Positions 1 through 47,597 of a DNA stretch of 47,597 nucleotides are shown here, piece by piece. Numbering within the stretch: the stretch's first letter is position 1; each line of letters opens with the position of its first letter. Position numbers and translations under genes: made by a program. This stretch comes from Verrucomicrobiota bacterium. Lineage in GTDB: Bacteria > Verrucomicrobiota > Verrucomicrobiia > Opitutales > Opitutaceae. The notes beneath the pieces are model-generated. The model was not told the origin of the DNA and searched no databases. It saw only the letters and a list, made by a program, of their open reading frames with translations. The stretch lies in NCBI GenBank assembly GCA_030604905.1, contig JAUVVA010000016.1, forward strand, positions 1-47,597, read 5' to 3'.

Positions 1-2
1 GC

Positions 3-908
3 CGCCTCGCCGCCCTCAACGAGCTCGAACGCGTGCGCCGCGAGATCCAGGCCGCCGGTGCCCGCGGCGAGGGCGCCGGCGAGGGCGAAGGACGCGCCGC
101 CGCCCTGGCCGCCGCCGCCGAGGCCCTGCGCGAGGAGGCCCTGCGCCAACAGCAGACCGGCTCCGCCGAGGCCGCCCGCCAGCTCGCCGAGGCCGCCGCC
201 CAGGTCGCCGCCGCCGCTTCCGCCGCCCCGGTAACGCCGAGCCCCGGCTCGGCCCAGAGCCCCTCGTCCTCCCCCTCCTCTCCCGGCTCGGCTCAAAGCC
301 CTTCGCCCTCCTCCTCGCCCTCCGGCTCCCCCGGCTCCAGCCCCGGCACCGGCTCCTCCCCCTCCACCGCCTCCGCGTCGTCCTCCGGCGGCTCCGGCGC
401 TTCCGGCGAATCCTCCCCTCTCGCTTCGTCCTCTCCCAACCCCGCCTCGTCCTCCCGCAGCTCCTCCCAGCCCGGCTCCCCCGCCCGCGCCCCCGCCGGC
501 GCCCAGGCCGCCCTCACCCCCCGAGACCAGGCCCTCGCCCGCGCCGCGCGCCAGCTCCAGCGCGCCCTCGATCCCGCCGCGCCCGCCCACCTCGAACGCC
601 GCGCCGAGCTCGAGCTTGCCGCCGAATTCGCCGCCGTGCTCGTCTCGGAGGACGAGCCCGAGGACCTCCTGCGCATCCTCCGCGACGACACCCGCCGCGA
701 CCACCTGCCCGCCGGCGACTACGGCGAGATCCCGCTCAACCTCCGCGAAGCCGCCGTCCGCCTCGTCGCCCGCCTCGAGGCCGCCCGCCACACCCTCTCC
801 CGCGACGAGCAGATCCGCCGCTACAACCCCGAGGACCTCGACCCCCTCTACCGTGCCTCCATCGAGGCCTATTTCGAAAAACTCTCCCGCGAGGCCGCCC
901 GCCGCTGA
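3..908 (+). CDS. C-terminal part of an Ala/Ser/Pro-rich hypothetical protein (5' end outside window)
   Basis: The reading frame is open from the window edge, so only the C-terminal ~301 residues are seen; the GTG at 33 is not needed as a start. The first ~70 residues are Ala/Glu/Arg-rich and heptad-like, consistent with a coiled coil. A low-complexity Ser/Pro/Gly linker follows (about 225-520), then a charged C-terminal domain with an EIPLNLREAAVRL stretch that looks folded and ends EKLSREAARR. I recognise no catalytic motif. It stops 24 bp before the vWA gene, so the two are probably co-transcribed; proteins of this kind sit in MoxR/DUF58/vWA clusters. The Ser/Pro linker contains one copy of the GCCGAGC/GCTCGGC hairpin repeat (228-253), read as PSPGSA. 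Function unknown. Confidence 0.75.
   Translation, partial: RLAALNELERVRREIQAAGARGEGAGEGEGRAAALAAAAEALREEALRQQQTGSAEAARQLAEAAAQVAAAASAAPVTPSPGSAQSPSSSPSSPGSAQSPSPSSSPSGSPGSSPGTGSSPSTASASSSGGSGASGESSPLASSSPNPASSSRSSSQPGSPARAPAGAQAALTPRDQALARAARQLQRALDPAAPAHLERRAELELAAEFAAVLVSEDEPEDLLRILRDDTRRDHLPAGDYGEIPLNLREAAVRLVARLEAARHTLSRDEQIRRYNPEDLDPLYRASIEAYFEKLSREAARR
228..253. repeat. GCCGAGC-family hairpin inside the first gene
   Basis: CCGGTAAC then GCCGAGC-CCCG-GCTCGGC (236-253), read in frame as PVTPSPGSA within the Ser/Pro linker. A half-copy (CCCGGCTCGGCTC) follows near 283-296. Confidence 0.75.
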
Positions 909-932
909 GCCGCCGCCTCCCCCGCCGCCCCG

Positions 933-3353
933 ATGCTCGAAACCGTCTCCACCACCTCCTTCGCCTGGCGCTTCGGCGGCCCGCTCGCCGGCCTGCCGCC
1001 CGCCCTCGCCTGGACGCTCCTCGCCGCCCTTGCCCTCGCCGGCGCGGCGCTCATCCTCCTCAGCTACCGCCGCACGCTCGTCGCCCTCCCGTCCGGCCCC
1101 CGCCGCCTTCTCGTCTCGCTGCGCCTCCTCCTCTGGGCGGGCCTTCTCCTCGCCCTCGCCGGCCCCGCCCGCGTCGAGCGCATCCACAAAACGGATACAC
1201 CCCGCCCCCTCGCCGTCCTCGTCGACCGCTCCGGCAGCATGACCGCGCCCGACAACCGCCGCCAGACCCGCTCCGACGACGCCCTCCGCCGCTGGCGCGC
1301 CCTCGCCCCCGCCGCCGCCGCCGCGCACGGCGAGATCCGCGCCTTCGCCTTTGCCGATACCGACGCGCCCCTCCCCCTCGCCTCCTCCGCGCTCTCCGGC
1401 CCCGCGCTCTCGCTCGGCGCCGGCGAGCGCCCCGCCCCCGGCCAGACCCGCCTCTTCGAAAACCTCGACCACCTCCTCGCCCACGCCCCCGCCGGCGGCT
1501 GGGGCGGCATCGTGGCCCTCACCGACGGTCTCGATACCGTCGCGCTCGACTCCGCCGCCGCCCTCGAGGCCACCACCCGCGCCGCCCTCGCCTCCGCCAC
1601 TCCTTTCTACCTCGTGCCCGGCCGCAACCGCCACTCCGGCCGCCCCTTCCTCGCCTTTCGCGAGCTTTCCCTGCCCGCCCACGCGCCGCCCCGCAGCACC
1701 GTGCGCCTCGAGCTCGCCGTCGACTCCTACCAGGCCGCCGACCGCGTGGTGGATCTGCACCTGCGCGTCGGGGAACGCGTCCTGCCCCCCAGCTCCCTCC
1801 TCCTCGAATCCGGCCGCCGCCTCCGCACCGTGAGCCTCGACCTCGAGGCCGCCGAGCCCGGCCTGCTCCCCGTCGAGCTGCGCCTCGGCGAAGGCCCCGA
1901 GGCCCCCACTCTCCGCGCCGAGGTCCGCGTCGCCCCGCCCTCCGCCACCCGCATCCTCTACTTCCAGGGCGGCCTCGACTGGGGCTACCGTTTCCTCGCC
2001 GACATCCTCCGCCGCGATCCCTCCTTCTCGCTCGATCCCGTCTTCCACCTCGGCACCGAGGCCGCGCCGCGCCCGGCCGGCGCCGCCCAGGCCCGCCGCC
2101 CCGGCTCGCCCTCGGGCCGCCCCGCCCTCGCCGCCCTGCCCGACACCCTCGCCGGCTACTCCGGCCACGATCTCGTCATCCTCGCCAACGCCCAGGCGCG
2201 CCAGTTCACCGCGGCCCAGCAGGAGGCCCTCTCCGCCTGGGTGCGCCAGGGCGGCGTCCTGCTCTTCCTCGCGCCCGACGAGGCCGCCACCCACGCCTAC
2301 GCCGGCACCGAGCTGGAGAAGATGTTGCCCGTCGTCTTCGCCGCGCCCGCCCCCGCCGCGGCCGAGGACGCCGCCCTCGCCGAGTTTCGCGAGCAGATGC
2401 GCCGTATGGGCGCGCAAAACTCCATCGAGCGCGACTTCGCCCAGCGCGCCGCGCGCGAGACCCGCGTCGCCCCGCTCCACGACTTCGCCTGGGAGCCCGC
2501 CGCGCGCCAGCTCCTCGGCCCCGAGATCACCGAGATCGCGCCCCGCTTCGCCCACTACTCGCGCGTGCACCGCGCCAAGCCGGCCGCCGAGGTCCTCGCC
2601 CGCCACCCGCGCGACCTCGCGCCGCGCGGCGACGAGGGCTCCGCCGCCGAGGAGCGCGCCATCCTGCTCGCCCTCCAACGCTACGGCCGCGGCTGGAGCG
2701 CCGTGCTCACCAGCGACGCCCTCTGGCGCTGGAAACTCGCCCAGCCGAGCGAGGACCGCGGCGTGGAGCGCTTCTGGCAAAACCTGCTCGCCTGGCTCTC
2801 GCGAGAGGTCGCCCGCGGTCCCCGTTTCGAGCGCGCCCCGCTCCAGGCCGAGCCCGGCCGCGAGCTCGTGTTTCGCATCGCCGGCGCCGCCACGCGCCTC
2901 GGCGGCGTCACCATCGAGATCGACCCCGAGTCGCGCCCTCCCGGCCAGGCCGCGCCCACGACCCAGATCCCGCTCTTCGCCCGCGGCGAGGACGGCGGCC
3001 TCCGCCTCCACCCCTGGACCCCGCCCTCCGAGGGACGTTGGCTGCTCACCGCGCGCGGCGCCGCCGACGAGGAGCTGATCGCGCGCCACTGGATCACCGT
3101 GAGCCGCCTCGCCACCGGCGAGGATTCCGGCCTGCCGCCCGACGAGGCCCTGCTCCGCGGCCTCGCCGAGCGCAGCGGCGGCGCCGTGCTCGACACCACC
3201 CCGCCCGTCGCCTGGCGCGCCGCCTCCGCCCGCTCGCCCACCTTCGTGCGCGAGACGCTCGAGCCCCTCTGGCACCGCCCTTGGATCTTCCTCGCCCTCC
3301 TCGGCCTCTACGCCACCGAGCTGCTGCTCCGCCGCCGCTTCAAGCTCCTCTAA
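933..3353 (+). CDS. vWA-domain membrane protein with glutamine-amidotransferase-like fold
   Basis: This is an 806-residue protein. Two hydrophobic segments near residues 27-45 and 60-78 anchor the N-terminus. A von Willebrand factor A domain follows, with the MIDAS core VLVDRSGSM (Asp98, Ser100, Ser102). Around residues 340-460 there is a class I glutamine-amidotransferase-like region, with an ILYFQGGLDWGYRFL opening and a DLVILANAQA...WVRQGGVLLFL core; such regions in this family normally lack the catalytic Cys. The protein ends with a membrane segment (WIFLALLGLYATELLL) and a basic tail. It resembles BatA-type proteins encoded beside MoxR ATPases and DUF58 proteins, thought to act in envelope assembly or stress. 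It sits 24 bp after the preceding gene and 45 bp before the DUF4159 gene. Domain calls are from motifs only. Confidence 0.85.
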   Translation: MLETVSTTSFAWRFGGPLAGLPPALAWTLLAALALAGAALILLSYRRTLVALPSGPRRLLVSLRLLLWAGLLLALAGPARVERIHKTDTPRPLAVLVDRSGSMTAPDNRRQTRSDDALRRWRALAPAAAAAHGEIRAFAFADTDAPLPLASSALSGPALSLGAGERPAPGQTRLFENLDHLLAHAPAGGWGGIVALTDGLDTVALDSAAALEATTRAALASATPFYLVPGRNRHSGRPFLAFRELSLPAHAPPRSTVRLELAVDSYQAADRVVDLHLRVGERVLPPSSLLLESGRRLRTVSLDLEAAEPGLLPVELRLGEGPEAPTLRAEVRVAPPSATRILYFQGGLDWGYRFLADILRRDPSFSLDPVFHLGTEAAPRPAGAAQARRPGSPSGRPALAALPDTLAGYSGHDLVILANAQARQFTAAQQEALSAWVRQGGVLLFLAPDEAATHAYAGTELEKMLPVVFAAPAPAAAEDAALAEFREQMRRMGAQNSIERDFAQRAARETRVAPLHDFAWEPAARQLLGPEITEIAPRFAHYSRVHRAKPAAEVLARHPRDLAPRGDEGSAAEERAILLALQRYGRGWSAVLTSDALWRWKLAQPSEDRGVERFWQNLLAWLSREVARGPRFERAPLQAEPGRELVFRIAGAATRLGGVTIEIDPESRPPGQAAPTTQIPLFARGEDGGLRLHPWTPPSEGRWLLTARGAADEELIARHWITVSRLATGEDSGLPPDEALLRGLAERSGGAVLDTTPPVAWRAASARSPTFVRETLEPLWHRPWIFLALLGLYATELLLRRRFKLL

Positions 3354-3398
3354 GACGCCGCGCCCGCACTCCCTCCTTTCCTCGCTCCCTCTCCTCCC

Positions 3399-4136
3399 GT
3401 GAACCGTCAGGCCTTCCTCAAGCTCATCGCCACCGGCGGCGCCTCCTTCCTCGGGCTGCGCGCCCTCGGCCCGCTCGCCTCCGCCGCGCCGGCCCCTGCG
3501 GGCATCCCCTGGGCGCGCCTGCGCTACCGCTCGCTCGGCGGCGACACCACCAACTGGGGCGTGCATCCCCAAGGCGACCTCAACTTCATCGACCACCTGC
3601 ACGAAAACACCACCGCGCGCCTCGAGCGCCGCTGGAACGTCGCCGACGTCAACAAGCTCTCCGACCTCACCGCCTACCCCTTCCTCTTCATGCACGGGGA
3701 GCGCCCGCCCGAGCTCAGCGACGCCGAGTGCGCCAACCTCCGCGAATACCTCCTGCGCGGCGGCTTCCTCCTCGCCGAGGACTGCGTGATCGGCAGCAAC
3801 ACGATGGGGGCGAACAACCGCAACGACCACTTTTTCCGCCGCATGGCCGAGTATGACCTCGCGCGCATTCTGCCCGGCGCGCGCCTGCGCCGCCTGCCCA
3901 ACGACCACCCGGTTTTCCACATGGTTTTCGACATGCCGGCCGGCCTGCCGCACATGCAAGGCACGCCGCACGGCTTGCACGGGCTCGAGCACGAGGGGCG
4001 CATCGTGGCGCTGCTCAGCCCGAGCGACATCCACTGCGGCTGGACCGCGGGCGACCGCTGGTTCGGCGCCGGCAAGACCCGTGAGGCCCTGCGCATGGGC
4101 GCCAACTTCTACACTTACGCGATGACCCGCGACTGA
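3399..4136 (+). CDS. DUF4159-domain exported protein
   Basis: A 245-residue protein starting at GTG, preceded by a pyrimidine-rich CTCCTCCC leader and no ribosome-binding site. The N-terminus (MNRQAFLKLIATGGASFLGL to about Ala30) is a signal or Tat-like export sequence, though only one Arg is present where Tat signals have two. The rest matches DUF4159: YPFLFMHGERPPELSD, NLREYLLRGGFLLAEDC and a C-terminal region containing LLSPSDIHCGW. DUF4159 proteins have a glutamine-amidotransferase-like fold and are usually encoded with vWA/BatA proteins and MoxR ATPases, as here. The molecular role is not established. It is the last gene of this plus-strand group and is convergent with fabD. Confidence 0.85.
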   Translation: MNRQAFLKLIATGGASFLGLRALGPLASAAPAPAGIPWARLRYRSLGGDTTNWGVHPQGDLNFIDHLHENTTARLERRWNVADVNKLSDLTAYPFLFMHGERPPELSDAECANLREYLLRGGFLLAEDCVIGSNTMGANNRNDHFFRRMAEYDLARILPGARLRRLPNDHPVFHMVFDMPAGLPHMQGTPHGLHGLEHEGRIVALLSPSDIHCGWTAGDRWFGAGKTREALRMGANFYTYAMTRD

Positions 4137-4149
4137 GCGGCCGCGCACC

Positions 4150-4183
4150 GGCCTGGGCCCGACTCAAGATCGCAGCCCAGGCC
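4150..4183. terminator. Stem-loop between convergent genes
   Basis: A perfect 9-bp inverted repeat, GGCCTGGGC (4150-4158) and GCCCAGGCC (4175-4183), encloses a 16-nt loop in the 133-bp gap between the DUF4159 gene and fabD, which converge. There is no T-tract on either side, so intrinsic termination is uncertain. Confidence 0.35.
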
Positions 4184-4188
4184 CGCTT

Positions 4189-4228
4189 CTCCGTGCGCTC
4201 GGTGTCCGTGCTCCGTGAGCTCCGTGCC
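4189..4228. repeat. CTCCGTG-type degenerate repeat
   Basis: About 40 bp made of close variants of CTCCGTG and CTCGGTG follow the stem-loop. A reverse-strand relative (GAGGGCGCGGAGCGCGGACA) lies at 7496-7532. Both are intergenic and are not explained by coding. Confidence 0.5.
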
Positions 4229-4269
4229 GAAACGACCGCGTCGCAACCCGGCGTTCCGGCCGCCCGGCC

Positions 4270-5187
4270 TCACGCCGCGCAGTCGGCAAACTCGGACACG
4301 CTGCGCACCTGCCAGCTCTTGTCGGTGCGCTTCGCCAAGCCCGCGAGCACGCCGCCGGGCCCGAGCTCGAGAAAGCTCACCGCCGCCGCGCCGCCGGCCG
4401 TTTCCACCGCCGAGCGCATGCAGTCTTCCCAAAGCACGGAGGACACCACCTGCTTCACCAGCGCCTCCTTGATCGCCGCCGGCTCCGAGACCGCGCGGCC
4501 CGTCGTGTTGGTGAACACCGTGAACTTCGGCGCCGCAAACTGCACCGTGTCGAGGAAAGCCGCGAACGCCGCGCGCGCCGGCTCCATCAGGCGCGAGTGG
4601 TAGGCGCCCGCCACGTTGAGCGGGATGACCTTCTTGATGCCGTGGTCCTTCGCCGCCGCCACCGCCGCGTCCACCTTGGCCTTCTCGCCGGACACGATGA
4701 TCTGGCCGGGCGCGTTGAAATTCGCCGCCTCGATGTCGAAGGCCGCGCACAGCTCGGCCACCTTGGCCCGCTCCTCGCCGATGATCGCGGCCATGCCGCC
4801 GAGCGATTGCTCGCAGGCCACCTGCATCAGACGGCCACGCTCGGCCACGACGCGCAGCCCCGTGGCAAAATCAAACACGCCGGCCGCGGTGTAGGCCGTC
4901 ACTTCGCCAAGCGAAAGCCCCAGCGCCATCGACACGTCGCCGAGCTTGCCCTGCTCGCGCAGGATAGCGTGCAGCGCCATGCCGTGCACGAAGAGCGCCG
5001 GCTGGCAGACCTTGGTCTGGGTGAGCTCGGCGTCCGGGCCCTCGAAGGAGAGCTTGGTCAGGCTCCAGCCCAGCACGCGGTCGGCCTCGTCATAAAGCGC
5101 GCGAACCGTCGCGGAGTTTTCGTAGAGCGACTTGCCCATGCCGACTTTTTGGGCGCCTTGACCGGCGAAGAGGAGAGCGGTGGCCAT
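4270..5187 (-). CDS. fabD: Malonyl-CoA:ACP transacylase
   Basis: Transfers malonyl from CoA to acyl carrier protein for fatty-acid chain extension. The start is the ATG at 5187, giving MATALLFAGQGAQKVGMG, which is where the family begins; the 15 upstream in-frame residues are not FabD-like. Visible motifs are FAGQGAQ (substrate entrance), GLSLGE with the nucleophile Ser, RGRLMQ with the carboxylate-binding Arg, and NVAGAYHSRLM with the catalytic His. The nucleophile elbow reads GLSLGE where many proteobacterial enzymes have GHSLGE; this variant also occurs in other FabD lineages. Length is normal (305 residues). It is the last gene of a minus-strand run of ketosynthase, carrier and reductase genes, so it could feed malonyl-ACP to the KAS III at 6318 as well as to general fatty-acid synthesis. 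No Shine-Dalgarno is visible. Confidence 0.95.
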   Translation of the reverse strand: MATALLFAGQGAQKVGMGKSLYENSATVRALYDEADRVLGWSLTKLSFEGPDAELTQTKVCQPALFVHGMALHAILREQGKLGDVSMALGLSLGEVTAYTAAGVFDFATGLRVVAERGRLMQVACEQSLGGMAAIIGEERAKVAELCAAFDIEAANFNAPGQIIVSGEKAKVDAAVAAAKDHGIKKVIPLNVAGAYHSRLMEPARAAFAAFLDTVQFAAPKFTVFTNTTGRAVSEPAAIKEALVKQVVSSVLWEDCMRSAVETAGGAAAVSFLELGPGGVLAGLAKRTDKSWQVRSVSEFADCAA

Positions 5188-5296
5188 AAGGGAAAGGCGG
5201 AAAGCGCTAAGGCCCCGCCCCCGCGAAACCAAGGCCGAAAACGGCGCGTGTTTTGTTCGCTTCGCGCGCGCCCGGGGAGGGCGCCGCCGCCGCGCC

Positions 5297-5932
5297 TCAA
5301 ACCGGAGCCGCCGCCGCCGGATTGCCGAAGACGGTGATGCCCGCCTTCACCGGACGAATCACCACCGAGCCCGCGCCGATCACCGCGCCGTCGCCGACCG
5401 ACACCCCCGGGATCACCGAGGCGCCCGAGCCCATGAACACCGACTCCCCGACGCTGCAATGGCCGGTCACGTCACAGTGCGCCGAGAGCGTCGAGTAGGC
5501 GCCGATGCTGACATCGTGCCCGACGCTCGAACAGCAGTTCACCATCACGAAATCACCGAGGCGAATGAAGCTCGTCACCACGACGCCGGGGCAAAGCACC
5601 ACGCCCTCGCCCAGCTCGACCTTGCCGCCCAGCACGACCGAGGGATGCACAAAGGTGAGAAACCGGGCCCCGCGCCCACGCAGATCCTCACAAAGCGGGC
5701 GCTTGATCTTCGGGTGGCCGATCCCGCAGACCAGCAGATCTCCGTCGTTCGGCGAATAATCCTTCACCGCGGAGACCACCCCCACCGGCAGCCCAAAGCC
5801 CGCCAAGGCCTCCTTGCGATCGTCCAAAAACCCGCCGACCTCCCAGGTCCGGCCGCAATCCGGGTGCTGGAGGAGCCAGTAATACATCTCCCGGCCAAAG
5901 CCTCCGGCTCCAAGGATGAGGACTCGCTTCAT
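5297..5932 (-). CDS. NeuD/PglD-type sugar O- or N-acyltransferase
   Basis: A 211-residue protein. The start at ATG 5932 gives MKRVLILGAGGFGREMYYWL, the Rossmann-like N-terminal domain of the NeuD/PglD family that binds the nucleotide sugar. A left-handed beta-helix of hexapeptide repeats follows from about residue 90. SSVGHDVSIG carries the His that acts as base in PglD-type enzymes, and the tail FGNPAAAAPV is typical of the family. Members transfer acyl groups to amino sugars or sialic acids. It lies 161 bp after a carrier protein gene, in a block that also has a ketosynthase, SDR and acyl ligase, so an acyl-ACP donor is plausible. The exact sugar and acyl group cannot be read from the sequence. 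Confidence 0.85.
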   Translation of the reverse strand: MKRVLILGAGGFGREMYYWLLQHPDCGRTWEVGGFLDDRKEALAGFGLPVGVVSAVKDYSPNDGDLLVCGIGHPKIKRPLCEDLRGRGARFLTFVHPSVVLGGKVELGEGVVLCPGVVVTSFIRLGDFVMVNCCSSVGHDVSIGAYSTLSAHCDVTGHCSVGESVFMGSGASVIPGVSVGDGAVIGAGSVVIRPVKAGITVFGNPAAAAPV

Positions 5933-6010
5933 GGTTGTTTGACGTTCGTAGGTGCTTTCGGGGGTAAGGACAAGATCAGTCGCGGCGAGGGAAATCGCCG
6001 CGCTCAAGCC

Positions 6011-6029
6011 GGATCCGCAGGGCGGATCC
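6011..6029. repeat. Perfect 8-bp hairpin in intergenic gap
   Basis: GGATCCGC (6011-6018), loop AGG, GCGGATCC (6022-6029). It lies in the 161-bp gap between the carrier protein and acyltransferase genes and could be a processing or attenuation hairpin. No T-tract follows. Confidence 0.5.
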
Positions 6030-6093
6030 ACGGGCGGGTCGAGGCCCGGGCGACAGCTTGCGCGCTGTGTTCAAACCAAAATCGCGCACGCGT

Positions 6094-6321
6094 TCATTGG
6101 GTGGCGACCCGGTGAATATCCGCGAAGGTTTTGCATTCGGCGAGCTGCTCGGCCGAGATCTGCCGCCCGAAACAGCTGTCCACGACCGCGAGCGTGATCA
6201 GGGCCGCGAGCGAGTCCCACCACGGCAGCTCCCGGAAGCGCGCCTCCGGGACGATGCTGCCGGGCTCCGCGTTGGAGATCGAGACTTCGAGTTCCTTCAA
6301 AAAAGCGTCGAGCGTGGTCAT
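6094..6321 (-). CDS. Acyl carrier protein (second, 75 aa)
   Basis: A 75-residue acidic helical protein starting at MTTLDAFLKELEVS. The phosphopantetheine site is WWDSLAAL, with Ser37. Its ATG overlaps the stop codon of the KAS III gene in an ATGA arrangement, indicating translational coupling with the ketosynthase. This favours a dedicated carrier for that enzyme over the housekeeping AcpP. An upstream in-frame extension to 6489 overlaps the ketosynthase gene and has no carrier-like sequence, so it is not used. Confidence 0.85.
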   Translation of the reverse strand: MTTLDAFLKELEVSISNAEPGSIVPEARFRELPWWDSLAALITLAVVDSCFGRQISAEQLAECKTFADIHRVATQ

Positions 6322-7421
6322 GATTGGGGAGAAGCTAGGGCGGTGTCGGGGGGCGCGTAGGAAAAGGTCTCGCAACAGGCGAGCGGTCCGAGCGAGCCCA
6401 CGCAACTGGCCCAACTCAGGCCCACGCCAAAACCCGAGCAAAGCACCAGCAACTCCTCCTTCGCCAGGCGCGGCGCCAGGTCGTGACACAACACCGAGGC
6501 GATCGAGGCCGAGCTCTGGTTGCCAAACTCCGCCAGCGTGCCCGCCGGCACCTTCTCCATCGGCACCTTCAGCCGCTTGGCCAGGCTGTTGAGGATAAAC
6601 CGATTCGCCTGGTGAAACACGAAGGCGTCGACCCGCTCCGCCGGCTGCCCGGCAAACTCGAGGATCTCCCGCACCGCGCCGGGCTCTTCACGCAGGGTAA
6701 AGTTGAACACGTCCAGCCCGCGCATCGCGAGGTGGGCGGGCGTCCGGGTGTTGCCCTCGCTGTCGACCGCCTCGACTCCCGTCGCCGGGCCGTGGGGCAT
6801 GCGGTGCGCGCCGGCCGGGATCTTGATCGCATCGTGCCCCGCGCCGTCGGAGTGCAGGTCGAAACACCAGGGCCGCGCCTCCTCGCAACGCTCCAACAAG
6901 GTGGCGGAGCAGGCGTCGCCGAAGAGCGGCACCAGCGCACGGTCGCGCGGGTGGATGGTCTGCGTGATGGTGTCGCCCGCGAGCAGGAGCACGCGGCGGC
7001 AGCCCCCCGCCTCGATCATGCCGCCCGCGACGTAGGCTCCATAGACCCAGCCCGAACAGCCTTGGTTGAGATCGAAGGCCGCGGCGGATTTCGGCAGGCC
7101 GAGACGCCCGTGGAGCAGGTTGGCGTTGCAGGGCTGGAAATGGTCGGGCGTCTGCGTGACAAACACCACCGCGTCGATCTCCGCCGCGGCCACTCCACAG
7201 CGCTCGAGCAGACGGCGCGCGGCCGCCTCGCCGAGATCGAGCGTGGTCACGCCCGGCGGCGCGGCATGGCGCCGGTGGATGCCGACAAAATCCCGCACCC
7301 GCGCCAACTGATCCGGCGCGTCGGCGAAGAGCGGCGCGTCGTCCTCCAGCTTTCGCACCTCGGGGCCCGTGCACGTCGCCACGCCGCGCAGGCAGACGTG
7401 GGAAAAACGGGCTCGGGGCAT
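6318..7421 (-). CDS. 3-oxoacyl-ACP synthase III family ketosynthase
   Basis: A 367-residue KAS III/FabH-like condensing enzyme with the full Cys-His-Asn triad: Cys122 in DLNQGCSGWVYG, His270 in FVFHQANRFI and Asn301 in EFGNQSSASI. Enzymes of this type condense an acyl-CoA or acyl-ACP starter with malonyl-ACP to a 3-ketoacyl-ACP. Being clustered with its own carriers, an AMP ligase, an SDR and a sugar acyltransferase, it looks like a specialised copy rather than the fatty-acid FabH. It is longer than classical FabH (~320), with an additional stretch around residues 180-235 and a ~15-residue C-terminal tail. It starts 132 bp after the ligase gene; that gap is AT-rich next to the ATG, so a separate promoter is possible. 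Confidence 0.9.
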   Translation of the reverse strand: MPRARFSHVCLRGVATCTGPEVRKLEDDAPLFADAPDQLARVRDFVGIHRRHAAPPGVTTLDLGEAAARRLLERCGVAAAEIDAVVFVTQTPDHFQPCNANLLHGRLGLPKSAAAFDLNQGCSGWVYGAYVAGGMIEAGGCRRVLLLAGDTITQTIHPRDRALVPLFGDACSATLLERCEEARPWCFDLHSDGAGHDAIKIPAGAHRMPHGPATGVEAVDSEGNTRTPAHLAMRGLDVFNFTLREEPGAVREILEFAGQPAERVDAFVFHQANRFILNSLAKRLKVPMEKVPAGTLAEFGNQSSASIASVLCHDLAPRLAKEELLVLCSGFGVGLSWASCVGSLGPLACCETFSYAPPDTALASPQS

Positions 7422-7495
7422 GGCGTTTAAAAATCAAATCGGGCCCGAAACGACAACCACGTTCTGCCCCGTTGTTCTCCCCGTCGTCGCCTGTT

Positions 7496-7532
7496 GGCCA
7501 CGAGGGCGCGGAGCGCGGACACCCGAGGGCAC
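7496..7532. repeat. Degenerate GAGGGC/GCGGAG repeat
   Basis: Lies in the 132-bp gap between ligase and KAS III genes. Read on the reverse strand it gives GTGCCCTCGGGTGTCCGCGC and onward, the same family as 4189-4228. Confidence 0.4.
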
Positions 7533-7553
7533 CTAGCGCAAACTCCATCCGAT

Positions 7554-8900
7554 TCAGCGCCGGATCTTTTTGAACCGGTCCCCAAACGCGGTCTTCTCGA
7601 CGATCCGCAGACGCACCGGCACCTTGTAGGAGTCGAGGCGCCCGTGGCAGTGCTCCCGGACCCGGCGCTTCAAGACCGCCAGCTCGATCTCGCCCACCGG
7701 CACCACCTGCGCCGCCACGATCTGCCCGGTGATGGCGTTGGGCTCGCCGTAGACCATGCAGTCCCCGATCTCGGGCATCTCCAGCAGCACGCTCTCCACC
7801 TCGCCCGGCAGCACCTTTTGCCCGCCCACGTTGATCAGCTCCTTCCTGCGCCCGACGATCCGCAGGAAGCCGCCCTCCGCCTCCTGGACAAGATCACCGG
7901 TCATGAACCATCCGTCCGGCGTGAAACTCTCCATGTCGTGATTCAGGTAACCCAGGATCTGGGTCTTGCTGCGCAACCACAACTCGCCGTCCACCACCCG
8001 CGTCTCGACGTCGGGGTCGTCGAGCTTGAGCAAGGTGCTGTCGGACGACGCGCTCTGCGTCGCGGAAATGCCCGTCTCCGAGGTGCCGAAGGTCTGGATG
8101 AGTTTCACCTTCGGCAGGGCCTCGCGCAGCCGATGCAGCAAGGATTCCGGCATCGGCTCGGTGCCGTAGGTCACGATCCGCAGCGAAGAAAGATCCTGCG
8201 TCCGCCACGCGTCCGAGAGCAGCAGCAAGTTCAGAAAGGTCGGCGAGGCGGGCAAGACCTGCACGCGGTGCCGCGCGATCAACGCGGCGACGTGGTGGGG
8301 CTCGCGCGTGGTCGGCGCCACCAGCGTGATGCCCGAGGCGAGCGCGTGCAGCAGCGTGTTCAAGCCGCCGATGTGGTCGAACATCAGGAACACCATCATC
8401 ACCAGCCCGCGGGGACGCCGCCCGCGAAACGACTCCAGCAGCGTGTCGAAGTCGTGCAACATCGCCTTCGGCGCCCCGGTGCTGCCGCTGCTAAACAAAA
8501 TCAGGCCGGCCCGCCCGGAGGCGGCGAGACGCTCAACCAAGTCATGCCGCGCGGGCTCGGCCCCCGTCACCGGGCGGAGCTCCCCCGCCCCGGCGCCCAG
8601 GTCCACCACCCACCTCACCCGCCCCGCCGCCAGCCGCTGCGCCACCTCCTCCGGCACCGAGTTGGCGATCGGCACCGCCACCAGCCCGGCCTCGGCGAGC
8701 ACCAGCAACCACGCGACCGCCGCGCAGGAGTAGTCACCGATGACCGCGACCGTCTCGCCCGCCCGGACGGCGCCGGCCTTCAGACAGGCCCGCACCCGCA
8801 CGATCTCCGCCGCCAGGTCCGCGTAGCGCGCGCTCGCCGACTCGCGCAGCAGAAAGGGCGTGTCGCCCGCCGCCTCGATGCGCTCGATCAGCCAGTGCAT
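7554..8900 (-). CDS. AMP-dependent acyl-CoA/acyl-ACP ligase (ANL superfamily)
   Basis: A 448-residue adenylate-forming enzyme. Motifs run in order: the ATP-binding loop LILFSSGSTGAPKAM (~res 133-147), QTFGTSETG, GWFMTGDL, the hinge GRRKELINVGGQKVLPGEVE, and the C-terminal catalytic Lys region DRFKKIRR. It activates a carboxylic acid as acyl-AMP and passes it to CoA or a carrier-protein thiol. It is shorter than typical acyl-CoA synthetases (500-560), mainly in the N-terminal part, as for stand-alone ligases in polysaccharide and polyketide clusters. Location between the SDR and KAS III genes suggests it loads the starter acid for the cluster. The substrate cannot be inferred. Confidence 0.88.
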   Translation of the reverse strand: MHWLIERIEAAGDTPFLLRESASARYADLAAEIVRVRACLKAGAVRAGETVAVIGDYSCAAVAWLLVLAEAGLVAVPIANSVPEEVAQRLAAGRVRWVVDLGAGAGELRPVTGAEPARHDLVERLAASGRAGLILFSSGSTGAPKAMLHDFDTLLESFRGRRPRGLVMMVFLMFDHIGGLNTLLHALASGITLVAPTTREPHHVAALIARHRVQVLPASPTFLNLLLLSDAWRTQDLSSLRIVTYGTEPMPESLLHRLREALPKVKLIQTFGTSETGISATQSASSDSTLLKLDDPDVETRVVDGELWLRSKTQILGYLNHDMESFTPDGWFMTGDLVQEAEGGFLRIVGRRKELINVGGQKVLPGEVESVLLEMPEIGDCMVYGEPNAITGQIVAAQVVPVGEIELAVLKRRVREHCHGRLDSYKVPVRLRIVEKTAFGDRFKKIRR

Positions 8901-8925
8901 GGGAAAAACGCGGGCCGCGCCCGGC

Positions 8926-9630
8926 TCAGCCGCGGGCGCCTCCGAGATAGACGACCTGACCGGTCACGAACGCGCTCTCCGGCCGCAGGAAAAAATCGAC
9001 CACGTTCCAGACATCCTCTTCGCGACCGAGCCGCGGGATGGCCTGCCGCCGCACGAGTTCCTGGATTTTCGCCTCCGGCACGAGCTTGATCAAATCCGTC
9101 GCGACCGGCGTCGGCCCGACGGCGTTGACCGTGATGCCGCTCGCGCCCAGTTCCCGCGCCGCCACCCGCGTGAGCGATTCCACCGCGGCCTTGCTCGCCG
9201 CGTAGACCGCCTCGCCCTCCAAATCGAGCGCCGCCGCGACCGTGCTGAAGTTGACGATGCGCCCCCGCTTCTGGCGGCTCATCGCCTTGGCCGCCTCGCG
9301 CAGAAACAGGAAGGATCCCACAAAGTTGGTCTGAAACATCTTGTCCGCGGCCGAACGCGGCGTGAGCAGCAGATGGTTCATGCCCGCGATGCCGGCGTTG
9401 TTGATCAAGGCGTCGAGGCGCCCGTGCCTGGCGACCGTCTCGCGGACCATGCGCACCACGGCCGCCTCGTCGCTCACGTCCAGCTCGTGGTGGGTGTAGC
9501 CTTCCGCGCTCCACTCCGCCGGCCGCCGGCTGCAACCCTCCACCCGCCAGCCCGCCGCGAGCAGACGCTCGGCGATGTGCTTGCCCAGCCCCTTGCGCGA
9601 ACCGGTGACGATCGCGACGCCGGCGCTCAA
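8926..9630 (-). CDS. FabG-like short-chain dehydrogenase/reductase
   Basis: A 234-residue SDR. It shows the NAD(P)-binding TGSRKGLG, the structural NNAG and the catalytic Ser in NFSTVA with YAASK (Tyr and Lys). This is the classical SDR layout seen in 3-ketoacyl-ACP reductases. The start is TTG at 9630, overlapping the stop of the upstream carrier protein as TTGA, which argues for coupled translation and for this start. Its likely role is reduction of the 3-ketoacyl-ACP made by the clustered ketosynthase to a 3-hydroxyacyl-ACP. No dehydratase or enoyl reductase is present next to it. Confidence 0.88.
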   Translation of the reverse strand: MSAGVAIVTGSRKGLGKHIAERLLAAGWRVEGCSRRPAEWSAEGYTHHELDVSDEAAVVRMVRETVARHGRLDALINNAGIAGMNHLLLTPRSAADKMFQTNFVGSFLFLREAAKAMSRQKRGRIVNFSTVAAALDLEGEAVYAASKAAVESLTRVAARELGASGITVNAVGPTPVATDLIKLVPEAKIQELVRRQAIPRLGREEDVWNVVDFFLRPESAFVTGQVVYLGGARG

Positions 9631-9923
9631 GACGCGGCCTCCAGTTTCTCCACCACGTAATCGGCCAGCGACTCGACGCGCCGGAAGGGCGAGTAGCGGA
9701 GGCTCATCGCGCGCTCGTCGGCGAGCACGATCTCCTTGCCGAAGCGCGCCGCCACCTTCTCCTCCAAATCCACGATCAAGCTCACCAGCCCGATGCTATC
9801 GAGCACGGCCTTCTCGCCCAGCAGACGAGTCTCCGGCGTGGGCGCCGCAAGCTCCGGATGGGCGCTCACCGCGCTCTGCTCGCGCAGCGACTCAAGGATC
9901 AGCTCGACGATCTCGGCTTTCAT
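9627..9923 (-). CDS. Acyl carrier protein (first, 98 aa)
   Basis: A 98-residue carrier protein. The phosphopantetheine attachment motif is LDSIGLVSLI with Ser43, followed by the acidic helix VDLEEKVAARFG. The N-terminus has about 20 residues more than AcpP. It differs strongly in sequence from the 75-residue carrier at 6094, so the block encodes two distinct carriers, perhaps one loaded by the AMP ligase and one used for extension. It overlaps the SDR gene by 3 bp. Confidence 0.85.
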   Translation of the reverse strand: MKAEIVELILESLREQSAVSAHPELAAPTPETRLLGEKAVLDSIGLVSLIVDLEEKVAARFGKEIVLADERAMSLRYSPFRRVESLADYVVEKLEAAS

Positions 9924-9986
9924 GCGCGGGTGCTAGCTTCCACCTCGTCCAGCGTCAACTCGCCGGAGCAGGCGGCGCCGGCGGGC

Positions 9987-11015
9987 TCAGGTCTTGGCCG
10001 AGGCCCGGAAGCTCCGCTCCGCGAAGAGAAAAAACGCCGCCCAGAGCCCGCAGACGAGGAGGCCGGCCCCGACCGAGGCGGCCCAGGAGGGCACCTGCGT
10101 CGCGCCCAGCACCAACGCAAGCACCGCGAGTTGCCCCGCCATTTCCCAACCCGTCACGAACCCGTGGCTTTTGCCGGAGCGGATCAGCCGCTGATAAAAG
10201 TGCTCCCGATGCGCCTCATACCAACGCTCCCGCCGCGCCATCCGGCGCATCAATGTCACGCCCGTGTCCAAGACGAAATTGGCGTGCAGGAGACCGACCA
10301 GAAAAAGCCACTGCCAGCCCGCCTCGTTCGCCAGCCACCAGCCCGTCGTCGCGAGCAGGCAGCCGAGGGGCGCGCTGCTCACGTCGCCCATGAACATCCG
10401 CGCCCGCGGAAAGTTGTGCGGCAGGAAACCCGCGGCCGCCCCGGCGACCAACAGCGAGAGCCAGACCACCGGATGCGTCGGCGTCAGTCCCGCCACCAGG
10501 CCCAGCGCCGCCGTGCCGATCCCGGTCACGAGCGCCTGTCCGCCCGCGATCCCGTTGATCCCGTCCATGAAATTGAAGGCGTTGGTGTAGCCCGCCAGCC
10601 AGAGAAAGCCGACCACGCAGAGCACCCCGCTCGCCACCAGCGACGCCACGCCCTCCAGCGCGAGATCCGGCACGCCAAGCACCCAGATGAAGCTCACCGC
10701 CACCAGACCATGGCAGCCGAAACGAATCGCCGGCCCGATCGACTTGAGGTCGTCGATGAAGGAGACGAGCGCGAGCAGAAGGACGCCGGCCGCGATGATC
10801 GCCGCCTCGGTCGCGTCCGGGCCGCCTCTCACCGCCGCGAAGACCAACCCCGCGAGAATCGTGCCGATGATCGCCACCCCGCCGCCGCGCACCGTGGGCA
10901 CCGTATGGGAGGATCTCGCGTTCGGCCGGTCGATCACCCCGCATCGCCTGAGCAATCCGGCCGCGGGCCAACAGAGGACAAAGCTGCAGATCAGGCTCAG
11001 CAGGAAGGGCAACAT
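9987..11015 (-). CDS. WecA/MraY-family undecaprenyl-phosphate sugar-1-phosphate transferase
   Basis: A 342-residue polytopic membrane protein with about 10-11 hydrophobic segments. Family motifs are RPNARSSH near the N-terminus, the Mg-binding FIDDLKSIGP, NAFNFMDGINGIAGG, the PRARMFMGDVSSAPLG loop, and HREHFYQRL, equivalent to the His-rich loop of WecA. Such enzymes move a HexNAc-1-phosphate from a UDP-sugar to undecaprenyl phosphate and start O-antigen, capsule or exopolysaccharide units. The downstream acyl-ACP genes (63 bp to the first carrier) imply that the sugar, or another sugar in the same glycan, is acylated. The precise donor sugar is unknown. Confidence 0.9.
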   Translation of the reverse strand: MLPFLLSLICSFVLCWPAAGLLRRCGVIDRPNARSSHTVPTVRGGGVAIIGTILAGLVFAAVRGGPDATEAAIIAAGVLLLALVSFIDDLKSIGPAIRFGCHGLVAVSFIWVLGVPDLALEGVASLVASGVLCVVGFLWLAGYTNAFNFMDGINGIAGGQALVTGIGTAALGLVAGLTPTHPVVWLSLLVAGAAAGFLPHNFPRARMFMGDVSSAPLGCLLATTGWWLANEAGWQWLFLVGLLHANFVLDTGVTLMRRMARRERWYEAHREHFYQRLIRSGKSHGFVTGWEMAGQLAVLALVLGATQVPSWAASVGAGLLVCGLWAAFFLFAERSFRASAKT

Positions 11016-11131
11016 ACGGACGGGGTCGCCGAGATGATACCAGCCGGCCCGGCAAAGGAATGAAAAAATCCGGCTCTGCTCAAAAGTGCGGGCGCTCCGC
11101 TCGCATTCCTGCCGATACCGCGCGGGGTCGC

Positions 11132-12058
11132 TCAGAAAAGATCATCCACGCGCGCCTCCGCCGCCGGCACCACGCGCAGCTCCGCGCCCGGCAGCTGGGT
11201 GCGAAACCAGGTGCGCTGCTTGCGCACCAGCTTCCAGGTATTGAGCGCGATCAGGGGCGCCAGCTCGGCCTCCGGCAGCTCGCCGCGCAGCATCGCCAGC
11301 GTCTCGCGGTAGCCGATCGCCGCGGCCGCGCTCGGATTCTCCTCGATGCCCTCCGCGCGCAGCCGGCGCACCTCCTCCACCAATCCTTCACGCAACATCG
11401 CCCGCACCCGCCGCTCGACTCGCTCCCGCAGCTCCTCCGGCCGCCGCTCCAGCAGCACCGTCCGCAACCGCCAGCCCGCGAACGGCCCCGGCCGCGCCGC
11501 AAACTCGGCGGCCAGCTCGACCAAGGTGCGCCCGCTCGCGCGACACCGCTCGAGGGCGCGCGTCACGCGCCGCGGATTGCGCGTATCCAGTCCGCCGAGG
11601 CCGGCCGGGTTGAGCGCGCGCAGCTCCTCCAACAACGACTCCAGGCCCTCGCGCGCCAGCTTGGCCTCGATCTCCGCCCGCAGCTCCGGCGCCACCTCCA
11701 CCTCGTCGACCACCGGCGCGAAAAAACTCTTCAGGTAAAAACCGCTGCCGCCCGTGACCAGGATGGGGCGCCCTCGCGCCGCCAGCTCCTCCACCACCGC
11801 GCGCGCCAGCTCGACGTATCTCGCCACGTCCATCCGCTCGCGCACCTCGCAGACATCGATCAAGTGATGCCGCACCCGCGCCCGCTCGGCCGCGCTCGGT
11901 TTGGCCGTGCCGATGTCCATGCCCCGGTAAAACAGGCTCGCGTCGCAGGACAGAATCTCCGCCCCCCGCGCCTCCGCCCAGCCCAGCGCAAGCTCCGTCT
12001 TGCCCACGGCGGTGGGGCCGGTGAGCACGTAAAGCGTTTGCGACGTTTGTGACGACAT
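11132..12058 (-). CDS. miaA: tRNA dimethylallyltransferase
   Basis: Adds the dimethylallyl group to A37 of tRNAs reading UNN codons. The start at ATG 12058 gives MSSQTSQTLYVLTGPTAVGK, placing the P-loop GPTAVGKT near the N-terminus as in the family. Downstream are CDASLFYRGMDIGTAKP, the PILVTGGSGFYLKSF loop and RKQRTWFRTQ near the C-terminus. Length 308 residues is normal. The upstream in-frame extension to 12286 overlaps the divergent glycosyltransferase and is not MiaA-like. A 116-bp gap separates it from the WecA-like gene on the same strand. Confidence 0.95.
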   Translation of the reverse strand: MSSQTSQTLYVLTGPTAVGKTELALGWAEARGAEILSCDASLFYRGMDIGTAKPSAAERARVRHHLIDVCEVRERMDVARYVELARAVVEELAARGRPILVTGGSGFYLKSFFAPVVDEVEVAPELRAEIEAKLAREGLESLLEELRALNPAGLGGLDTRNPRRVTRALERCRASGRTLVELAAEFAARPGPFAGWRLRTVLLERRPEELRERVERRVRAMLREGLVEEVRRLRAEGIEENPSAAAAIGYRETLAMLRGELPEAELAPLIALNTWKLVRKQRTWFRTQLPGAELRVVPAAEARVDDLF

Positions 12059-12131
12059 GGTGATAATAGCCCTCGTTCCCGGGCTTTGCCGTTGCGTATC
12101 CACTCCCGCACGACGAGCTCCCGTCGCAAGC

Positions 12132-13340
12132 GTGAAACTCGCCCTCGTCACCGAAACCTTCCCCCCCGAGATCAACGGCGTCGCCATGACGCTCGGGCAA
12201 CTCGCCGCCGGCCTCACCCGCCACGCCATCGCCGTCACGGTGCACCGGCCGCGCCAGCGCGTCGACGCCGGCCGCGCTCGCGGCACGCTTTTCCCGCCCT
12301 CCGAAATCCGCCCCTACGCGGAGATGCTCCACGCGGGCCTGCCCATCCCCGGCTACTCCTTGCTGAGACTCGGCCTGCCCGCCCGCGGCACCCTGCTGCG
12401 CGCCTGGCGGGAAGCACGCCCGGACGTCGTGCATATCGCCACCGAGGGCCCGCTCGGCTGGGCCGCCCTCTCCGCCGCGGGCAGCCTCGGCATCCCCCTC
12501 GCCTCCTCCTTTCACACCAACTTCCACAGTTACTCCAGGCACTACGGCTTCTCTTTCCTCACCCGCCCCGCCCTCGCCTACCTGCGCTGGTTCCACAACC
12601 GCACCCGCATCACCCTCTCGCCCACCGAGGAGCTCAACCGGGAGCTCGCCCGCGACGGCTTCCACGGCATGCGCCTGCTCTCGCGCGGCGTCGACACCGA
12701 GCACTTCTCCCCCGCCCGCCGCGACGACACGCTCCGCTCCGCCTGGGGCGCCGGCCCCGACGACCCCGTGTTCCTTCACGTCAGCCGCCTCGCCGCCGAA
12801 AAAAACTACGATCTGCTCTTCCGCGCCTGGTCCGAGATCCGCGCCACCCAAGCCCGCGCCCGCTTCGTCGTCGTCAGCGACGGGCCGCTGCGAAAAAAGC
12901 TCTCCCGCACGCACCCCTGGGCCCTCTTCACCGGCTTCCTCGACCGCGACGACCTCGCCCGGCACTATGCCTCGGCCGATATTTTCCTCTACCCGAGCCT
13001 CACCGAGACCTTTGGCAACGTGATCACCGAGGCCATGGCCAGCGGTCTCTCCGTGTCCGCCTACGATTACGCCGCCGCCGCCCGCTATATCCGCCACGGG
13101 GAGAACGGCCTGCTGGCGCCCTTCGACGACGCGAGCGCCTTCCTCGCCAACGCCCGCCGCCTCGCCGCCGAGGACCCCCGGCCTCGGCGCCAGCTCGGGC
13201 TCGTGGCCCGCGCCACCGCCGAGAACATCCCTTGGTCGCGGGTTATCGAAGGTTTTGCCCGCGACTTGCGCGAGGTCGCCGGCCTCGGCGGGTCCGGGCC
13301 CGCGCCCTCGACCACCAAGCTCGCCGCCACCTCCTCCTGA
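12132..13340 (+). CDS. GT4-family glycosyltransferase
   Basis: A 402-residue GT-B glycosyltransferase. The chosen start is GTG 12132, giving VKLALVTETFPPEINGVAMT, the usual opening with a flexible Gly-Val loop; an ATG at 12057 lies against the miaA start and adds non-family sequence. The C-terminal domain carries LHVSRLAAEKNYDLLF and the EX7E-type motif SLTETFGNVITEAMASG that binds the nucleotide-sugar donor. The N-terminus resembles the MgtA/PimB-like mannosyltransferase group, so a GDP-mannose donor is possible but unproven. It is divergent from miaA with a 73-bp gap, and followed by a lipid-kinase-like gene; both fit envelope lipid or glycolipid synthesis. Confidence 0.88.
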   Translation: MKLALVTETFPPEINGVAMTLGQLAAGLTRHAIAVTVHRPRQRVDAGRARGTLFPPSEIRPYAEMLHAGLPIPGYSLLRLGLPARGTLLRAWREARPDVVHIATEGPLGWAALSAAGSLGIPLASSFHTNFHSYSRHYGFSFLTRPALAYLRWFHNRTRITLSPTEELNRELARDGFHGMRLLSRGVDTEHFSPARRDDTLRSAWGAGPDDPVFLHVSRLAAEKNYDLLFRAWSEIRATQARARFVVVSDGPLRKKLSRTHPWALFTGFLDRDDLARHYASADIFLYPSLTETFGNVITEAMASGLSVSAYDYAAAARYIRHGENGLLAPFDDASAFLANARRLAAEDPRPRRQLGLVARATAENIPWSRVIEGFARDLREVAGLGGSGPAPSTTKLAATSS

Positions 13341-13431
13341 ACCTCGTGGCTCCGCAATCCCCCTCCTCGCCTCCCCGCCCCGCATTGTTCAGGGATCATC
13401 GGTCCCCCGACACCGGTCCCCTCGCGTAGCG

Positions 13432-14397
13432 ATGCCTCTCCCCCGCGCCAGATTCATTTTCAACCCGCGCTCCGGTCACAACGCCCGGAACCCGTGGCTG
13501 CTTGAGCGCGCCCGCGCCTTCATCGCCGAGCACCGGCTCGACGCCGCGGTGGTGCCCACCGAGCGCCCGCTCCACGCGACCGAGCTCGCCCTCCGCGCCC
13601 TCGACGAGGGCTGCCGCCTCGTGGTCGCGATCGGCGGCGACGGCACGATGAACGAGGTGGCGAGCGCGCTCGTCGGCACCGACGCGACCCTCGGCCTCAT
13701 CCCCTGTGGCTCCGGCAACGGCCTCGGCCGCCACCTCGGCATCCCCGGCCCCGGTCGCGGCGCCTTCCGCGCCCTCCTCGACGGCCACACCCGGATGATC
13801 GACACCGGCCTCGCCGCCGGGCACCCCTTCTTCAACGCCATGGGGCTCGGTTTCGACGCCGAGATCAGCGCCCGTTTCAACAACCTCGCCACCCGCGGCC
13901 TGCCCGCCTACGCCCGCACCACCCTGCGGACCCTGCTCGGGTATCGACCGGAAGAATACACCATCCACGCCGACGGCGCCCGCCGCATCCGCTCGCACGC
14001 CTTCCTCGTCGCCGTGGCCAATTCCGACCAATACGGCAACGACTGCTACATCGCGCCGCACGCCCGGGTGGACGACGGCCAGCTCGACCTCACCCTCCTG
14101 CGCCGCCTCACCCTCTTGAACGCCCTCCCCCTCGCCGAGCGCCTCTTCACCAAGCGCCTCGACGGCTCGCCCAGCGTGGTGCGCCTGCGCTCCGCGCGCT
14201 TCGTGATCGAGCGCTCCTCCCCGGGCCTGCTCCACACCGACGGAGAGGTGCGGCGCTGCGGCCCCCGGATCGAGATCACCGTGCGCCCCTCCAGCCTCCG
14301 CATCGCCGCCCCCCGGGCGGTCGAGCCCCGCCCCCTCTGGCCGAAGCTGCACCGCGCGTTCAAGCGCCGGGCCCGCGCCTCGCTCGCCGGTTCCTGA
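13432..14397 (+). CDS. Diacylglycerol kinase / LCB5-YegS family lipid kinase
   Basis: A 321-residue protein beginning MPLPRARFIFNPRSGHNARN. The catalytic-domain signatures are VVAIGGDGTMNEVASALV and LIPCGSGNGLGRHL, and the C-terminal beta-sandwich has DDGQLDLTLLRR and LLHTDGEV. The family phosphorylates lipid hydroxyls such as diacylglycerol, sphingoid bases or undecaprenol. The start ATG 13432 places the NPRSG motif at the normal distance. Being next to a GT4 glycosyltransferase suggests a role in envelope lipids. The specific lipid substrate is unknown. Confidence 0.9.
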   Translation: MPLPRARFIFNPRSGHNARNPWLLERARAFIAEHRLDAAVVPTERPLHATELALRALDEGCRLVVAIGGDGTMNEVASALVGTDATLGLIPCGSGNGLGRHLGIPGPGRGAFRALLDGHTRMIDTGLAAGHPFFNAMGLGFDAEISARFNNLATRGLPAYARTTLRTLLGYRPEEYTIHADGARRIRSHAFLVAVANSDQYGNDCYIAPHARVDDGQLDLTLLRRLTLLNALPLAERLFTKRLDGSPSVVRLRSARFVIERSSPGLLHTDGEVRRCGPRIEITVRPSSLRIAAPRAVEPRPLWPKLHRAFKRRARASLAGS

Positions 14398-14470
14398 ACG
14401 GGCGGCCGCCGCCGCTCGCCTTTAGGCTCGCGCCACACCCCGCGAGCTCACGCAATCCCGGGCTTCACCC

Positions 14471-16267
14471 ATGACTTGGGAAATCGCCCTCATCTTTGCG
14501 CTGCTCGTCGGCACCCTCGCCCTCTTCATGTGGGAGAAGTTTTCGCCCGACCTCGTCGCGCTCGGCCTCTTCTGCGTTCTGGCCCTCACGCCGCTCCTCC
14601 CGGCCAAGGACACCTTCGCCGTCTTCGCCAATGCCGCGCCCTTTACCGTCGGGGCCATGTTCGTGCTCAGCGCCGCCCTCGTGAAGTGCGGCGCCATCGA
14701 CCGGCTCTCCTACATGGTCGAGCGCGCCGGCGGCTGGTCCTACCCGCTCGTCATCGCCGGCATGGTGCTGGTCGTCGCCGCCACCTCGGCCTTCATCAAC
14801 AACACCCCCGTCGTCGTGGTTTTCCTGCCCGTCGTGCTCAACCTCGCGCGGCGCATGAAGCTGGCTCCCTCCAAGCTTCTCATCCCCCTCTCCTACGGCG
14901 CCATCTTCGGCGGTTGCTGCACGCTCATCGGCACCAGCACCAACCTGGTGGTCAACGGCGTCGTCACCTCCCGCGGCCTGCAGGGCTTCTCCATGTTCGA
15001 GTTCGCCTGGCTCGGCATCCCCTCCGCCATCCTCGGCGCGACCTACCTGGCCCTCTTCGGCAAACGCCTGCTGCCCGACCGCGCCATGCTGACCTCGATC
15101 CTCACCGAGGAGGAACGCCGCGAATACATCACCGAGGCCTTCGTGCAACCCGCCGCGCCCGCCGTCGGCAAGACCCTCGACGAGGCCGGGCTCACCTCCA
15201 AGCGCGGCATCCGCGTCCTCGAGATCGTGCGCGACGGCGTCGCCCTGCCCTTCGAGACCAAGGTCACCAAGCTCGAGTCCGGCGACCGCCTCGTGCTCGC
15301 CTGCCGCCCCCAGGGCATCGCCGCCGCCCGCGGCGTGCAGGGCATCGACCTCGTCTCCGAACTCGCCCTCGGCCTCGAACAGATCGCCGCCCACGAGGGC
15401 TCGCTCGTCGAGGCCGTCGTCAACCCCAACTCCGACCTCGTCGGCCGCTCGGTCCGCGACCTCAACTTCCGCCAGCGCTACCGCATGGTCGTCCTCGCCC
15501 TCCACCGCCAGGGCCGCAACGTGCGGGAGAAGGTCGAGTCCCTGCCCCTCGCCCCCGGCGACGTGCTCCTCATGATGGGCACCGACCAGGCGATCGACTC
15601 GCTGCAAAACTCCTCCGACCTCGTGGTCTTCGACCGCGCCCGCACCCCCGCCCGCCCCAAGACCCGCTACATGCCGCTCGTGCTCGGCGTGATCGCCGCC
15701 GCCATCCTCGGCGAGGTGCTCGGCATCGTGCCCATCGCCGTCGGCGCCCTCGTCGGCTGCGTCATCGTCTGCGCCGCCGGCTGCCTCACCACCAAGGAGG
15801 CCTACGATTCCATCGAGTGGCCCGTGCTCTTCCTCATCTACGCCATGCTCGCGGCCGGCCTGGCCCTCGACCACACCGGCGGCGCGGCCTGGATCGCCAA
15901 GGTCGTGGTCTCCGGCGTGCACCACTTCGTGACGCCCGAATGGAAACCCCTGGTCATGCTCGGCGCGGTCTACCTCATCACCACCGTCCTCACCGAGATA
16001 TTGTCCAACAACGCGGTCGCGGCGCTCATGGTGCCCATCGTGCTCGGCATCGCCCAGCAGCTCGGCGTCGACCCCCGGCCCTTCCTCGTCGCCCTCGCCT
16101 TCGCGGCCTCGGCCTCCTTCGCCACCCCGATCGGTTACCAGACCAACACCTACGTGTATGGCGTCGGCGGATACAAGTTTGGCGATTTCGTGAAGATCGG
16201 CGCCCCGCTCAACCTTATGTGCATGGCGGTCGCCGTGATCATCATCCCGCGGGTCTGGTCCTTCTGA
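14471..16267 (+). CDS. SLC13-family permease with two TrkA-C (RCK_C) domains
   Basis: A 598-residue membrane protein. The N-terminal half has the sodium/anion symporter motif SAFINNTPVVVVFLP and LIGTSTNLVVNG. A soluble central region (about res 215-390) contains two RCK_C-like modules ending in SGDRLVLAC and PGDVLLMMGT. The C-terminal half repeats the fold with LSNNAVAALMVPI and TPIGYQTNTYVYG. This is the DASS/SLC13 group with an intervening TrkA-C pair; members move sulfate, di- or tricarboxylates or similar anions with Na+. Substrate is not determined by the sequence. It stands alone on the plus strand and starts after a C-rich leader without a Shine-Dalgarno. Confidence 0.9.
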   Translation: MTWEIALIFALLVGTLALFMWEKFSPDLVALGLFCVLALTPLLPAKDTFAVFANAAPFTVGAMFVLSAALVKCGAIDRLSYMVERAGGWSYPLVIAGMVLVVAATSAFINNTPVVVVFLPVVLNLARRMKLAPSKLLIPLSYGAIFGGCCTLIGTSTNLVVNGVVTSRGLQGFSMFEFAWLGIPSAILGATYLALFGKRLLPDRAMLTSILTEEERREYITEAFVQPAAPAVGKTLDEAGLTSKRGIRVLEIVRDGVALPFETKVTKLESGDRLVLACRPQGIAAARGVQGIDLVSELALGLEQIAAHEGSLVEAVVNPNSDLVGRSVRDLNFRQRYRMVVLALHRQGRNVREKVESLPLAPGDVLLMMGTDQAIDSLQNSSDLVVFDRARTPARPKTRYMPLVLGVIAAAILGEVLGIVPIAVGALVGCVIVCAAGCLTTKEAYDSIEWPVLFLIYAMLAAGLALDHTGGAAWIAKVVVSGVHHFVTPEWKPLVMLGAVYLITTVLTEILSNNAVAALMVPIVLGIAQQLGVDPRPFLVALAFAASASFATPIGYQTNTYVYGVGGYKFGDFVKIGAPLNLMCMAVAVIIIPRVWSF

Positions 16268-16323
16268 CGCGGCTGGCGTCGCGATGGGTTTTCCGCTAGG
16301 GAAGGCCGCAGCTTTTCCGCCAC

Positions 16324-17484
16324 ATGTCCTCGCCCCGCCCGCTCCCGCGCCCCGATTGGGTGTCCCTGCTCACCCGGGTGGCCGGCCCTCCGCTCGCCGC
16401 GCTGGCCGAGGGGAGGCTCCGCGCCACCATGCCGGTGCAGGCCCGGCCCGGGCAGGAGGCCGACCGCGCTCGCGCCACCCACATCGAAGCGCTCGCCCGC
16501 AGCCTCGCCGGCCTCGCGCCCTGGCTGGGCCTCGCCACGGCGCCGCCCACGGAGGTCGACGCGCAGGCGCACTTCCGCCAGCTCGCCCGACGCGCGCTCT
16601 GCCAGGCGCTAGACCCCCGCTCGCCCGACGCCCTCGACTTTCGGGCCGGCGTGCAGCCGCTGGTCGACGGCGCCTTCCTCGCCCACGCGATGCTGCGCGC
16701 GCCGGGACCGCTCTTCCACGCCCTCGATTCCGTCACGCGCGAGCGCCTGCTCGCCGGCCTGCGCGCCACGCGGAGCATCACCCCCTACTTCAACAACTGG
16801 CTGCTTTTCTCCGCCATGATCGAGGCCGCCCTGCTGCGCTTCACCGGCGAGGCCGACCGCACCCGCATCGACTACGCCCTGCGCCAGCACGAACAGTGGT
16901 ATAAGGGCGACGGAGCCTACGGCGACGGGCCGGAGTTCCACTGGGACTACTACAACAGCTTCGTCATCCAGCCCATGCTGCTCGACGTGCTCGAGATCGC
17001 CTGCGAGGCCGACGAGCGTTGGCGCTCGCTGCTGCCGGCGGTGCGCCGCCGCGGCGCCCGCTACGCCGTCGTGCTGGAGCGCATGATCGCCCCGGACGGC
17101 AGCTTCCCGCCCCTCGGGCGCTCGCTCGCCTACCGCTGCGGCGCCTTCCAGCACCTCGCCCACCTCGCGCTCCGCCGCGAGCTGCCCTCCGAGCTCGCCC
17201 CCGCCGGCGTGCGCGCCGCCCTCGGCGCCGTCATCCGCCGCACCCTCGAGGCCCCGGGCACCTTCGACTCCTCCGGTTGGCTGCGCATCGGCCTCGCCGG
17301 CGACCAGCCCGACCTCGCCGAGCCCTACATCAGCACCGGCAGCCTCTACCTGTGCAGCACCGCCTTTCTCCCTCTCGGCCTGCCCGAGGAGGACGCCTTC
17401 TGGTCCCTGCCCGACGCCCCGTGGACCAGCCTGCGCATCTGGAACGGGGAGGACCTGCCCGCCGACCACGCCCTCCACGGCTGA
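16324..17484 (+). CDS. DUF2264-domain protein
   Basis: A 386-residue cytosolic protein with no signal peptide. The family hallmarks are ITPYFNNWLLFSAMIEAALL, WYKGDGAYGDGPEFHWDYYN followed by SFVIQPMLLDVL, and PDGSFPPLGRSLAYRCG. DUF2264 proteins are predicted alpha/alpha toroids related to glycan-degrading lyases and unsaturated glucuronyl hydrolases, so a role in polysaccharide breakdown is likely but unproven. It is convergent with pheA across a repeat-bearing gap. Confidence 0.88.
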   Translation: MSSPRPLPRPDWVSLLTRVAGPPLAALAEGRLRATMPVQARPGQEADRARATHIEALARSLAGLAPWLGLATAPPTEVDAQAHFRQLARRALCQALDPRSPDALDFRAGVQPLVDGAFLAHAMLRAPGPLFHALDSVTRERLLAGLRATRSITPYFNNWLLFSAMIEAALLRFTGEADRTRIDYALRQHEQWYKGDGAYGDGPEFHWDYYNSFVIQPMLLDVLEIACEADERWRSLLPAVRRRGARYAVVLERMIAPDGSFPPLGRSLAYRCGAFQHLAHLALRRELPSELAPAGVRAALGAVIRRTLEAPGTFDSSGWLRIGLAGDQPDLAEPYISTGSLYLCSTAFLPLGLPEEDAFWSLPDAPWTSLRIWNGEDLPADHALHG

Positions 17485-17575
17485 AGGCGGGCGCCGGGAA
17501 CGCCACGTTGCGAGCGAGGACGAAGCGAGGCCGCGGGACTGGCCTCATACCAGCAGCTAAAAAGATTCAGGCTTT

Positions 17576-17710
17576 AACCACAGATTACACGGATGGACAC
17601 AGATGGGCAAAGGCGGGGCTTTGACCACTGATCACGCGGATGGGCGCCCGATAATGACTGGTGAACGTCCTGCTTCTTATCCGTGATTATCGGTGCCATC
17701 TGTGGTCGAA
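17576..17710. repeat. Inverted ACCACAGAT/ACACGGAT intergenic repeat
   Basis: Occupies the gap between convergent DUF2264 and pheA genes. The left part reads TAACCACAGATTACACGGAT and continues with ACACAGATGG; the right end (to 17710), on the other strand, reads ACCACAGATGGCACCGATAA then TCACGGAT. The middle contains another variant (GACCACTGATCACGCGGAT). It forms a long imperfect hairpin. Similar ACCACAGAT-type repeats are widespread in intergenic DNA of several bacterial phyla. Confidence 0.7.
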
Positions 17711-17750
17711 TTTCAGGCTCCAAAAGTCTAGTTCTTCACAGCCGTCGGTA

Positions 17751-18839
17751 TCAATTCGAACAGGGATAGCTGCCGAGCCACTTCACCAGCGGGCAAAACG
17801 CGCGCAATTCGGCGAGGGCCTCCTTCATCGCGGCGTCGTCGTGGTGACCGGCGACGTCGATGAAGAACAGATAATCCCACGGGCGGCGTTTGCTCGGGCG
17901 GGACTCGACTTTGGAGAGATTGAGGCCGCGCGAGCTGAAGGGCGTGAGCATCTTCATCAAGGCGCCCGACTGCGCCGCGGCGGATTCCCCGAGCGAGACC
18001 ACGAGGCTCGTCATGTCGCGACCGCCGCCGACCGGCCCGGAGGCCTTTTTTCCGATCACAAAAAAACGCGTGGTGTTGTCGTTCCGATCCTGGATGTTGC
18101 GCGCCAGCACCGGCACGCCGCGCACCTGGGCGGCCAGCTCGGCGGCGATGGCGGCCGCGCCCGGCTCGCTGTTCGCCAGCTCCACCGCGCGCGCCGTGCT
18201 CGCGGTCTCCACCAGCTGCGCGTGCGGCAGGTGACGCTGCAACCAGGCGCGGCACTGCGCGAGGGCCTGGTCCTTGGAATAGACTTTGCCGATGCGCTCG
18301 AGCGGCGTGGTCGAGATCAGGGCGTGGTTGATCTCGAGATAAATCTGCGCGACCGCCTTCAGCTCGCTCTCCACGAAACCGTCCAGCGCTTCGCGCACGG
18401 AGCCTTCGGTGGAGTTCTCGATCGGGATGATGCCGTAGTCGGCCTCGCCCTTCTCCACCGCGGTGAAGATGTCGCCGATGGTGGCGATGGGCGTGTAGTC
18501 GACGCTCGCGCCGAATTTCTTGATCGCGGCGGCGTGGGTGTAGGTGGCCTCGGGGCCGAGGTAGGCGATCTGGAGCGGCTTTTCGAGCGCGATGGCCGCC
18601 GACATGATCTCCCGGTAGATCGCGCGCAGCGCCTCGGGCTTGATCGGGCCCTCGCTCAGCGCGAGGACCTTGCGGAACACGGCGTCCTCCCGCTCCGGCA
18701 CGTAGATCTGGCCGCCGCGGCTCAATTTCAGGCGGCCGATCTCGGCGGCGAGTTTTAGACGCTCGTTGAGCAGGCGCACGATCTCGCGGTCGTGCGCATC
18801 GATCTGGTCGCGAATGGGCTGGAGCGGGTCGGCGGACAT
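17751..18839 (-). CDS. pheA: Bifunctional chorismate mutase / prephenate dehydratase (P-protein)
   Basis: Converts chorismate to prephenate and then phenylpyruvate in phenylalanine synthesis. Domain order: AroQ-type chorismate mutase (res ~1-90, IRDQIDAHDREIVRLLNER), prephenate dehydratase (~93-270, IAYLGPEATYTHAAA, IPIENSTEGSV, and the catalytic TTRFFVIG), then an ACT domain (~280-362) with ESRPSKRRPWDYLFFID, whose ESRP motif binds phenylalanine for feedback inhibition. The start at ATG 18839 (MSADPLQPIRDQID) fits the family; the upstream extension overlaps scpB. 362 residues is normal. It lies 43 bp after scpB on the same strand, so the two are probably co-transcribed. Confidence 0.95.
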   Translation of the reverse strand: MSADPLQPIRDQIDAHDREIVRLLNERLKLAAEIGRLKLSRGGQIYVPEREDAVFRKVLALSEGPIKPEALRAIYREIMSAAIALEKPLQIAYLGPEATYTHAAAIKKFGASVDYTPIATIGDIFTAVEKGEADYGIIPIENSTEGSVREALDGFVESELKAVAQIYLEINHALISTTPLERIGKVYSKDQALAQCRAWLQRHLPHAQLVETASTARAVELANSEPGAAAIAAELAAQVRGVPVLARNIQDRNDNTTRFFVIGKKASGPVGGGRDMTSLVVSLGESAAAQSGALMKMLTPFSSRGLNLSKVESRPSKRRPWDYLFFIDVAGHHDDAAMKEALAELRAFCPLVKWLGSYPCSN

Positions 18840-18882
18840 GGACGGGAGCGGGCGGCGCTGGAAAAAAAGGCGGGGCAGGCGG

Positions 18883-19956
18883 TCAGGCGGCAGGGTCGTT
18901 TTTCTTTTCCTCGGGAGCCGCCTCGGGCTCCGGCTCGGCGGCCGGCTCGACGGACGCAAGCGGCTCGGGGGAGCCCTCGGGCTCGAGGGACTCGACGGAC
19001 TCGATCGCATCGACCGATTCGACAGAAGGCGCGGCCTCCTGGTCCCGCTCGACGTGCTCGATCTCCACCGGCTCCAGCGAGGGCGAAGGGCCCTCGCCTT
19101 CCTCCAGGGGCAGACCCATCTCCGCGTCGGCGGGCGGGGTCACGTTGGCGGCTCGGTTGAGCCACTCGTCGATCTGCCGCGGCGAAAGCACGTCGGAAGC
19201 GGGCAGCTCCATGAGCGACTTCACGCCGACAAACTCGAGGAATTTGTCCGTCGTGCCATATTGCAGCGGACGTCCCGGCAAATCGGCGCGGCCGACGATA
19301 TAGACGAGTTCGCGCTCCATCAGCTTGGAAAGTCCCGCCTCGGCGGACACTCCGCGAATCGACTCGATCTCGGAACGCGTCACCGGCTGGCGGTAGGCCA
19401 CCACCGCCATCGTCTCGAGGGCGGACTGGGTCAGCTTCACCGGCGGCGGCTCGTCGCGCTGGATGCGGATCCACTTGGCAAAACGGGGATGTGTGACGAG
19501 GCGATAACCCTGGGCGCCGTCGATGAGCAGGTAGATGTCGTTCTGCGCCTTCAGTTCGGCGGCGAGCGCGTCCATCGCCTCGCGAATCTGCGCGGCGGTG
19601 ACAAGCGAGGGCACGTCGACGTAAAGCTCGTCGTCCACCGGGGCGAGACCGAGGGGATTGGTCTCTTCGGCGGTGCTGGCGCTGGCCTCGGGCTCCGTCG
19701 TCGTGCCGGCTTCCGCTCCGGGCGCCGGGGCCGCTTCGCCCTCGGCGCTCACCGACGCTTCCGCGCCGGCCTCGGTGGCGACCTCCGCGCCGACCACCGC
19801 CTCGCCGCTCTCCCCGCCTTCTTGCTCGTCGGAAAGGAGCGGCGCCTGCGCCTGGTCGTGGTAGCGCGTAAAGATCGTCTGGATGTCTTTGATCGTGAGC
19901 GGCTGGCTCGACGAGAAGAGCAGGGCTTTGAGCACCAGTTTGAGATTGAACGCCAT
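18883..19956 (-). CDS. scpB: Segregation and condensation protein B
   Basis: Kleisin-associated winged-helix subunit of the SMC-ScpAB complex. The start at ATG 19956 gives MAFNLKLVLKALLFSSSQPL. The core motifs are QSALETMAVVAYRQPVTRSE, IESIRGVSAEAGLSKLMERE and GRPLQYGTTDKFLEFVGVKS. At 357 residues it is much longer than typical ScpB (~180-200). The extra length comes from an acidic Ala/Glu/Thr-rich insertion at about residues 34-116, inside the first winged-helix domain, and a Glu/Ser/Val-rich acidic tail of about 85 residues. No scpA is adjacent. Upstream, apaG diverges. Confidence 0.92.
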   Translation of the reverse strand: MAFNLKLVLKALLFSSSQPLTIKDIQTIFTRYHDQAQAPLLSDEQEGGESGEAVVGAEVATEAGAEASVSAEGEAAPAPGAEAGTTTEPEASASTAEETNPLGLAPVDDELYVDVPSLVTAAQIREAMDALAAELKAQNDIYLLIDGAQGYRLVTHPRFAKWIRIQRDEPPPVKLTQSALETMAVVAYRQPVTRSEIESIRGVSAEAGLSKLMERELVYIVGRADLPGRPLQYGTTDKFLEFVGVKSLMELPASDVLSPRQIDEWLNRAANVTPPADAEMGLPLEEGEGPSPSLEPVEIEHVERDQEAAPSVESVDAIESVESLEPEGSPEPLASVEPAAEPEPEAAPEEKKNDPAA

Positions 19957-20118
19957 GCGGGGAAACCGGGGAGCAAACCCGCCGTGCCGCGCCCCGCGCA
20001 ATCCCGAATTCCGCCCCACCCGCGCCCCGCCCCCCGATCAAGCCCCGGAACAGAAGCCGACAGCCGCCGCTTGCCAAGCGGGCCCCCTTGCCTTCGTTTG
20101 CCCGGTTCGCCCGCCGCC

Positions 20119-20511
20119 ATGTCCGCCTCGCTCGCCCTCTCCGGTCTCACCGCCCGCCTCGACAAGCTCGTCTACCACCATGGCGGGAAATGCCTGCCGC
20201 CGGACCAACCGCACGCCTTCGTCTACTTCATCACCATCCACAACGGTTCCGAACACACCGTCACCCTCCTCGGCCGCAAATGGGTTCTCACCCAGGCCGA
20301 CGGCTCCCGCCAGATCATCGAGGGCGACAAAATCGTCGGCGAGACCCCCCGCCTCGAGCCCGGCGAAAGCTTCTCCTACAACAGCTACCACGTCGCCGGC
20401 CTCGATTGCCACGCGCAGGGCAGCTTCCACGGCGTCGACGAGCTCGGACGCACCGTGCACGTGATCCTACCGGCCTTCGAGATGCGCGTGCCGCAGGCCC
20501 CCGCCGCCTGA
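20119..20511 (+). CDS. apaG: ApaG-domain protein
   Basis: A 130-residue protein built around a single ApaG beta-sandwich: FVYFITIHNGSEHTVTLLGR, then KWVLTQADGSRQIIEGDKIV and GETPRLEPGESFSYNSYHV. ApaG (CorD) is linked to Co2+/Mg2+ resistance and Ap4A levels in enterobacteria; the biochemical role is unclear. The start ATG 20119 places the domain about 30 residues in; a much longer in-frame extension upstream is antisense to scpB and not used. It precedes pabB by 110 bp. Confidence 0.9.
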   Translation: MSASLALSGLTARLDKLVYHHGGKCLPPDQPHAFVYFITIHNGSEHTVTLLGRKWVLTQADGSRQIIEGDKIVGETPRLEPGESFSYNSYHVAGLDCHAQGSFHGVDELGRTVHVILPAFEMRVPQAPAA

Positions 20512-20621
20512 AACCGCGCCACGGCTCGCGCCCCGCGCCGCGATCCTCCGGCCGGAGCCCGCGCCGCCTCGCGATGGCGCTTGCCCTCGCCCGCCGCTCC
20601 TGCGGCCAATTTTCGCCGTCC

Positions 20622-22016
20622 ATGCGCCCGCCCCCCCTCGTCGAGCCCCTGCCCGCCTCCCCCGCGCTCGACCCTGCCCGGCTCTGGCCCGCCTTCACCG
20701 CCCGCCCCGGCTGCGTCTTTCTCGACACCGCCCTGCCCGGCCCGCGCGCCCGCTTCAGCATCCTCGCCTGCGAGCCCAGCCTCACCCTCCGCGGCACCAA
20801 GGACGGACCGCTGGTCAGTTATGCCGACCCCGCAAAGCCCGCCGCGAAGGACGAGCTCTTCCCCGGCGCCGACCCGCTGGATTTGCTCAAACGCCTCCTC
20901 GCCGCCCGCGCCTGCCCCCCGGTGCCGGGCCTGCCCTTCGTCGGCGGCGCCATCGGCTGGCTGGGCTACGAGGCCGGCGCCGCCCGCGACGGCGTGTATC
21001 CAAAAAACCCCGACAGCGCGCCCACCCTCCCCGCCCTCGCCTTCGGGCTCTACGACTCCGCGCTCGTCTACGACCACACCGCCGGCCGCGCCACGCTCGT
21101 CGCCGCCGACGCCTCCTCGCTCGCCCGCCTGCGCGCCCTCGTGGAGAGCGCCCCGCCCCCCGGAAAATGTCACCCATTGGGTTACACTTCCAGTCCCCTC
21201 CGCCCCGATCTCGACCGCGCCGCCTACTCCGCCGCCATCGCCCGCATCCGCGACTACATCGCCGCGGGCGACGTTTATCAGGTCAACTTCACCCAGCGCT
21301 TCACCGCCCCCTTCTCCGGCTCCGCCGCCGCCCTCCACGCCCGCCTCCGCGCGCTCAGCCCGGCCCCCCACGCCGCCTACCTCGACTTCGGCGACCATCA
21401 GATCGTTTCCAGCACGCCCGAGCGCCTCCTGCGCGTCAGCGGCCGCCGCCTCGAGACCCGCCCGATCAAGGGCACCGTCGCCCGCCTGCCCGATCCCGCC
21501 GCCGACGCCGCCCAGCGCGCGCGCCTGCTCGCCAGCGCCAAGGACCACGCCGAGCTGCTCATGATCGTCGACCTCGCGCGCAACGACCTCGGCCGCGTCG
21601 CCTCGCCCGGCAGCGTGCGTGTCGAGGCCCGCCACGAGCTCGAGACCTACGCCACCGTGCACCACCTCGTCGCCACCGTCTCCGCCGAGCTCGCGCCCGG
21701 TCTCGACCGTTTCGACGCCCTTCGCGCCCTCCACCCCGGCGGCAGCATCAGCGGCGCGCCCAAGATCCGCGCCATGCAGATCATCTCGGAGCTCGAGCCC
21801 GTGCCGCGCCATGCCTACACCGGCGCCCTCGGCTACCTCGGCTACGATGGCGACGCCGACCTGGCCATCGCCATCCGCACCATCACCTGCGCCGAGGGCC
21901 TCGCCACCTACCACGTCGGCGGTGGCATCACCTGGGATAGCGACGCCGACTCCGAATTCGACGAGACCCTCCACAAAGGCCGCGCCATGCAAGAGGCGCT
22001 ACAGGCACCACCCTGA
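20622..22016 (+). CDS. pabB: Aminodeoxychorismate synthase component I
   Basis: Makes 4-amino-4-deoxychorismate from chorismate and ammonia for p-aminobenzoate and folate. The chorismate-binding core is complete: RDYIAAGDVYQVNFTQRF, the PIKGT motif (RPIKGTVAR) that marks PabB rather than TrpE, LLMIVDLARNDLGRV, and HPGGSISGAPKIRAMQII. ATG 20622 is chosen (464 residues); an in-frame ATG at 20574 would add 16 residues. It is followed 70 bp later by the pabC-type gene. A 30-bp palindrome (21162-21191) lies in frame at residues 181-190, in the linker before the catalytic domain, encoding GKCHPLGYTS. Confidence 0.93.
   Translation: MRPPPLVEPLPASPALDPARLWPAFTARPGCVFLDTALPGPRARFSILACEPSLTLRGTKDGPLVSYADPAKPAAKDELFPGADPLDLLKRLLAARACPPVPGLPFVGGAIGWLGYEAGAARDGVYPKNPDSAPTLPALAFGLYDSALVYDHTAGRATLVAADASSLARLRALVESAPPPGKCHPLGYTSSPLRPDLDRAAYSAAIARIRDYIAAGDVYQVNFTQRFTAPFSGSAAALHARLRALSPAPHAAYLDFGDHQIVSSTPERLLRVSGRRLETRPIKGTVARLPDPAADAAQRARLLASAKDHAELLMIVDLARNDLGRVASPGSVRVEARHELETYATVHHLVATVSAELAPGLDRFDALRALHPGGSISGAPKIRAMQIISELEPVPRHAYTGALGYLGYDGDADLAIAIRTITCAEGLATYHVGGGITWDSDADSEFDETLHKGRAMQEALQAPP
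21162..21191. repeat. In-frame palindromic element inside pabB
   Basis: The two halves GGAAAATGTCACCCA and TTGGGTTACACTTCC are near inverse complements with three mismatches and a one-base offset. It is AT-rich (near 50% GC) in a gene of roughly 75% GC, so it stands out as foreign. It is read in frame and does not interrupt the gene. Confidence 0.65.
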
Positions 22017-22038
22017 TACCCCAAGCCCCGCTCCGCCT

Positions 22039-22085
22039 CATTGGTCATTGGACATTGGTCATTGGTCATTCGAGGCTCCGCCTCG
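22039..22085. repeat. CATTGGT heptamer array plus GC hairpin, upstream of pabC
   Basis: Four and a half 7-nt units (CATTGGT/CATTGGA) at 22039-22070 are followed directly by a hairpin CGAGGC-TCC-GCCTCG (22071-22085). The pabC ATG begins two bases later, so the element forms the whole 5' leader of pabC. Confidence 0.85.
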
Positions 22086-22086
22086 C

Positions 22087-22896
22087 ATGTCCCTCGCTCC
22101 CCAAGTCCTCCTCGACGGCCAGCTCCTGCCCGCCGCCCAGGCCAAAGTCTCCGCGCTCTGCGACGGTTTCCAGTTCGGCCAAGGCGCCTTCGAGACCCTC
22201 CGCACCCGCGAAGGGCGACCGCTCCTCTTCGCCGCCCACCACGCGCGCCTCGCCGCCTCCTGCGCCGCGCTCGGCCTCGAGGCCCCGCCTCCCGCCGAGG
22301 AACTCGCCGCCCGCATCACCCGCCTGCTCGCCGCCGTCCGCCTGCCCGCCGCCGCGGTGAAAATCATCCGTTTCAAAGAACTCGCCCGCACCACCGAGCT
22401 CATCACCGCGCGCGGCCTGCCCTACACCGCGCCCGACTACCTCCGCGGTTTCCGCCTCCTCACCGTCCGCCAAGGCGAGCGCGAGGGCCGCCTCACCGGC
22501 CACAAGTCGCTCAACTACCTGGAAAACCTGCTCGCCCGCCAACACGCCAAAGCCGCCGGGGCCGACGACGCGCTCTTCGTCACGCCCGCCGACCAAGTCC
22601 TCGAGTGCTCCGCCAGCAGCCTCTTCATCGTCAAGGACGGCCACGCCTACACCCCCCCGCTCTCCGCCGGCATCCTCCCCGGCATCGCCCGCGCCCGCGT
22701 GCTGGCCCTCATCGGCCCCGAGCGCGCCCACGAGCGCCCGCTCACCCTCGCGGAGGTCCGCGCCGCCGACGAGTGCTTCGTCACCAACGCCCTCATGCAG
22801 GTCATGCCCGTGAGCAGCATCGACGACCACAAGTTCCCCGCCCACGCCCCCGAGACCAGCGCCGTGCGCCAGCGCTTCGTCAGCGCGCCCGAGTAG
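22087..22896 (+). CDS. pabC: Aminotransferase class IV, probable aminodeoxychorismate lyase
   Basis: A 269-residue PLP fold-type IV enzyme. The PLP Lys is Lys140 in GHKSLNYLENLLAR, and LECSASSLFIV and SAGILPGIARARVL are the cofactor-phosphate motifs. Location right after pabB supports aminodeoxychorismate lyase, giving p-aminobenzoate and pyruvate; a branched-chain or D-amino-acid aminotransferase of the same fold cannot be fully excluded. The ATG at 22087 starts just after a heptamer-hairpin repeat. Its 3' end overlaps the convergent DUF72 gene by 17 bp. Confidence 0.88.
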   Translation: MSLAPQVLLDGQLLPAAQAKVSALCDGFQFGQGAFETLRTREGRPLLFAAHHARLAASCAALGLEAPPPAEELAARITRLLAAVRLPAAAVKIIRFKELARTTELITARGLPYTAPDYLRGFRLLTVRQGEREGRLTGHKSLNYLENLLARQHAKAAGADDALFVTPADQVLECSASSLFIVKDGHAYTPPLSAGILPGIARARVLALIGPERAHERPLTLAEVRAADECFVTNALMQVMPVSSIDDHKFPAHAPETSAVRQRFVSAPE

Positions 22897-23863
22897 CGGC
22901 GCGTTTTTTCCCCGGTCCGCCGTAGCGCGGCCACTCCACGCGCGGCACCTCCTTGACCGTCCCCGCGGCGGGCGTCTCGAGCGGAGGCGGCCCGAGCCCG
23001 AGCCGATGAGCGAGCCTCATCGCGTCGAAAGGCGCGTGGACCTTCACGTCGTTGTCGAAGTAGACAAAAACATCGCGCCCGCCCTTCGCCCGCTTCGCCG
23101 CCGGCCCCACGCGGCGCGCGTCCCGCACTTCGCCGCCGCGCCGCCACGCTTCCAAGCGTCTCGCCCAGTCCTCCAGCGCCTCCTCGCCATAGCCGGAGGC
23201 GTAGAGCTCCTCGTCCCCGTGCAAGCGCACGTAGACGAAGTCCGCCGTCACGTCCTCGATCAGCGGCCAGCGCCCCGCCGTGTCCGCGACCACCGCAGCC
23301 ACCCCGTGCCGTCGCAGCTGCTCCACAAAGCGCGGCGTGCGAAACGACTCGTGGCGAATCTCGACCGCGTGCCTCAGCGGGTGCGCCGCATCCTCCACCT
23401 CCAGCCAGGGCTCCGCCTTCAGGTGCAAGTCGTGTCCGGCGGCCAGCCGCGCGGCCTCCCCCGCGTCGTGCGGCAAGCGCGCGAGAAAACGCTCCATGCG
23501 CTCCTCGTCATAGTGGAAAGAGGGCGGGAACTGCCAGAGCAAGGGACCGAGCTTGCCCGCGAGCCGCAGGAGGCCCGAGGCGAAGAAATTCGCCAGCGGC
23601 GTGCCGATGTTTTCCAGCCTCAGGATGTGCGTGATGAAGCGCGGCCCCTTCACCGAGAACTGAAAGCCTCCGGGCGTGGCCTCCGCCCATGCGCCGTAGC
23701 TGCTCGGCCGCTGCAAGGAGTAGAAGGAGCCGTTGATCTCGATCGAGGCGAAGAGGCTCGCGGCGTAGGCCAGCTCGTTGCGCTGCGGCAGCCCCTCCGG
23801 GTAAAACACGCCGCGCCACGGCGCATAGCGCCAGCCCGAGATGCCGATGCGGATCGTGGCCAT
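22880..23863 (-). CDS. DUF72 (YecE-like) protein
   Basis: A 327-residue TIM-barrel-like protein of the DUF72 family. Markers are IRIGISGWRYAPWRGVFYPE at the N-terminus, FASIEINGSFYSLQRPSSYG, FQFSVKGPRFITHILRL, LLWQFPPSFHYD, VEIRHESF and FVYVRLHGDEELY. The start at ATG 23863 is preferred over 23872 and is preceded by GGGGAGC, one of the few Shine-Dalgarno-like sequences here. The function of DUF72 is unknown. The gene is convergent and overlapping with pabC and divergent from the methyltransferase gene. Confidence 0.92.
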   Translation of the reverse strand: MATIRIGISGWRYAPWRGVFYPEGLPQRNELAYAASLFASIEINGSFYSLQRPSSYGAWAEATPGGFQFSVKGPRFITHILRLENIGTPLANFFASGLLRLAGKLGPLLWQFPPSFHYDEERMERFLARLPHDAGEAARLAAGHDLHLKAEPWLEVEDAAHPLRHAVEIRHESFRTPRFVEQLRRHGVAAVVADTAGRWPLIEDVTADFVYVRLHGDEELYASGYGEEALEDWARRLEAWRRGGEVRDARRVGPAAKRAKGGRDVFVYFDNDVKVHAPFDAMRLAHRLGLGPPPLETPAAGTVKEVPRVEWPRYGGPGKKRAATRAR

Positions 23864-23993
23864 GCTCCCCAACCCTAGCGCCTGCCGACCGCCCCTCGCA
23901 TCGGGCTGCGCTCCGGCCCGCCCGCCGGAAAAGCGCGCAGGCGCTTCGCAGTCTTTGCGTTTTGCCCCGCCTTACGCTTCAGCTAATGACCGA

Positions 23994-25457
23994 ATGCCCG
24001 CGCCCGACGCCCTCACCCGTTTTCGCAGCCTCCTGCACGAGGCCCTCGAGCAGGCCATGCTCGTGAAGCTCACCCTGGGCAAACCGCGCCCCGGCGCGCC
24101 CGATCCTTCGCTGCGCAACGTCTTCGCCCGCCCCGTCCTCCTCAAGGCCGGCCCCCACATCTCCCTCCTCTACCGACACGCCACCCGCGACATCACCAAA
24201 AACCTTTCGCCCGCCGAGGCCGAGGCGACCCTGCTCGCGTTGCTCGAGGAGGCCTTCCTCGACGCCCACCTCTTCACCCCGCTGCACGGCGCCCAGCTCG
24301 AACAATCCGCCGACGCCGCCCGCCCCGCCCGCCTGCGCGTGAAAACCGCCGCCAGCGCGCCGCCCCTCGCGCCCGCCACCCACGATCGTGGCAAAGCCCG
24401 CGTCATCGCGCCCGAGGCCCCCTGGCTGCGCGCCCTCGGCGTCACCAACGAGCGCGGCCAACCCCGCGAGGGCATGTCGCACAAGTTTCGCCAGATCGAA
24501 AAATTCGCCGAGCTGCTCCGCTCCCTCCTCGGCGAGGCCGGCCTCTCCACCCGCGACCAGACTCCCCCGGCCCCGCGGCTCGACCCCGGCCCCGGCGTGC
24601 CGCCCATCGGCCTGCACCGCGGCGTCAGCTACCCGCCGCCGGCCGACGCGCAGGGCGTCGAAGGCGCCGGACTCAATCTCTGCCCGCCCAGCTCCCTCCG
24701 CCCCACCGCCCCGCTCCGCCTCGCCGACATGGGCGCGGGCAAAGGCTACCTCACCTTCGCCCTCGCCGACCTGCTAGGCGAGGGTGCCGAGATCGTCGGC
24801 ATCGAGCGCCGCGCCGACCTCGTCGCCACCTGCAACCACGTCGCCGCCGACTGCGGCTTCGCCCCGCGCCTCCGCTTCATCGAGGGCGACATCCCCGCCC
24901 CGCCCGCCCCCCATCCCGGCGGCTCCGGCATCGGGCATTGGTCATTGGACATTGGTCATTTCAGCGCGTCGAGCGCAGTCGCGGACGGAGGCAAAGCCGC
25001 ACCCGCACCCGCGCTCGACGCGCTGATCGCGCTCCACGCCTGCGACACCGCCACCGACGACGCCCTCGCCGCCGGCCACGCCGCCGGCGCCCGCCTGCTC
25101 GTCGTTTCCCCCTGTTGCCAAAAAGAGCTGCGACCGCGCCTCACCGCCCCGCCCGTCCTCGCCGACGCCCTCCGCCACGGCATCTTTCACGAACGCCAGG
25201 CCGAGTTTGTCACCGACGCCCTCCGGGCCCAGCTCCTCGAATGCGCCGGCTACCGCACCAAGGTCTTCGAGTTCGTCTCCACCGAGCACACCGCTAAAAA
25301 CCTCATGATCGCCGCCATCCGCCCGGCCTCCCTCGCCGCCCGCGGCGCCGAGTTCAGCCCCGACAGCTCCACGCTCGCCCGCGTGCGCGCCTTCGCCGCC
25401 TTCTACGGCATCCGCGAGCAACGCCTCGCCCGCCACCTCGGCCTCTCGCTCGCATGA
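23994..25457 (+). CDS. SAM-dependent methyltransferase (Methyltransf_32-like)
   Basis: A 487-residue protein. The N-terminal domain has KLTLGKPR and a LYRHATRDITKN segment; a middle GMSHKFRQIEKFAELL helix leads to the Rossmann methyltransferase fold with motif I ADMGAGKGYLTFALADLL, acidic EIVGIERRADLV, and ALHACDTATDDALAAG. The family methylates an unknown substrate. Two segments look inserted relative to the family: a Pro/Gly-rich stretch of ~50 residues before motif I, and residues ~315-335 ([16 protein letters not shown]) encoded by a CATTGGT heptamer array just before the ALHACD motif. The start ATG 23994 matches the beginning of the conserved N-terminal domain. Confidence 0.85.
   Translation: MPAPDALTRFRSLLHEALEQAMLVKLTLGKPRPGAPDPSLRNVFARPVLLKAGPHISLLYRHATRDITKNLSPAEAEATLLALLEEAFLDAHLFTPLHGAQLEQSADAARPARLRVKTAASAPPLAPATHDRGKARVIAPEAPWLRALGVTNERGQPREGMSHKFRQIEKFAELLRSLLGEAGLSTRDQTPPAPRLDPGPGVPPIGLHRGVSYPPPADAQGVEGAGLNLCPPSSLRPTAPLRLADMGAGKGYLTFALADLLGEGAEIVGIERRADLVATCNHVAADCGFAPRLRFIEGDIPAPPAPHPGGSGIGHWSLDIGHFSASSAVADGGKAAPAPALDALIALHACDTATDDALAAGHAAGARLLVVSPCCQKELRPRLTAPPVLADALRHGIFHERQAEFVTDALRAQLLECAGYRTKVFEFVSTEHTAKNLMIAAIRPASLAARGAEFSPDSSTLARVRAFAAFYGIREQRLARHLGLSLA
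24936..24960. repeat. CATTGGT heptamer array inside the methyltransferase gene
   Basis: Three and a half 7-nt units (CATTGGT, CATTGGA, CATTGGT, CATT) lie in frame and encode GHWSLDIGH. No stop or frameshift results. The unit matches intergenic copies at 22039, 33710 and 44409. Confidence 0.85.
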
Positions 25458-25542
25458 GCCGCCGCCCCCCGCGACGCCCGCCCCCGCCCGCCCCGCTTCT
25501 ACGCTTGGCCTCCCCCGCCCGCTTCGCGTTAAACCTCTCCCC

Positions 25543-26319
25543 TTGGCCCACGCATCGCACCACATCCTCCGCTTCCGCTCCGTCACCGTCCGCTACGGAC
25601 GGCGCGTCGCGCTGGACGACGTGACCGCCGACGTGCCCTGCGGCAGCCTCGTCGCCGTCGCCGGCCCCAACGGCGCGGGCAAAAGCACCCTCCTCCGCTC
25701 CATCCTCGGCTGGCACCCCCTCTCCGCCGGCGAGATCCGTATCGGCGACGCCCATACGCACCACCAGCTGCCGCGCTTCGCCTACGTGCCCCAGGCCCAC
25801 CAGGTGGACTACGATTTCCCCGCCACCGTGCGCGAGGTCGTCGCCCAGGCCCGCTGGCCCGCCCGCCGCCCCTGGCAACGCCTCGACGCCGCCGACCACG
25901 AGGCCATCGCCCGCGCCCTCGCCGAGCTCGAGATCGGCGACCTCGCCTCCCGCCCCATCCGCGAGCTCTCCGGCGGCCAGCGCCAGCGCATGTTCCTCGC
26001 CCGCGCCGTCGCGCAGGGCGCCGACATCTTTCTCCTCGACGAGCCCTTCGCCGCGCTCGATCGCCGCGCCGCCCGCGAGCTCACCCACATCCTCCGCGCC
26101 TGGCGCGCCCAGGGCCGCACCGTGCTCGCCGCCCTCCACGAGCTCGAGGCCGCCCGCGAGCACTTCACCCACGCCCTCCTCCTCTCCACCCGCCTCGTCG
26201 CCGCCGGCCCCGTCGCCGAGGCGCTCTCCGAGGCCGCGATCCACGCCGCCTTCGACGCCGCCGCCTGCGTCCACGAGGCCGCCCCGCCGGTGCCGCGCAC
26301 CGCCATCTTCCCGCGATGA
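25543..26319 (+). CDS. ABC transporter ATPase, zinc/manganese uptake type
   Basis: A 258-residue ATPase starting at TTG. Walker A is GPNGAGKST, the Q-loop is YVPQAHQVDYDFPATV, the signature is LSGGQRQRMFLARA and Walker B is IFLLDEPFAALD. The YVPQ...DFP sequence and partner permease are typical of the ZnuC/MntB family for Zn2+, Mn2+ or Fe2+. Its stop overlaps the permease ATG as ATGA. No substrate-binding protein gene is adjacent, so it is probably encoded elsewhere. The C-terminus has a short His/Cys-containing tail (AACVHEAAPP). Confidence 0.9.
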   Translation: MAHASHHILRFRSVTVRYGRRVALDDVTADVPCGSLVAVAGPNGAGKSTLLRSILGWHPLSAGEIRIGDAHTHHQLPRFAYVPQAHQVDYDFPATVREVVAQARWPARRPWQRLDAADHEAIARALAELEIGDLASRPIRELSGGQRQRMFLARAVAQGADIFLLDEPFAALDRRAARELTHILRAWRAQGRTVLAALHELEAAREHFTHALLLSTRLVAAGPVAEALSEAAIHAAFDAAACVHEAAPPVPRTAIFPR

Positions 26320-27206
26320 GCCCCGGCGAACTGCTCCTCGAGCCCTTCTCCCTGCCCTTCATGCAGCGCGGCCTCGCCGCCGCCGTGCTCGTCGGCCTGA
26401 GCGGCGGCGCCCTCGGCTCGCTGCTCGTGCTGCGCCGCCTCGCCCTCATGGGCGACGCCCTCTCCCACTCGCTCCTCCCCGGCCTCGCCCTCGCCTACCT
26501 CTTCTTCGGGCAAAACGTCGGCGCGCTCCTCGTCGGCGCCCTCCTCGCCGGCCTGCTCACCGCCGCCGGCGGCGCGCTCCTCTCGCGCCTCACCCGCCTC
26601 AAGGAGGACGCCGCCTTCGGCGCGCTCTTCATCCTCTTCTTCGCCGCCGGCATCGCCCTCGTCAGCCACTACCCCTCGCGCCTCGACCTCGCCCACTTCC
26701 TCTTCGGCTCCATCCTCGGTGTAGGGCCCGAGGAACTACGCTTCGCCGCCCTCGTCTCCGGCACCAGCATCGCGCTCCTCCTCTGGTTTCGCCGCAGCCT
26801 CGCCCTCCACGCCTTCGACCCCGCCTTCCACCGCGCCACCGGCGGCCGCGGCGGCCTCGTGCACGTGGGCCTGCTCGCCCTGGTCGTCTTCAACCTGATC
26901 TCTGCCCTCCAGATCATGGGCATCGTGCTTTCGCTCGGGCTCTTCATCCTGCCCGCCGTCACCGCCTACCTCTGGGTCGAGCGCCTCGCGCCCATGATGC
27001 TCCTCTCCGGCGCCCTCGCCGCGCTCGGCGCCACCGCCGGCCTCCTGCTCAGCTACCACCTCGGCGTCGCCAGCGGCGCGGCCATCGTGCTCACCCTCGG
27101 CGCCTTCTTCCTCGGCTCCGCCGTCCTCAGCCCGCGCCACGGCCTCGCCGCCCCGCTCCTCGCCCGCTGGCGCACCGGCAAACGCGTCCTTCACCGGCCC
27201 GACTGA
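26316..27206 (+). CDS. ABC transporter permease, ABC-3 (ZnuB/MntC) family
   Basis: A 296-residue protein with about eight membrane segments. The family motif LMGDALSHSLLPGLALAYL is near the N-terminus, and SALQIMGIVLSLGLFILPAV is the coupling and channel region. It pairs with the ATPase upstream, overlapping by 4 bp. Metal specificity (Zn, Mn or Fe) is not decided by the sequence. The stop codon abuts the start of an intergenic repeat. Confidence 0.9.
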   Translation: MSPGELLLEPFSLPFMQRGLAAAVLVGLSGGALGSLLVLRRLALMGDALSHSLLPGLALAYLFFGQNVGALLVGALLAGLLTAAGGALLSRLTRLKEDAAFGALFILFFAAGIALVSHYPSRLDLAHFLFGSILGVGPEELRFAALVSGTSIALLLWFRRSLALHAFDPAFHRATGGRGGLVHVGLLALVVFNLISALQIMGIVLSLGLFILPAVTAYLWVERLAPMMLLSGALAALGATAGLLLSYHLGVASGAAIVLTLGAFFLGSAVLSPRHGLAAPLLARWRTGKRVLHRPD

Positions 27207-27297
27207 TTTTTTAACGCGAAGACGCAAAGGACCAAACCAAGATCGCAAAGAACCCCATCCCCTATCCGCGCTCATTCGCGCCATCCGCGGTTAAAAA
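27206..27297. repeat. Intergenic inverted repeat with AACGCGAAGACGC and CATCCGCGGTTAA ends
   Basis: The 185-bp gap between the permease and TPR genes begins TTTTTTAACGCGAAGACGCA and contains ATCGCAAAG; it ends with TATCCGCGCTCATTCGCGCC and ATCCGCGGTTAAAAA. The two ends are imperfect inverse complements. Repeats of this look are common in intergenic DNA of many environmental bacteria. The rest of the gap (27298-27391) is pyrimidine-rich and shows nothing further. Confidence 0.65.
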
Positions 27298-27351
27298 CCC
27301 TCCTCCTTCTTCCCCCTTTACTTCGGCTCGATCTTCACGCCTCCGCGCTAA

Positions 27352-30467
<3,116 letters not shown>

Positions 30468-30513
30468 CATTGATACGATTGCGCTCACCCGCACTCTAAC
30501 GCATCCTGTTCCC

Positions 30514-30894
30514 ATGGGTCTTATCCGCACCAAGCTCACGCTGCGCAACCCCGCCAACCCTAGCCTCGCCCCGATCGAGGCGTTGGCACTTGTGGACACC
30601 GGTGCGATCACGCTCTGTCTGCCGCCACACGTTGCCCTTCAACTCGGCCTGCGAGCCATTGAGCAGCGGGAAGTCACGCTCGCGGACGGGCGTCGCCAGC
30701 TCGTGGATTATGTGGGCCCGGTCCAGGTGACCTTCCAAAATCGCAACAGCTTCGGCGGCGCGCTCGTCCTCGGCGACGAGGTCATCCTCGGCGCGATTCC
30801 GATGGAAGACATGGACCTCGTGATCAACCCGACCCGCCTCGCGGTCACGGTCAACCCCGAGAACCCCAACTTCCCCGCCGCCATCGTGAAATAG
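30514..30894 (+). CDS. Retropepsin-like (clan AA) aspartic protease
   Basis: A 126-residue protein with the aspartic protease active-site motif ALVDTGAITLCLPP (DTGA) and the typical following helix HVALQLGL, then the flap-like ADGRRQLVDYVGPVQV and a LVLGDEVILGAIPMEDMDLV segment. Such small proteins are single-lobed and need to dimerise. It sits between hemF and hemE with an inverted repeat on its 5' side and a heptamer-hairpin element on its 3' side. Base composition is a little less GC-rich than its neighbours, consistent with a later arrival. No signal peptide. Substrate unknown. Confidence 0.85.
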   Translation: MGLIRTKLTLRNPANPSLAPIEALALVDTGAITLCLPPHVALQLGLRAIEQREVTLADGRRQLVDYVGPVQVTFQNRNSFGGALVLGDEVILGAIPMEDMDLVINPTRLAVTVNPENPNFPAAIVK

Positions 30895-30912
30895 CGCCAC
30901 CGCGGCGTTTTT

Positions 30913-30965
30913 CATTCGTCATCGGGCCTTGGTCATTGGTCATTTCGCGCGATGCAATCGCGCGA
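30913..30965. repeat. CATTGGT heptamer array plus hairpin over the hemE start codon
   Basis: Degenerate heptamers (CATTCGT, then CATTGGT units) at 30913-30944 are followed by a perfect 9-bp hairpin TCGCGCGAT-GCA-ATCGCGCGA at 30945-30965. The hemE ATG (30952-30954) lies at the top of the stem and loop, so folding would bury the start codon. Confidence 0.85.
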
Positions 30966-31986
30966 CCGTTTCCTCGCCGCCCTCGCCTGCCAGCCGCTCG
31001 AGCGCCCGCCCCTCTGGGTGATGCGCCAGGCCGGCCGCTACCTGCCCGAATACCGCGCGCTCAAGGCCAAGTCCTCCTTCCTCGAGATGGTGCGCACCCC
31101 CGAGCTCGCCACCGAGGTCACCCTCCAGCCCCTGCGCCGCTTCCCGGGCCTCGACGCCGCCATCCTCTTCTCCGACATCCTCGTCATCCCCGAGGCCCTC
31201 GGCCAGCCCTACGCGTTTCGCGAGACCGGCGGCATCCAGATGGCCTACCGGCTCGATACCCGCGCCCAGATCGACGCCCTCGCCCCCGCCGAGGCCGTGC
31301 CCGAGAAACTCGCCTACGTCGGCGACGCCCTCCGCCTCCTCAAGCGCGAGGTCGCCTCCACCGGCCACACCCTCCTCGGCTTCGGCGGCTCCCCCTGGAC
31401 CCTCGCGACCTACATGCTCGAGGGCGGCAGCTCCGACGACTTCGCGCGCGCCAAGCTGCTCTTCTACACCGACCGCCCGGCCTTCAACGCCCTGCTCGAA
31501 AAACTCACCGCCGCGCTCGCCACCTACTTCCGCATGCAGATCGAGGCCGGCGCCGACGCCATCCAGATCTTCGACAGCTGGGGCGGCATCCTCGCCGGCC
31601 CCGACTACGAGGCCGCCTCGCTCCAGTGGATCCGCCGCCTCGTCGCCGCGCTCCCGCCCGGGTTCCCCGTCATCCTCTACGCCAAGGGCACCTCGCCCCA
31701 CCTCGCCGCCCAGGCCGACTCCGGCGTGCGCGCCATCAGCGTCGACTGGACCAGCGACCTCGCCGCCGTGCGCGCCGCCTTGCCACCGCGGATCGCCGTG
31801 CAGGGCAACCTCGACCCGGTGCTCATGACCACCACGCCCGAGATCGTGCGTGCCCAGGCCACCCGCCTCCTCGAGTCTATGCGCGGCCAGCCCGGCCACA
31901 TCTTTAACCTCGGCCACGGCATCACCCCCGACGCCAAGATCGAGTGCATGCAGGCCCTCGTCGACACCGTCACCGGCTTCCGCTAA
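30952..31986 (+). CDS. hemE: Uroporphyrinogen decarboxylase
   Basis: Decarboxylates uroporphyrinogen III to coproporphyrinogen III. Motifs: ERPPLWVMRQAGRYLPEYR with the substrate-binding Arg residues, AAILFSDILVIPEALG with the catalytic Asp, the conserved GFGGSPWTLATYMLEG, FDSWGGIL and the C-terminal NLGHGITPDAKIE. 344 residues is normal. The start ATG 30952 is inside a hairpin of a repeat element. The stop codon TAA (31984-31986) is also the first bases of a MITE-like element. It acts just before HemF in the pathway. Confidence 0.96.
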   Translation: MQSRDRFLAALACQPLERPPLWVMRQAGRYLPEYRALKAKSSFLEMVRTPELATEVTLQPLRRFPGLDAAILFSDILVIPEALGQPYAFRETGGIQMAYRLDTRAQIDALAPAEAVPEKLAYVGDALRLLKREVASTGHTLLGFGGSPWTLATYMLEGGSSDDFARAKLLFYTDRPAFNALLEKLTAALATYFRMQIEAGADAIQIFDSWGGILAGPDYEAASLQWIRRLVAALPPGFPVILYAKGTSPHLAAQADSGVRAISVDWTSDLAAVRAALPPRIAVQGNLDPVLMTTTPEIVRAQATRLLESMRGQPGHIFNLGHGITPDAKIECMQALVDTVTGFR

Positions 31987-32153
31987 GCCGTAACGATGAA
32001 GTCGAGGGCTGAGCAGCGGGGCGAGATGGCGAGCGCATTTCAGAGGGCGAACGGCCGAGGAACACCCGGAGGGTATTTCGTTGGGAGTGAGCCAATGAAA
32101 GGTGCCGGCAGATCGTCTCGATGCGACCCGCTCGACTACATCGTTACGGCTTA
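31984..32153. mobile_element. MITE-like element with 23-bp terminal inverted repeats
   Basis: A 170-bp segment bounded by inverted repeats: left TAAGCCGTAACGATG and on to 32006, right from 32131 ending CATCGTTACGGCTTA, with one mismatch in 23. Both ends are TA, as expected for a TA target duplication of Tc1/mariner/IS630-type movement. It contains no plausible gene. The interior has further short inverted stretches. Its left end provides the hemE stop codon. It may alternatively be a structured RNA. Confidence 0.7.
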
Positions 32154-32249
32154 GGAGCGCCACGCGCGCCGGTCCGCCCTTGAGCGGGTGCTTTTGGCCA
32201 ATAATCGCCGCGACAAACCCGCCCGCGTTTCTGCTAGGCTCTTCCTCCC

Positions 32250-33629
32250 GTGGGCTCACCACTACCGAACGACCGCAGCCTCCCCGTCGCCATCCTCGGC
32301 GCCGGCCTCACCGGCCTCGCCGCCGCGCGCCACCTCGCGCTCGCCGGCCGGCGCGTCGTGGTCTTTGATGCTTCGCCCGCCCCCGGCGGCGTGATCCGCA
32401 GCGAACGCCACCCCGAGGGCTGGCTGATCGAGAGCGGCCCCAACTCCCTCCAGGAAACCCCGCCCGTCGCCGCCCTCGTCCGCGAGCTCGGCCTCGAGCC
32501 CGTCCGCCAGGTGGCCGACCCGGCCGCGAAAAACCGCTACGTGCTGCGCGACGGCGCCCCGCGCCCGCTCCCGCTCTCGCCGCCGGCCTTTTTCCGCTCC
32601 GGCCTCTTCTCGCGCCGCACCAAATACCGCGTCGTGCGCGAATATTTTCGCCGCCGCGAGCCCCGCCTCCACGACCTCCCGCTGGCCGATTTTTTCCGCG
32701 AACACTTCGGCCAGGAGCTGCTCGACTACGCGCTCGACCCCTTCGTCTCCGGCATCTTCGCCGGCGACCCCGCCCGCCTCTCCTCGCGCCACGCCTTCCC
32801 CTCGCTTTGGAAAGCCGAGCACGAGCACGGCTCGCTCGTCCGAGCCCAGATCAAAAACGCCCGCGCCCGCCGCGAGCGTGGCGAGCCCCCCGGCCCGCCG
32901 CCGATCATCAGCTTCGCCGACGGCCTCGCCACCCTGCCCCGCGCCCTCGCCGACTCCCTCCCGCCCGGCTCCCTGCGCCTCGGCGCGAGCGTCACCCAGA
33001 TCAGCCCCTCGCGCGCCGGTTGGATTCTCGACGCCTCGCCCGCGGAGCGGTTTTCCCACCTCCTCCTCGCCCTGCCCGCGCCCGCCCTCGCCCGCCTCGA
33101 GATCGGCTCGCCCGGCGCGCAGACCTCCCTCGCCTCGCTCGATCACCTCGAGCACCCGCCCGTCTGCTCGCTCTTCCTCGGCTACCGCCGCGAGGATGTC
33201 GCCCACCCGTTGGATGGCCTCGGGCTGCTCTTCCCCTCGGTCGAGAAACGCCCCCTCCTCGGCGTCCTCTTCAACAGCACGCTCTTCCCGGCCCGCGCCC
33301 CCGCCGGCCACGTCGCCCTCACCGTCATGCTCGGCGGTGCGCGCAACGGCGAGCTCGCCCGCCACCCGCTCGACTACCAGCTGCCCCTCGTGCGCCGCGA
33401 ACTCGTCCAAGTGCTCGGCGTGCGCGGCGAGCCGGTCTTCGTGCGCCGCACGCTATGGCCCCGCGCCATTCCGCAGTATCTGCTCAACCACGACGAACAC
33501 CTCCACGTCATCCGGGCCGCCGAAGAGCGAAACCCCGGCCTGCACATCGGCGGCCCCGTGCGCGACGGCATCGGCCTCCCCGCCTGCCTAGCCGCCGGCG
33601 AGCGCCTAGCCCAAGCCGCCTTGGCCTAA
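32250..33629 (+). CDS. hemG: Protoporphyrinogen oxidase (HemG/HemY type, FAD)
   Basis: Oxidises protoporphyrinogen IX (or coproporphyrinogen III) to the porphyrin. The start is GTG 32250, preceded by CTTCCTCCC and no Shine-Dalgarno. The FAD-binding dinucleotide motif is VAILGAGLTGLAAARHLALA, followed by the family motif PGGVIRSER and GWLIESGPNSLQ. The C-terminal FAD motif is NPGLHIGGPVRDGIGLPACL with a final AGERLAQ helix. 459 residues is normal. With hemF and hemE it makes up the late haem pathway; hemF upstream supplies protoporphyrinogen, which fits PPOX activity. Confidence 0.93.
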   Translation: MGSPLPNDRSLPVAILGAGLTGLAAARHLALAGRRVVVFDASPAPGGVIRSERHPEGWLIESGPNSLQETPPVAALVRELGLEPVRQVADPAAKNRYVLRDGAPRPLPLSPPAFFRSGLFSRRTKYRVVREYFRRREPRLHDLPLADFFREHFGQELLDYALDPFVSGIFAGDPARLSSRHAFPSLWKAEHEHGSLVRAQIKNARARRERGEPPGPPPIISFADGLATLPRALADSLPPGSLRLGASVTQISPSRAGWILDASPAERFSHLLLALPAPALARLEIGSPGAQTSLASLDHLEHPPVCSLFLGYRREDVAHPLDGLGLLFPSVEKRPLLGVLFNSTLFPARAPAGHVALTVMLGGARNGELARHPLDYQLPLVRRELVQVLGVRGEPVFVRRTLWPRAIPQYLLNHDEHLHVIRAAEERNPGLHIGGPVRDGIGLPACLAAGERLAQAALA

Positions 33630-33709
33630 ACTCTTCCGCTCCCATTAACCGCGCAGCACCATCGGCATCCCCCCGCCCAAGCCCCGTCCATCGGCCCTCC
33701 GTCACCCAC

Positions 33710-33758
33710 CATTGGTCATTGGTCATTCGTCATTGGTCATTACCGCGCGAAGCGCGGT
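33710..33758. repeat. CATTGGT heptamer array plus hairpin, upstream of ileS
   Basis: Heptamer units CATTGGT and CATTCGT at 33710-33741 are followed by a perfect hairpin ACCGCGC-GAA-GCGCGGT (33742-33758), 48 bp before the ileS ATG. Confidence 0.85.
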
Positions 33759-33806
33759 TGACTCCCCTCCTCTCGCTCCTAGCCTGCCGCGCCCTTTTCC
33801 CTCGGC

Positions 33807-36797
33807 ATGGCGCACGACCTTAAGCACACCCTCAGCCTCCCCAAGACCGATTTCCCCATGCGCGGGGACCTGCCGAAGCGCGAGCCCCTCCGCCTCGCCG
33901 CCTGGGAAAAGCTAAAGCTCTACGAGGCCATCCAGCAAAAGCGCGCCGGCCAGCCCGCCTTCGTGCTCCACGACGGCCCCCCCTTCACCAACGGCGACGT
34001 TCACATCGGCACCGCCCTCAACAAGTCCCTCAAGGACATCACCCTCCGCTACAAGTCCCTCCGCGGCTTCCGCACGCCCTACGTGCCCGGTTGGGACTGC
34101 CACGGCCTGCCCATCGAGCAAAAAGTCGCCAAGGAAATCCAGGCCTCCGGCCAACAACTCTCCACCGCCGAGCTACGCGCCCGTTGCGACGCCTTCGCCG
34201 AGGGCTGGATCAAGAAGCAGACCGCCTCCTTCAAGCGCCTCGGTGTCCAGGCCGACTGGGCCGCCGAATACAAGACCAAGGCCCCCGCCTTCGAGGCCGA
34301 CATCGTCCGCACCTTCGCCTCTTTCGTCGAGCAGGGCCTCGTCTACCGCTCCAAGAAACCCGTCTACTGGTCCATCCCCTTCGAGACCGCCCTCGCCGAG
34401 GCCGAGATCGAATACGCCGAGCACACCTCGATCGCCATCTGGGTGAAGTTCCTCGTGCCCGTCGCCGAAGCTCAAAAATTCGGCCTCCCGCACGACAAGC
34501 CCCTCAGCGTCGTCATCTGGACCACCACCCCCTGGACCCTCCCGGCCAACCTCGCCATCGCGGTCCACCCCGAGACCGAATACGTCGTCGCCGACCTCGG
34601 CTCCGAGCGCATCCTCGTCGCCCGCGCCCTCGCCCCCGCCGTCCTCGACGCCGCCAAACACCCCGACCCATCATTGGTCATTGGTCATTGGTCATTGGTC
34701 ATTTCGGGCGCGCGTCTCGAGGGCTTGGCTACCCAGCACCCCTTCATCGCGCGCCCGTCCCCGGTCGTCCTCGCCGACTACGTCACCACCGACAGCGGCA
34801 CCGGCTGCGTGCACACCGCCCCCGGCCACGGTGCCGAGGACTATCTCACCGGCCTCAAATACGGCCTCCCGATCTACTGCCCGGTCGGCGACGACGGCCG
34901 CTACCTCGACGACGGCAAAGTCCCCGCCGATCTCGTCGGCGTCTCCTGCTTGGAGACGGTCGAGGACCTCGCCGCCAAGAAACCCGCGCCCGCCAACCTC
35001 GCGGTCCTGAAAAAACTCGCCACCCCCGACGCCGCCACCGGCCACGTCGCCCTCCTCGCCAAGGCCAAATACGTCCACAGCTACCCTCACTGCTGGCGCT
35101 CCAAGACCCCCATCATCTTCCGCGCCGTCGACCAGTGGTTCGTCAGCCTCGACAAAAAACCCGAAGCCCCCGCAGCGCCCGCCTCCTCCGACGTAGGGCG
35201 TTCGCTTGCGAATGCCGCCGACCATTCGCCGCGCGGCGCCGCGCTCGCCGCCATCCGCGACGTCCAATGGTTCCCCGCCTGGGGCCAGGCCCGCATCACC
35301 GGCGCCGTCGAGGCCCGTCCCGACTGGTGCATCAGCCGCCAGCGCTCGTGGGGCGTGCCCATAATCGCCTTCTACGACGCGAAGAAAAACGCCTTCCTCG
35401 ACGCCTCCGTCATCCGCGCCGTCGCCGCCAAGATCGCCGCCCACCCCCGCGGCACCAACCTCTGGTATGAGGCCACCGCCGCCGAGCTGCTCGCCGGCGT
35501 CGCCCTCCCCGCCGGCTGGCCCGCCGCCGCCGAGCTCACCTGCGGCCGCGACACCCTCGACGTCTGGATCGATTCCGGCAGCTCCCACGCCGCCGTCCTT
35601 CGTAGTGGCCAGGGCACTACGCAGTGGCCCGCCGACCTCTACCTCGAGGGCTCCGACCAGCACCGCGGCTGGTTCCAATCCTCCCTTTGGACCGGCGTCA
35701 TCGCCCAGGGCGGCGCGCCCTACAAGGCCGTGCTCACCCACGGCTTCATCGTCGGCGAGGACGGCAAAAAGATCTCCAAGTCCGGCCAATACGAGAAGCC
35801 CCCGACCTCCGACAACTTCGTCAACGACTACGGCGCCGACGTCATCCGCCTCTGGCTCGCCTCGCAGGATTTCACGCAGGACATCACCCTCTCCAAAAAA
35901 ATCCTCGATAACTCCGCCGAGCAGTATCGCTCCTTCCGCAACGCCCTCCGCTACCAGCTCTCGCTCCTCCACGACTTCGAGCCCGCGAAGCACGCCCTCC
36001 CCTACGCCGAGCTCGACGTCCTCGACCGCTGGGCCCTGCACCAGATCTCCAAGCTCCTCGCCGAGGCCACCGCCGCCTACGACGCCTACGAGTTCCACCG
36101 CGTCGTCTCCCTCTGCTCGCACTTCGTGGCCACCACCCTGAGCGCCGTCTACAACGACGTCTGCAAGGACCGCCTCTACACCTTCCCGGTCAACCACCCC
36201 CAGCGCCGCAGCACCCAGACCGCCGTGCACGCCGTCTTCGGCGTCCTCGTCCGCATCCTCGCACCCATCCTCACCTTCACCGCCGACGAGGCCTGGTGCC
36301 ACGCCCACTTCCGCGCCGACCTCCCGCCCCCGGGCGCGCCGAGCCCCGGCTCGGCCTCCGACTCCTCGACTCCCGCCCCGTCCGTCCACCTCAGCGACTG
36401 GCCCACCGCCCACCCCGCCTGGACCGACGACGCCCTCGCCGCCGATTTCGCCGAGCTCCTCAAGGTCCGCGCCAAGGTCAACGAGACCCTCGAGCCCCTC
36501 CGCCAGGCCGGCAAACTCGGCAAGTCCCTCGACGCCGCCATCACCCTCGAGGTCGCCGCCTCCGATCCGCTCGACGCCATCCTGCGCCGCCACGAGGCCT
36601 TCCTGCCCGAGCTCTTCATCGTCTCCCACGTCACCCTCGCCGAGACCCCGGCCAACCAGCCGCTCGCCGTCGCCGCCCGTCCCTGTTCCGAGCTTGGCTA
36701 CGTGCGCTGCCCGCGCTGCTGGCGCTGGGTGCCCGCCTTGCAACCCGCCGGCGAACACGAGGTCTGTCCTCGCTGCGCCGACGCCATCACCGGGTAA
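33807..36797 (+). CDS. ileS: Isoleucyl-tRNA synthetase carrying four in-frame repeat segments
   Basis: Charges tRNA-Ile. Class I signatures: HIGH-type HIGT (res 66-69), GWDCHGLPIEQKVA, the editing-domain GCVHTAPGHGAEDY, LEGSDQHRGWF and KMSKS-type KISKS (655-659). The C-terminal zinc site is CPRCWRW...CPRC. At 996 residues it is longer than the usual ~930. Four repeat-like segments are read in frame: a heptamer array at res ~289-300 (editing domain), a hairpin at ~464-470, a hairpin at ~599-605 just before WPADLYLEGS, and a GCCGAGC-family hairpin at ~842-850 in the tRNA-binding region. Each falls in a loop between conserved blocks. No frameshift is present, so the enzyme should be functional. 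It lies between hemG and a DksA-like gene. Confidence 0.96.
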   Translation: MAHDLKHTLSLPKTDFPMRGDLPKREPLRLAAWEKLKLYEAIQQKRAGQPAFVLHDGPPFTNGDVHIGTALNKSLKDITLRYKSLRGFRTPYVPGWDCHGLPIEQKVAKEIQASGQQLSTAELRARCDAFAEGWIKKQTASFKRLGVQADWAAEYKTKAPAFEADIVRTFASFVEQGLVYRSKKPVYWSIPFETALAEAEIEYAEHTSIAIWVKFLVPVAEAQKFGLPHDKPLSVVIWTTTPWTLPANLAIAVHPETEYVVADLGSERILVARALAPAVLDAAKHPDPSLVIGHWSLVISGARLEGLATQHPFIARPSPVVLADYVTTDSGTGCVHTAPGHGAEDYLTGLKYGLPIYCPVGDDGRYLDDGKVPADLVGVSCLETVEDLAAKKPAPANLAVLKKLATPDAATGHVALLAKAKYVHSYPHCWRSKTPIIFRAVDQWFVSLDKKPEAPAAPASSDVGRSLANAADHSPRGAALAAIRDVQWFPAWGQARITGAVEARPDWCISRQRSWGVPIIAFYDAKKNAFLDASVIRAVAAKIAAHPRGTNLWYEATAAELLAGVALPAGWPAAAELTCGRDTLDVWIDSGSSHAAVLRSGQGTTQWPADLYLEGSDQHRGWFQSSLWTGVIAQGGAPYKAVLTHGFIVGEDGKKISKSGQYEKPPTSDNFVNDYGADVIRLWLASQDFTQDITLSKKILDNSAEQYRSFRNALRYQLSLLHDFEPAKHALPYAELDVLDRWALHQISKLLAEATAAYDAYEFHRVVSLCSHFVATTLSAVYNDVCKDRLYTFPVNHPQRRSTQTAVHAVFGVLVRILAPILTFTADEAWCHAHFRADLPPPGAPSPGSASDSSTPAPSVHLSDWPTAHPAWTDDALAADFAELLKVRAKVNETLEPLRQAGKLGKSLDAAITLEVAASDPLDAILRRHEAFLPELFIVSHVTLAETPANQPLAVAARPCSELGYVRCPRCWRWVPALQPAGEHEVCPRCADAITG
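34672..34703. repeat. CATTGGT heptamer array inside ileS
   Basis: Four and a half perfect CATTGGT units, read in frame as [10 protein letters not shown] within the editing domain. Composition contrasts sharply with the GC-rich coding sequence on both sides. Confidence 0.9.
35197..35216. repeat. Hairpin inside ileS (GGCGTTCGC-TT-GCGAATGCC)
   Basis: A 9-bp stem with one G-T pair and a 2-nt loop, read as GRSLANA. It lies in a stretch (APASSDVGRSLANAADHSPR) that has no counterpart in typical IleRS between the WFVSLD and WFPAWG blocks. Confidence 0.6.
35601..35621. repeat. Hairpin inside ileS (CGTAGTG-GCCAGGG-CACTACG)
   Basis: A perfect 7-bp stem with a 7-nt loop, read in frame as RSGQGTT just before WPADLYLEGSDQHRGW. 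It occupies a variable-length surface loop. Confidence 0.6.
36330..36355. repeat. GCCGAGC-family hairpin inside ileS
   Basis: A variant with stem GCCGAGC-CCCG-GCTCGGC preceded by CCGGGCGC, read in frame as PGAPSPGSA. The same reading frame (PSPGSA) is used by the copy at 228-253 in the first gene. Confidence 0.8.
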
Positions 36798-36864
36798 ACC
36801 CCCACCCCTCGCACCGGCCCGGCGCTTCACCCTTTCGCTTCCACAACTTACACCCAAACCCACC

Positions 36865-37962
36865 ATGGCACACAAACCAGCCCGCAAGCCCGCCCCGGTC
36901 GCCAAAAAGAAAGCCGCCAAGCCCGCCCCCAAGCCCGCCGCCGCCAAAGCCAAGAAGCCCGCCAAGCCGGCCAAAGTCTCCCGCTCGCCCGCCAAACCCT
37001 CTCGTCCTTCCAAACCTTCCCTCCCTTCCAAATCAGTCGCGAAAAAACCCGCGCCCAAACCGATGTCCAAGTCCAAGCCCACGCCTCCTCCTTCCAACAA
37101 GAAACCCGCCGCCAAGCCCGCCCCCGCTCCCGCTCCCGCCGCCAAGGCCAAACCCGCCCCGGCCCCCGCCAAAGCCGCTCCGGCCCCCGCCCCGGCCCCC
37201 CGCGTCGCCCTCCCCAAGCTCAAGGGCAAGGACGCCGTCCGCGCCAAGATCCTCGCCCAGCGCGCCAAGCCCGCCAAACCCGCCGCCTTCTCCCTCGACG
37301 AGGTGCTGGCCATCGCCAAGACCACCGCCGCCAAGGCCCCCGTCGTCGAGGCCCAGGCCACCGGCCCCGTCATCGCCACCAAGTCCGGCAAGATCGCCCC
37401 CCTCCCGGCCGACGCCCTCAAGCCCGCCGCGCCCACCAAGGTCAAGGCCGCCTCCCTCGCCGACATCCTCGGCTTCAACCCCCGCGCCAAGGCCTCCCAC
37501 GCCGAGAGCGAGGAGGACGCCGTGCCCGAAAAGTTTAAGCGCTACTACAAGCTCCTCGTCGAGCTGCGCAACCACGTCACCGGCCAGGTCGACCAACACT
37601 CCGAGGAGACGCTCAAGCGCTCCGCCAAGGAGGACAGCGGCGACCTCTCCAGCTACGGCACCGACGGCGGCACCGATTCCTTCGATCGCGACTTCGCCCT
37701 CAGCCTCGTCGCCAACGAGCAGGAGGCCCTCGCCGAGATCGAGGCCGCCATCCAGCGCATCAAGGCCGGCACCTACGGCGTCTGCGAACACACCGAGAAG
37801 CCCATCCCCAAGGAGCGCCTCCTCGCCGTGCCCTTCACCCGCTACACCGCCGAGGCCATGAAGGAGGTCGAGAAGACCCGCTTCCGCGTCCGCGGCCAGA
37901 CCGGCATCCTCGGCGAAGGCGAAGAAGGCGCCACCAAGATCGACGACGGCGGCGACGACTGA
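36865..37962 (+). CDS. TraR/DksA-family protein with Lys/Ala/Pro-rich N-terminal tail
   Basis: A 365-residue protein. Residues 1-125 are a Lys/Ala/Pro-rich, histone-H1-like tail (APVAKKKAAKPAPKPAAAKA type), a likely nucleic-acid-binding region. After a variable linker, residues ~215-340 match DksA/TraR: the coiled-coil KFKRYYKLLVELRNHVTGQV...DSFDRDFALSLVANEQEALA and the former zinc-finger region AGTYGVCEHTEKPIPKERLL. Only one of the four zinc Cys residues is left (Cys in GVCEHT); Thr, Pro and Thr occupy the rest. Cysteine-poor versions are known in the family. The acidic tail is DDGGDD. DksA-type proteins bind RNA polymerase; here that role is inferred. Start: ATG 36865, 67 bp after ileS. Confidence 0.88.
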   Translation: MAHKPARKPAPVAKKKAAKPAPKPAAAKAKKPAKPAKVSRSPAKPSRPSKPSLPSKSVAKKPAPKPMSKSKPTPPPSNKKPAAKPAPAPAPAAKAKPAPAPAKAAPAPAPAPRVALPKLKGKDAVRAKILAQRAKPAKPAAFSLDEVLAIAKTTAAKAPVVEAQATGPVIATKSGKIAPLPADALKPAAPTKVKAASLADILGFNPRAKASHAESEEDAVPEKFKRYYKLLVELRNHVTGQVDQHSEETLKRSAKEDSGDLSSYGTDGGTDSFDRDFALSLVANEQEALAEIEAAIQRIKAGTYGVCEHTEKPIPKERLLAVPFTRYTAEAMKEVEKTRFRVRGQTGILGEGEEGATKIDDGGDD

Positions 37963-38278
37963 GCGCCCCCTCCGGCCGGGCCGCGGCGGACCGAGGGGCG
38001 GCTCGCCCTCCGAAATCCGCCCGCGCCCCCTGAGTTTCCGCGGCGAGGCCCACCCGCCTCGCCGCTCTCGTGTCCGCCCCCCGCCCGCTTTTTTCCCCGC
38101 TTAGTTCCTCCCCGCCCGCCACTTCTCCCGCGACTCCCCCTCCGCCACCCGCTTGCGCTTCCCTCCCGCGCGACTACACGTCTGACTACTCTCTCTCGCT
38201 CCCGTGGATCTCCGTCTTCCCGAAAATAATCCCGTGCCCGCGCACTCCGGGAAAACTTGCGTGTCCACGCCCGCCACC
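37963..38278. other. 316-bp non-coding stretch between the DksA-like gene and lspA
   Basis: Very C-rich on the plus strand. The only structure seen is a perfect stem GCGGCGAGG/CCTCGCCGC (38040-38048 and 38057-38065, 8-nt loop), followed by TCTCGTG. It may terminate the ileS-dksA-like transcript. The GTG at 38204 is in frame with lspA and would extend it by 25 residues, but gives no family similarity. Near 38170-38200 the sequence ACTACACGTCTGACTACTCT is less GC-rich and could hold the lspA promoter; no clear -35/-10 pair is visible. Confidence 0.5.
38040..38065 (+). terminator. Possible terminator stem-loop after the DksA-like gene
   Basis: Perfect 9-bp stem, 8-nt loop, weak T content afterwards (TCTCGTGT). 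Position about 78 bp after the stop codon supports a termination or mRNA-stability role. Confidence 0.35.
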
Positions 38279-38788
38279 ATGGCTCTTCGTCCCGCTTGGA
38301 CTGACCGCGTGCTCGCCTACCGCCGCCTCTGGGTGCTCGCGCTCATCGTTTTCACCTTCGATCAACTCACCAAGATCTGGATCGTCGCCAAGCTCGACTA
38401 CCCCACCTACTGGCCGAGCGAAGGCGCCATCACCATCATCGAGGGCTTTTTCTACCTCGTCCACGTCGGCAACACCGGCGCCGCCTGGAGCCTCTTCGCC
38501 GGCCAGAGTTCGCTTCTCGCCCTCCTCGCCGGCATCACCCTGGTGGGAATCTTTTTCTGGCGACGCCACCTCGGCCTCCAGCACCACCGCGTGCAGATCG
38601 CCTTCGGCCTGCTCATCGGCGGCATCGTGGGCAACTTTGTCGACCGCGTGCTCCACGGCCACGTGATCGACTTCCTCGATTTCCACTTCGGCGACTACAT
38701 CTACCCGACCTTCAACCTCGCCGATGCCGGCATCTGCGTCGGCGTGATCCTCTACCTCTGGCACTCCTTCCAGGAGCCCGCCGAGTAG
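38279..38788 (+). CDS. lspA: Lipoprotein signal peptidase (signal peptidase II)
   Basis: Cleaves the signal peptide of diacylglyceryl-prolipoproteins in the inner membrane. From ATG 38279 it has 169 residues and four membrane segments. Conserved motifs are FDQLTKIWI, NTGAAWSLF, GNFVDRVLHGHVIDFLDF and FNLADAGICVGV; the catalytic aspartates correspond to Asp131 and Asp149. Length is normal. The stop is followed at once by two repeat elements (38792-38817 and 38846-38898), and lysR lies convergent beyond them. Confidence 0.93.
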   Translation: MALRPAWTDRVLAYRRLWVLALIVFTFDQLTKIWIVAKLDYPTYWPSEGAITIIEGFFYLVHVGNTGAAWSLFAGQSSLLALLAGITLVGIFFWRRHLGLQHHRVQIAFGLLIGGIVGNFVDRVLHGHVIDFLDFHFGDYIYPTFNLADAGICVGVILYLWHSFQEPAE

Positions 38789-38791
38789 CCC

Positions 38792-38817
38792 CCGGGAACG
38801 CCGAGCCCCAGCTCGGC
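38792..38817. repeat. GCCGAGC-family hairpin repeat after lspA
   Basis: CCGGGAAC followed by stem GCCGAGC-CCCA-GCTCGGC. It is intergenic, 3 bp after the lspA stop, and could act as a transcript-end hairpin. Identical in core to 46984-47009. Confidence 0.85.
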
Positions 38818-38845
38818 CCATCCCCCAGGCGGCCCACGCGCCGCC

Positions 38846-38898
38846 CATTCGTCATTCGTCATTGGACATTCGTCATTCCGCGCCGCAGCGCGGCGCGG
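38846..38898. repeat. CATTCGT/CATTGGA heptamer array plus 9-bp hairpin
   Basis: Heptamers CATTCGT, CATTCGT, CATTGGA, CATTCGT, CATT (38846-38877), then a perfect hairpin CCGCGCCGC-AGC-GCGGCGCGG (38878-38898) that ends exactly where the lysR stop codon begins at 38899. Confidence 0.85.
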
Positions 38899-39813
38899 TC
38901 ACCCCGCATCCACCGTCTGCGCCACCGCCTCGCAGAGGCCCGCGAAAGTCTCCTCCGCCAAGGAGAGCTTCCGCCCGCGCAGATGCGCCACGCCCCAAGT
39001 GCGCTTAAGCTTCCCGCCCGGCATCGGCAGCGCCACCAGCGAGCCCTCGTCGAGTTCGCGCCGTGCCACCCAAGGAGCCAGCACGCCCGCGCCCACGCCC
39101 ACCTTCGCGAGCTCCTTGATCGCCTCCATCGAGCCCAGCTCCATCACGTCGCCCAGCTCGAGCCCCGCCGCCTTCAAGTGGTCGGTCAACAAGGCGTCCG
39201 TGTAGCTCCCGCGGTTATACACGATCAAAGTTTCCCGCCCCAGCGCCTCGCCCGGCACCCTTCCCGCGCGCGCCCACGCGTGCATCGGTGACACCAGCAC
39301 GCGCAGCTCGTCGTTAAACAAGCGTCGAAACGCCAGCCCCTCCTCCTTCCCCGGCTCCAGCATCAGCGCCAGGTCGATCTGGTTTGAGCGCAATAGCTCC
39401 ACCATGCGCGGTCCGTCTCCCGGCTCCATGCGCAGCGCGCAGTCCGGAAAGCTCTGTCTAAATTCGCGCAGCACCGTCGGCAAAAGATGCTGGCAGGTCG
39501 TCACGCTCGCGCCCACCCGCAAGCGGCCCCGGCCCCAGGTGCCCGCCTCCTCCAGCGCCGTCCGCGTGTCGTGCATCTCGCGTAGGATGCGCTCTGCCGC
39601 CGGCCGCAGCAGCTCGCCCGCCTCGGTCAAAAACACCCGCTTCCCCACGCGGTCAAAAAGCGGCACGCCCACGTCCTGCTCCAGCGCCTTGATCGCGTGG
39701 CTGATCGCCGACTGCGTGAGATGGAGATCCTTCGCCGTCTGCGTGAAGCTCCCGCACCGCGCCAAGGTGGCGAAGGCGAGCAACTGCCGGCTATCGAGTG
39801 TCGTGGTGGTCAT
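38899..39813 (-). CDS. LysR-family transcriptional regulator
   Basis: A 304-residue regulator. The start at ATG 39813 (MTTTTLDSRQLLAFATLARC) gives the normal N-terminal winged helix: SFTQTAKDLHLTQSAISHAI then KALEQDVGVPLFDR. The effector domain starts near residue 95 (GRLRVGASVTTCQHLLPTVL). It is divergent from the nitrate transport genes with a 175-bp intergenic region holding a 22-bp palindrome, so it probably controls them, much as the LysR-type NtcB and Nac-like regulators control nitrogen genes elsewhere. The upstream in-frame extension to 39984 only translates a tandem repeat and is rejected. Confidence 0.9.
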   Translation of the reverse strand: MTTTTLDSRQLLAFATLARCGSFTQTAKDLHLTQSAISHAIKALEQDVGVPLFDRVGKRVFLTEAGELLRPAAERILREMHDTRTALEEAGTWGRGRLRVGASVTTCQHLLPTVLREFRQSFPDCALRMEPGDGPRMVELLRSNQIDLALMLEPGKEEGLAFRRLFNDELRVLVSPMHAWARAGRVPGEALGRETLIVYNRGSYTDALLTDHLKAAGLELGDVMELGSMEAIKELAKVGVGAGVLAPWVARRELDEGSLVALPMPGGKLKRTWGVAHLRGRKLSLAEETFAGLCEAVAQTVDAG

Positions 39814-39828
39814 GTATGTCTGCTTTTT

Positions 39829-39882
39829 GATCAGTCCGATCCGTCCGATCAGCCCGATCCGTCCGATCAGCCTGATCAGCGA
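39829..39882. repeat. Six 9-nt tandem repeats (GATCAGCCC/GATCCGTCC)
   Basis: Units are GATCAGTCC, GATCCGTCC, GATCAGCCC, GATCCGTCC, GATCAGCCT, GATCAGCGA, in the divergent promoter region 16 bp upstream of lysR. It may be a regulator-binding array or a simple interspersed repeat. Confidence 0.8.
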
Positions 39883-39888
39883 CCTTCC

Positions 39889-39910
39889 CGATGATGAGCG
39901 CTCGTCATCG
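39889..39910. promoter_or_regulatory. 22-bp near-perfect palindrome, candidate operator
   Basis: CGATGATGAGC/GCTCGTCATCG: eleven base pairs with one mismatch. It lies midway between the divergent lysR and the NasS-like gene, as LysR-type operators usually do. Binding is inferred. Confidence 0.45.
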
Positions 39911-39942
39911 TCTTGGCCGAAACCGTGAAAAGCATTTTTAGG

Positions 39943-39958
39943 GCCAGCCGCGGCTGGC
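39943..39958. repeat. 16-bp perfect palindrome GCCAGCCGCGGCTGGC
   Basis: Lies 31 bp upstream of the NasS-like start codon. It could be an operator half of the divergent region or a short hairpin in the leader. Confidence 0.5.
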
Positions 39959-39988
39959 ACGGCATCCGCTGACGGCGCCGGCACTCAC

Positions 39989-41077
39989 ATGCCCACCGCC
40001 CTCGCCTCCCGCGCCCACTCCGCGCCCTCCGCGTCCGCCCACTCGCCGACCGGCTCCCGCATCCGCATCGGCTTTATCCCGCTCACCGACGCCGCCCCCA
40101 TCCTCGTCGCCCACGCCCACGGCCTCTTCAAGAAACGCGGCCTCGAGGTCGAGCTCAGCCGCGAGGTCGGCTGGGCCACCGTCCGCGACAAGATCATCTA
40201 CCGCGAGCTCGACGCCGCCCACGCCGTCGCCCCCATGGTCGTGGCCACCACCCTCGGCCTCGGCTGCCTCGCCACCCCCTGCCTCTCCGCCCACGTCCTC
40301 AACGCCCACGGCAACGCCCTCACCCTCTCCACCGCCCTCTGGAAACGCGGCGTGCGCGACGCCGCCACCCTGCGCGACGAGATCCAGCGCACCCGCCACG
40401 AGCGCCTCCTCGTCCTCGGCGTCGTCTTCGCCTGCTCCGCCCAGCACATCATCCTCCGCGACTGGCTCCGCGGCGCCATGATCGATCCCGACAAGGACGT
40501 CCGCATCGTCGTCGTCCCCCCGCCCCAGCTCCACCGCAACCTCGCCGCCGGCACCATCGACGGCTACTGCGTCGGCGACCCCTGGAACTCCCTCGCCGTG
40601 CGCGAAAAAACCGGCTGGATCGCCGCCACCTCCGCCGAGCTCGCCCCCGGCCACCCCGAAACAGCCTTCATGGTGCGCGAAGACTTCGCCGCCTCCCGCC
40701 CCGAGGAGCACCTCGCCCTCGTCTCCGCCCTCCAGGAGGCCTCCCTCCTCTGCGACTCCCCCGACTTCCGCCCCGAGCTCGTCCGCCTCCTCTCCCGCCC
40801 CGAGTTCATCAACCTCCCCGCCCGCCTCCTCTCCCCCGCCCTCCTCGGCTCCCTCGAGATCGGCGGCGGCCGCGAGCCTGTATCCGCGGAAAACTACATC
40901 CGTTTCTCCCGCGCCGAGGCCAACTGCCCCACCCCCCTCCGCGCCCAGTGGATGATCGACGGCCTCCTCCGCCACGGCGTCATCCCCAAGGGCGCCGCCC
41001 TGCCCGCCGACCTCGCCCGCCGCGTCTTCCGCTCCGACCTCTTCTCCCAGGCCCGCGCCCGCCACGCCCTCGCCTAG
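39989..41077 (+). CDS. NasS-like cytoplasmic nitrate/nitrite sensor (NrtA fold without signal peptide)
   Basis: A 362-residue protein of the NrtA/CmpA substrate-binding family. Residues 24 on read IRIGFIPLTDAAPILVAHAH and later VVPPPQLHRNLAAGTIDGYC with VGDPWN, both family landmarks. The N-terminus has no hydrophobic signal segment or Tat motif, unlike the paralogue at 41272, so it should stay in the cytoplasm. That is the arrangement of NasS, which binds nitrate/nitrite and controls the antiterminator NasT. No ANTAR-type NasT is visible here; a LysR regulator is next to it instead. It is the first plus-strand gene of the nitrate locus. The sensor role is inferred from the family and context. 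Confidence 0.8.
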   Translation: MPTALASRAHSAPSASAHSPTGSRIRIGFIPLTDAAPILVAHAHGLFKKRGLEVELSREVGWATVRDKIIYRELDAAHAVAPMVVATTLGLGCLATPCLSAHVLNAHGNALTLSTALWKRGVRDAATLRDEIQRTRHERLLVLGVVFACSAQHIILRDWLRGAMIDPDKDVRIVVVPPPQLHRNLAAGTIDGYCVGDPWNSLAVREKTGWIAATSAELAPGHPETAFMVREDFAASRPEEHLALVSALQEASLLCDSPDFRPELVRLLSRPEFINLPARLLSPALLGSLEIGGGREPVSAENYIRFSRAEANCPTPLRAQWMIDGLLRHGVIPKGAALPADLARRVFRSDLFSQARARHALA

Positions 41078-41271
41078 CGCCCGCCTCCGCGCCCGCCCCG
41101 CGACCCGCCCCACCCAACAATCCTCCTCATCATCTTCATCAATTCTTTGAACCGCCTTTCTCGATCACCTCACGCCCGCTGGCACGCACGCCGCTAACTT
41201 GCGGCATCGATTCCGGGCCCACCGCGCCACCCGAAAACGAACCACCGAAACACACGACGCCCACCACCTCG

Positions 41272-42528
41272 ATGCACCGCAGCTCCTCCACCACTCGCCG
41301 CAGTTTTCTCGCCCGCGCCGCCGCCGCGCTCGGCCTCGCCCTCCTCGGCGCCGGCCTCGCGCCCGCCGCCGCCCGCGCCCAGGCCCCCGAGCAGCCCAAT
41401 GTCTCCTTCGGCTTCATCGCCCTCACCGACTGCGCCCCCATCGTCATCGCGCACGAAAAGGGCTTTTTCCAAAAGCACGGCATCAACGCCACCGTCCGCA
41501 AAGGCGCCAGCTGGGCCGCCATCCGCGACATGCTCAGCACCGGCGACATCCAGGCCACCCACATGCTCATCGGCATGCCCTTCGCCTCCACCATGGGCCT
41601 CGGCGGCGCGCCCGTCCGCCCCATGATCATCCCCTGGATGCTCAACCGCAACGGCCAGGCCATCTCCCTCGCCAACGAGTTCAAGGGTAAGGTCGCCGCC
41701 GATCCCGCCGCGCTCAAGCCCTTCGTCGAGGCCGCCAAGGCCCGCCGCTCGCCCCTCACCTTCGCCATGACCTTCCCGCCCGGCACCCACGCCATGTGGA
41801 TGCGCTACTTCCTCGCCGCCGGCGGCATCAACCCCGACACCGACGTGTCCCTTGTCACGATCCCGCCCCCGCAGATGGTCGCCAACATGCGCGTCGGCAA
41901 GATGGACGGCTTCTGCGTCGGCGAGCCCTGGAACGCCCGCGCCATCGCCGACCGCGTCGGCTACACCGCCATCACCACCCAGGAGATCTGGCCCGACCAC
42001 CCCGAGAAAGTCCTCGCCTTCGACGAAGCCTGGGCCGCCGCCAATCCCCGCACCGTCATCGCCATCCTCAAGGCCCTCCACGAGGCCTCCGTCTGGCTCG
42101 ACGACATGGCCAACCGCGACGAGGCCTGCACCATCCTCGCCCGCGCCAACTACATCAACTGCCCCAAGGACATCATCCTCGGCCGCATGCTCGGCCAGCT
42201 CGACTACGGCGACGGCCGCCAGGTGCAGGACACCCACCCCATGCACTTCTCCATCCGCAACGCCAACTACCCCCAGCCCAAATACGGCCTCTGGTGGCTC
42301 ACCCAGTTCCGCCGCTGGGGCATGGTGACCGGCGCCCCCGACTACGAGGCGATCGCCAACCGCGTCATGCGCCCCGACCTCTACGAGACCGCCATGGCCG
42401 AGCTCGGCATCACCGACCGCACCCGCGACGACTCGCCCTTCACCCTCTTCGACGGCGTCACCTTCGACCCCAAGGGCGACCTCGAGGCCTACGCCACCGG
42501 CTTCCCCGTCCACTCCGTCCGCAACTGA
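41272..42528 (+). CDS. nrtA: Nitrate ABC transporter substrate-binding protein (Tat-exported)
   Basis: A 418-residue protein with a Tat signal (STTRRSFLARAAAALGLALL) cleaved near ARAQA. The mature part starts NVSFGFIALTDCAPIVIAHE, and has TIPPPQMVANMRVGKMDGFC, VGEPWNARAIADRVG and the C-terminal NrtA region (LDYGDGRQVQDTHPMHFSIR). It binds nitrate (or, in the related CmpA, bicarbonate) in the periplasm. Location before nrtB and two ATPases, and near nirA, favours nitrate. Start ATG 41272, 194 bp after the NasS-like gene; that gap is pyrimidine-rich. Confidence 0.93.
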   Translation: MHRSSSTTRRSFLARAAAALGLALLGAGLAPAAARAQAPEQPNVSFGFIALTDCAPIVIAHEKGFFQKHGINATVRKGASWAAIRDMLSTGDIQATHMLIGMPFASTMGLGGAPVRPMIIPWMLNRNGQAISLANEFKGKVAADPAALKPFVEAAKARRSPLTFAMTFPPGTHAMWMRYFLAAGGINPDTDVSLVTIPPPQMVANMRVGKMDGFCVGEPWNARAIADRVGYTAITTQEIWPDHPEKVLAFDEAWAAANPRTVIAILKALHEASVWLDDMANRDEACTILARANYINCPKDIILGRMLGQLDYGDGRQVQDTHPMHFSIRNANYPQPKYGLWWLTQFRRWGMVTGAPDYEAIANRVMRPDLYETAMAELGITDRTRDDSPFTLFDGVTFDPKGDLEAYATGFPVHSVRN

Positions 42529-42536
42529 TCGTCCCC

Positions 42537-42587
42537 AGTGGCACGGGCGTCCCGCCCGTGCTTCGCGGAGGGGCGTCCCGCCCCTCC
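42537..42587. repeat. Two adjacent hairpins of the GGGCGTCCCGCCC family
   Basis: After the nrtA stop: GCACGGGCG-TCC-CGCCCGTGC (42541-42561), then GGAGGGGCG-TCC-CGCCCCTCC (42567-42587). Both stems are perfect. The pair could stabilise or terminate the nrtA mRNA ahead of nrtB, giving more binding protein than permease. Confidence 0.85.
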
Positions 42588-42637
42588 GCCCCCGCCCTCT
42601 CTCGCTCCCTCTCCCACACCTCCTCCGCCGCCTCCCC

Positions 42638-43432
42638 GTGAACGCCAAGCTCCACAATTTTTTCCTCAACACCCTCTGTCTCGCCGTCGGCGTTCTGCTC
42701 TCGCTCGGCTTCTGGTCTCTCCTCAGCGCCACCGTGGCCAAGGATCTGCCCACGCCCGCCGCCACCTGGGAGGTCGCCAAGCCCTACATCCTCGAGCCCT
42801 TCGCCAAACGCGGCGAACAGGACCAGGGCATCCTTCGCCTCGTCGGCTACTCCCTCGCCCTCGTCGCCAAAGGCTACGCCATCGCCCTCATCGTCGGCAC
42901 GCCCATCGGATTCCTGCTCGGCCTCTCCAAAGGCTTTGCCCGCGTCTTCGATCCCATCGTGCAGGTGCTCCGCCCCGTCTCGCCCCTCGCCTGGCTCCCG
43001 CTCGGCATGGTGCTCTTCCTCGGCACCGGCCGCCAGGCCCTGGAGAACGGCGCGCTCTTCACCATCGCGATCTGCGCCATGTGGCCGACCGTGCTCAACA
43101 CCGCGGTCGGCGTGCGCGCCATCCCGCAGGATTATCTCAACGTCGGCCGCGTGCTGAAGCTCTCCCGCGTGAAGATGCTCTTCAAGATCATGGTCCCCGC
43201 GACGCTCCCCTACATGTTCACCGGCTTCCGCCTCTCGCTCGGCATCGCGTGGCTCGTGATCGTCGCCGCCGAGATGCTCACCGGCCGCACCGGCGTCGGC
43301 TCCTTCCTCTGGAACGAGTATAACAACGCCAACTACGGAAACATCATCTTCTCGATCCTCACCATCGGCTTCATCGGCTTCATCCTCGACCGCCTCATGA
43401 GCGTCGCCGAGTCCCGCTTCAAGACCGCCTGA
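42638..43432 (+). CDS. nrtB: Nitrate ABC transporter permease
   Basis: A 264-residue permease starting at GTG after CCGCCTCCCC. About six membrane segments, starting with [20 protein letters not shown]. The ABC coupling motif is in the region [20 protein letters not shown], and [20 protein letters not shown] is the NrtB/SsuC/TauC-family core. It pairs with the two ATPases downstream. Confidence 0.92.
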
Positions 43433-43487
43433 GCCTGCCGCCCATTCCTCCCATCCCTCCCCTTCTTCCCATCCCCCCGCGCCGCCC

Positions 43488-44288
43488 ATGAGTTTCCTCG
43501 AACTTCGCCACGTCACCAAATCCTTCGGCGGCGCGCCCGTGCGCCACGACGTCAACCTCTCCCTCATCGAGGGTGAGTTCGTCGCCATCGTCGGCTACTC
43601 CGGCCAAGGCAAGACCACGCTCATGTCGATGATCGCCGGCCTCGTGAAACCCGACTCCGGCGAAATTCTCCTCCAGGGCAAACCCGTCGAGGGCCCCGGC
43701 CCCGACCGCGGCCTCGTTTTCCAGAATTACTCGCTCCTCCCCTGGCTCACCGTCGAGGAAAACATCAGCCTCGCCGTCGAGGCCGTTTTCCCCGGCCAGA
43801 GCGCCGCCGAGCGCGCCGCACACGTCGCCAAATACATCGCGATGGTGAAGCTCTCCCACGCCGCCGACCGCCTCCCCCGCCAGCTCTCCGGCGGCATGCG
43901 CCAGCGAGTCTCCGTCGCCCGCACCCTCGCGATGGACCCGCGCATCCTCCTCCTCGACGAGCCCCTCTCCGCGCTCGACGCCCTCACCCGCGCCAACCTC
44001 CAGGACGAGATCTCCGAGATCTGGCAGCGCGACAAAAAGACCGTCGTCCTCATCACCAACTCCGTCGACGAGGCCCTCCTCCTCGCCGACCGTGTCGTCC
44101 CCCTCACCCTCGGCCCCGGCGCCACCCTCGGCGCGCCCGTCACCATCGATCTCCCCCGTCCCCGCGACCGCACCGCGCTCAACCACGAGCCCGAGTTCAA
44201 GCGTCTCCGCGCCCAGATCACCGAGACCCTCCTCGGCTACGGCGCCAAGGCCCGCCAGACCGTCTCCCGTAAACTCATCCTCCACTAA
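43488..44288 (+). CDS. Nitrate-type ABC transporter ATPase 1
   Basis: A 266-residue NrtD/NrtC-like ATPase without the C-terminal NrtA-like sensor domain of cyanobacterial NrtC. Walker A is GYSGQGKTT (Gln where many have Ala or Cys), the Q-loop is [18 protein letters not shown], the signature is [16 protein letters not shown] and Walker B is [12 protein letters not shown]. It is 55 bp after nrtB and is followed by a second, distinct ATPase, giving a heterodimeric ATPase pair. Confidence 0.92.
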
Positions 44289-44408
44289 ATCCTCCCCGAG
44301 GACCTCGACCAGCACCGCCGCAGCGGCCCCCCGCGCCGCCCCTCCGAAATCAAGCGCGAATCCGTATCCATCTAGCCCTTACGCCCGCCCTTCACATCCA
44401 CCTCCGAC

Positions 44409-44440
44409 CATTGGTCATTGGACATTGGTCATTGGTCATT
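44409..44440. repeat. CATTGGT heptamer array between the two ATPase genes
   Basis: CATTGGT, CATTGGA, CATTGGT, CATTGGT, CATT. No hairpin follows; TCCTCCC and the next ATG (44448) come directly after it. Confidence 0.85.
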
Positions 44441-44447
44441 TCCTCCC

Positions 44448-45320
44448 ATGAGCTCCTTCCTCGATCTCTCCCGCCTCCACAAAACCTTCCCCACCCCCAA
44501 GGGCCCGCTCACGGTCGTCAAGGACTTCAATCTCAAGGTCCGCAAGGGCGAGTTCATCGCCCTCATCGGCCACTCCGGCTGCGGCAAATCCACCGTCCTC
44601 TCCATGATCGCCGGCCTCGCCGACGTCTCCCTCGGCGGCATCGTCCTCGCCGGCAAAGAGGTCAACTCCGCCGGCCCCGACCGCGGCGTCGTCTTCCAGT
44701 CCCCCTGCCTCCTGCCCTGGTATACCGCCCTCGAAAACGTTCTCCTCGGCGTCGAACAGGTCTACTACACCGCCAGCAAGCTCGAGCGCCGCCAGATCGC
44801 CGAGTATTACCTCTCCGTCGTCGGCCTCGCCGACGCCATGCACAAGCGCCCCGCCGAGCTCTCCCAGGGCATGCGCCAGCGCTGCGGCATTGCCCGCGCC
44901 TTCGCCCTCAGCCCCAAGATGCTCCTCCTCGATGAGCCCTTCGGCATGCTCGACAACCTCACCAAGATGGAGCTCCAGGACGTCCTCCTCGACCTCTGGC
45001 AACGCGACCAAAAGACCGCCCTCATCGTCACCCACGACGTCGACGAGGCCCTCTACCTCGCCGACCGCGTCGTCATGATGACCGACGGCCCCGAAGCCAC
45101 CGTCGGCGACATCTTCGAGGTCAAGTTCCCCCGCCCCCGCAACCGCCTCCAACTCCTCGAGGACCCCGCCTACTACGAGGCGCGCGAATACCTCCTCCAC
45201 TTCCTCAACGAGCGCAGCCACCACCGCCCCGCTCTCCCCGCCGACCTTCCCCCGCCCCCCGCGCCCAAGCCCCCCGCCACCGGCCTCCGCCGCATCATGG
45301 ACGCTCTCGCCGCCGCTTAG
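44448..45320 (+). CDS. nrtD: Nitrate-type ABC transporter ATPase 2
   Basis: A 290-residue ATPase. Walker A is GHSGCGKST, the Q-loop [20 protein letters not shown], the signature [17 protein letters not shown] and Walker [13 protein letters not shown], followed by the D-loop. ATG 44448 is the start; an in-frame ATG at 44418 would translate repeat sequence (DIGHWSF). The C-terminal ~35 residues are Pro-rich. It and the preceding ATPase probably work as a pair on NrtB. Confidence 0.92.
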
Positions 45321-45329
45321 TGTCCACCC

Positions 45330-45355
45330 CCGGGAACGCCGAACCCCAGCTCGGC
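45330..45355. repeat. GCCGAGC-family hairpin repeat (one-base variant)
   Basis: CCGGGAAC then GCCGAAC-CCCA-GCTCGGC, i.e. a single stem mismatch relative to 38792-38817. It lies in the 79-bp gap between nrtD and the porin gene. Confidence 0.8.
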
Positions 45356-45399
45356 ACTTCCATCGGCCATTAGTTCCCTTCATCTTCCCGCCCACACCC

Positions 45400-46686
45400 A
45401 TGCACCAAACTAGCACCGCCGCCTCGCTCAAACTCGCCTCGCTCACCGCGAGCCTCCTCGCGCTCTGCGCCCAGGCCTCCGCCCAAGCGCCCGCCGCCAC
45501 CGCCACCACACCCGCCGCTCCCGCCTCCTTCCAGGAAGCGCTCCTCCAGGGCAAACCCTCCCTCAACGCCCGCCTCCGCTACGAGTCGGTCCAGCAAGAC
45601 CCCTTTACCGACGCCGAAGCCCTCACGCTCCGCCTCCGCCTCGGCTACACCACCGGGCTCTTCCACGGCTTCCAGGCCATGATCGAGGGCGAGGCCAACG
45701 TGCCCCTCGTCAAGGACTACTTCGACGGCACCGGCACCAACTCCGACAACTACGCCGTCATCGCCGACCCCGAGATCTACGAGATCAACCAAGCCTGGCT
45801 CTCCTACACCTACGAGAAGACCAAGGCCACGGTAGGCCGCCAGCGCATCGTCCTCGACAACGCCCGCTTCGTCGGCGACGTCGCCTGGCGCCAGAACCAG
45901 CAGACCTTCGACGCCGCCCTCATCCAGGACCGCACGTTCGACAAGCTCACGCTCACCTACGGCTACCTCACGCGTATCAACCGCGTCTTCGACGACCGCG
46001 CCCCCCAATACGACTGGCAGTCCGACTCCCACCTCATCAACGCCAGCTACGCCGGCCTCCCCATCGGCACCCTCACCGGCTACGCCTACCTGCTCGACTT
46101 CTCCGAGACCCAAGACGCCGCCGCGCGCAACTCCACCCAAACCTACGGCGTCTCCCTCGCCGGCACCCGCAAGCTGACCGACGACGTCAACCTCCTCTAT
46201 CGCGCCGAATACGCCACCCAGTCGAACTACCGCAGCAGCCCCCTCTCCTACGATTCCGACTACTACCTCGCCGAGCTCGGCGCCCAGGTTTTCAAGAAAT
46301 ACAGCCTCTCCCTCGGCTACGAGGTCCTCGGCTCCGACGACGGCGCTCCCGGCTCCGGCTTCAAGACTCCCCTCGCCACCCTCCACGCCTTCAACGGCTG
46401 GGCCGACCGCTTCCTGATCACGCCCGACGCCGGCCTCCGCGACCTCTACCTCAAAGCCACCGCCACCCTGCCCGCCAACCTCAGCTTCCTCGGCTTCTAC
46501 CACTGGTTCACCGCCGACGAGACCGGCGACAAATACGGCACCGAGCTCAACGCCCAGCTCACCTACAAGCTGAACAAAAACCTCAGCTTTACCGGCAAAG
46601 TCGCCTACTTCGACGGCGATGGTGAGATCGTCAGCCACCGCGCCGACACCACCAAATACTGGCTCCAGGCCGACTACAGCTTCTGA
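45400..46686 (+). CDS. Outer-membrane beta-barrel porin (alginate-export-like)
   Basis: A 428-residue protein with an N-terminal signal peptide (LKLASLTASLLALCAQASAQA, cut near residue 29). After a short Ala/Pro/Thr segment the mature protein alternates short amphipathic strands: ALTLRLRLGYTTGLFHGFQA, ATVGRQRIVLDNARFVGD, LTLTYGYLTRINRVF, KYWLQADYSF. It ends with Phe, the outer-membrane assembly signal. The pattern ARLRYESVQQDP...RLGYTTGLFHG...GRQRI resembles alginate-export-family porins. In this operon it is likely the outer-membrane channel for nitrate or nitrite. Confidence 0.82.
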   Translation: MHQTSTAASLKLASLTASLLALCAQASAQAPAATATTPAAPASFQEALLQGKPSLNARLRYESVQQDPFTDAEALTLRLRLGYTTGLFHGFQAMIEGEANVPLVKDYFDGTGTNSDNYAVIADPEIYEINQAWLSYTYEKTKATVGRQRIVLDNARFVGDVAWRQNQQTFDAALIQDRTFDKLTLTYGYLTRINRVFDDRAPQYDWQSDSHLINASYAGLPIGTLTGYAYLLDFSETQDAAARNSTQTYGVSLAGTRKLTDDVNLLYRAEYATQSNYRSSPLSYDSDYYLAELGAQVFKKYSLSLGYEVLGSDDGAPGSGFKTPLATLHAFNGWADRFLITPDAGLRDLYLKATATLPANLSFLGFYHWFTADETGDKYGTELNAQLTYKLNKNLSFTGKVAYFDGDGEIVSHRADTTKYWLQADYSF

Positions 46687-46689
46687 CCC

Positions 46690-46713
46690 TGTGGCATGGG
46701 CGTCCCGCCCCTG
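46690..46713. repeat. GGGCGTCCCGCCC repeat after the porin gene
   Basis: TGTGGCATGGGCGTCCCGCC then CCTG, a diverged member of the 29309 and 42537 family, five bases after the stop codon and 19 bp before the terminator stem. Confidence 0.7.
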
Positions 46714-46731
46714 TTCCGCCCGCCACCCCCC

Positions 46732-46762
46732 AAAGCCCCGCCCCACCCCGGCGGGGCTTTTT
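46732..46762 (+). terminator. Rho-independent terminator after the porin gene
   Basis: Perfect 11-bp stem AAAGCCCCGCC (46732-46742) and GGCGGGGCTTT (46750-46760) with a 7-nt loop and a TTTTT run from 46758. It should end the nrt-porin transcript, implying nirA has its own promoter in 46763-46868. Confidence 0.9.
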
Positions 46763-46795
46763 CGCGCCCGCTCACCCATCGACACGCCTCATCAT

Positions 46796-46868
46796 CACGC
46801 TGCGTTTAATTCACCGAACAAATAATCACCCCGGCCGCCCATGGCACCGGCGGTGCTCTTTGTGCGGC
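46796..46868 (+). promoter_or_regulatory. Probable nirA promoter/leader region
   Basis: Between the terminator and nirA lies the only AT-rich stretch of the locus (CTGCGTTTAATTCACCGAAC and AAATAATCACC), followed by GCACC-GGC-GGTGC and TCTTT, a weak stem with T residues. A promoter and a short attenuator-like hairpin are possible; neither fits a strict consensus. Confidence 0.35.
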
Positions 46869-47597
46869 ATGTCCCTCGCCTTGCCCGAGTCGTCCGCGCC
46901 CGCCTCCGCCCCCTTCCGCCCCGACCAGAAGGAATACCTCCAAGGCTTCTTCGCCGCCCTCGCCACCACCGGCCGTCTCCACCCCGGGAACGCCGAGCCC
47001 CAGCTCGGCCCGTCCTCCTCCGCTCCCACCGCCGCCCCCGCCCTCTTCCACAGCACCCCCGTCGACGACCTCTGCCAGCAGGAGAAGTGGAAACACGCCG
47101 AGCACCCGCTCGACGGCTGGGAGCGCCTCCTCGCCCACGCCTCCGCCGACAAGGCGCCCGACGCCGAGCACAACTACCGCTTCCGCTGGCACGGCCTTTT
47201 CCACGTCGCCCCCGCGCAGCAGAGCTACATGCTCCGCCTCCGCCTGCCCGGCTGCGCGATCACCAGCCACCAGCTCCACGGCCTCGCCGACCTCGCCTCC
47301 ACCCTCGCAGGCGGCTACGCCCACATCACCACCCGCGGCAACCTCCAGCTCCGCGAGATCAAGCCTCGCGACACCGTCCGCGTGCTCATGCGCCTCGCCG
47401 AGCTCGGCCTCAGCTCGCGCGGCTCCGGCGCCGACAACCTGCGCAACATTACCGCCTCGCCCGACAGCGGTTTCGCGCCCGACGAGGTGCTCGACGTGCG
47501 CCCCTACGCGCTCGCCCTCCACCACTACGTCCTCAACCACCGCGACCTCTTCGACCTCCCGCGCAAGTTCAACATCTCCTTCGACAACGGCGGCAGC
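46869..47597 (+). CDS. nirA: Assimilatory nitrite reductase, NirA type (3' end outside window)
   Basis: The frame is open from ATG 46869 to the window end: 243 residues of the N-terminal part. Features of the sulfite/nitrite reductase family are present: EKWKHAEHPLDGWERLL, FRWHGLFHVAPAQQSYMLRL followed by LPG, GYAHITTRGNLQLREIKPRD and SRGSGADNLRNITASP. The iron-sulfur/siroheme Cys motifs are expected further downstream. Reduces nitrite to ammonium, following nitrate import by the adjacent transporter. A GCCGAGC-family hairpin (46984-47009) is read in frame as PGNAEPQLG at residues ~39-47. Sulfite reductase is the alternative, but the nitrate context argues against it. Confidence 0.88.
   Translation, partial: MSLALPESSAPASAPFRPDQKEYLQGFFAALATTGRLHPGNAEPQLGPSSSAPTAAPALFHSTPVDDLCQQEKWKHAEHPLDGWERLLAHASADKAPDAEHNYRFRWHGLFHVAPAQQSYMLRLRLPGCAITSHQLHGLADLASTLAGGYAHITTRGNLQLREIKPRDTVRVLMRLAELGLSSRGSGADNLRNITASPDSGFAPDEVLDVRPYALALHHYVLNHRDLFDLPRKFNISFDNGGS
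46984..47009. repeat. GCCGAGC-family hairpin inside nirA
   Basis: CCGGGAAC then GCCGAGC-CCCA-GCTCGGC, identical to the intergenic copy at 38792-38817 but translated as PGNAEPQLG in a different frame from the copies in the first gene and ileS. Confidence 0.85.

Follow-up and report, generated by a model that had tools for sequence, protein, structure and literature searches.

In-frame inserts apparently derived from three genomic repeats in the isoleucine--tRNA ligase gene of a Verrucomicrobiota bacterium

Sequence comparisons indicate that ileS, an essential gene, carries three short repeats of its own genome as in-frame inserts in this member of the Verrucomicrobiota, and that a fourth segment thought to be of the same kind is not an insert. 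We consider it highly probable that the three are passengers from the genome's own mobile or expanding repeats, tolerated in loops of the protein. The initial annotation of the window (the whole 47,597-nucleotide stretch of DNA analyzed here) had singled out four structured sequences in this gene, all of which are present (Table 1). Its view that several unrelated repeat families share one essential gene holds for three of the four segments, and its preference for insertion over chance is borne out by indels and dispersed families at sites A, B, and D and contradicted at site C.

Table 1. Coordinates of ileS, the four segments within it, and related repeats in the window
Feature	Position	Strand	Remark
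ileS (isoleucine--tRNA ligase, 996 aa; host of inserts)	33807..36797	+	intact ORF, TIGR00392
Site A: (CATTGGT)4 + CATT heptamer array	34672..34703	+	residues 289-299
Site B: GTAG REP GTAGGGCGTTCGCTTGCGAATGCC, read VGRSLANA	35193..35216	+	family copies, low pLDDT
Site C: hairpin CGTAGTG-N7-CACTACG, chance inverted repeat	35601..35621	+	no indel, no family
Site D: GCCGAGC-family REP-like hairpin, CCCCCGGGCGC foot, read GAPSPGSA	36327..36355	+	insert within residues 838-861
Intergenic CATTGGT/CATTCGT array	33710..33741	+	ends 65 nt before ileS start codon
In-frame heptamer array, 12-residue peptide	24936..24956	+	in Methyltransf_32 gene (23994-25457)
GCCGAGC hairpin	46992..47009	+	in predicted ORF 46869-47597, 123 nt from predicted start

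The host gene is, as first annotated, unbroken by its repeats: the frame is open and scores 777 bits against TIGR00392, for which the cut-off is 621. The protein is indeed long; the initial annotation put the excess at approximately 60 residues. Seven full-length congeners that have no long inserts at sites B and D measure 958 to 971 aa, which the 996 aa found here exceed by 25 to 38 aa, and the Staphylococcus aureus IleRS chain measures 917 aa. An AlphaFold model built from a 27-sequence alignment (a single-sequence run, with a pLDDT of 34.5, was discarded) predicts that the IleRS fold is retained despite the inserts, and stretches of at least three residues with pLDDT below 50, the predicted disorder, occur only at sites B (457-470) and D (837-855). 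With its frame open, its family score kept, and its fold preserved in the model, ileS has the properties of a gene that has undergone in-frame insertion of the Rickettsia type.

Perfect inverted repeats with arms of at least 7 and loops of 2 to 8 are not enriched in ileS (4 observed versus 1.97 expected from 300 synonymous shuffles, P = 0.11), and we therefore rejected hairpin enrichment as stand-alone evidence; sites B and D are significant because of their family membership. The site C sequence has no other place in its own genome within 3 mismatches and coincides with no length change in the ileS of relatives, which have like residues there in unrelated codons. Lacking an indel, single-copy, and expected by chance in synonymous shuffles, it was rejected as an insert; the initial annotation, which had taken it to be repeat-derived, had itself named like residues in unrelated codons and the lack of a second copy as telling against that origin. 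Chance alone might have produced all four segments in a 70% GC coding sequence whose loops are rich in alanine, proline, and serine. This would suit site C and the overall lack of enrichment, but we give it a negligible probability: dispersed families share exact 21-mers and 18-mers with these segments (controls, 0), and the family counts refute it for sites A, B, and D. The base composition of the heptamer arrays, 43% GC in a genome sample of 70% GC, likewise speaks against it.

Mismatch searches of the window confirmed that two of the four families also lie between genes here: CATTGGTCATTGGT has 21 matches with up to 2 mismatches versus 0.05 expected, and GCCGAGCCCCGGCTCGGC, with up to 3 mismatches, has 11 matches at 7 places versus 1.38 expected. 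Genome-wide, the CATTGGT 14-mer has 216 exact matches, overlaps counted, and its reversed control has 0. Arrays of at least three units number 37 in 412 kb of this genome, 23 of them intergenic, 5 partly in an ORF, and 9 in predicted ORFs (7 of these no more than 70 nt from the predicted start), so that the site A family consists of tandem, dispersed, mainly intergenic 7-mers and is STRR-like. Because 7 is 1 modulo 3, a perfect CATTGGT array gives the same heptapeptide, HWSLVIG, in each sense frame; each antisense frame contains TGA. Tandem spacers whose genes run in the main array orientation of their contig hold 19 arrays in 21.4 kb, those with genes against it hold 0 in 4.3 kb, and convergent or divergent spacers hold 7, an orientation in which gene direction and replication are not separable in these data. 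The one-contig genome G018 has eight distinct arrays (at least three units) between 0.72 and 1.63 Mb, all on the plus strand, and one at 3.41 Mb on the minus strand; the strand of all nine agrees with the local gene majority.

Site A, in what we take to be the editing (CP1) domain of IleRS, is 4 residues longer than in congeners lacking the array. The array is also found there in G006, G007, and partly G004, and is missing in G009, G005, and G003. Between the genome studied here (G000) and its sister G013, 17 of 39 positions differ at site A versus 9.3% elsewhere in the gene; just 3 of 39 differ from the more distant G007, and against G007 or G006 the figure is 3 to 4 of 39 (8 to 10%) versus 14% for the remaining gene. 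To judge by these alignments, substitution at site A does not look neutral.

Site B lies within a longer Ala/Pro/Ser-rich insert, at about residues 451 to 474. The tetranucleotide GTAG (35193-35196), described as a foot of REPs in the portions of PMC3733652 and PMC6006769 considered here, is followed by GGCGTTCGC-TT-GCGAATGCC with one mispair, and the stem shares or abuts the last G of that foot. The hairpin (35197-35216) has no second copy in the window and 6 copies in its own genome, the ileS one included; the family has 24 copies in G005 and 11 in G013 (reversed controls, 0 throughout), as befits the dispersed multicopy family of a GTAG REP. Four members with GTAG feet, two per side, flank a Y1 gene of G005 (L167) that is RAYT-like and falls just under the NF047646 cut-off (77.7 versus 80 bits). 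That cut-off is exceeded by L149, L150, L158, and L166, four of the six loci tested, and L146 reaches 66.4 bits; of the 15 genus genomes, 14 contain PF01797. Among the three of four Y1 loci examined in G000, none proved to be a RAYT with copies of the site B or D family on its flanks. A RAYT protein is the candidate agent for mobilization of the site B REP.

The site D hairpin belongs to a larger family, with 59 copies of GCCGAGC plus a GGGANC foot in its own genome (control, 0). Family members have GGGA(A/G)C as their foot, with CCCC before it in three copies examined, and this foot is altered to CCCCCGGGCGC in ileS; lacking a GTAG foot, the family is REP-like rather than a GTAG REP. G007 has one copy approximately 17 bp upstream of a predicted RAYT start and another inside that RAYT, and L149, a RAYT of G000, is flanked by a sister hairpin with GCCGGGC in place of GCCGAGC. 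Long inserts occupy site D in 4 of 14 genus rows of ileS.

Across those 14 rows, six repeat patterns were scanned and found in 6, restricted to residues 289-291, 454-465, and 844-850, and the family filling these shared sites varies by species. The palindrome at site B of G013 has 49 copies in that genome. At site D, G013 has a heptamer whose exact form, AAATTTCAAATCTGAAAT, matched only its own ileS; a degenerate unit, used for the count, gave 6 overlapping matches at 4 places in G013 and further matches in G007 (4), G000 (2), G002 (2), and G001 (1). The G004 site D heptamer has 39 overlapping matches in G004 (reversed control, 1 match, in G006), and the site B palindrome variants of G004 and G001 have no further pattern match in their own genomes. 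The alignments point to family turnover at fixed ileS sites among sister species. There is next to no chance that repeats were misjoined into ileS during assembly: the draft is fragmented (234 contigs, 80.9% complete), but the inserts are short and frame-keeping, and relatives assembled independently, such as G013 (95% complete) and G001 (92%), also have these sites filled.

Like repeats also occur in mfd, dnaE, uvrA, a U32 peptidase gene, and others, nearly always in sense orientation. The two main palindromes have 25 deep genic copies in sense and 0 in antisense orientation, a count that excludes all GTTCGC-family copies and the ileS site D copy with its changed foot; that third family, GTTCGC, has two genic copies, one sense (ileS) and one deep antisense (L185). 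Closer to ORF edges, 10 palindromes are sense and 1 is antisense. The sense bias exceeds a stop-codon effect, since REP1 and REP2 have no closed frame when read in antisense. Two antisense heptamer stretches in G013 (dnaE and the U32 gene) escape stops through unit changes. GGACG palindromes are read in the GGTPSPASA frame in 7 of 8 genic cases (P = 0.0026), a clean 42 nt insert has its corresponding site empty in three relatives, and all 18 scanned ORFs with deep copies have Pfam domains (L182, L190, L201, L211, L222, and others lay outside the scan). Selection for usefulness, with hairpins or heptamers slowing translation between domains or with an additional IleRS contact made by the loops, might be read from the sense placement of all 25 deep palindromes and from the closeness of the site A array to those of G007 and G006. 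We nevertheless think it very unlikely, given that seven full-length congeners do without long inserts at sites B and D, that the filling varies by species, and that the same elements sit in many unrelated genes.

Elements of different families can share a site outside ileS as well. One Mfd site has REP1 in G000 and REP2 in G013, another has REP1 in one and a CATTGGT array in the other, and the G013 homologue of the hairpin site at 46992-47009 has a GGACG palindrome 11 bp away. We compared 17 G000 elements that lie in predicted ORFs and for which G013 has a counterpart, 3 of them no more than about 150 nt from a predicted start or contig end. In 8 cases a G013 element lies no more than 40 bp away, a number that none of 200,000 null draws reached (mean, 0.98), and for 7 of the 8 the neighbor is of another family only. 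These figures would suit in-place replacement, in which an older repeat is converted by another copy or is itself re-targeted, so that the currently active family overwrites it and sites persist as families change. However, most of the pairs come from stretches chosen because they bear repeats, four sites chosen from the G000 side alone are empty in G013 (4/4), which leaves the generality of turnover unsupported, and independent insertions into a few tolerant loops account for the pattern equally well; we regard replacement as unlikely. A rather doubtful extension would make repeat sites long-lived addresses, rewritten in place and in sense by each species' active family, with different palindromes yielding linkers that scarcely differ (GTPSPSSA and GGTPSPASA) at one Mfd residue and the three ileS addresses recording the repeat history of the genus.

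Our preferred reading, passenger insertion, would run as follows. The two REP-type palindromes, B with GTAG and D without, most likely owe their presence to copying by single-strand transposases (Y1, TnpA-REP/RAYT), and the heptamer array was probably dispersed, with lengthening by slippage. Insertion would strike many places, and the survivors in genes, presumably neutral, would be those whose net length is divisible by three and so preserves the frame, that are stop-free on the strand read, that encode mostly uncharged Gly/Ser/Pro/Ala-like or neutral peptides, and that lie in a surface loop. IleRS would offer three tolerant sites, each filled by whichever family was active in a given species, and shared sites would for that reason have different fillings in different species.

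The family Opitutaceae takes its name from the genus Opitutus. In-frame intragenic GTAG REPs associated with RAYTs were reported in 2013, with the highest number in Opitutus terrae; in the portion of that paper considered here, their hosts include repair and replication genes as well as tRNA synthetases, and recB of two Xanthomonas has different REPs at about one site (PMC3733652). Our elements resemble those as short, dispersed, GTAG-footed palindromes in frame inside genes, and they differ from that part of the account in occupying three sites in one gene with six counted families over the genus, in comprising heptamer arrays and GTAG-less palindromes as well, in a turnover at fixed sites traced over 14 congeneric rows, and in deep genic copies that are nearly all sense. 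In-frame REPs in genes are thus already known; what is newer is that several families turn over at fixed sites, that heptamers are among the inserts, and that a bias favors sense copies coding for linkers. The likeness to Rickettsia palindromic elements drawn by the initial annotation is apt in effect, but those are not the nearest relative, given the REP-type palindromes, the GTAG foot, and the RAYT-like gene in a congener. Rickettsia elements are longer, at about 100 to 150 bp, than the 24 to 29 bp units and heptamer arrays here, and the two are likened by description, not by sequence. They too lie in frame in ORFs whose protein products are likely functional, according to work cited in the part of PMC3733652 considered.

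TAACTGA heptamer arrays of Beggiatoaceae, with related cyanobacterial heptamers, were described in 2015; by the portion of that paper considered here, they share with ours the mostly intergenic tandem 7-mers and a translation constraint that sets the strand readable in ORFs, follow the direction of the downstream gene in the principal genome of that study, and are readable in ORFs on the reverse strand because the forward strand carries a stop (PMC4679880). The unit here, CATTGGT/CATTCGT, is not TAACTGA. In the open-access collection searched, we found no paper linking Opitutaceae with repetitive extragenic palindromes, no title on palindromes of Opitutus terrae, and no paper on heptanucleotide tandem repeats in Verrucomicrobia.

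"Extragenic" repeats and heptamer arrays are thus sources of new coding sequence in the housekeeping genes of one genus, in which natural empty and filled alleles of the same sites are available for comparison. What makes an insert tolerable (frame, strand, peptide, and loop) and how REPs and heptamer arrays enter new sites are questions testable by comparative genomics, and annotators are warned against taking such loops for domains or assuming that every such hairpin is regulatory.

The ileS gene sits in a 4.19-Mb genome (G000; 234 contigs, 80.9% complete), of which the window is one contig (G000:C83), and its closest named relative in a genome scan comes from an Opitutaceae bacterium (L059, 69% identity); the genome thus probably belongs in or near Opitutaceae. 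The initial annotation proposed that four repeat-derived segments had been inserted in frame into this gene. All four segments are present at the coordinates given, but only sites A, B, and D are inserts. The 14-mer CATTGGTCATTGGT of site A is found without mismatch at 216 positions of the genome, some of them overlapping (reversed control, 0). The 21-mer family of site B has 6 copies in G000, 24 in G005, and 11 in G013 (control, 0). The GGGANCGCCGAGCNNNNGCTCGGC family of site D has 59 copies in G000 and 15 in G009, and none of the remaining 13 genomes has more than 6 (control, 0); the ileS copy, whose foot reads GGGCGC instead of GGGAAC, lies outside the 59. Site C (35601-35621) is ruled out as an insert: it matches no other place in the genome at up to three mismatches, family relatives have an equal number of residues there written in different codons, and such inverted repeats are not significantly enriched in ileS (4 observed versus 1.97 in synonymous shuffles; P = 0.11). 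We therefore count three inserts rather than four.

Coordinates of ileS and its three inserted segments in the window
Feature	Position	Description
ileS	33807-36797	TIGR00392, 777 bits; Pfam tRNA-synt_1 and Anticodon_1
Site A	34672-34703	Perfect CATTGGT array
Site B	35193-35216 (foot included)	GTAGGGCGTTCGCTTGCGAATGCC
Site D	36327-36355	Member of the GGGANCGCCGAGCNNNNGCTCGGC family

An AlphaFold model of IleRS built from a 27-sequence alignment is confident (mean pLDDT, 88.5) and resembles IleRS 8c9e (TM, 0.85/0.92). Only at site B (457-470) and site D (837-855) does pLDDT fall below 50 over three or more consecutive residues; values are in the mid 80s at site A and about 70 to 80 at site C. 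Relative to Staphylococcus aureus IleRS (1ffy), the gaps at sites A, B, and D span 3, 24, and 19 residues, respectively. Antisense to ileS lies a 932-codon open frame (window 34692-37490, minus strand), which we regard as a by-product of the gene's GC-rich codons.

We compared ileS across 14 of the 15 genomes of the genus, G000 included (G002, in which ileS is in pieces, was left out; the G006, G007, and G008 rows are partial), and added ileS loci from 16 further genomes. Length differences within the genus fall at site A (4 to 7 residues), site B, and site D; elsewhere, rows differ by one or two residues at four places, and G006 has a deletion of 6 residues. A scan of the 14 rows for six repeat patterns found matches in G000, G013, G004, G001, G006, and G007, all confined to residues 289-291, 454-465, and 844-850, and none of the six patterns in the other eight rows.

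Extra residues occupy site A in 10 of the 13 rows with data, with heptamers still visible in G000, G006, and G007, less cleanly in G004, and substituted forms in the rest; the insert is missing in G009, G005, G003, and other genera. Long inserts of differing content occur at site B in 5 of 14 rows: a GTAG REP in G000, the GGAGGGACG palindrome in G013, a variant of that palindrome in G004 and G001 (followed by heptamers in G004), and a GCCGAGC-type palindrome followed by CATTGGT/CATTCGT heptamers in G006. Site D holds long inserts in 4 of 14 rows, namely the GCCGAGC hairpin in G000, TCAAATY heptamers in G013, TCAGGTC heptamers in G004, and another hairpin plus related heptamers in G001. Searches across the genus link most of these fillings to families dispersed in their own genomes: G013 has 49 copies of the GGAGGGACG palindrome, the ileS copy among them, and 6 overlapping TCAAATY matches at four places (four other genomes also matched), and TCANNYC has 39 overlapping matches in G004 and 7 in G001. 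Against such a link, the site B palindrome variant is the sole match to its pattern within G004, and likewise within G001. Read by eye, an ileS tree that excludes the columns of sites A, B, and D, and in which several forks are only 82-91% supported, suggests a single gain at A, four or more distinct fillings at B, and three or more at D.

At site A, 17 of 39 positions differ between G000 and its sister G013 (L010), a divergence about five times that of the rest of ileS. G007 is more distant from G000 than G013 is, yet is nearly identical to it there (3 of 39 positions differ).

In other genes, too, some places hold different repeat families in G000 and G013. Among 17 G000 elements in predicted open reading frames with a G013 counterpart, a G013 element lies within 40 bp at 8, of another family only at 7 and of the same family at 1; random placement within the same genes averaged 0.98 and did not produce 8 in any of 200,000 draws. 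Most of these pairs come from regions chosen on both sides for their repeats, and three are no more than about 150 nt away from a predicted start or the end of a contig. When four sites were chosen by reference to G000 only, all four proved empty in G013. The mfd gene of G000 (L188, 945-4502) carries four in-frame GCCGAGC palindromes, and at two of these places its G013 orthologue has other repeats, a palindrome of another family at one and a heptamer array at the other. A G000 thioredoxin-domain gene (L187, 5608-8001) contains the GCCGAGC palindrome three times, together with another palindrome pair reading GTGVPPV...GRDAHAT, and G013, G006, and G007 lack them at the corresponding places. One of these is a clean insert of 42 nt and a second has a length of 30 nt or more; the others lie within stretches of uneven length. 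In G009, a GCCGAGC copy adjoins the first of these places.

We surveyed 60 further stretches picked for repeat content (20 each from G000, G004, and G013) plus 412 kb of G000. Deep within genes, the two main palindromes occurred 25 times in sense and never in antisense, and heptamers 21 times in sense and once in antisense. Nearer the edges of reading frames, 10 palindromes were sense and 1 antisense, and a third palindrome family has one genic copy in each orientation; between tandem genes, palindromes ran 6 with and 5 against gene direction. Pfam-supported hosts, named from domain content, include mfd, a dnaE-type polymerase, uvrA, tex, a CysJ-like flavoprotein, a carboxylase, glycosidases, and, in two species, a U32 peptidase gene. 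Of 8 GGACG palindromes deep within genes, 7 read GGTPSPASA or nearly so (P = 0.0026); the 17 GCCGAGC copies there use the GTPSPSSA frame (10), the NAEPQLG frame (6), or the ERRAPAR frame (1).

Since 7 equals 1 modulo 3, heptamer arrays can be translated: CATTGGT gives one and the same heptapeptide in all three sense frames and has a TGA in every antisense frame, and ATTTCAA and CAGGTCT behave likewise. Antisense heptamer stretches occur in a dnaE-type gene (L223) and the U32 peptidase gene (L213) of G013, where changed units leave no in-frame TGA; the one in L223 comes in addition to the single antisense copy counted above. Antisense genic palindromes are scarce although their antisense frames are open. 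Between tandem genes, CATTGGT arrays of at least two units (L039-L058 and the window) are co-oriented with the genes in 23 of 23 cases. In the one-contig genome G018 (L252-L271), arrays are plus in one half, and the single array seen in the other half is minus; gene strand and replication direction are confounded in these data.

Y1 transposases of the RAYT type (REP-associated) probably moved the palindromic inserts into ileS. Site B has the foot (GTAG) and the hairpin of RAYT-type REPs, and in G005 a Y1 transposase gene scoring 77.7 bits against NF047646 (cut-off, 80) has two copies of the site B family on each flank. Of the 15 genomes of the genus, 14 encode Y1 transposases, and the three of four G000 genes tested (L149, L158, L166) all exceed that cut-off. 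A G007 RAYT gene (L150, G007:C102, about 1588-1611) has a site D-family palindrome antisense within its coding sequence, reading AELELGVP where G000 L149 reads AELRLRIP, with equal residue number; this repeat might have derived from, or converted, its transposase gene. In G013 (C71, C85, C221, C243, and C244), GGAGGGACG palindromes often form inverted pairs whose starts, 61-63 bp apart, are like those of REPINs.

In-frame intragenic REPs are already described in PMC3733652, which found GTAG ones to be most numerous in Opitutus terrae, counts tRNA synthetases as hosts, and notes that two Xanthomonas carry different REPs at roughly one site of recB; its main text has no word starting with "isoleuc" or "hept". 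TAACTGA heptamer arrays are described under the same coding constraint that CATTGGT arrays share (PMC4679880). What appears to be new, no such case having been found in the open literature searched, is that fixed sites of one essential gene, ileS, hold a mixture of palindromes and heptamers that turns over across congeners.
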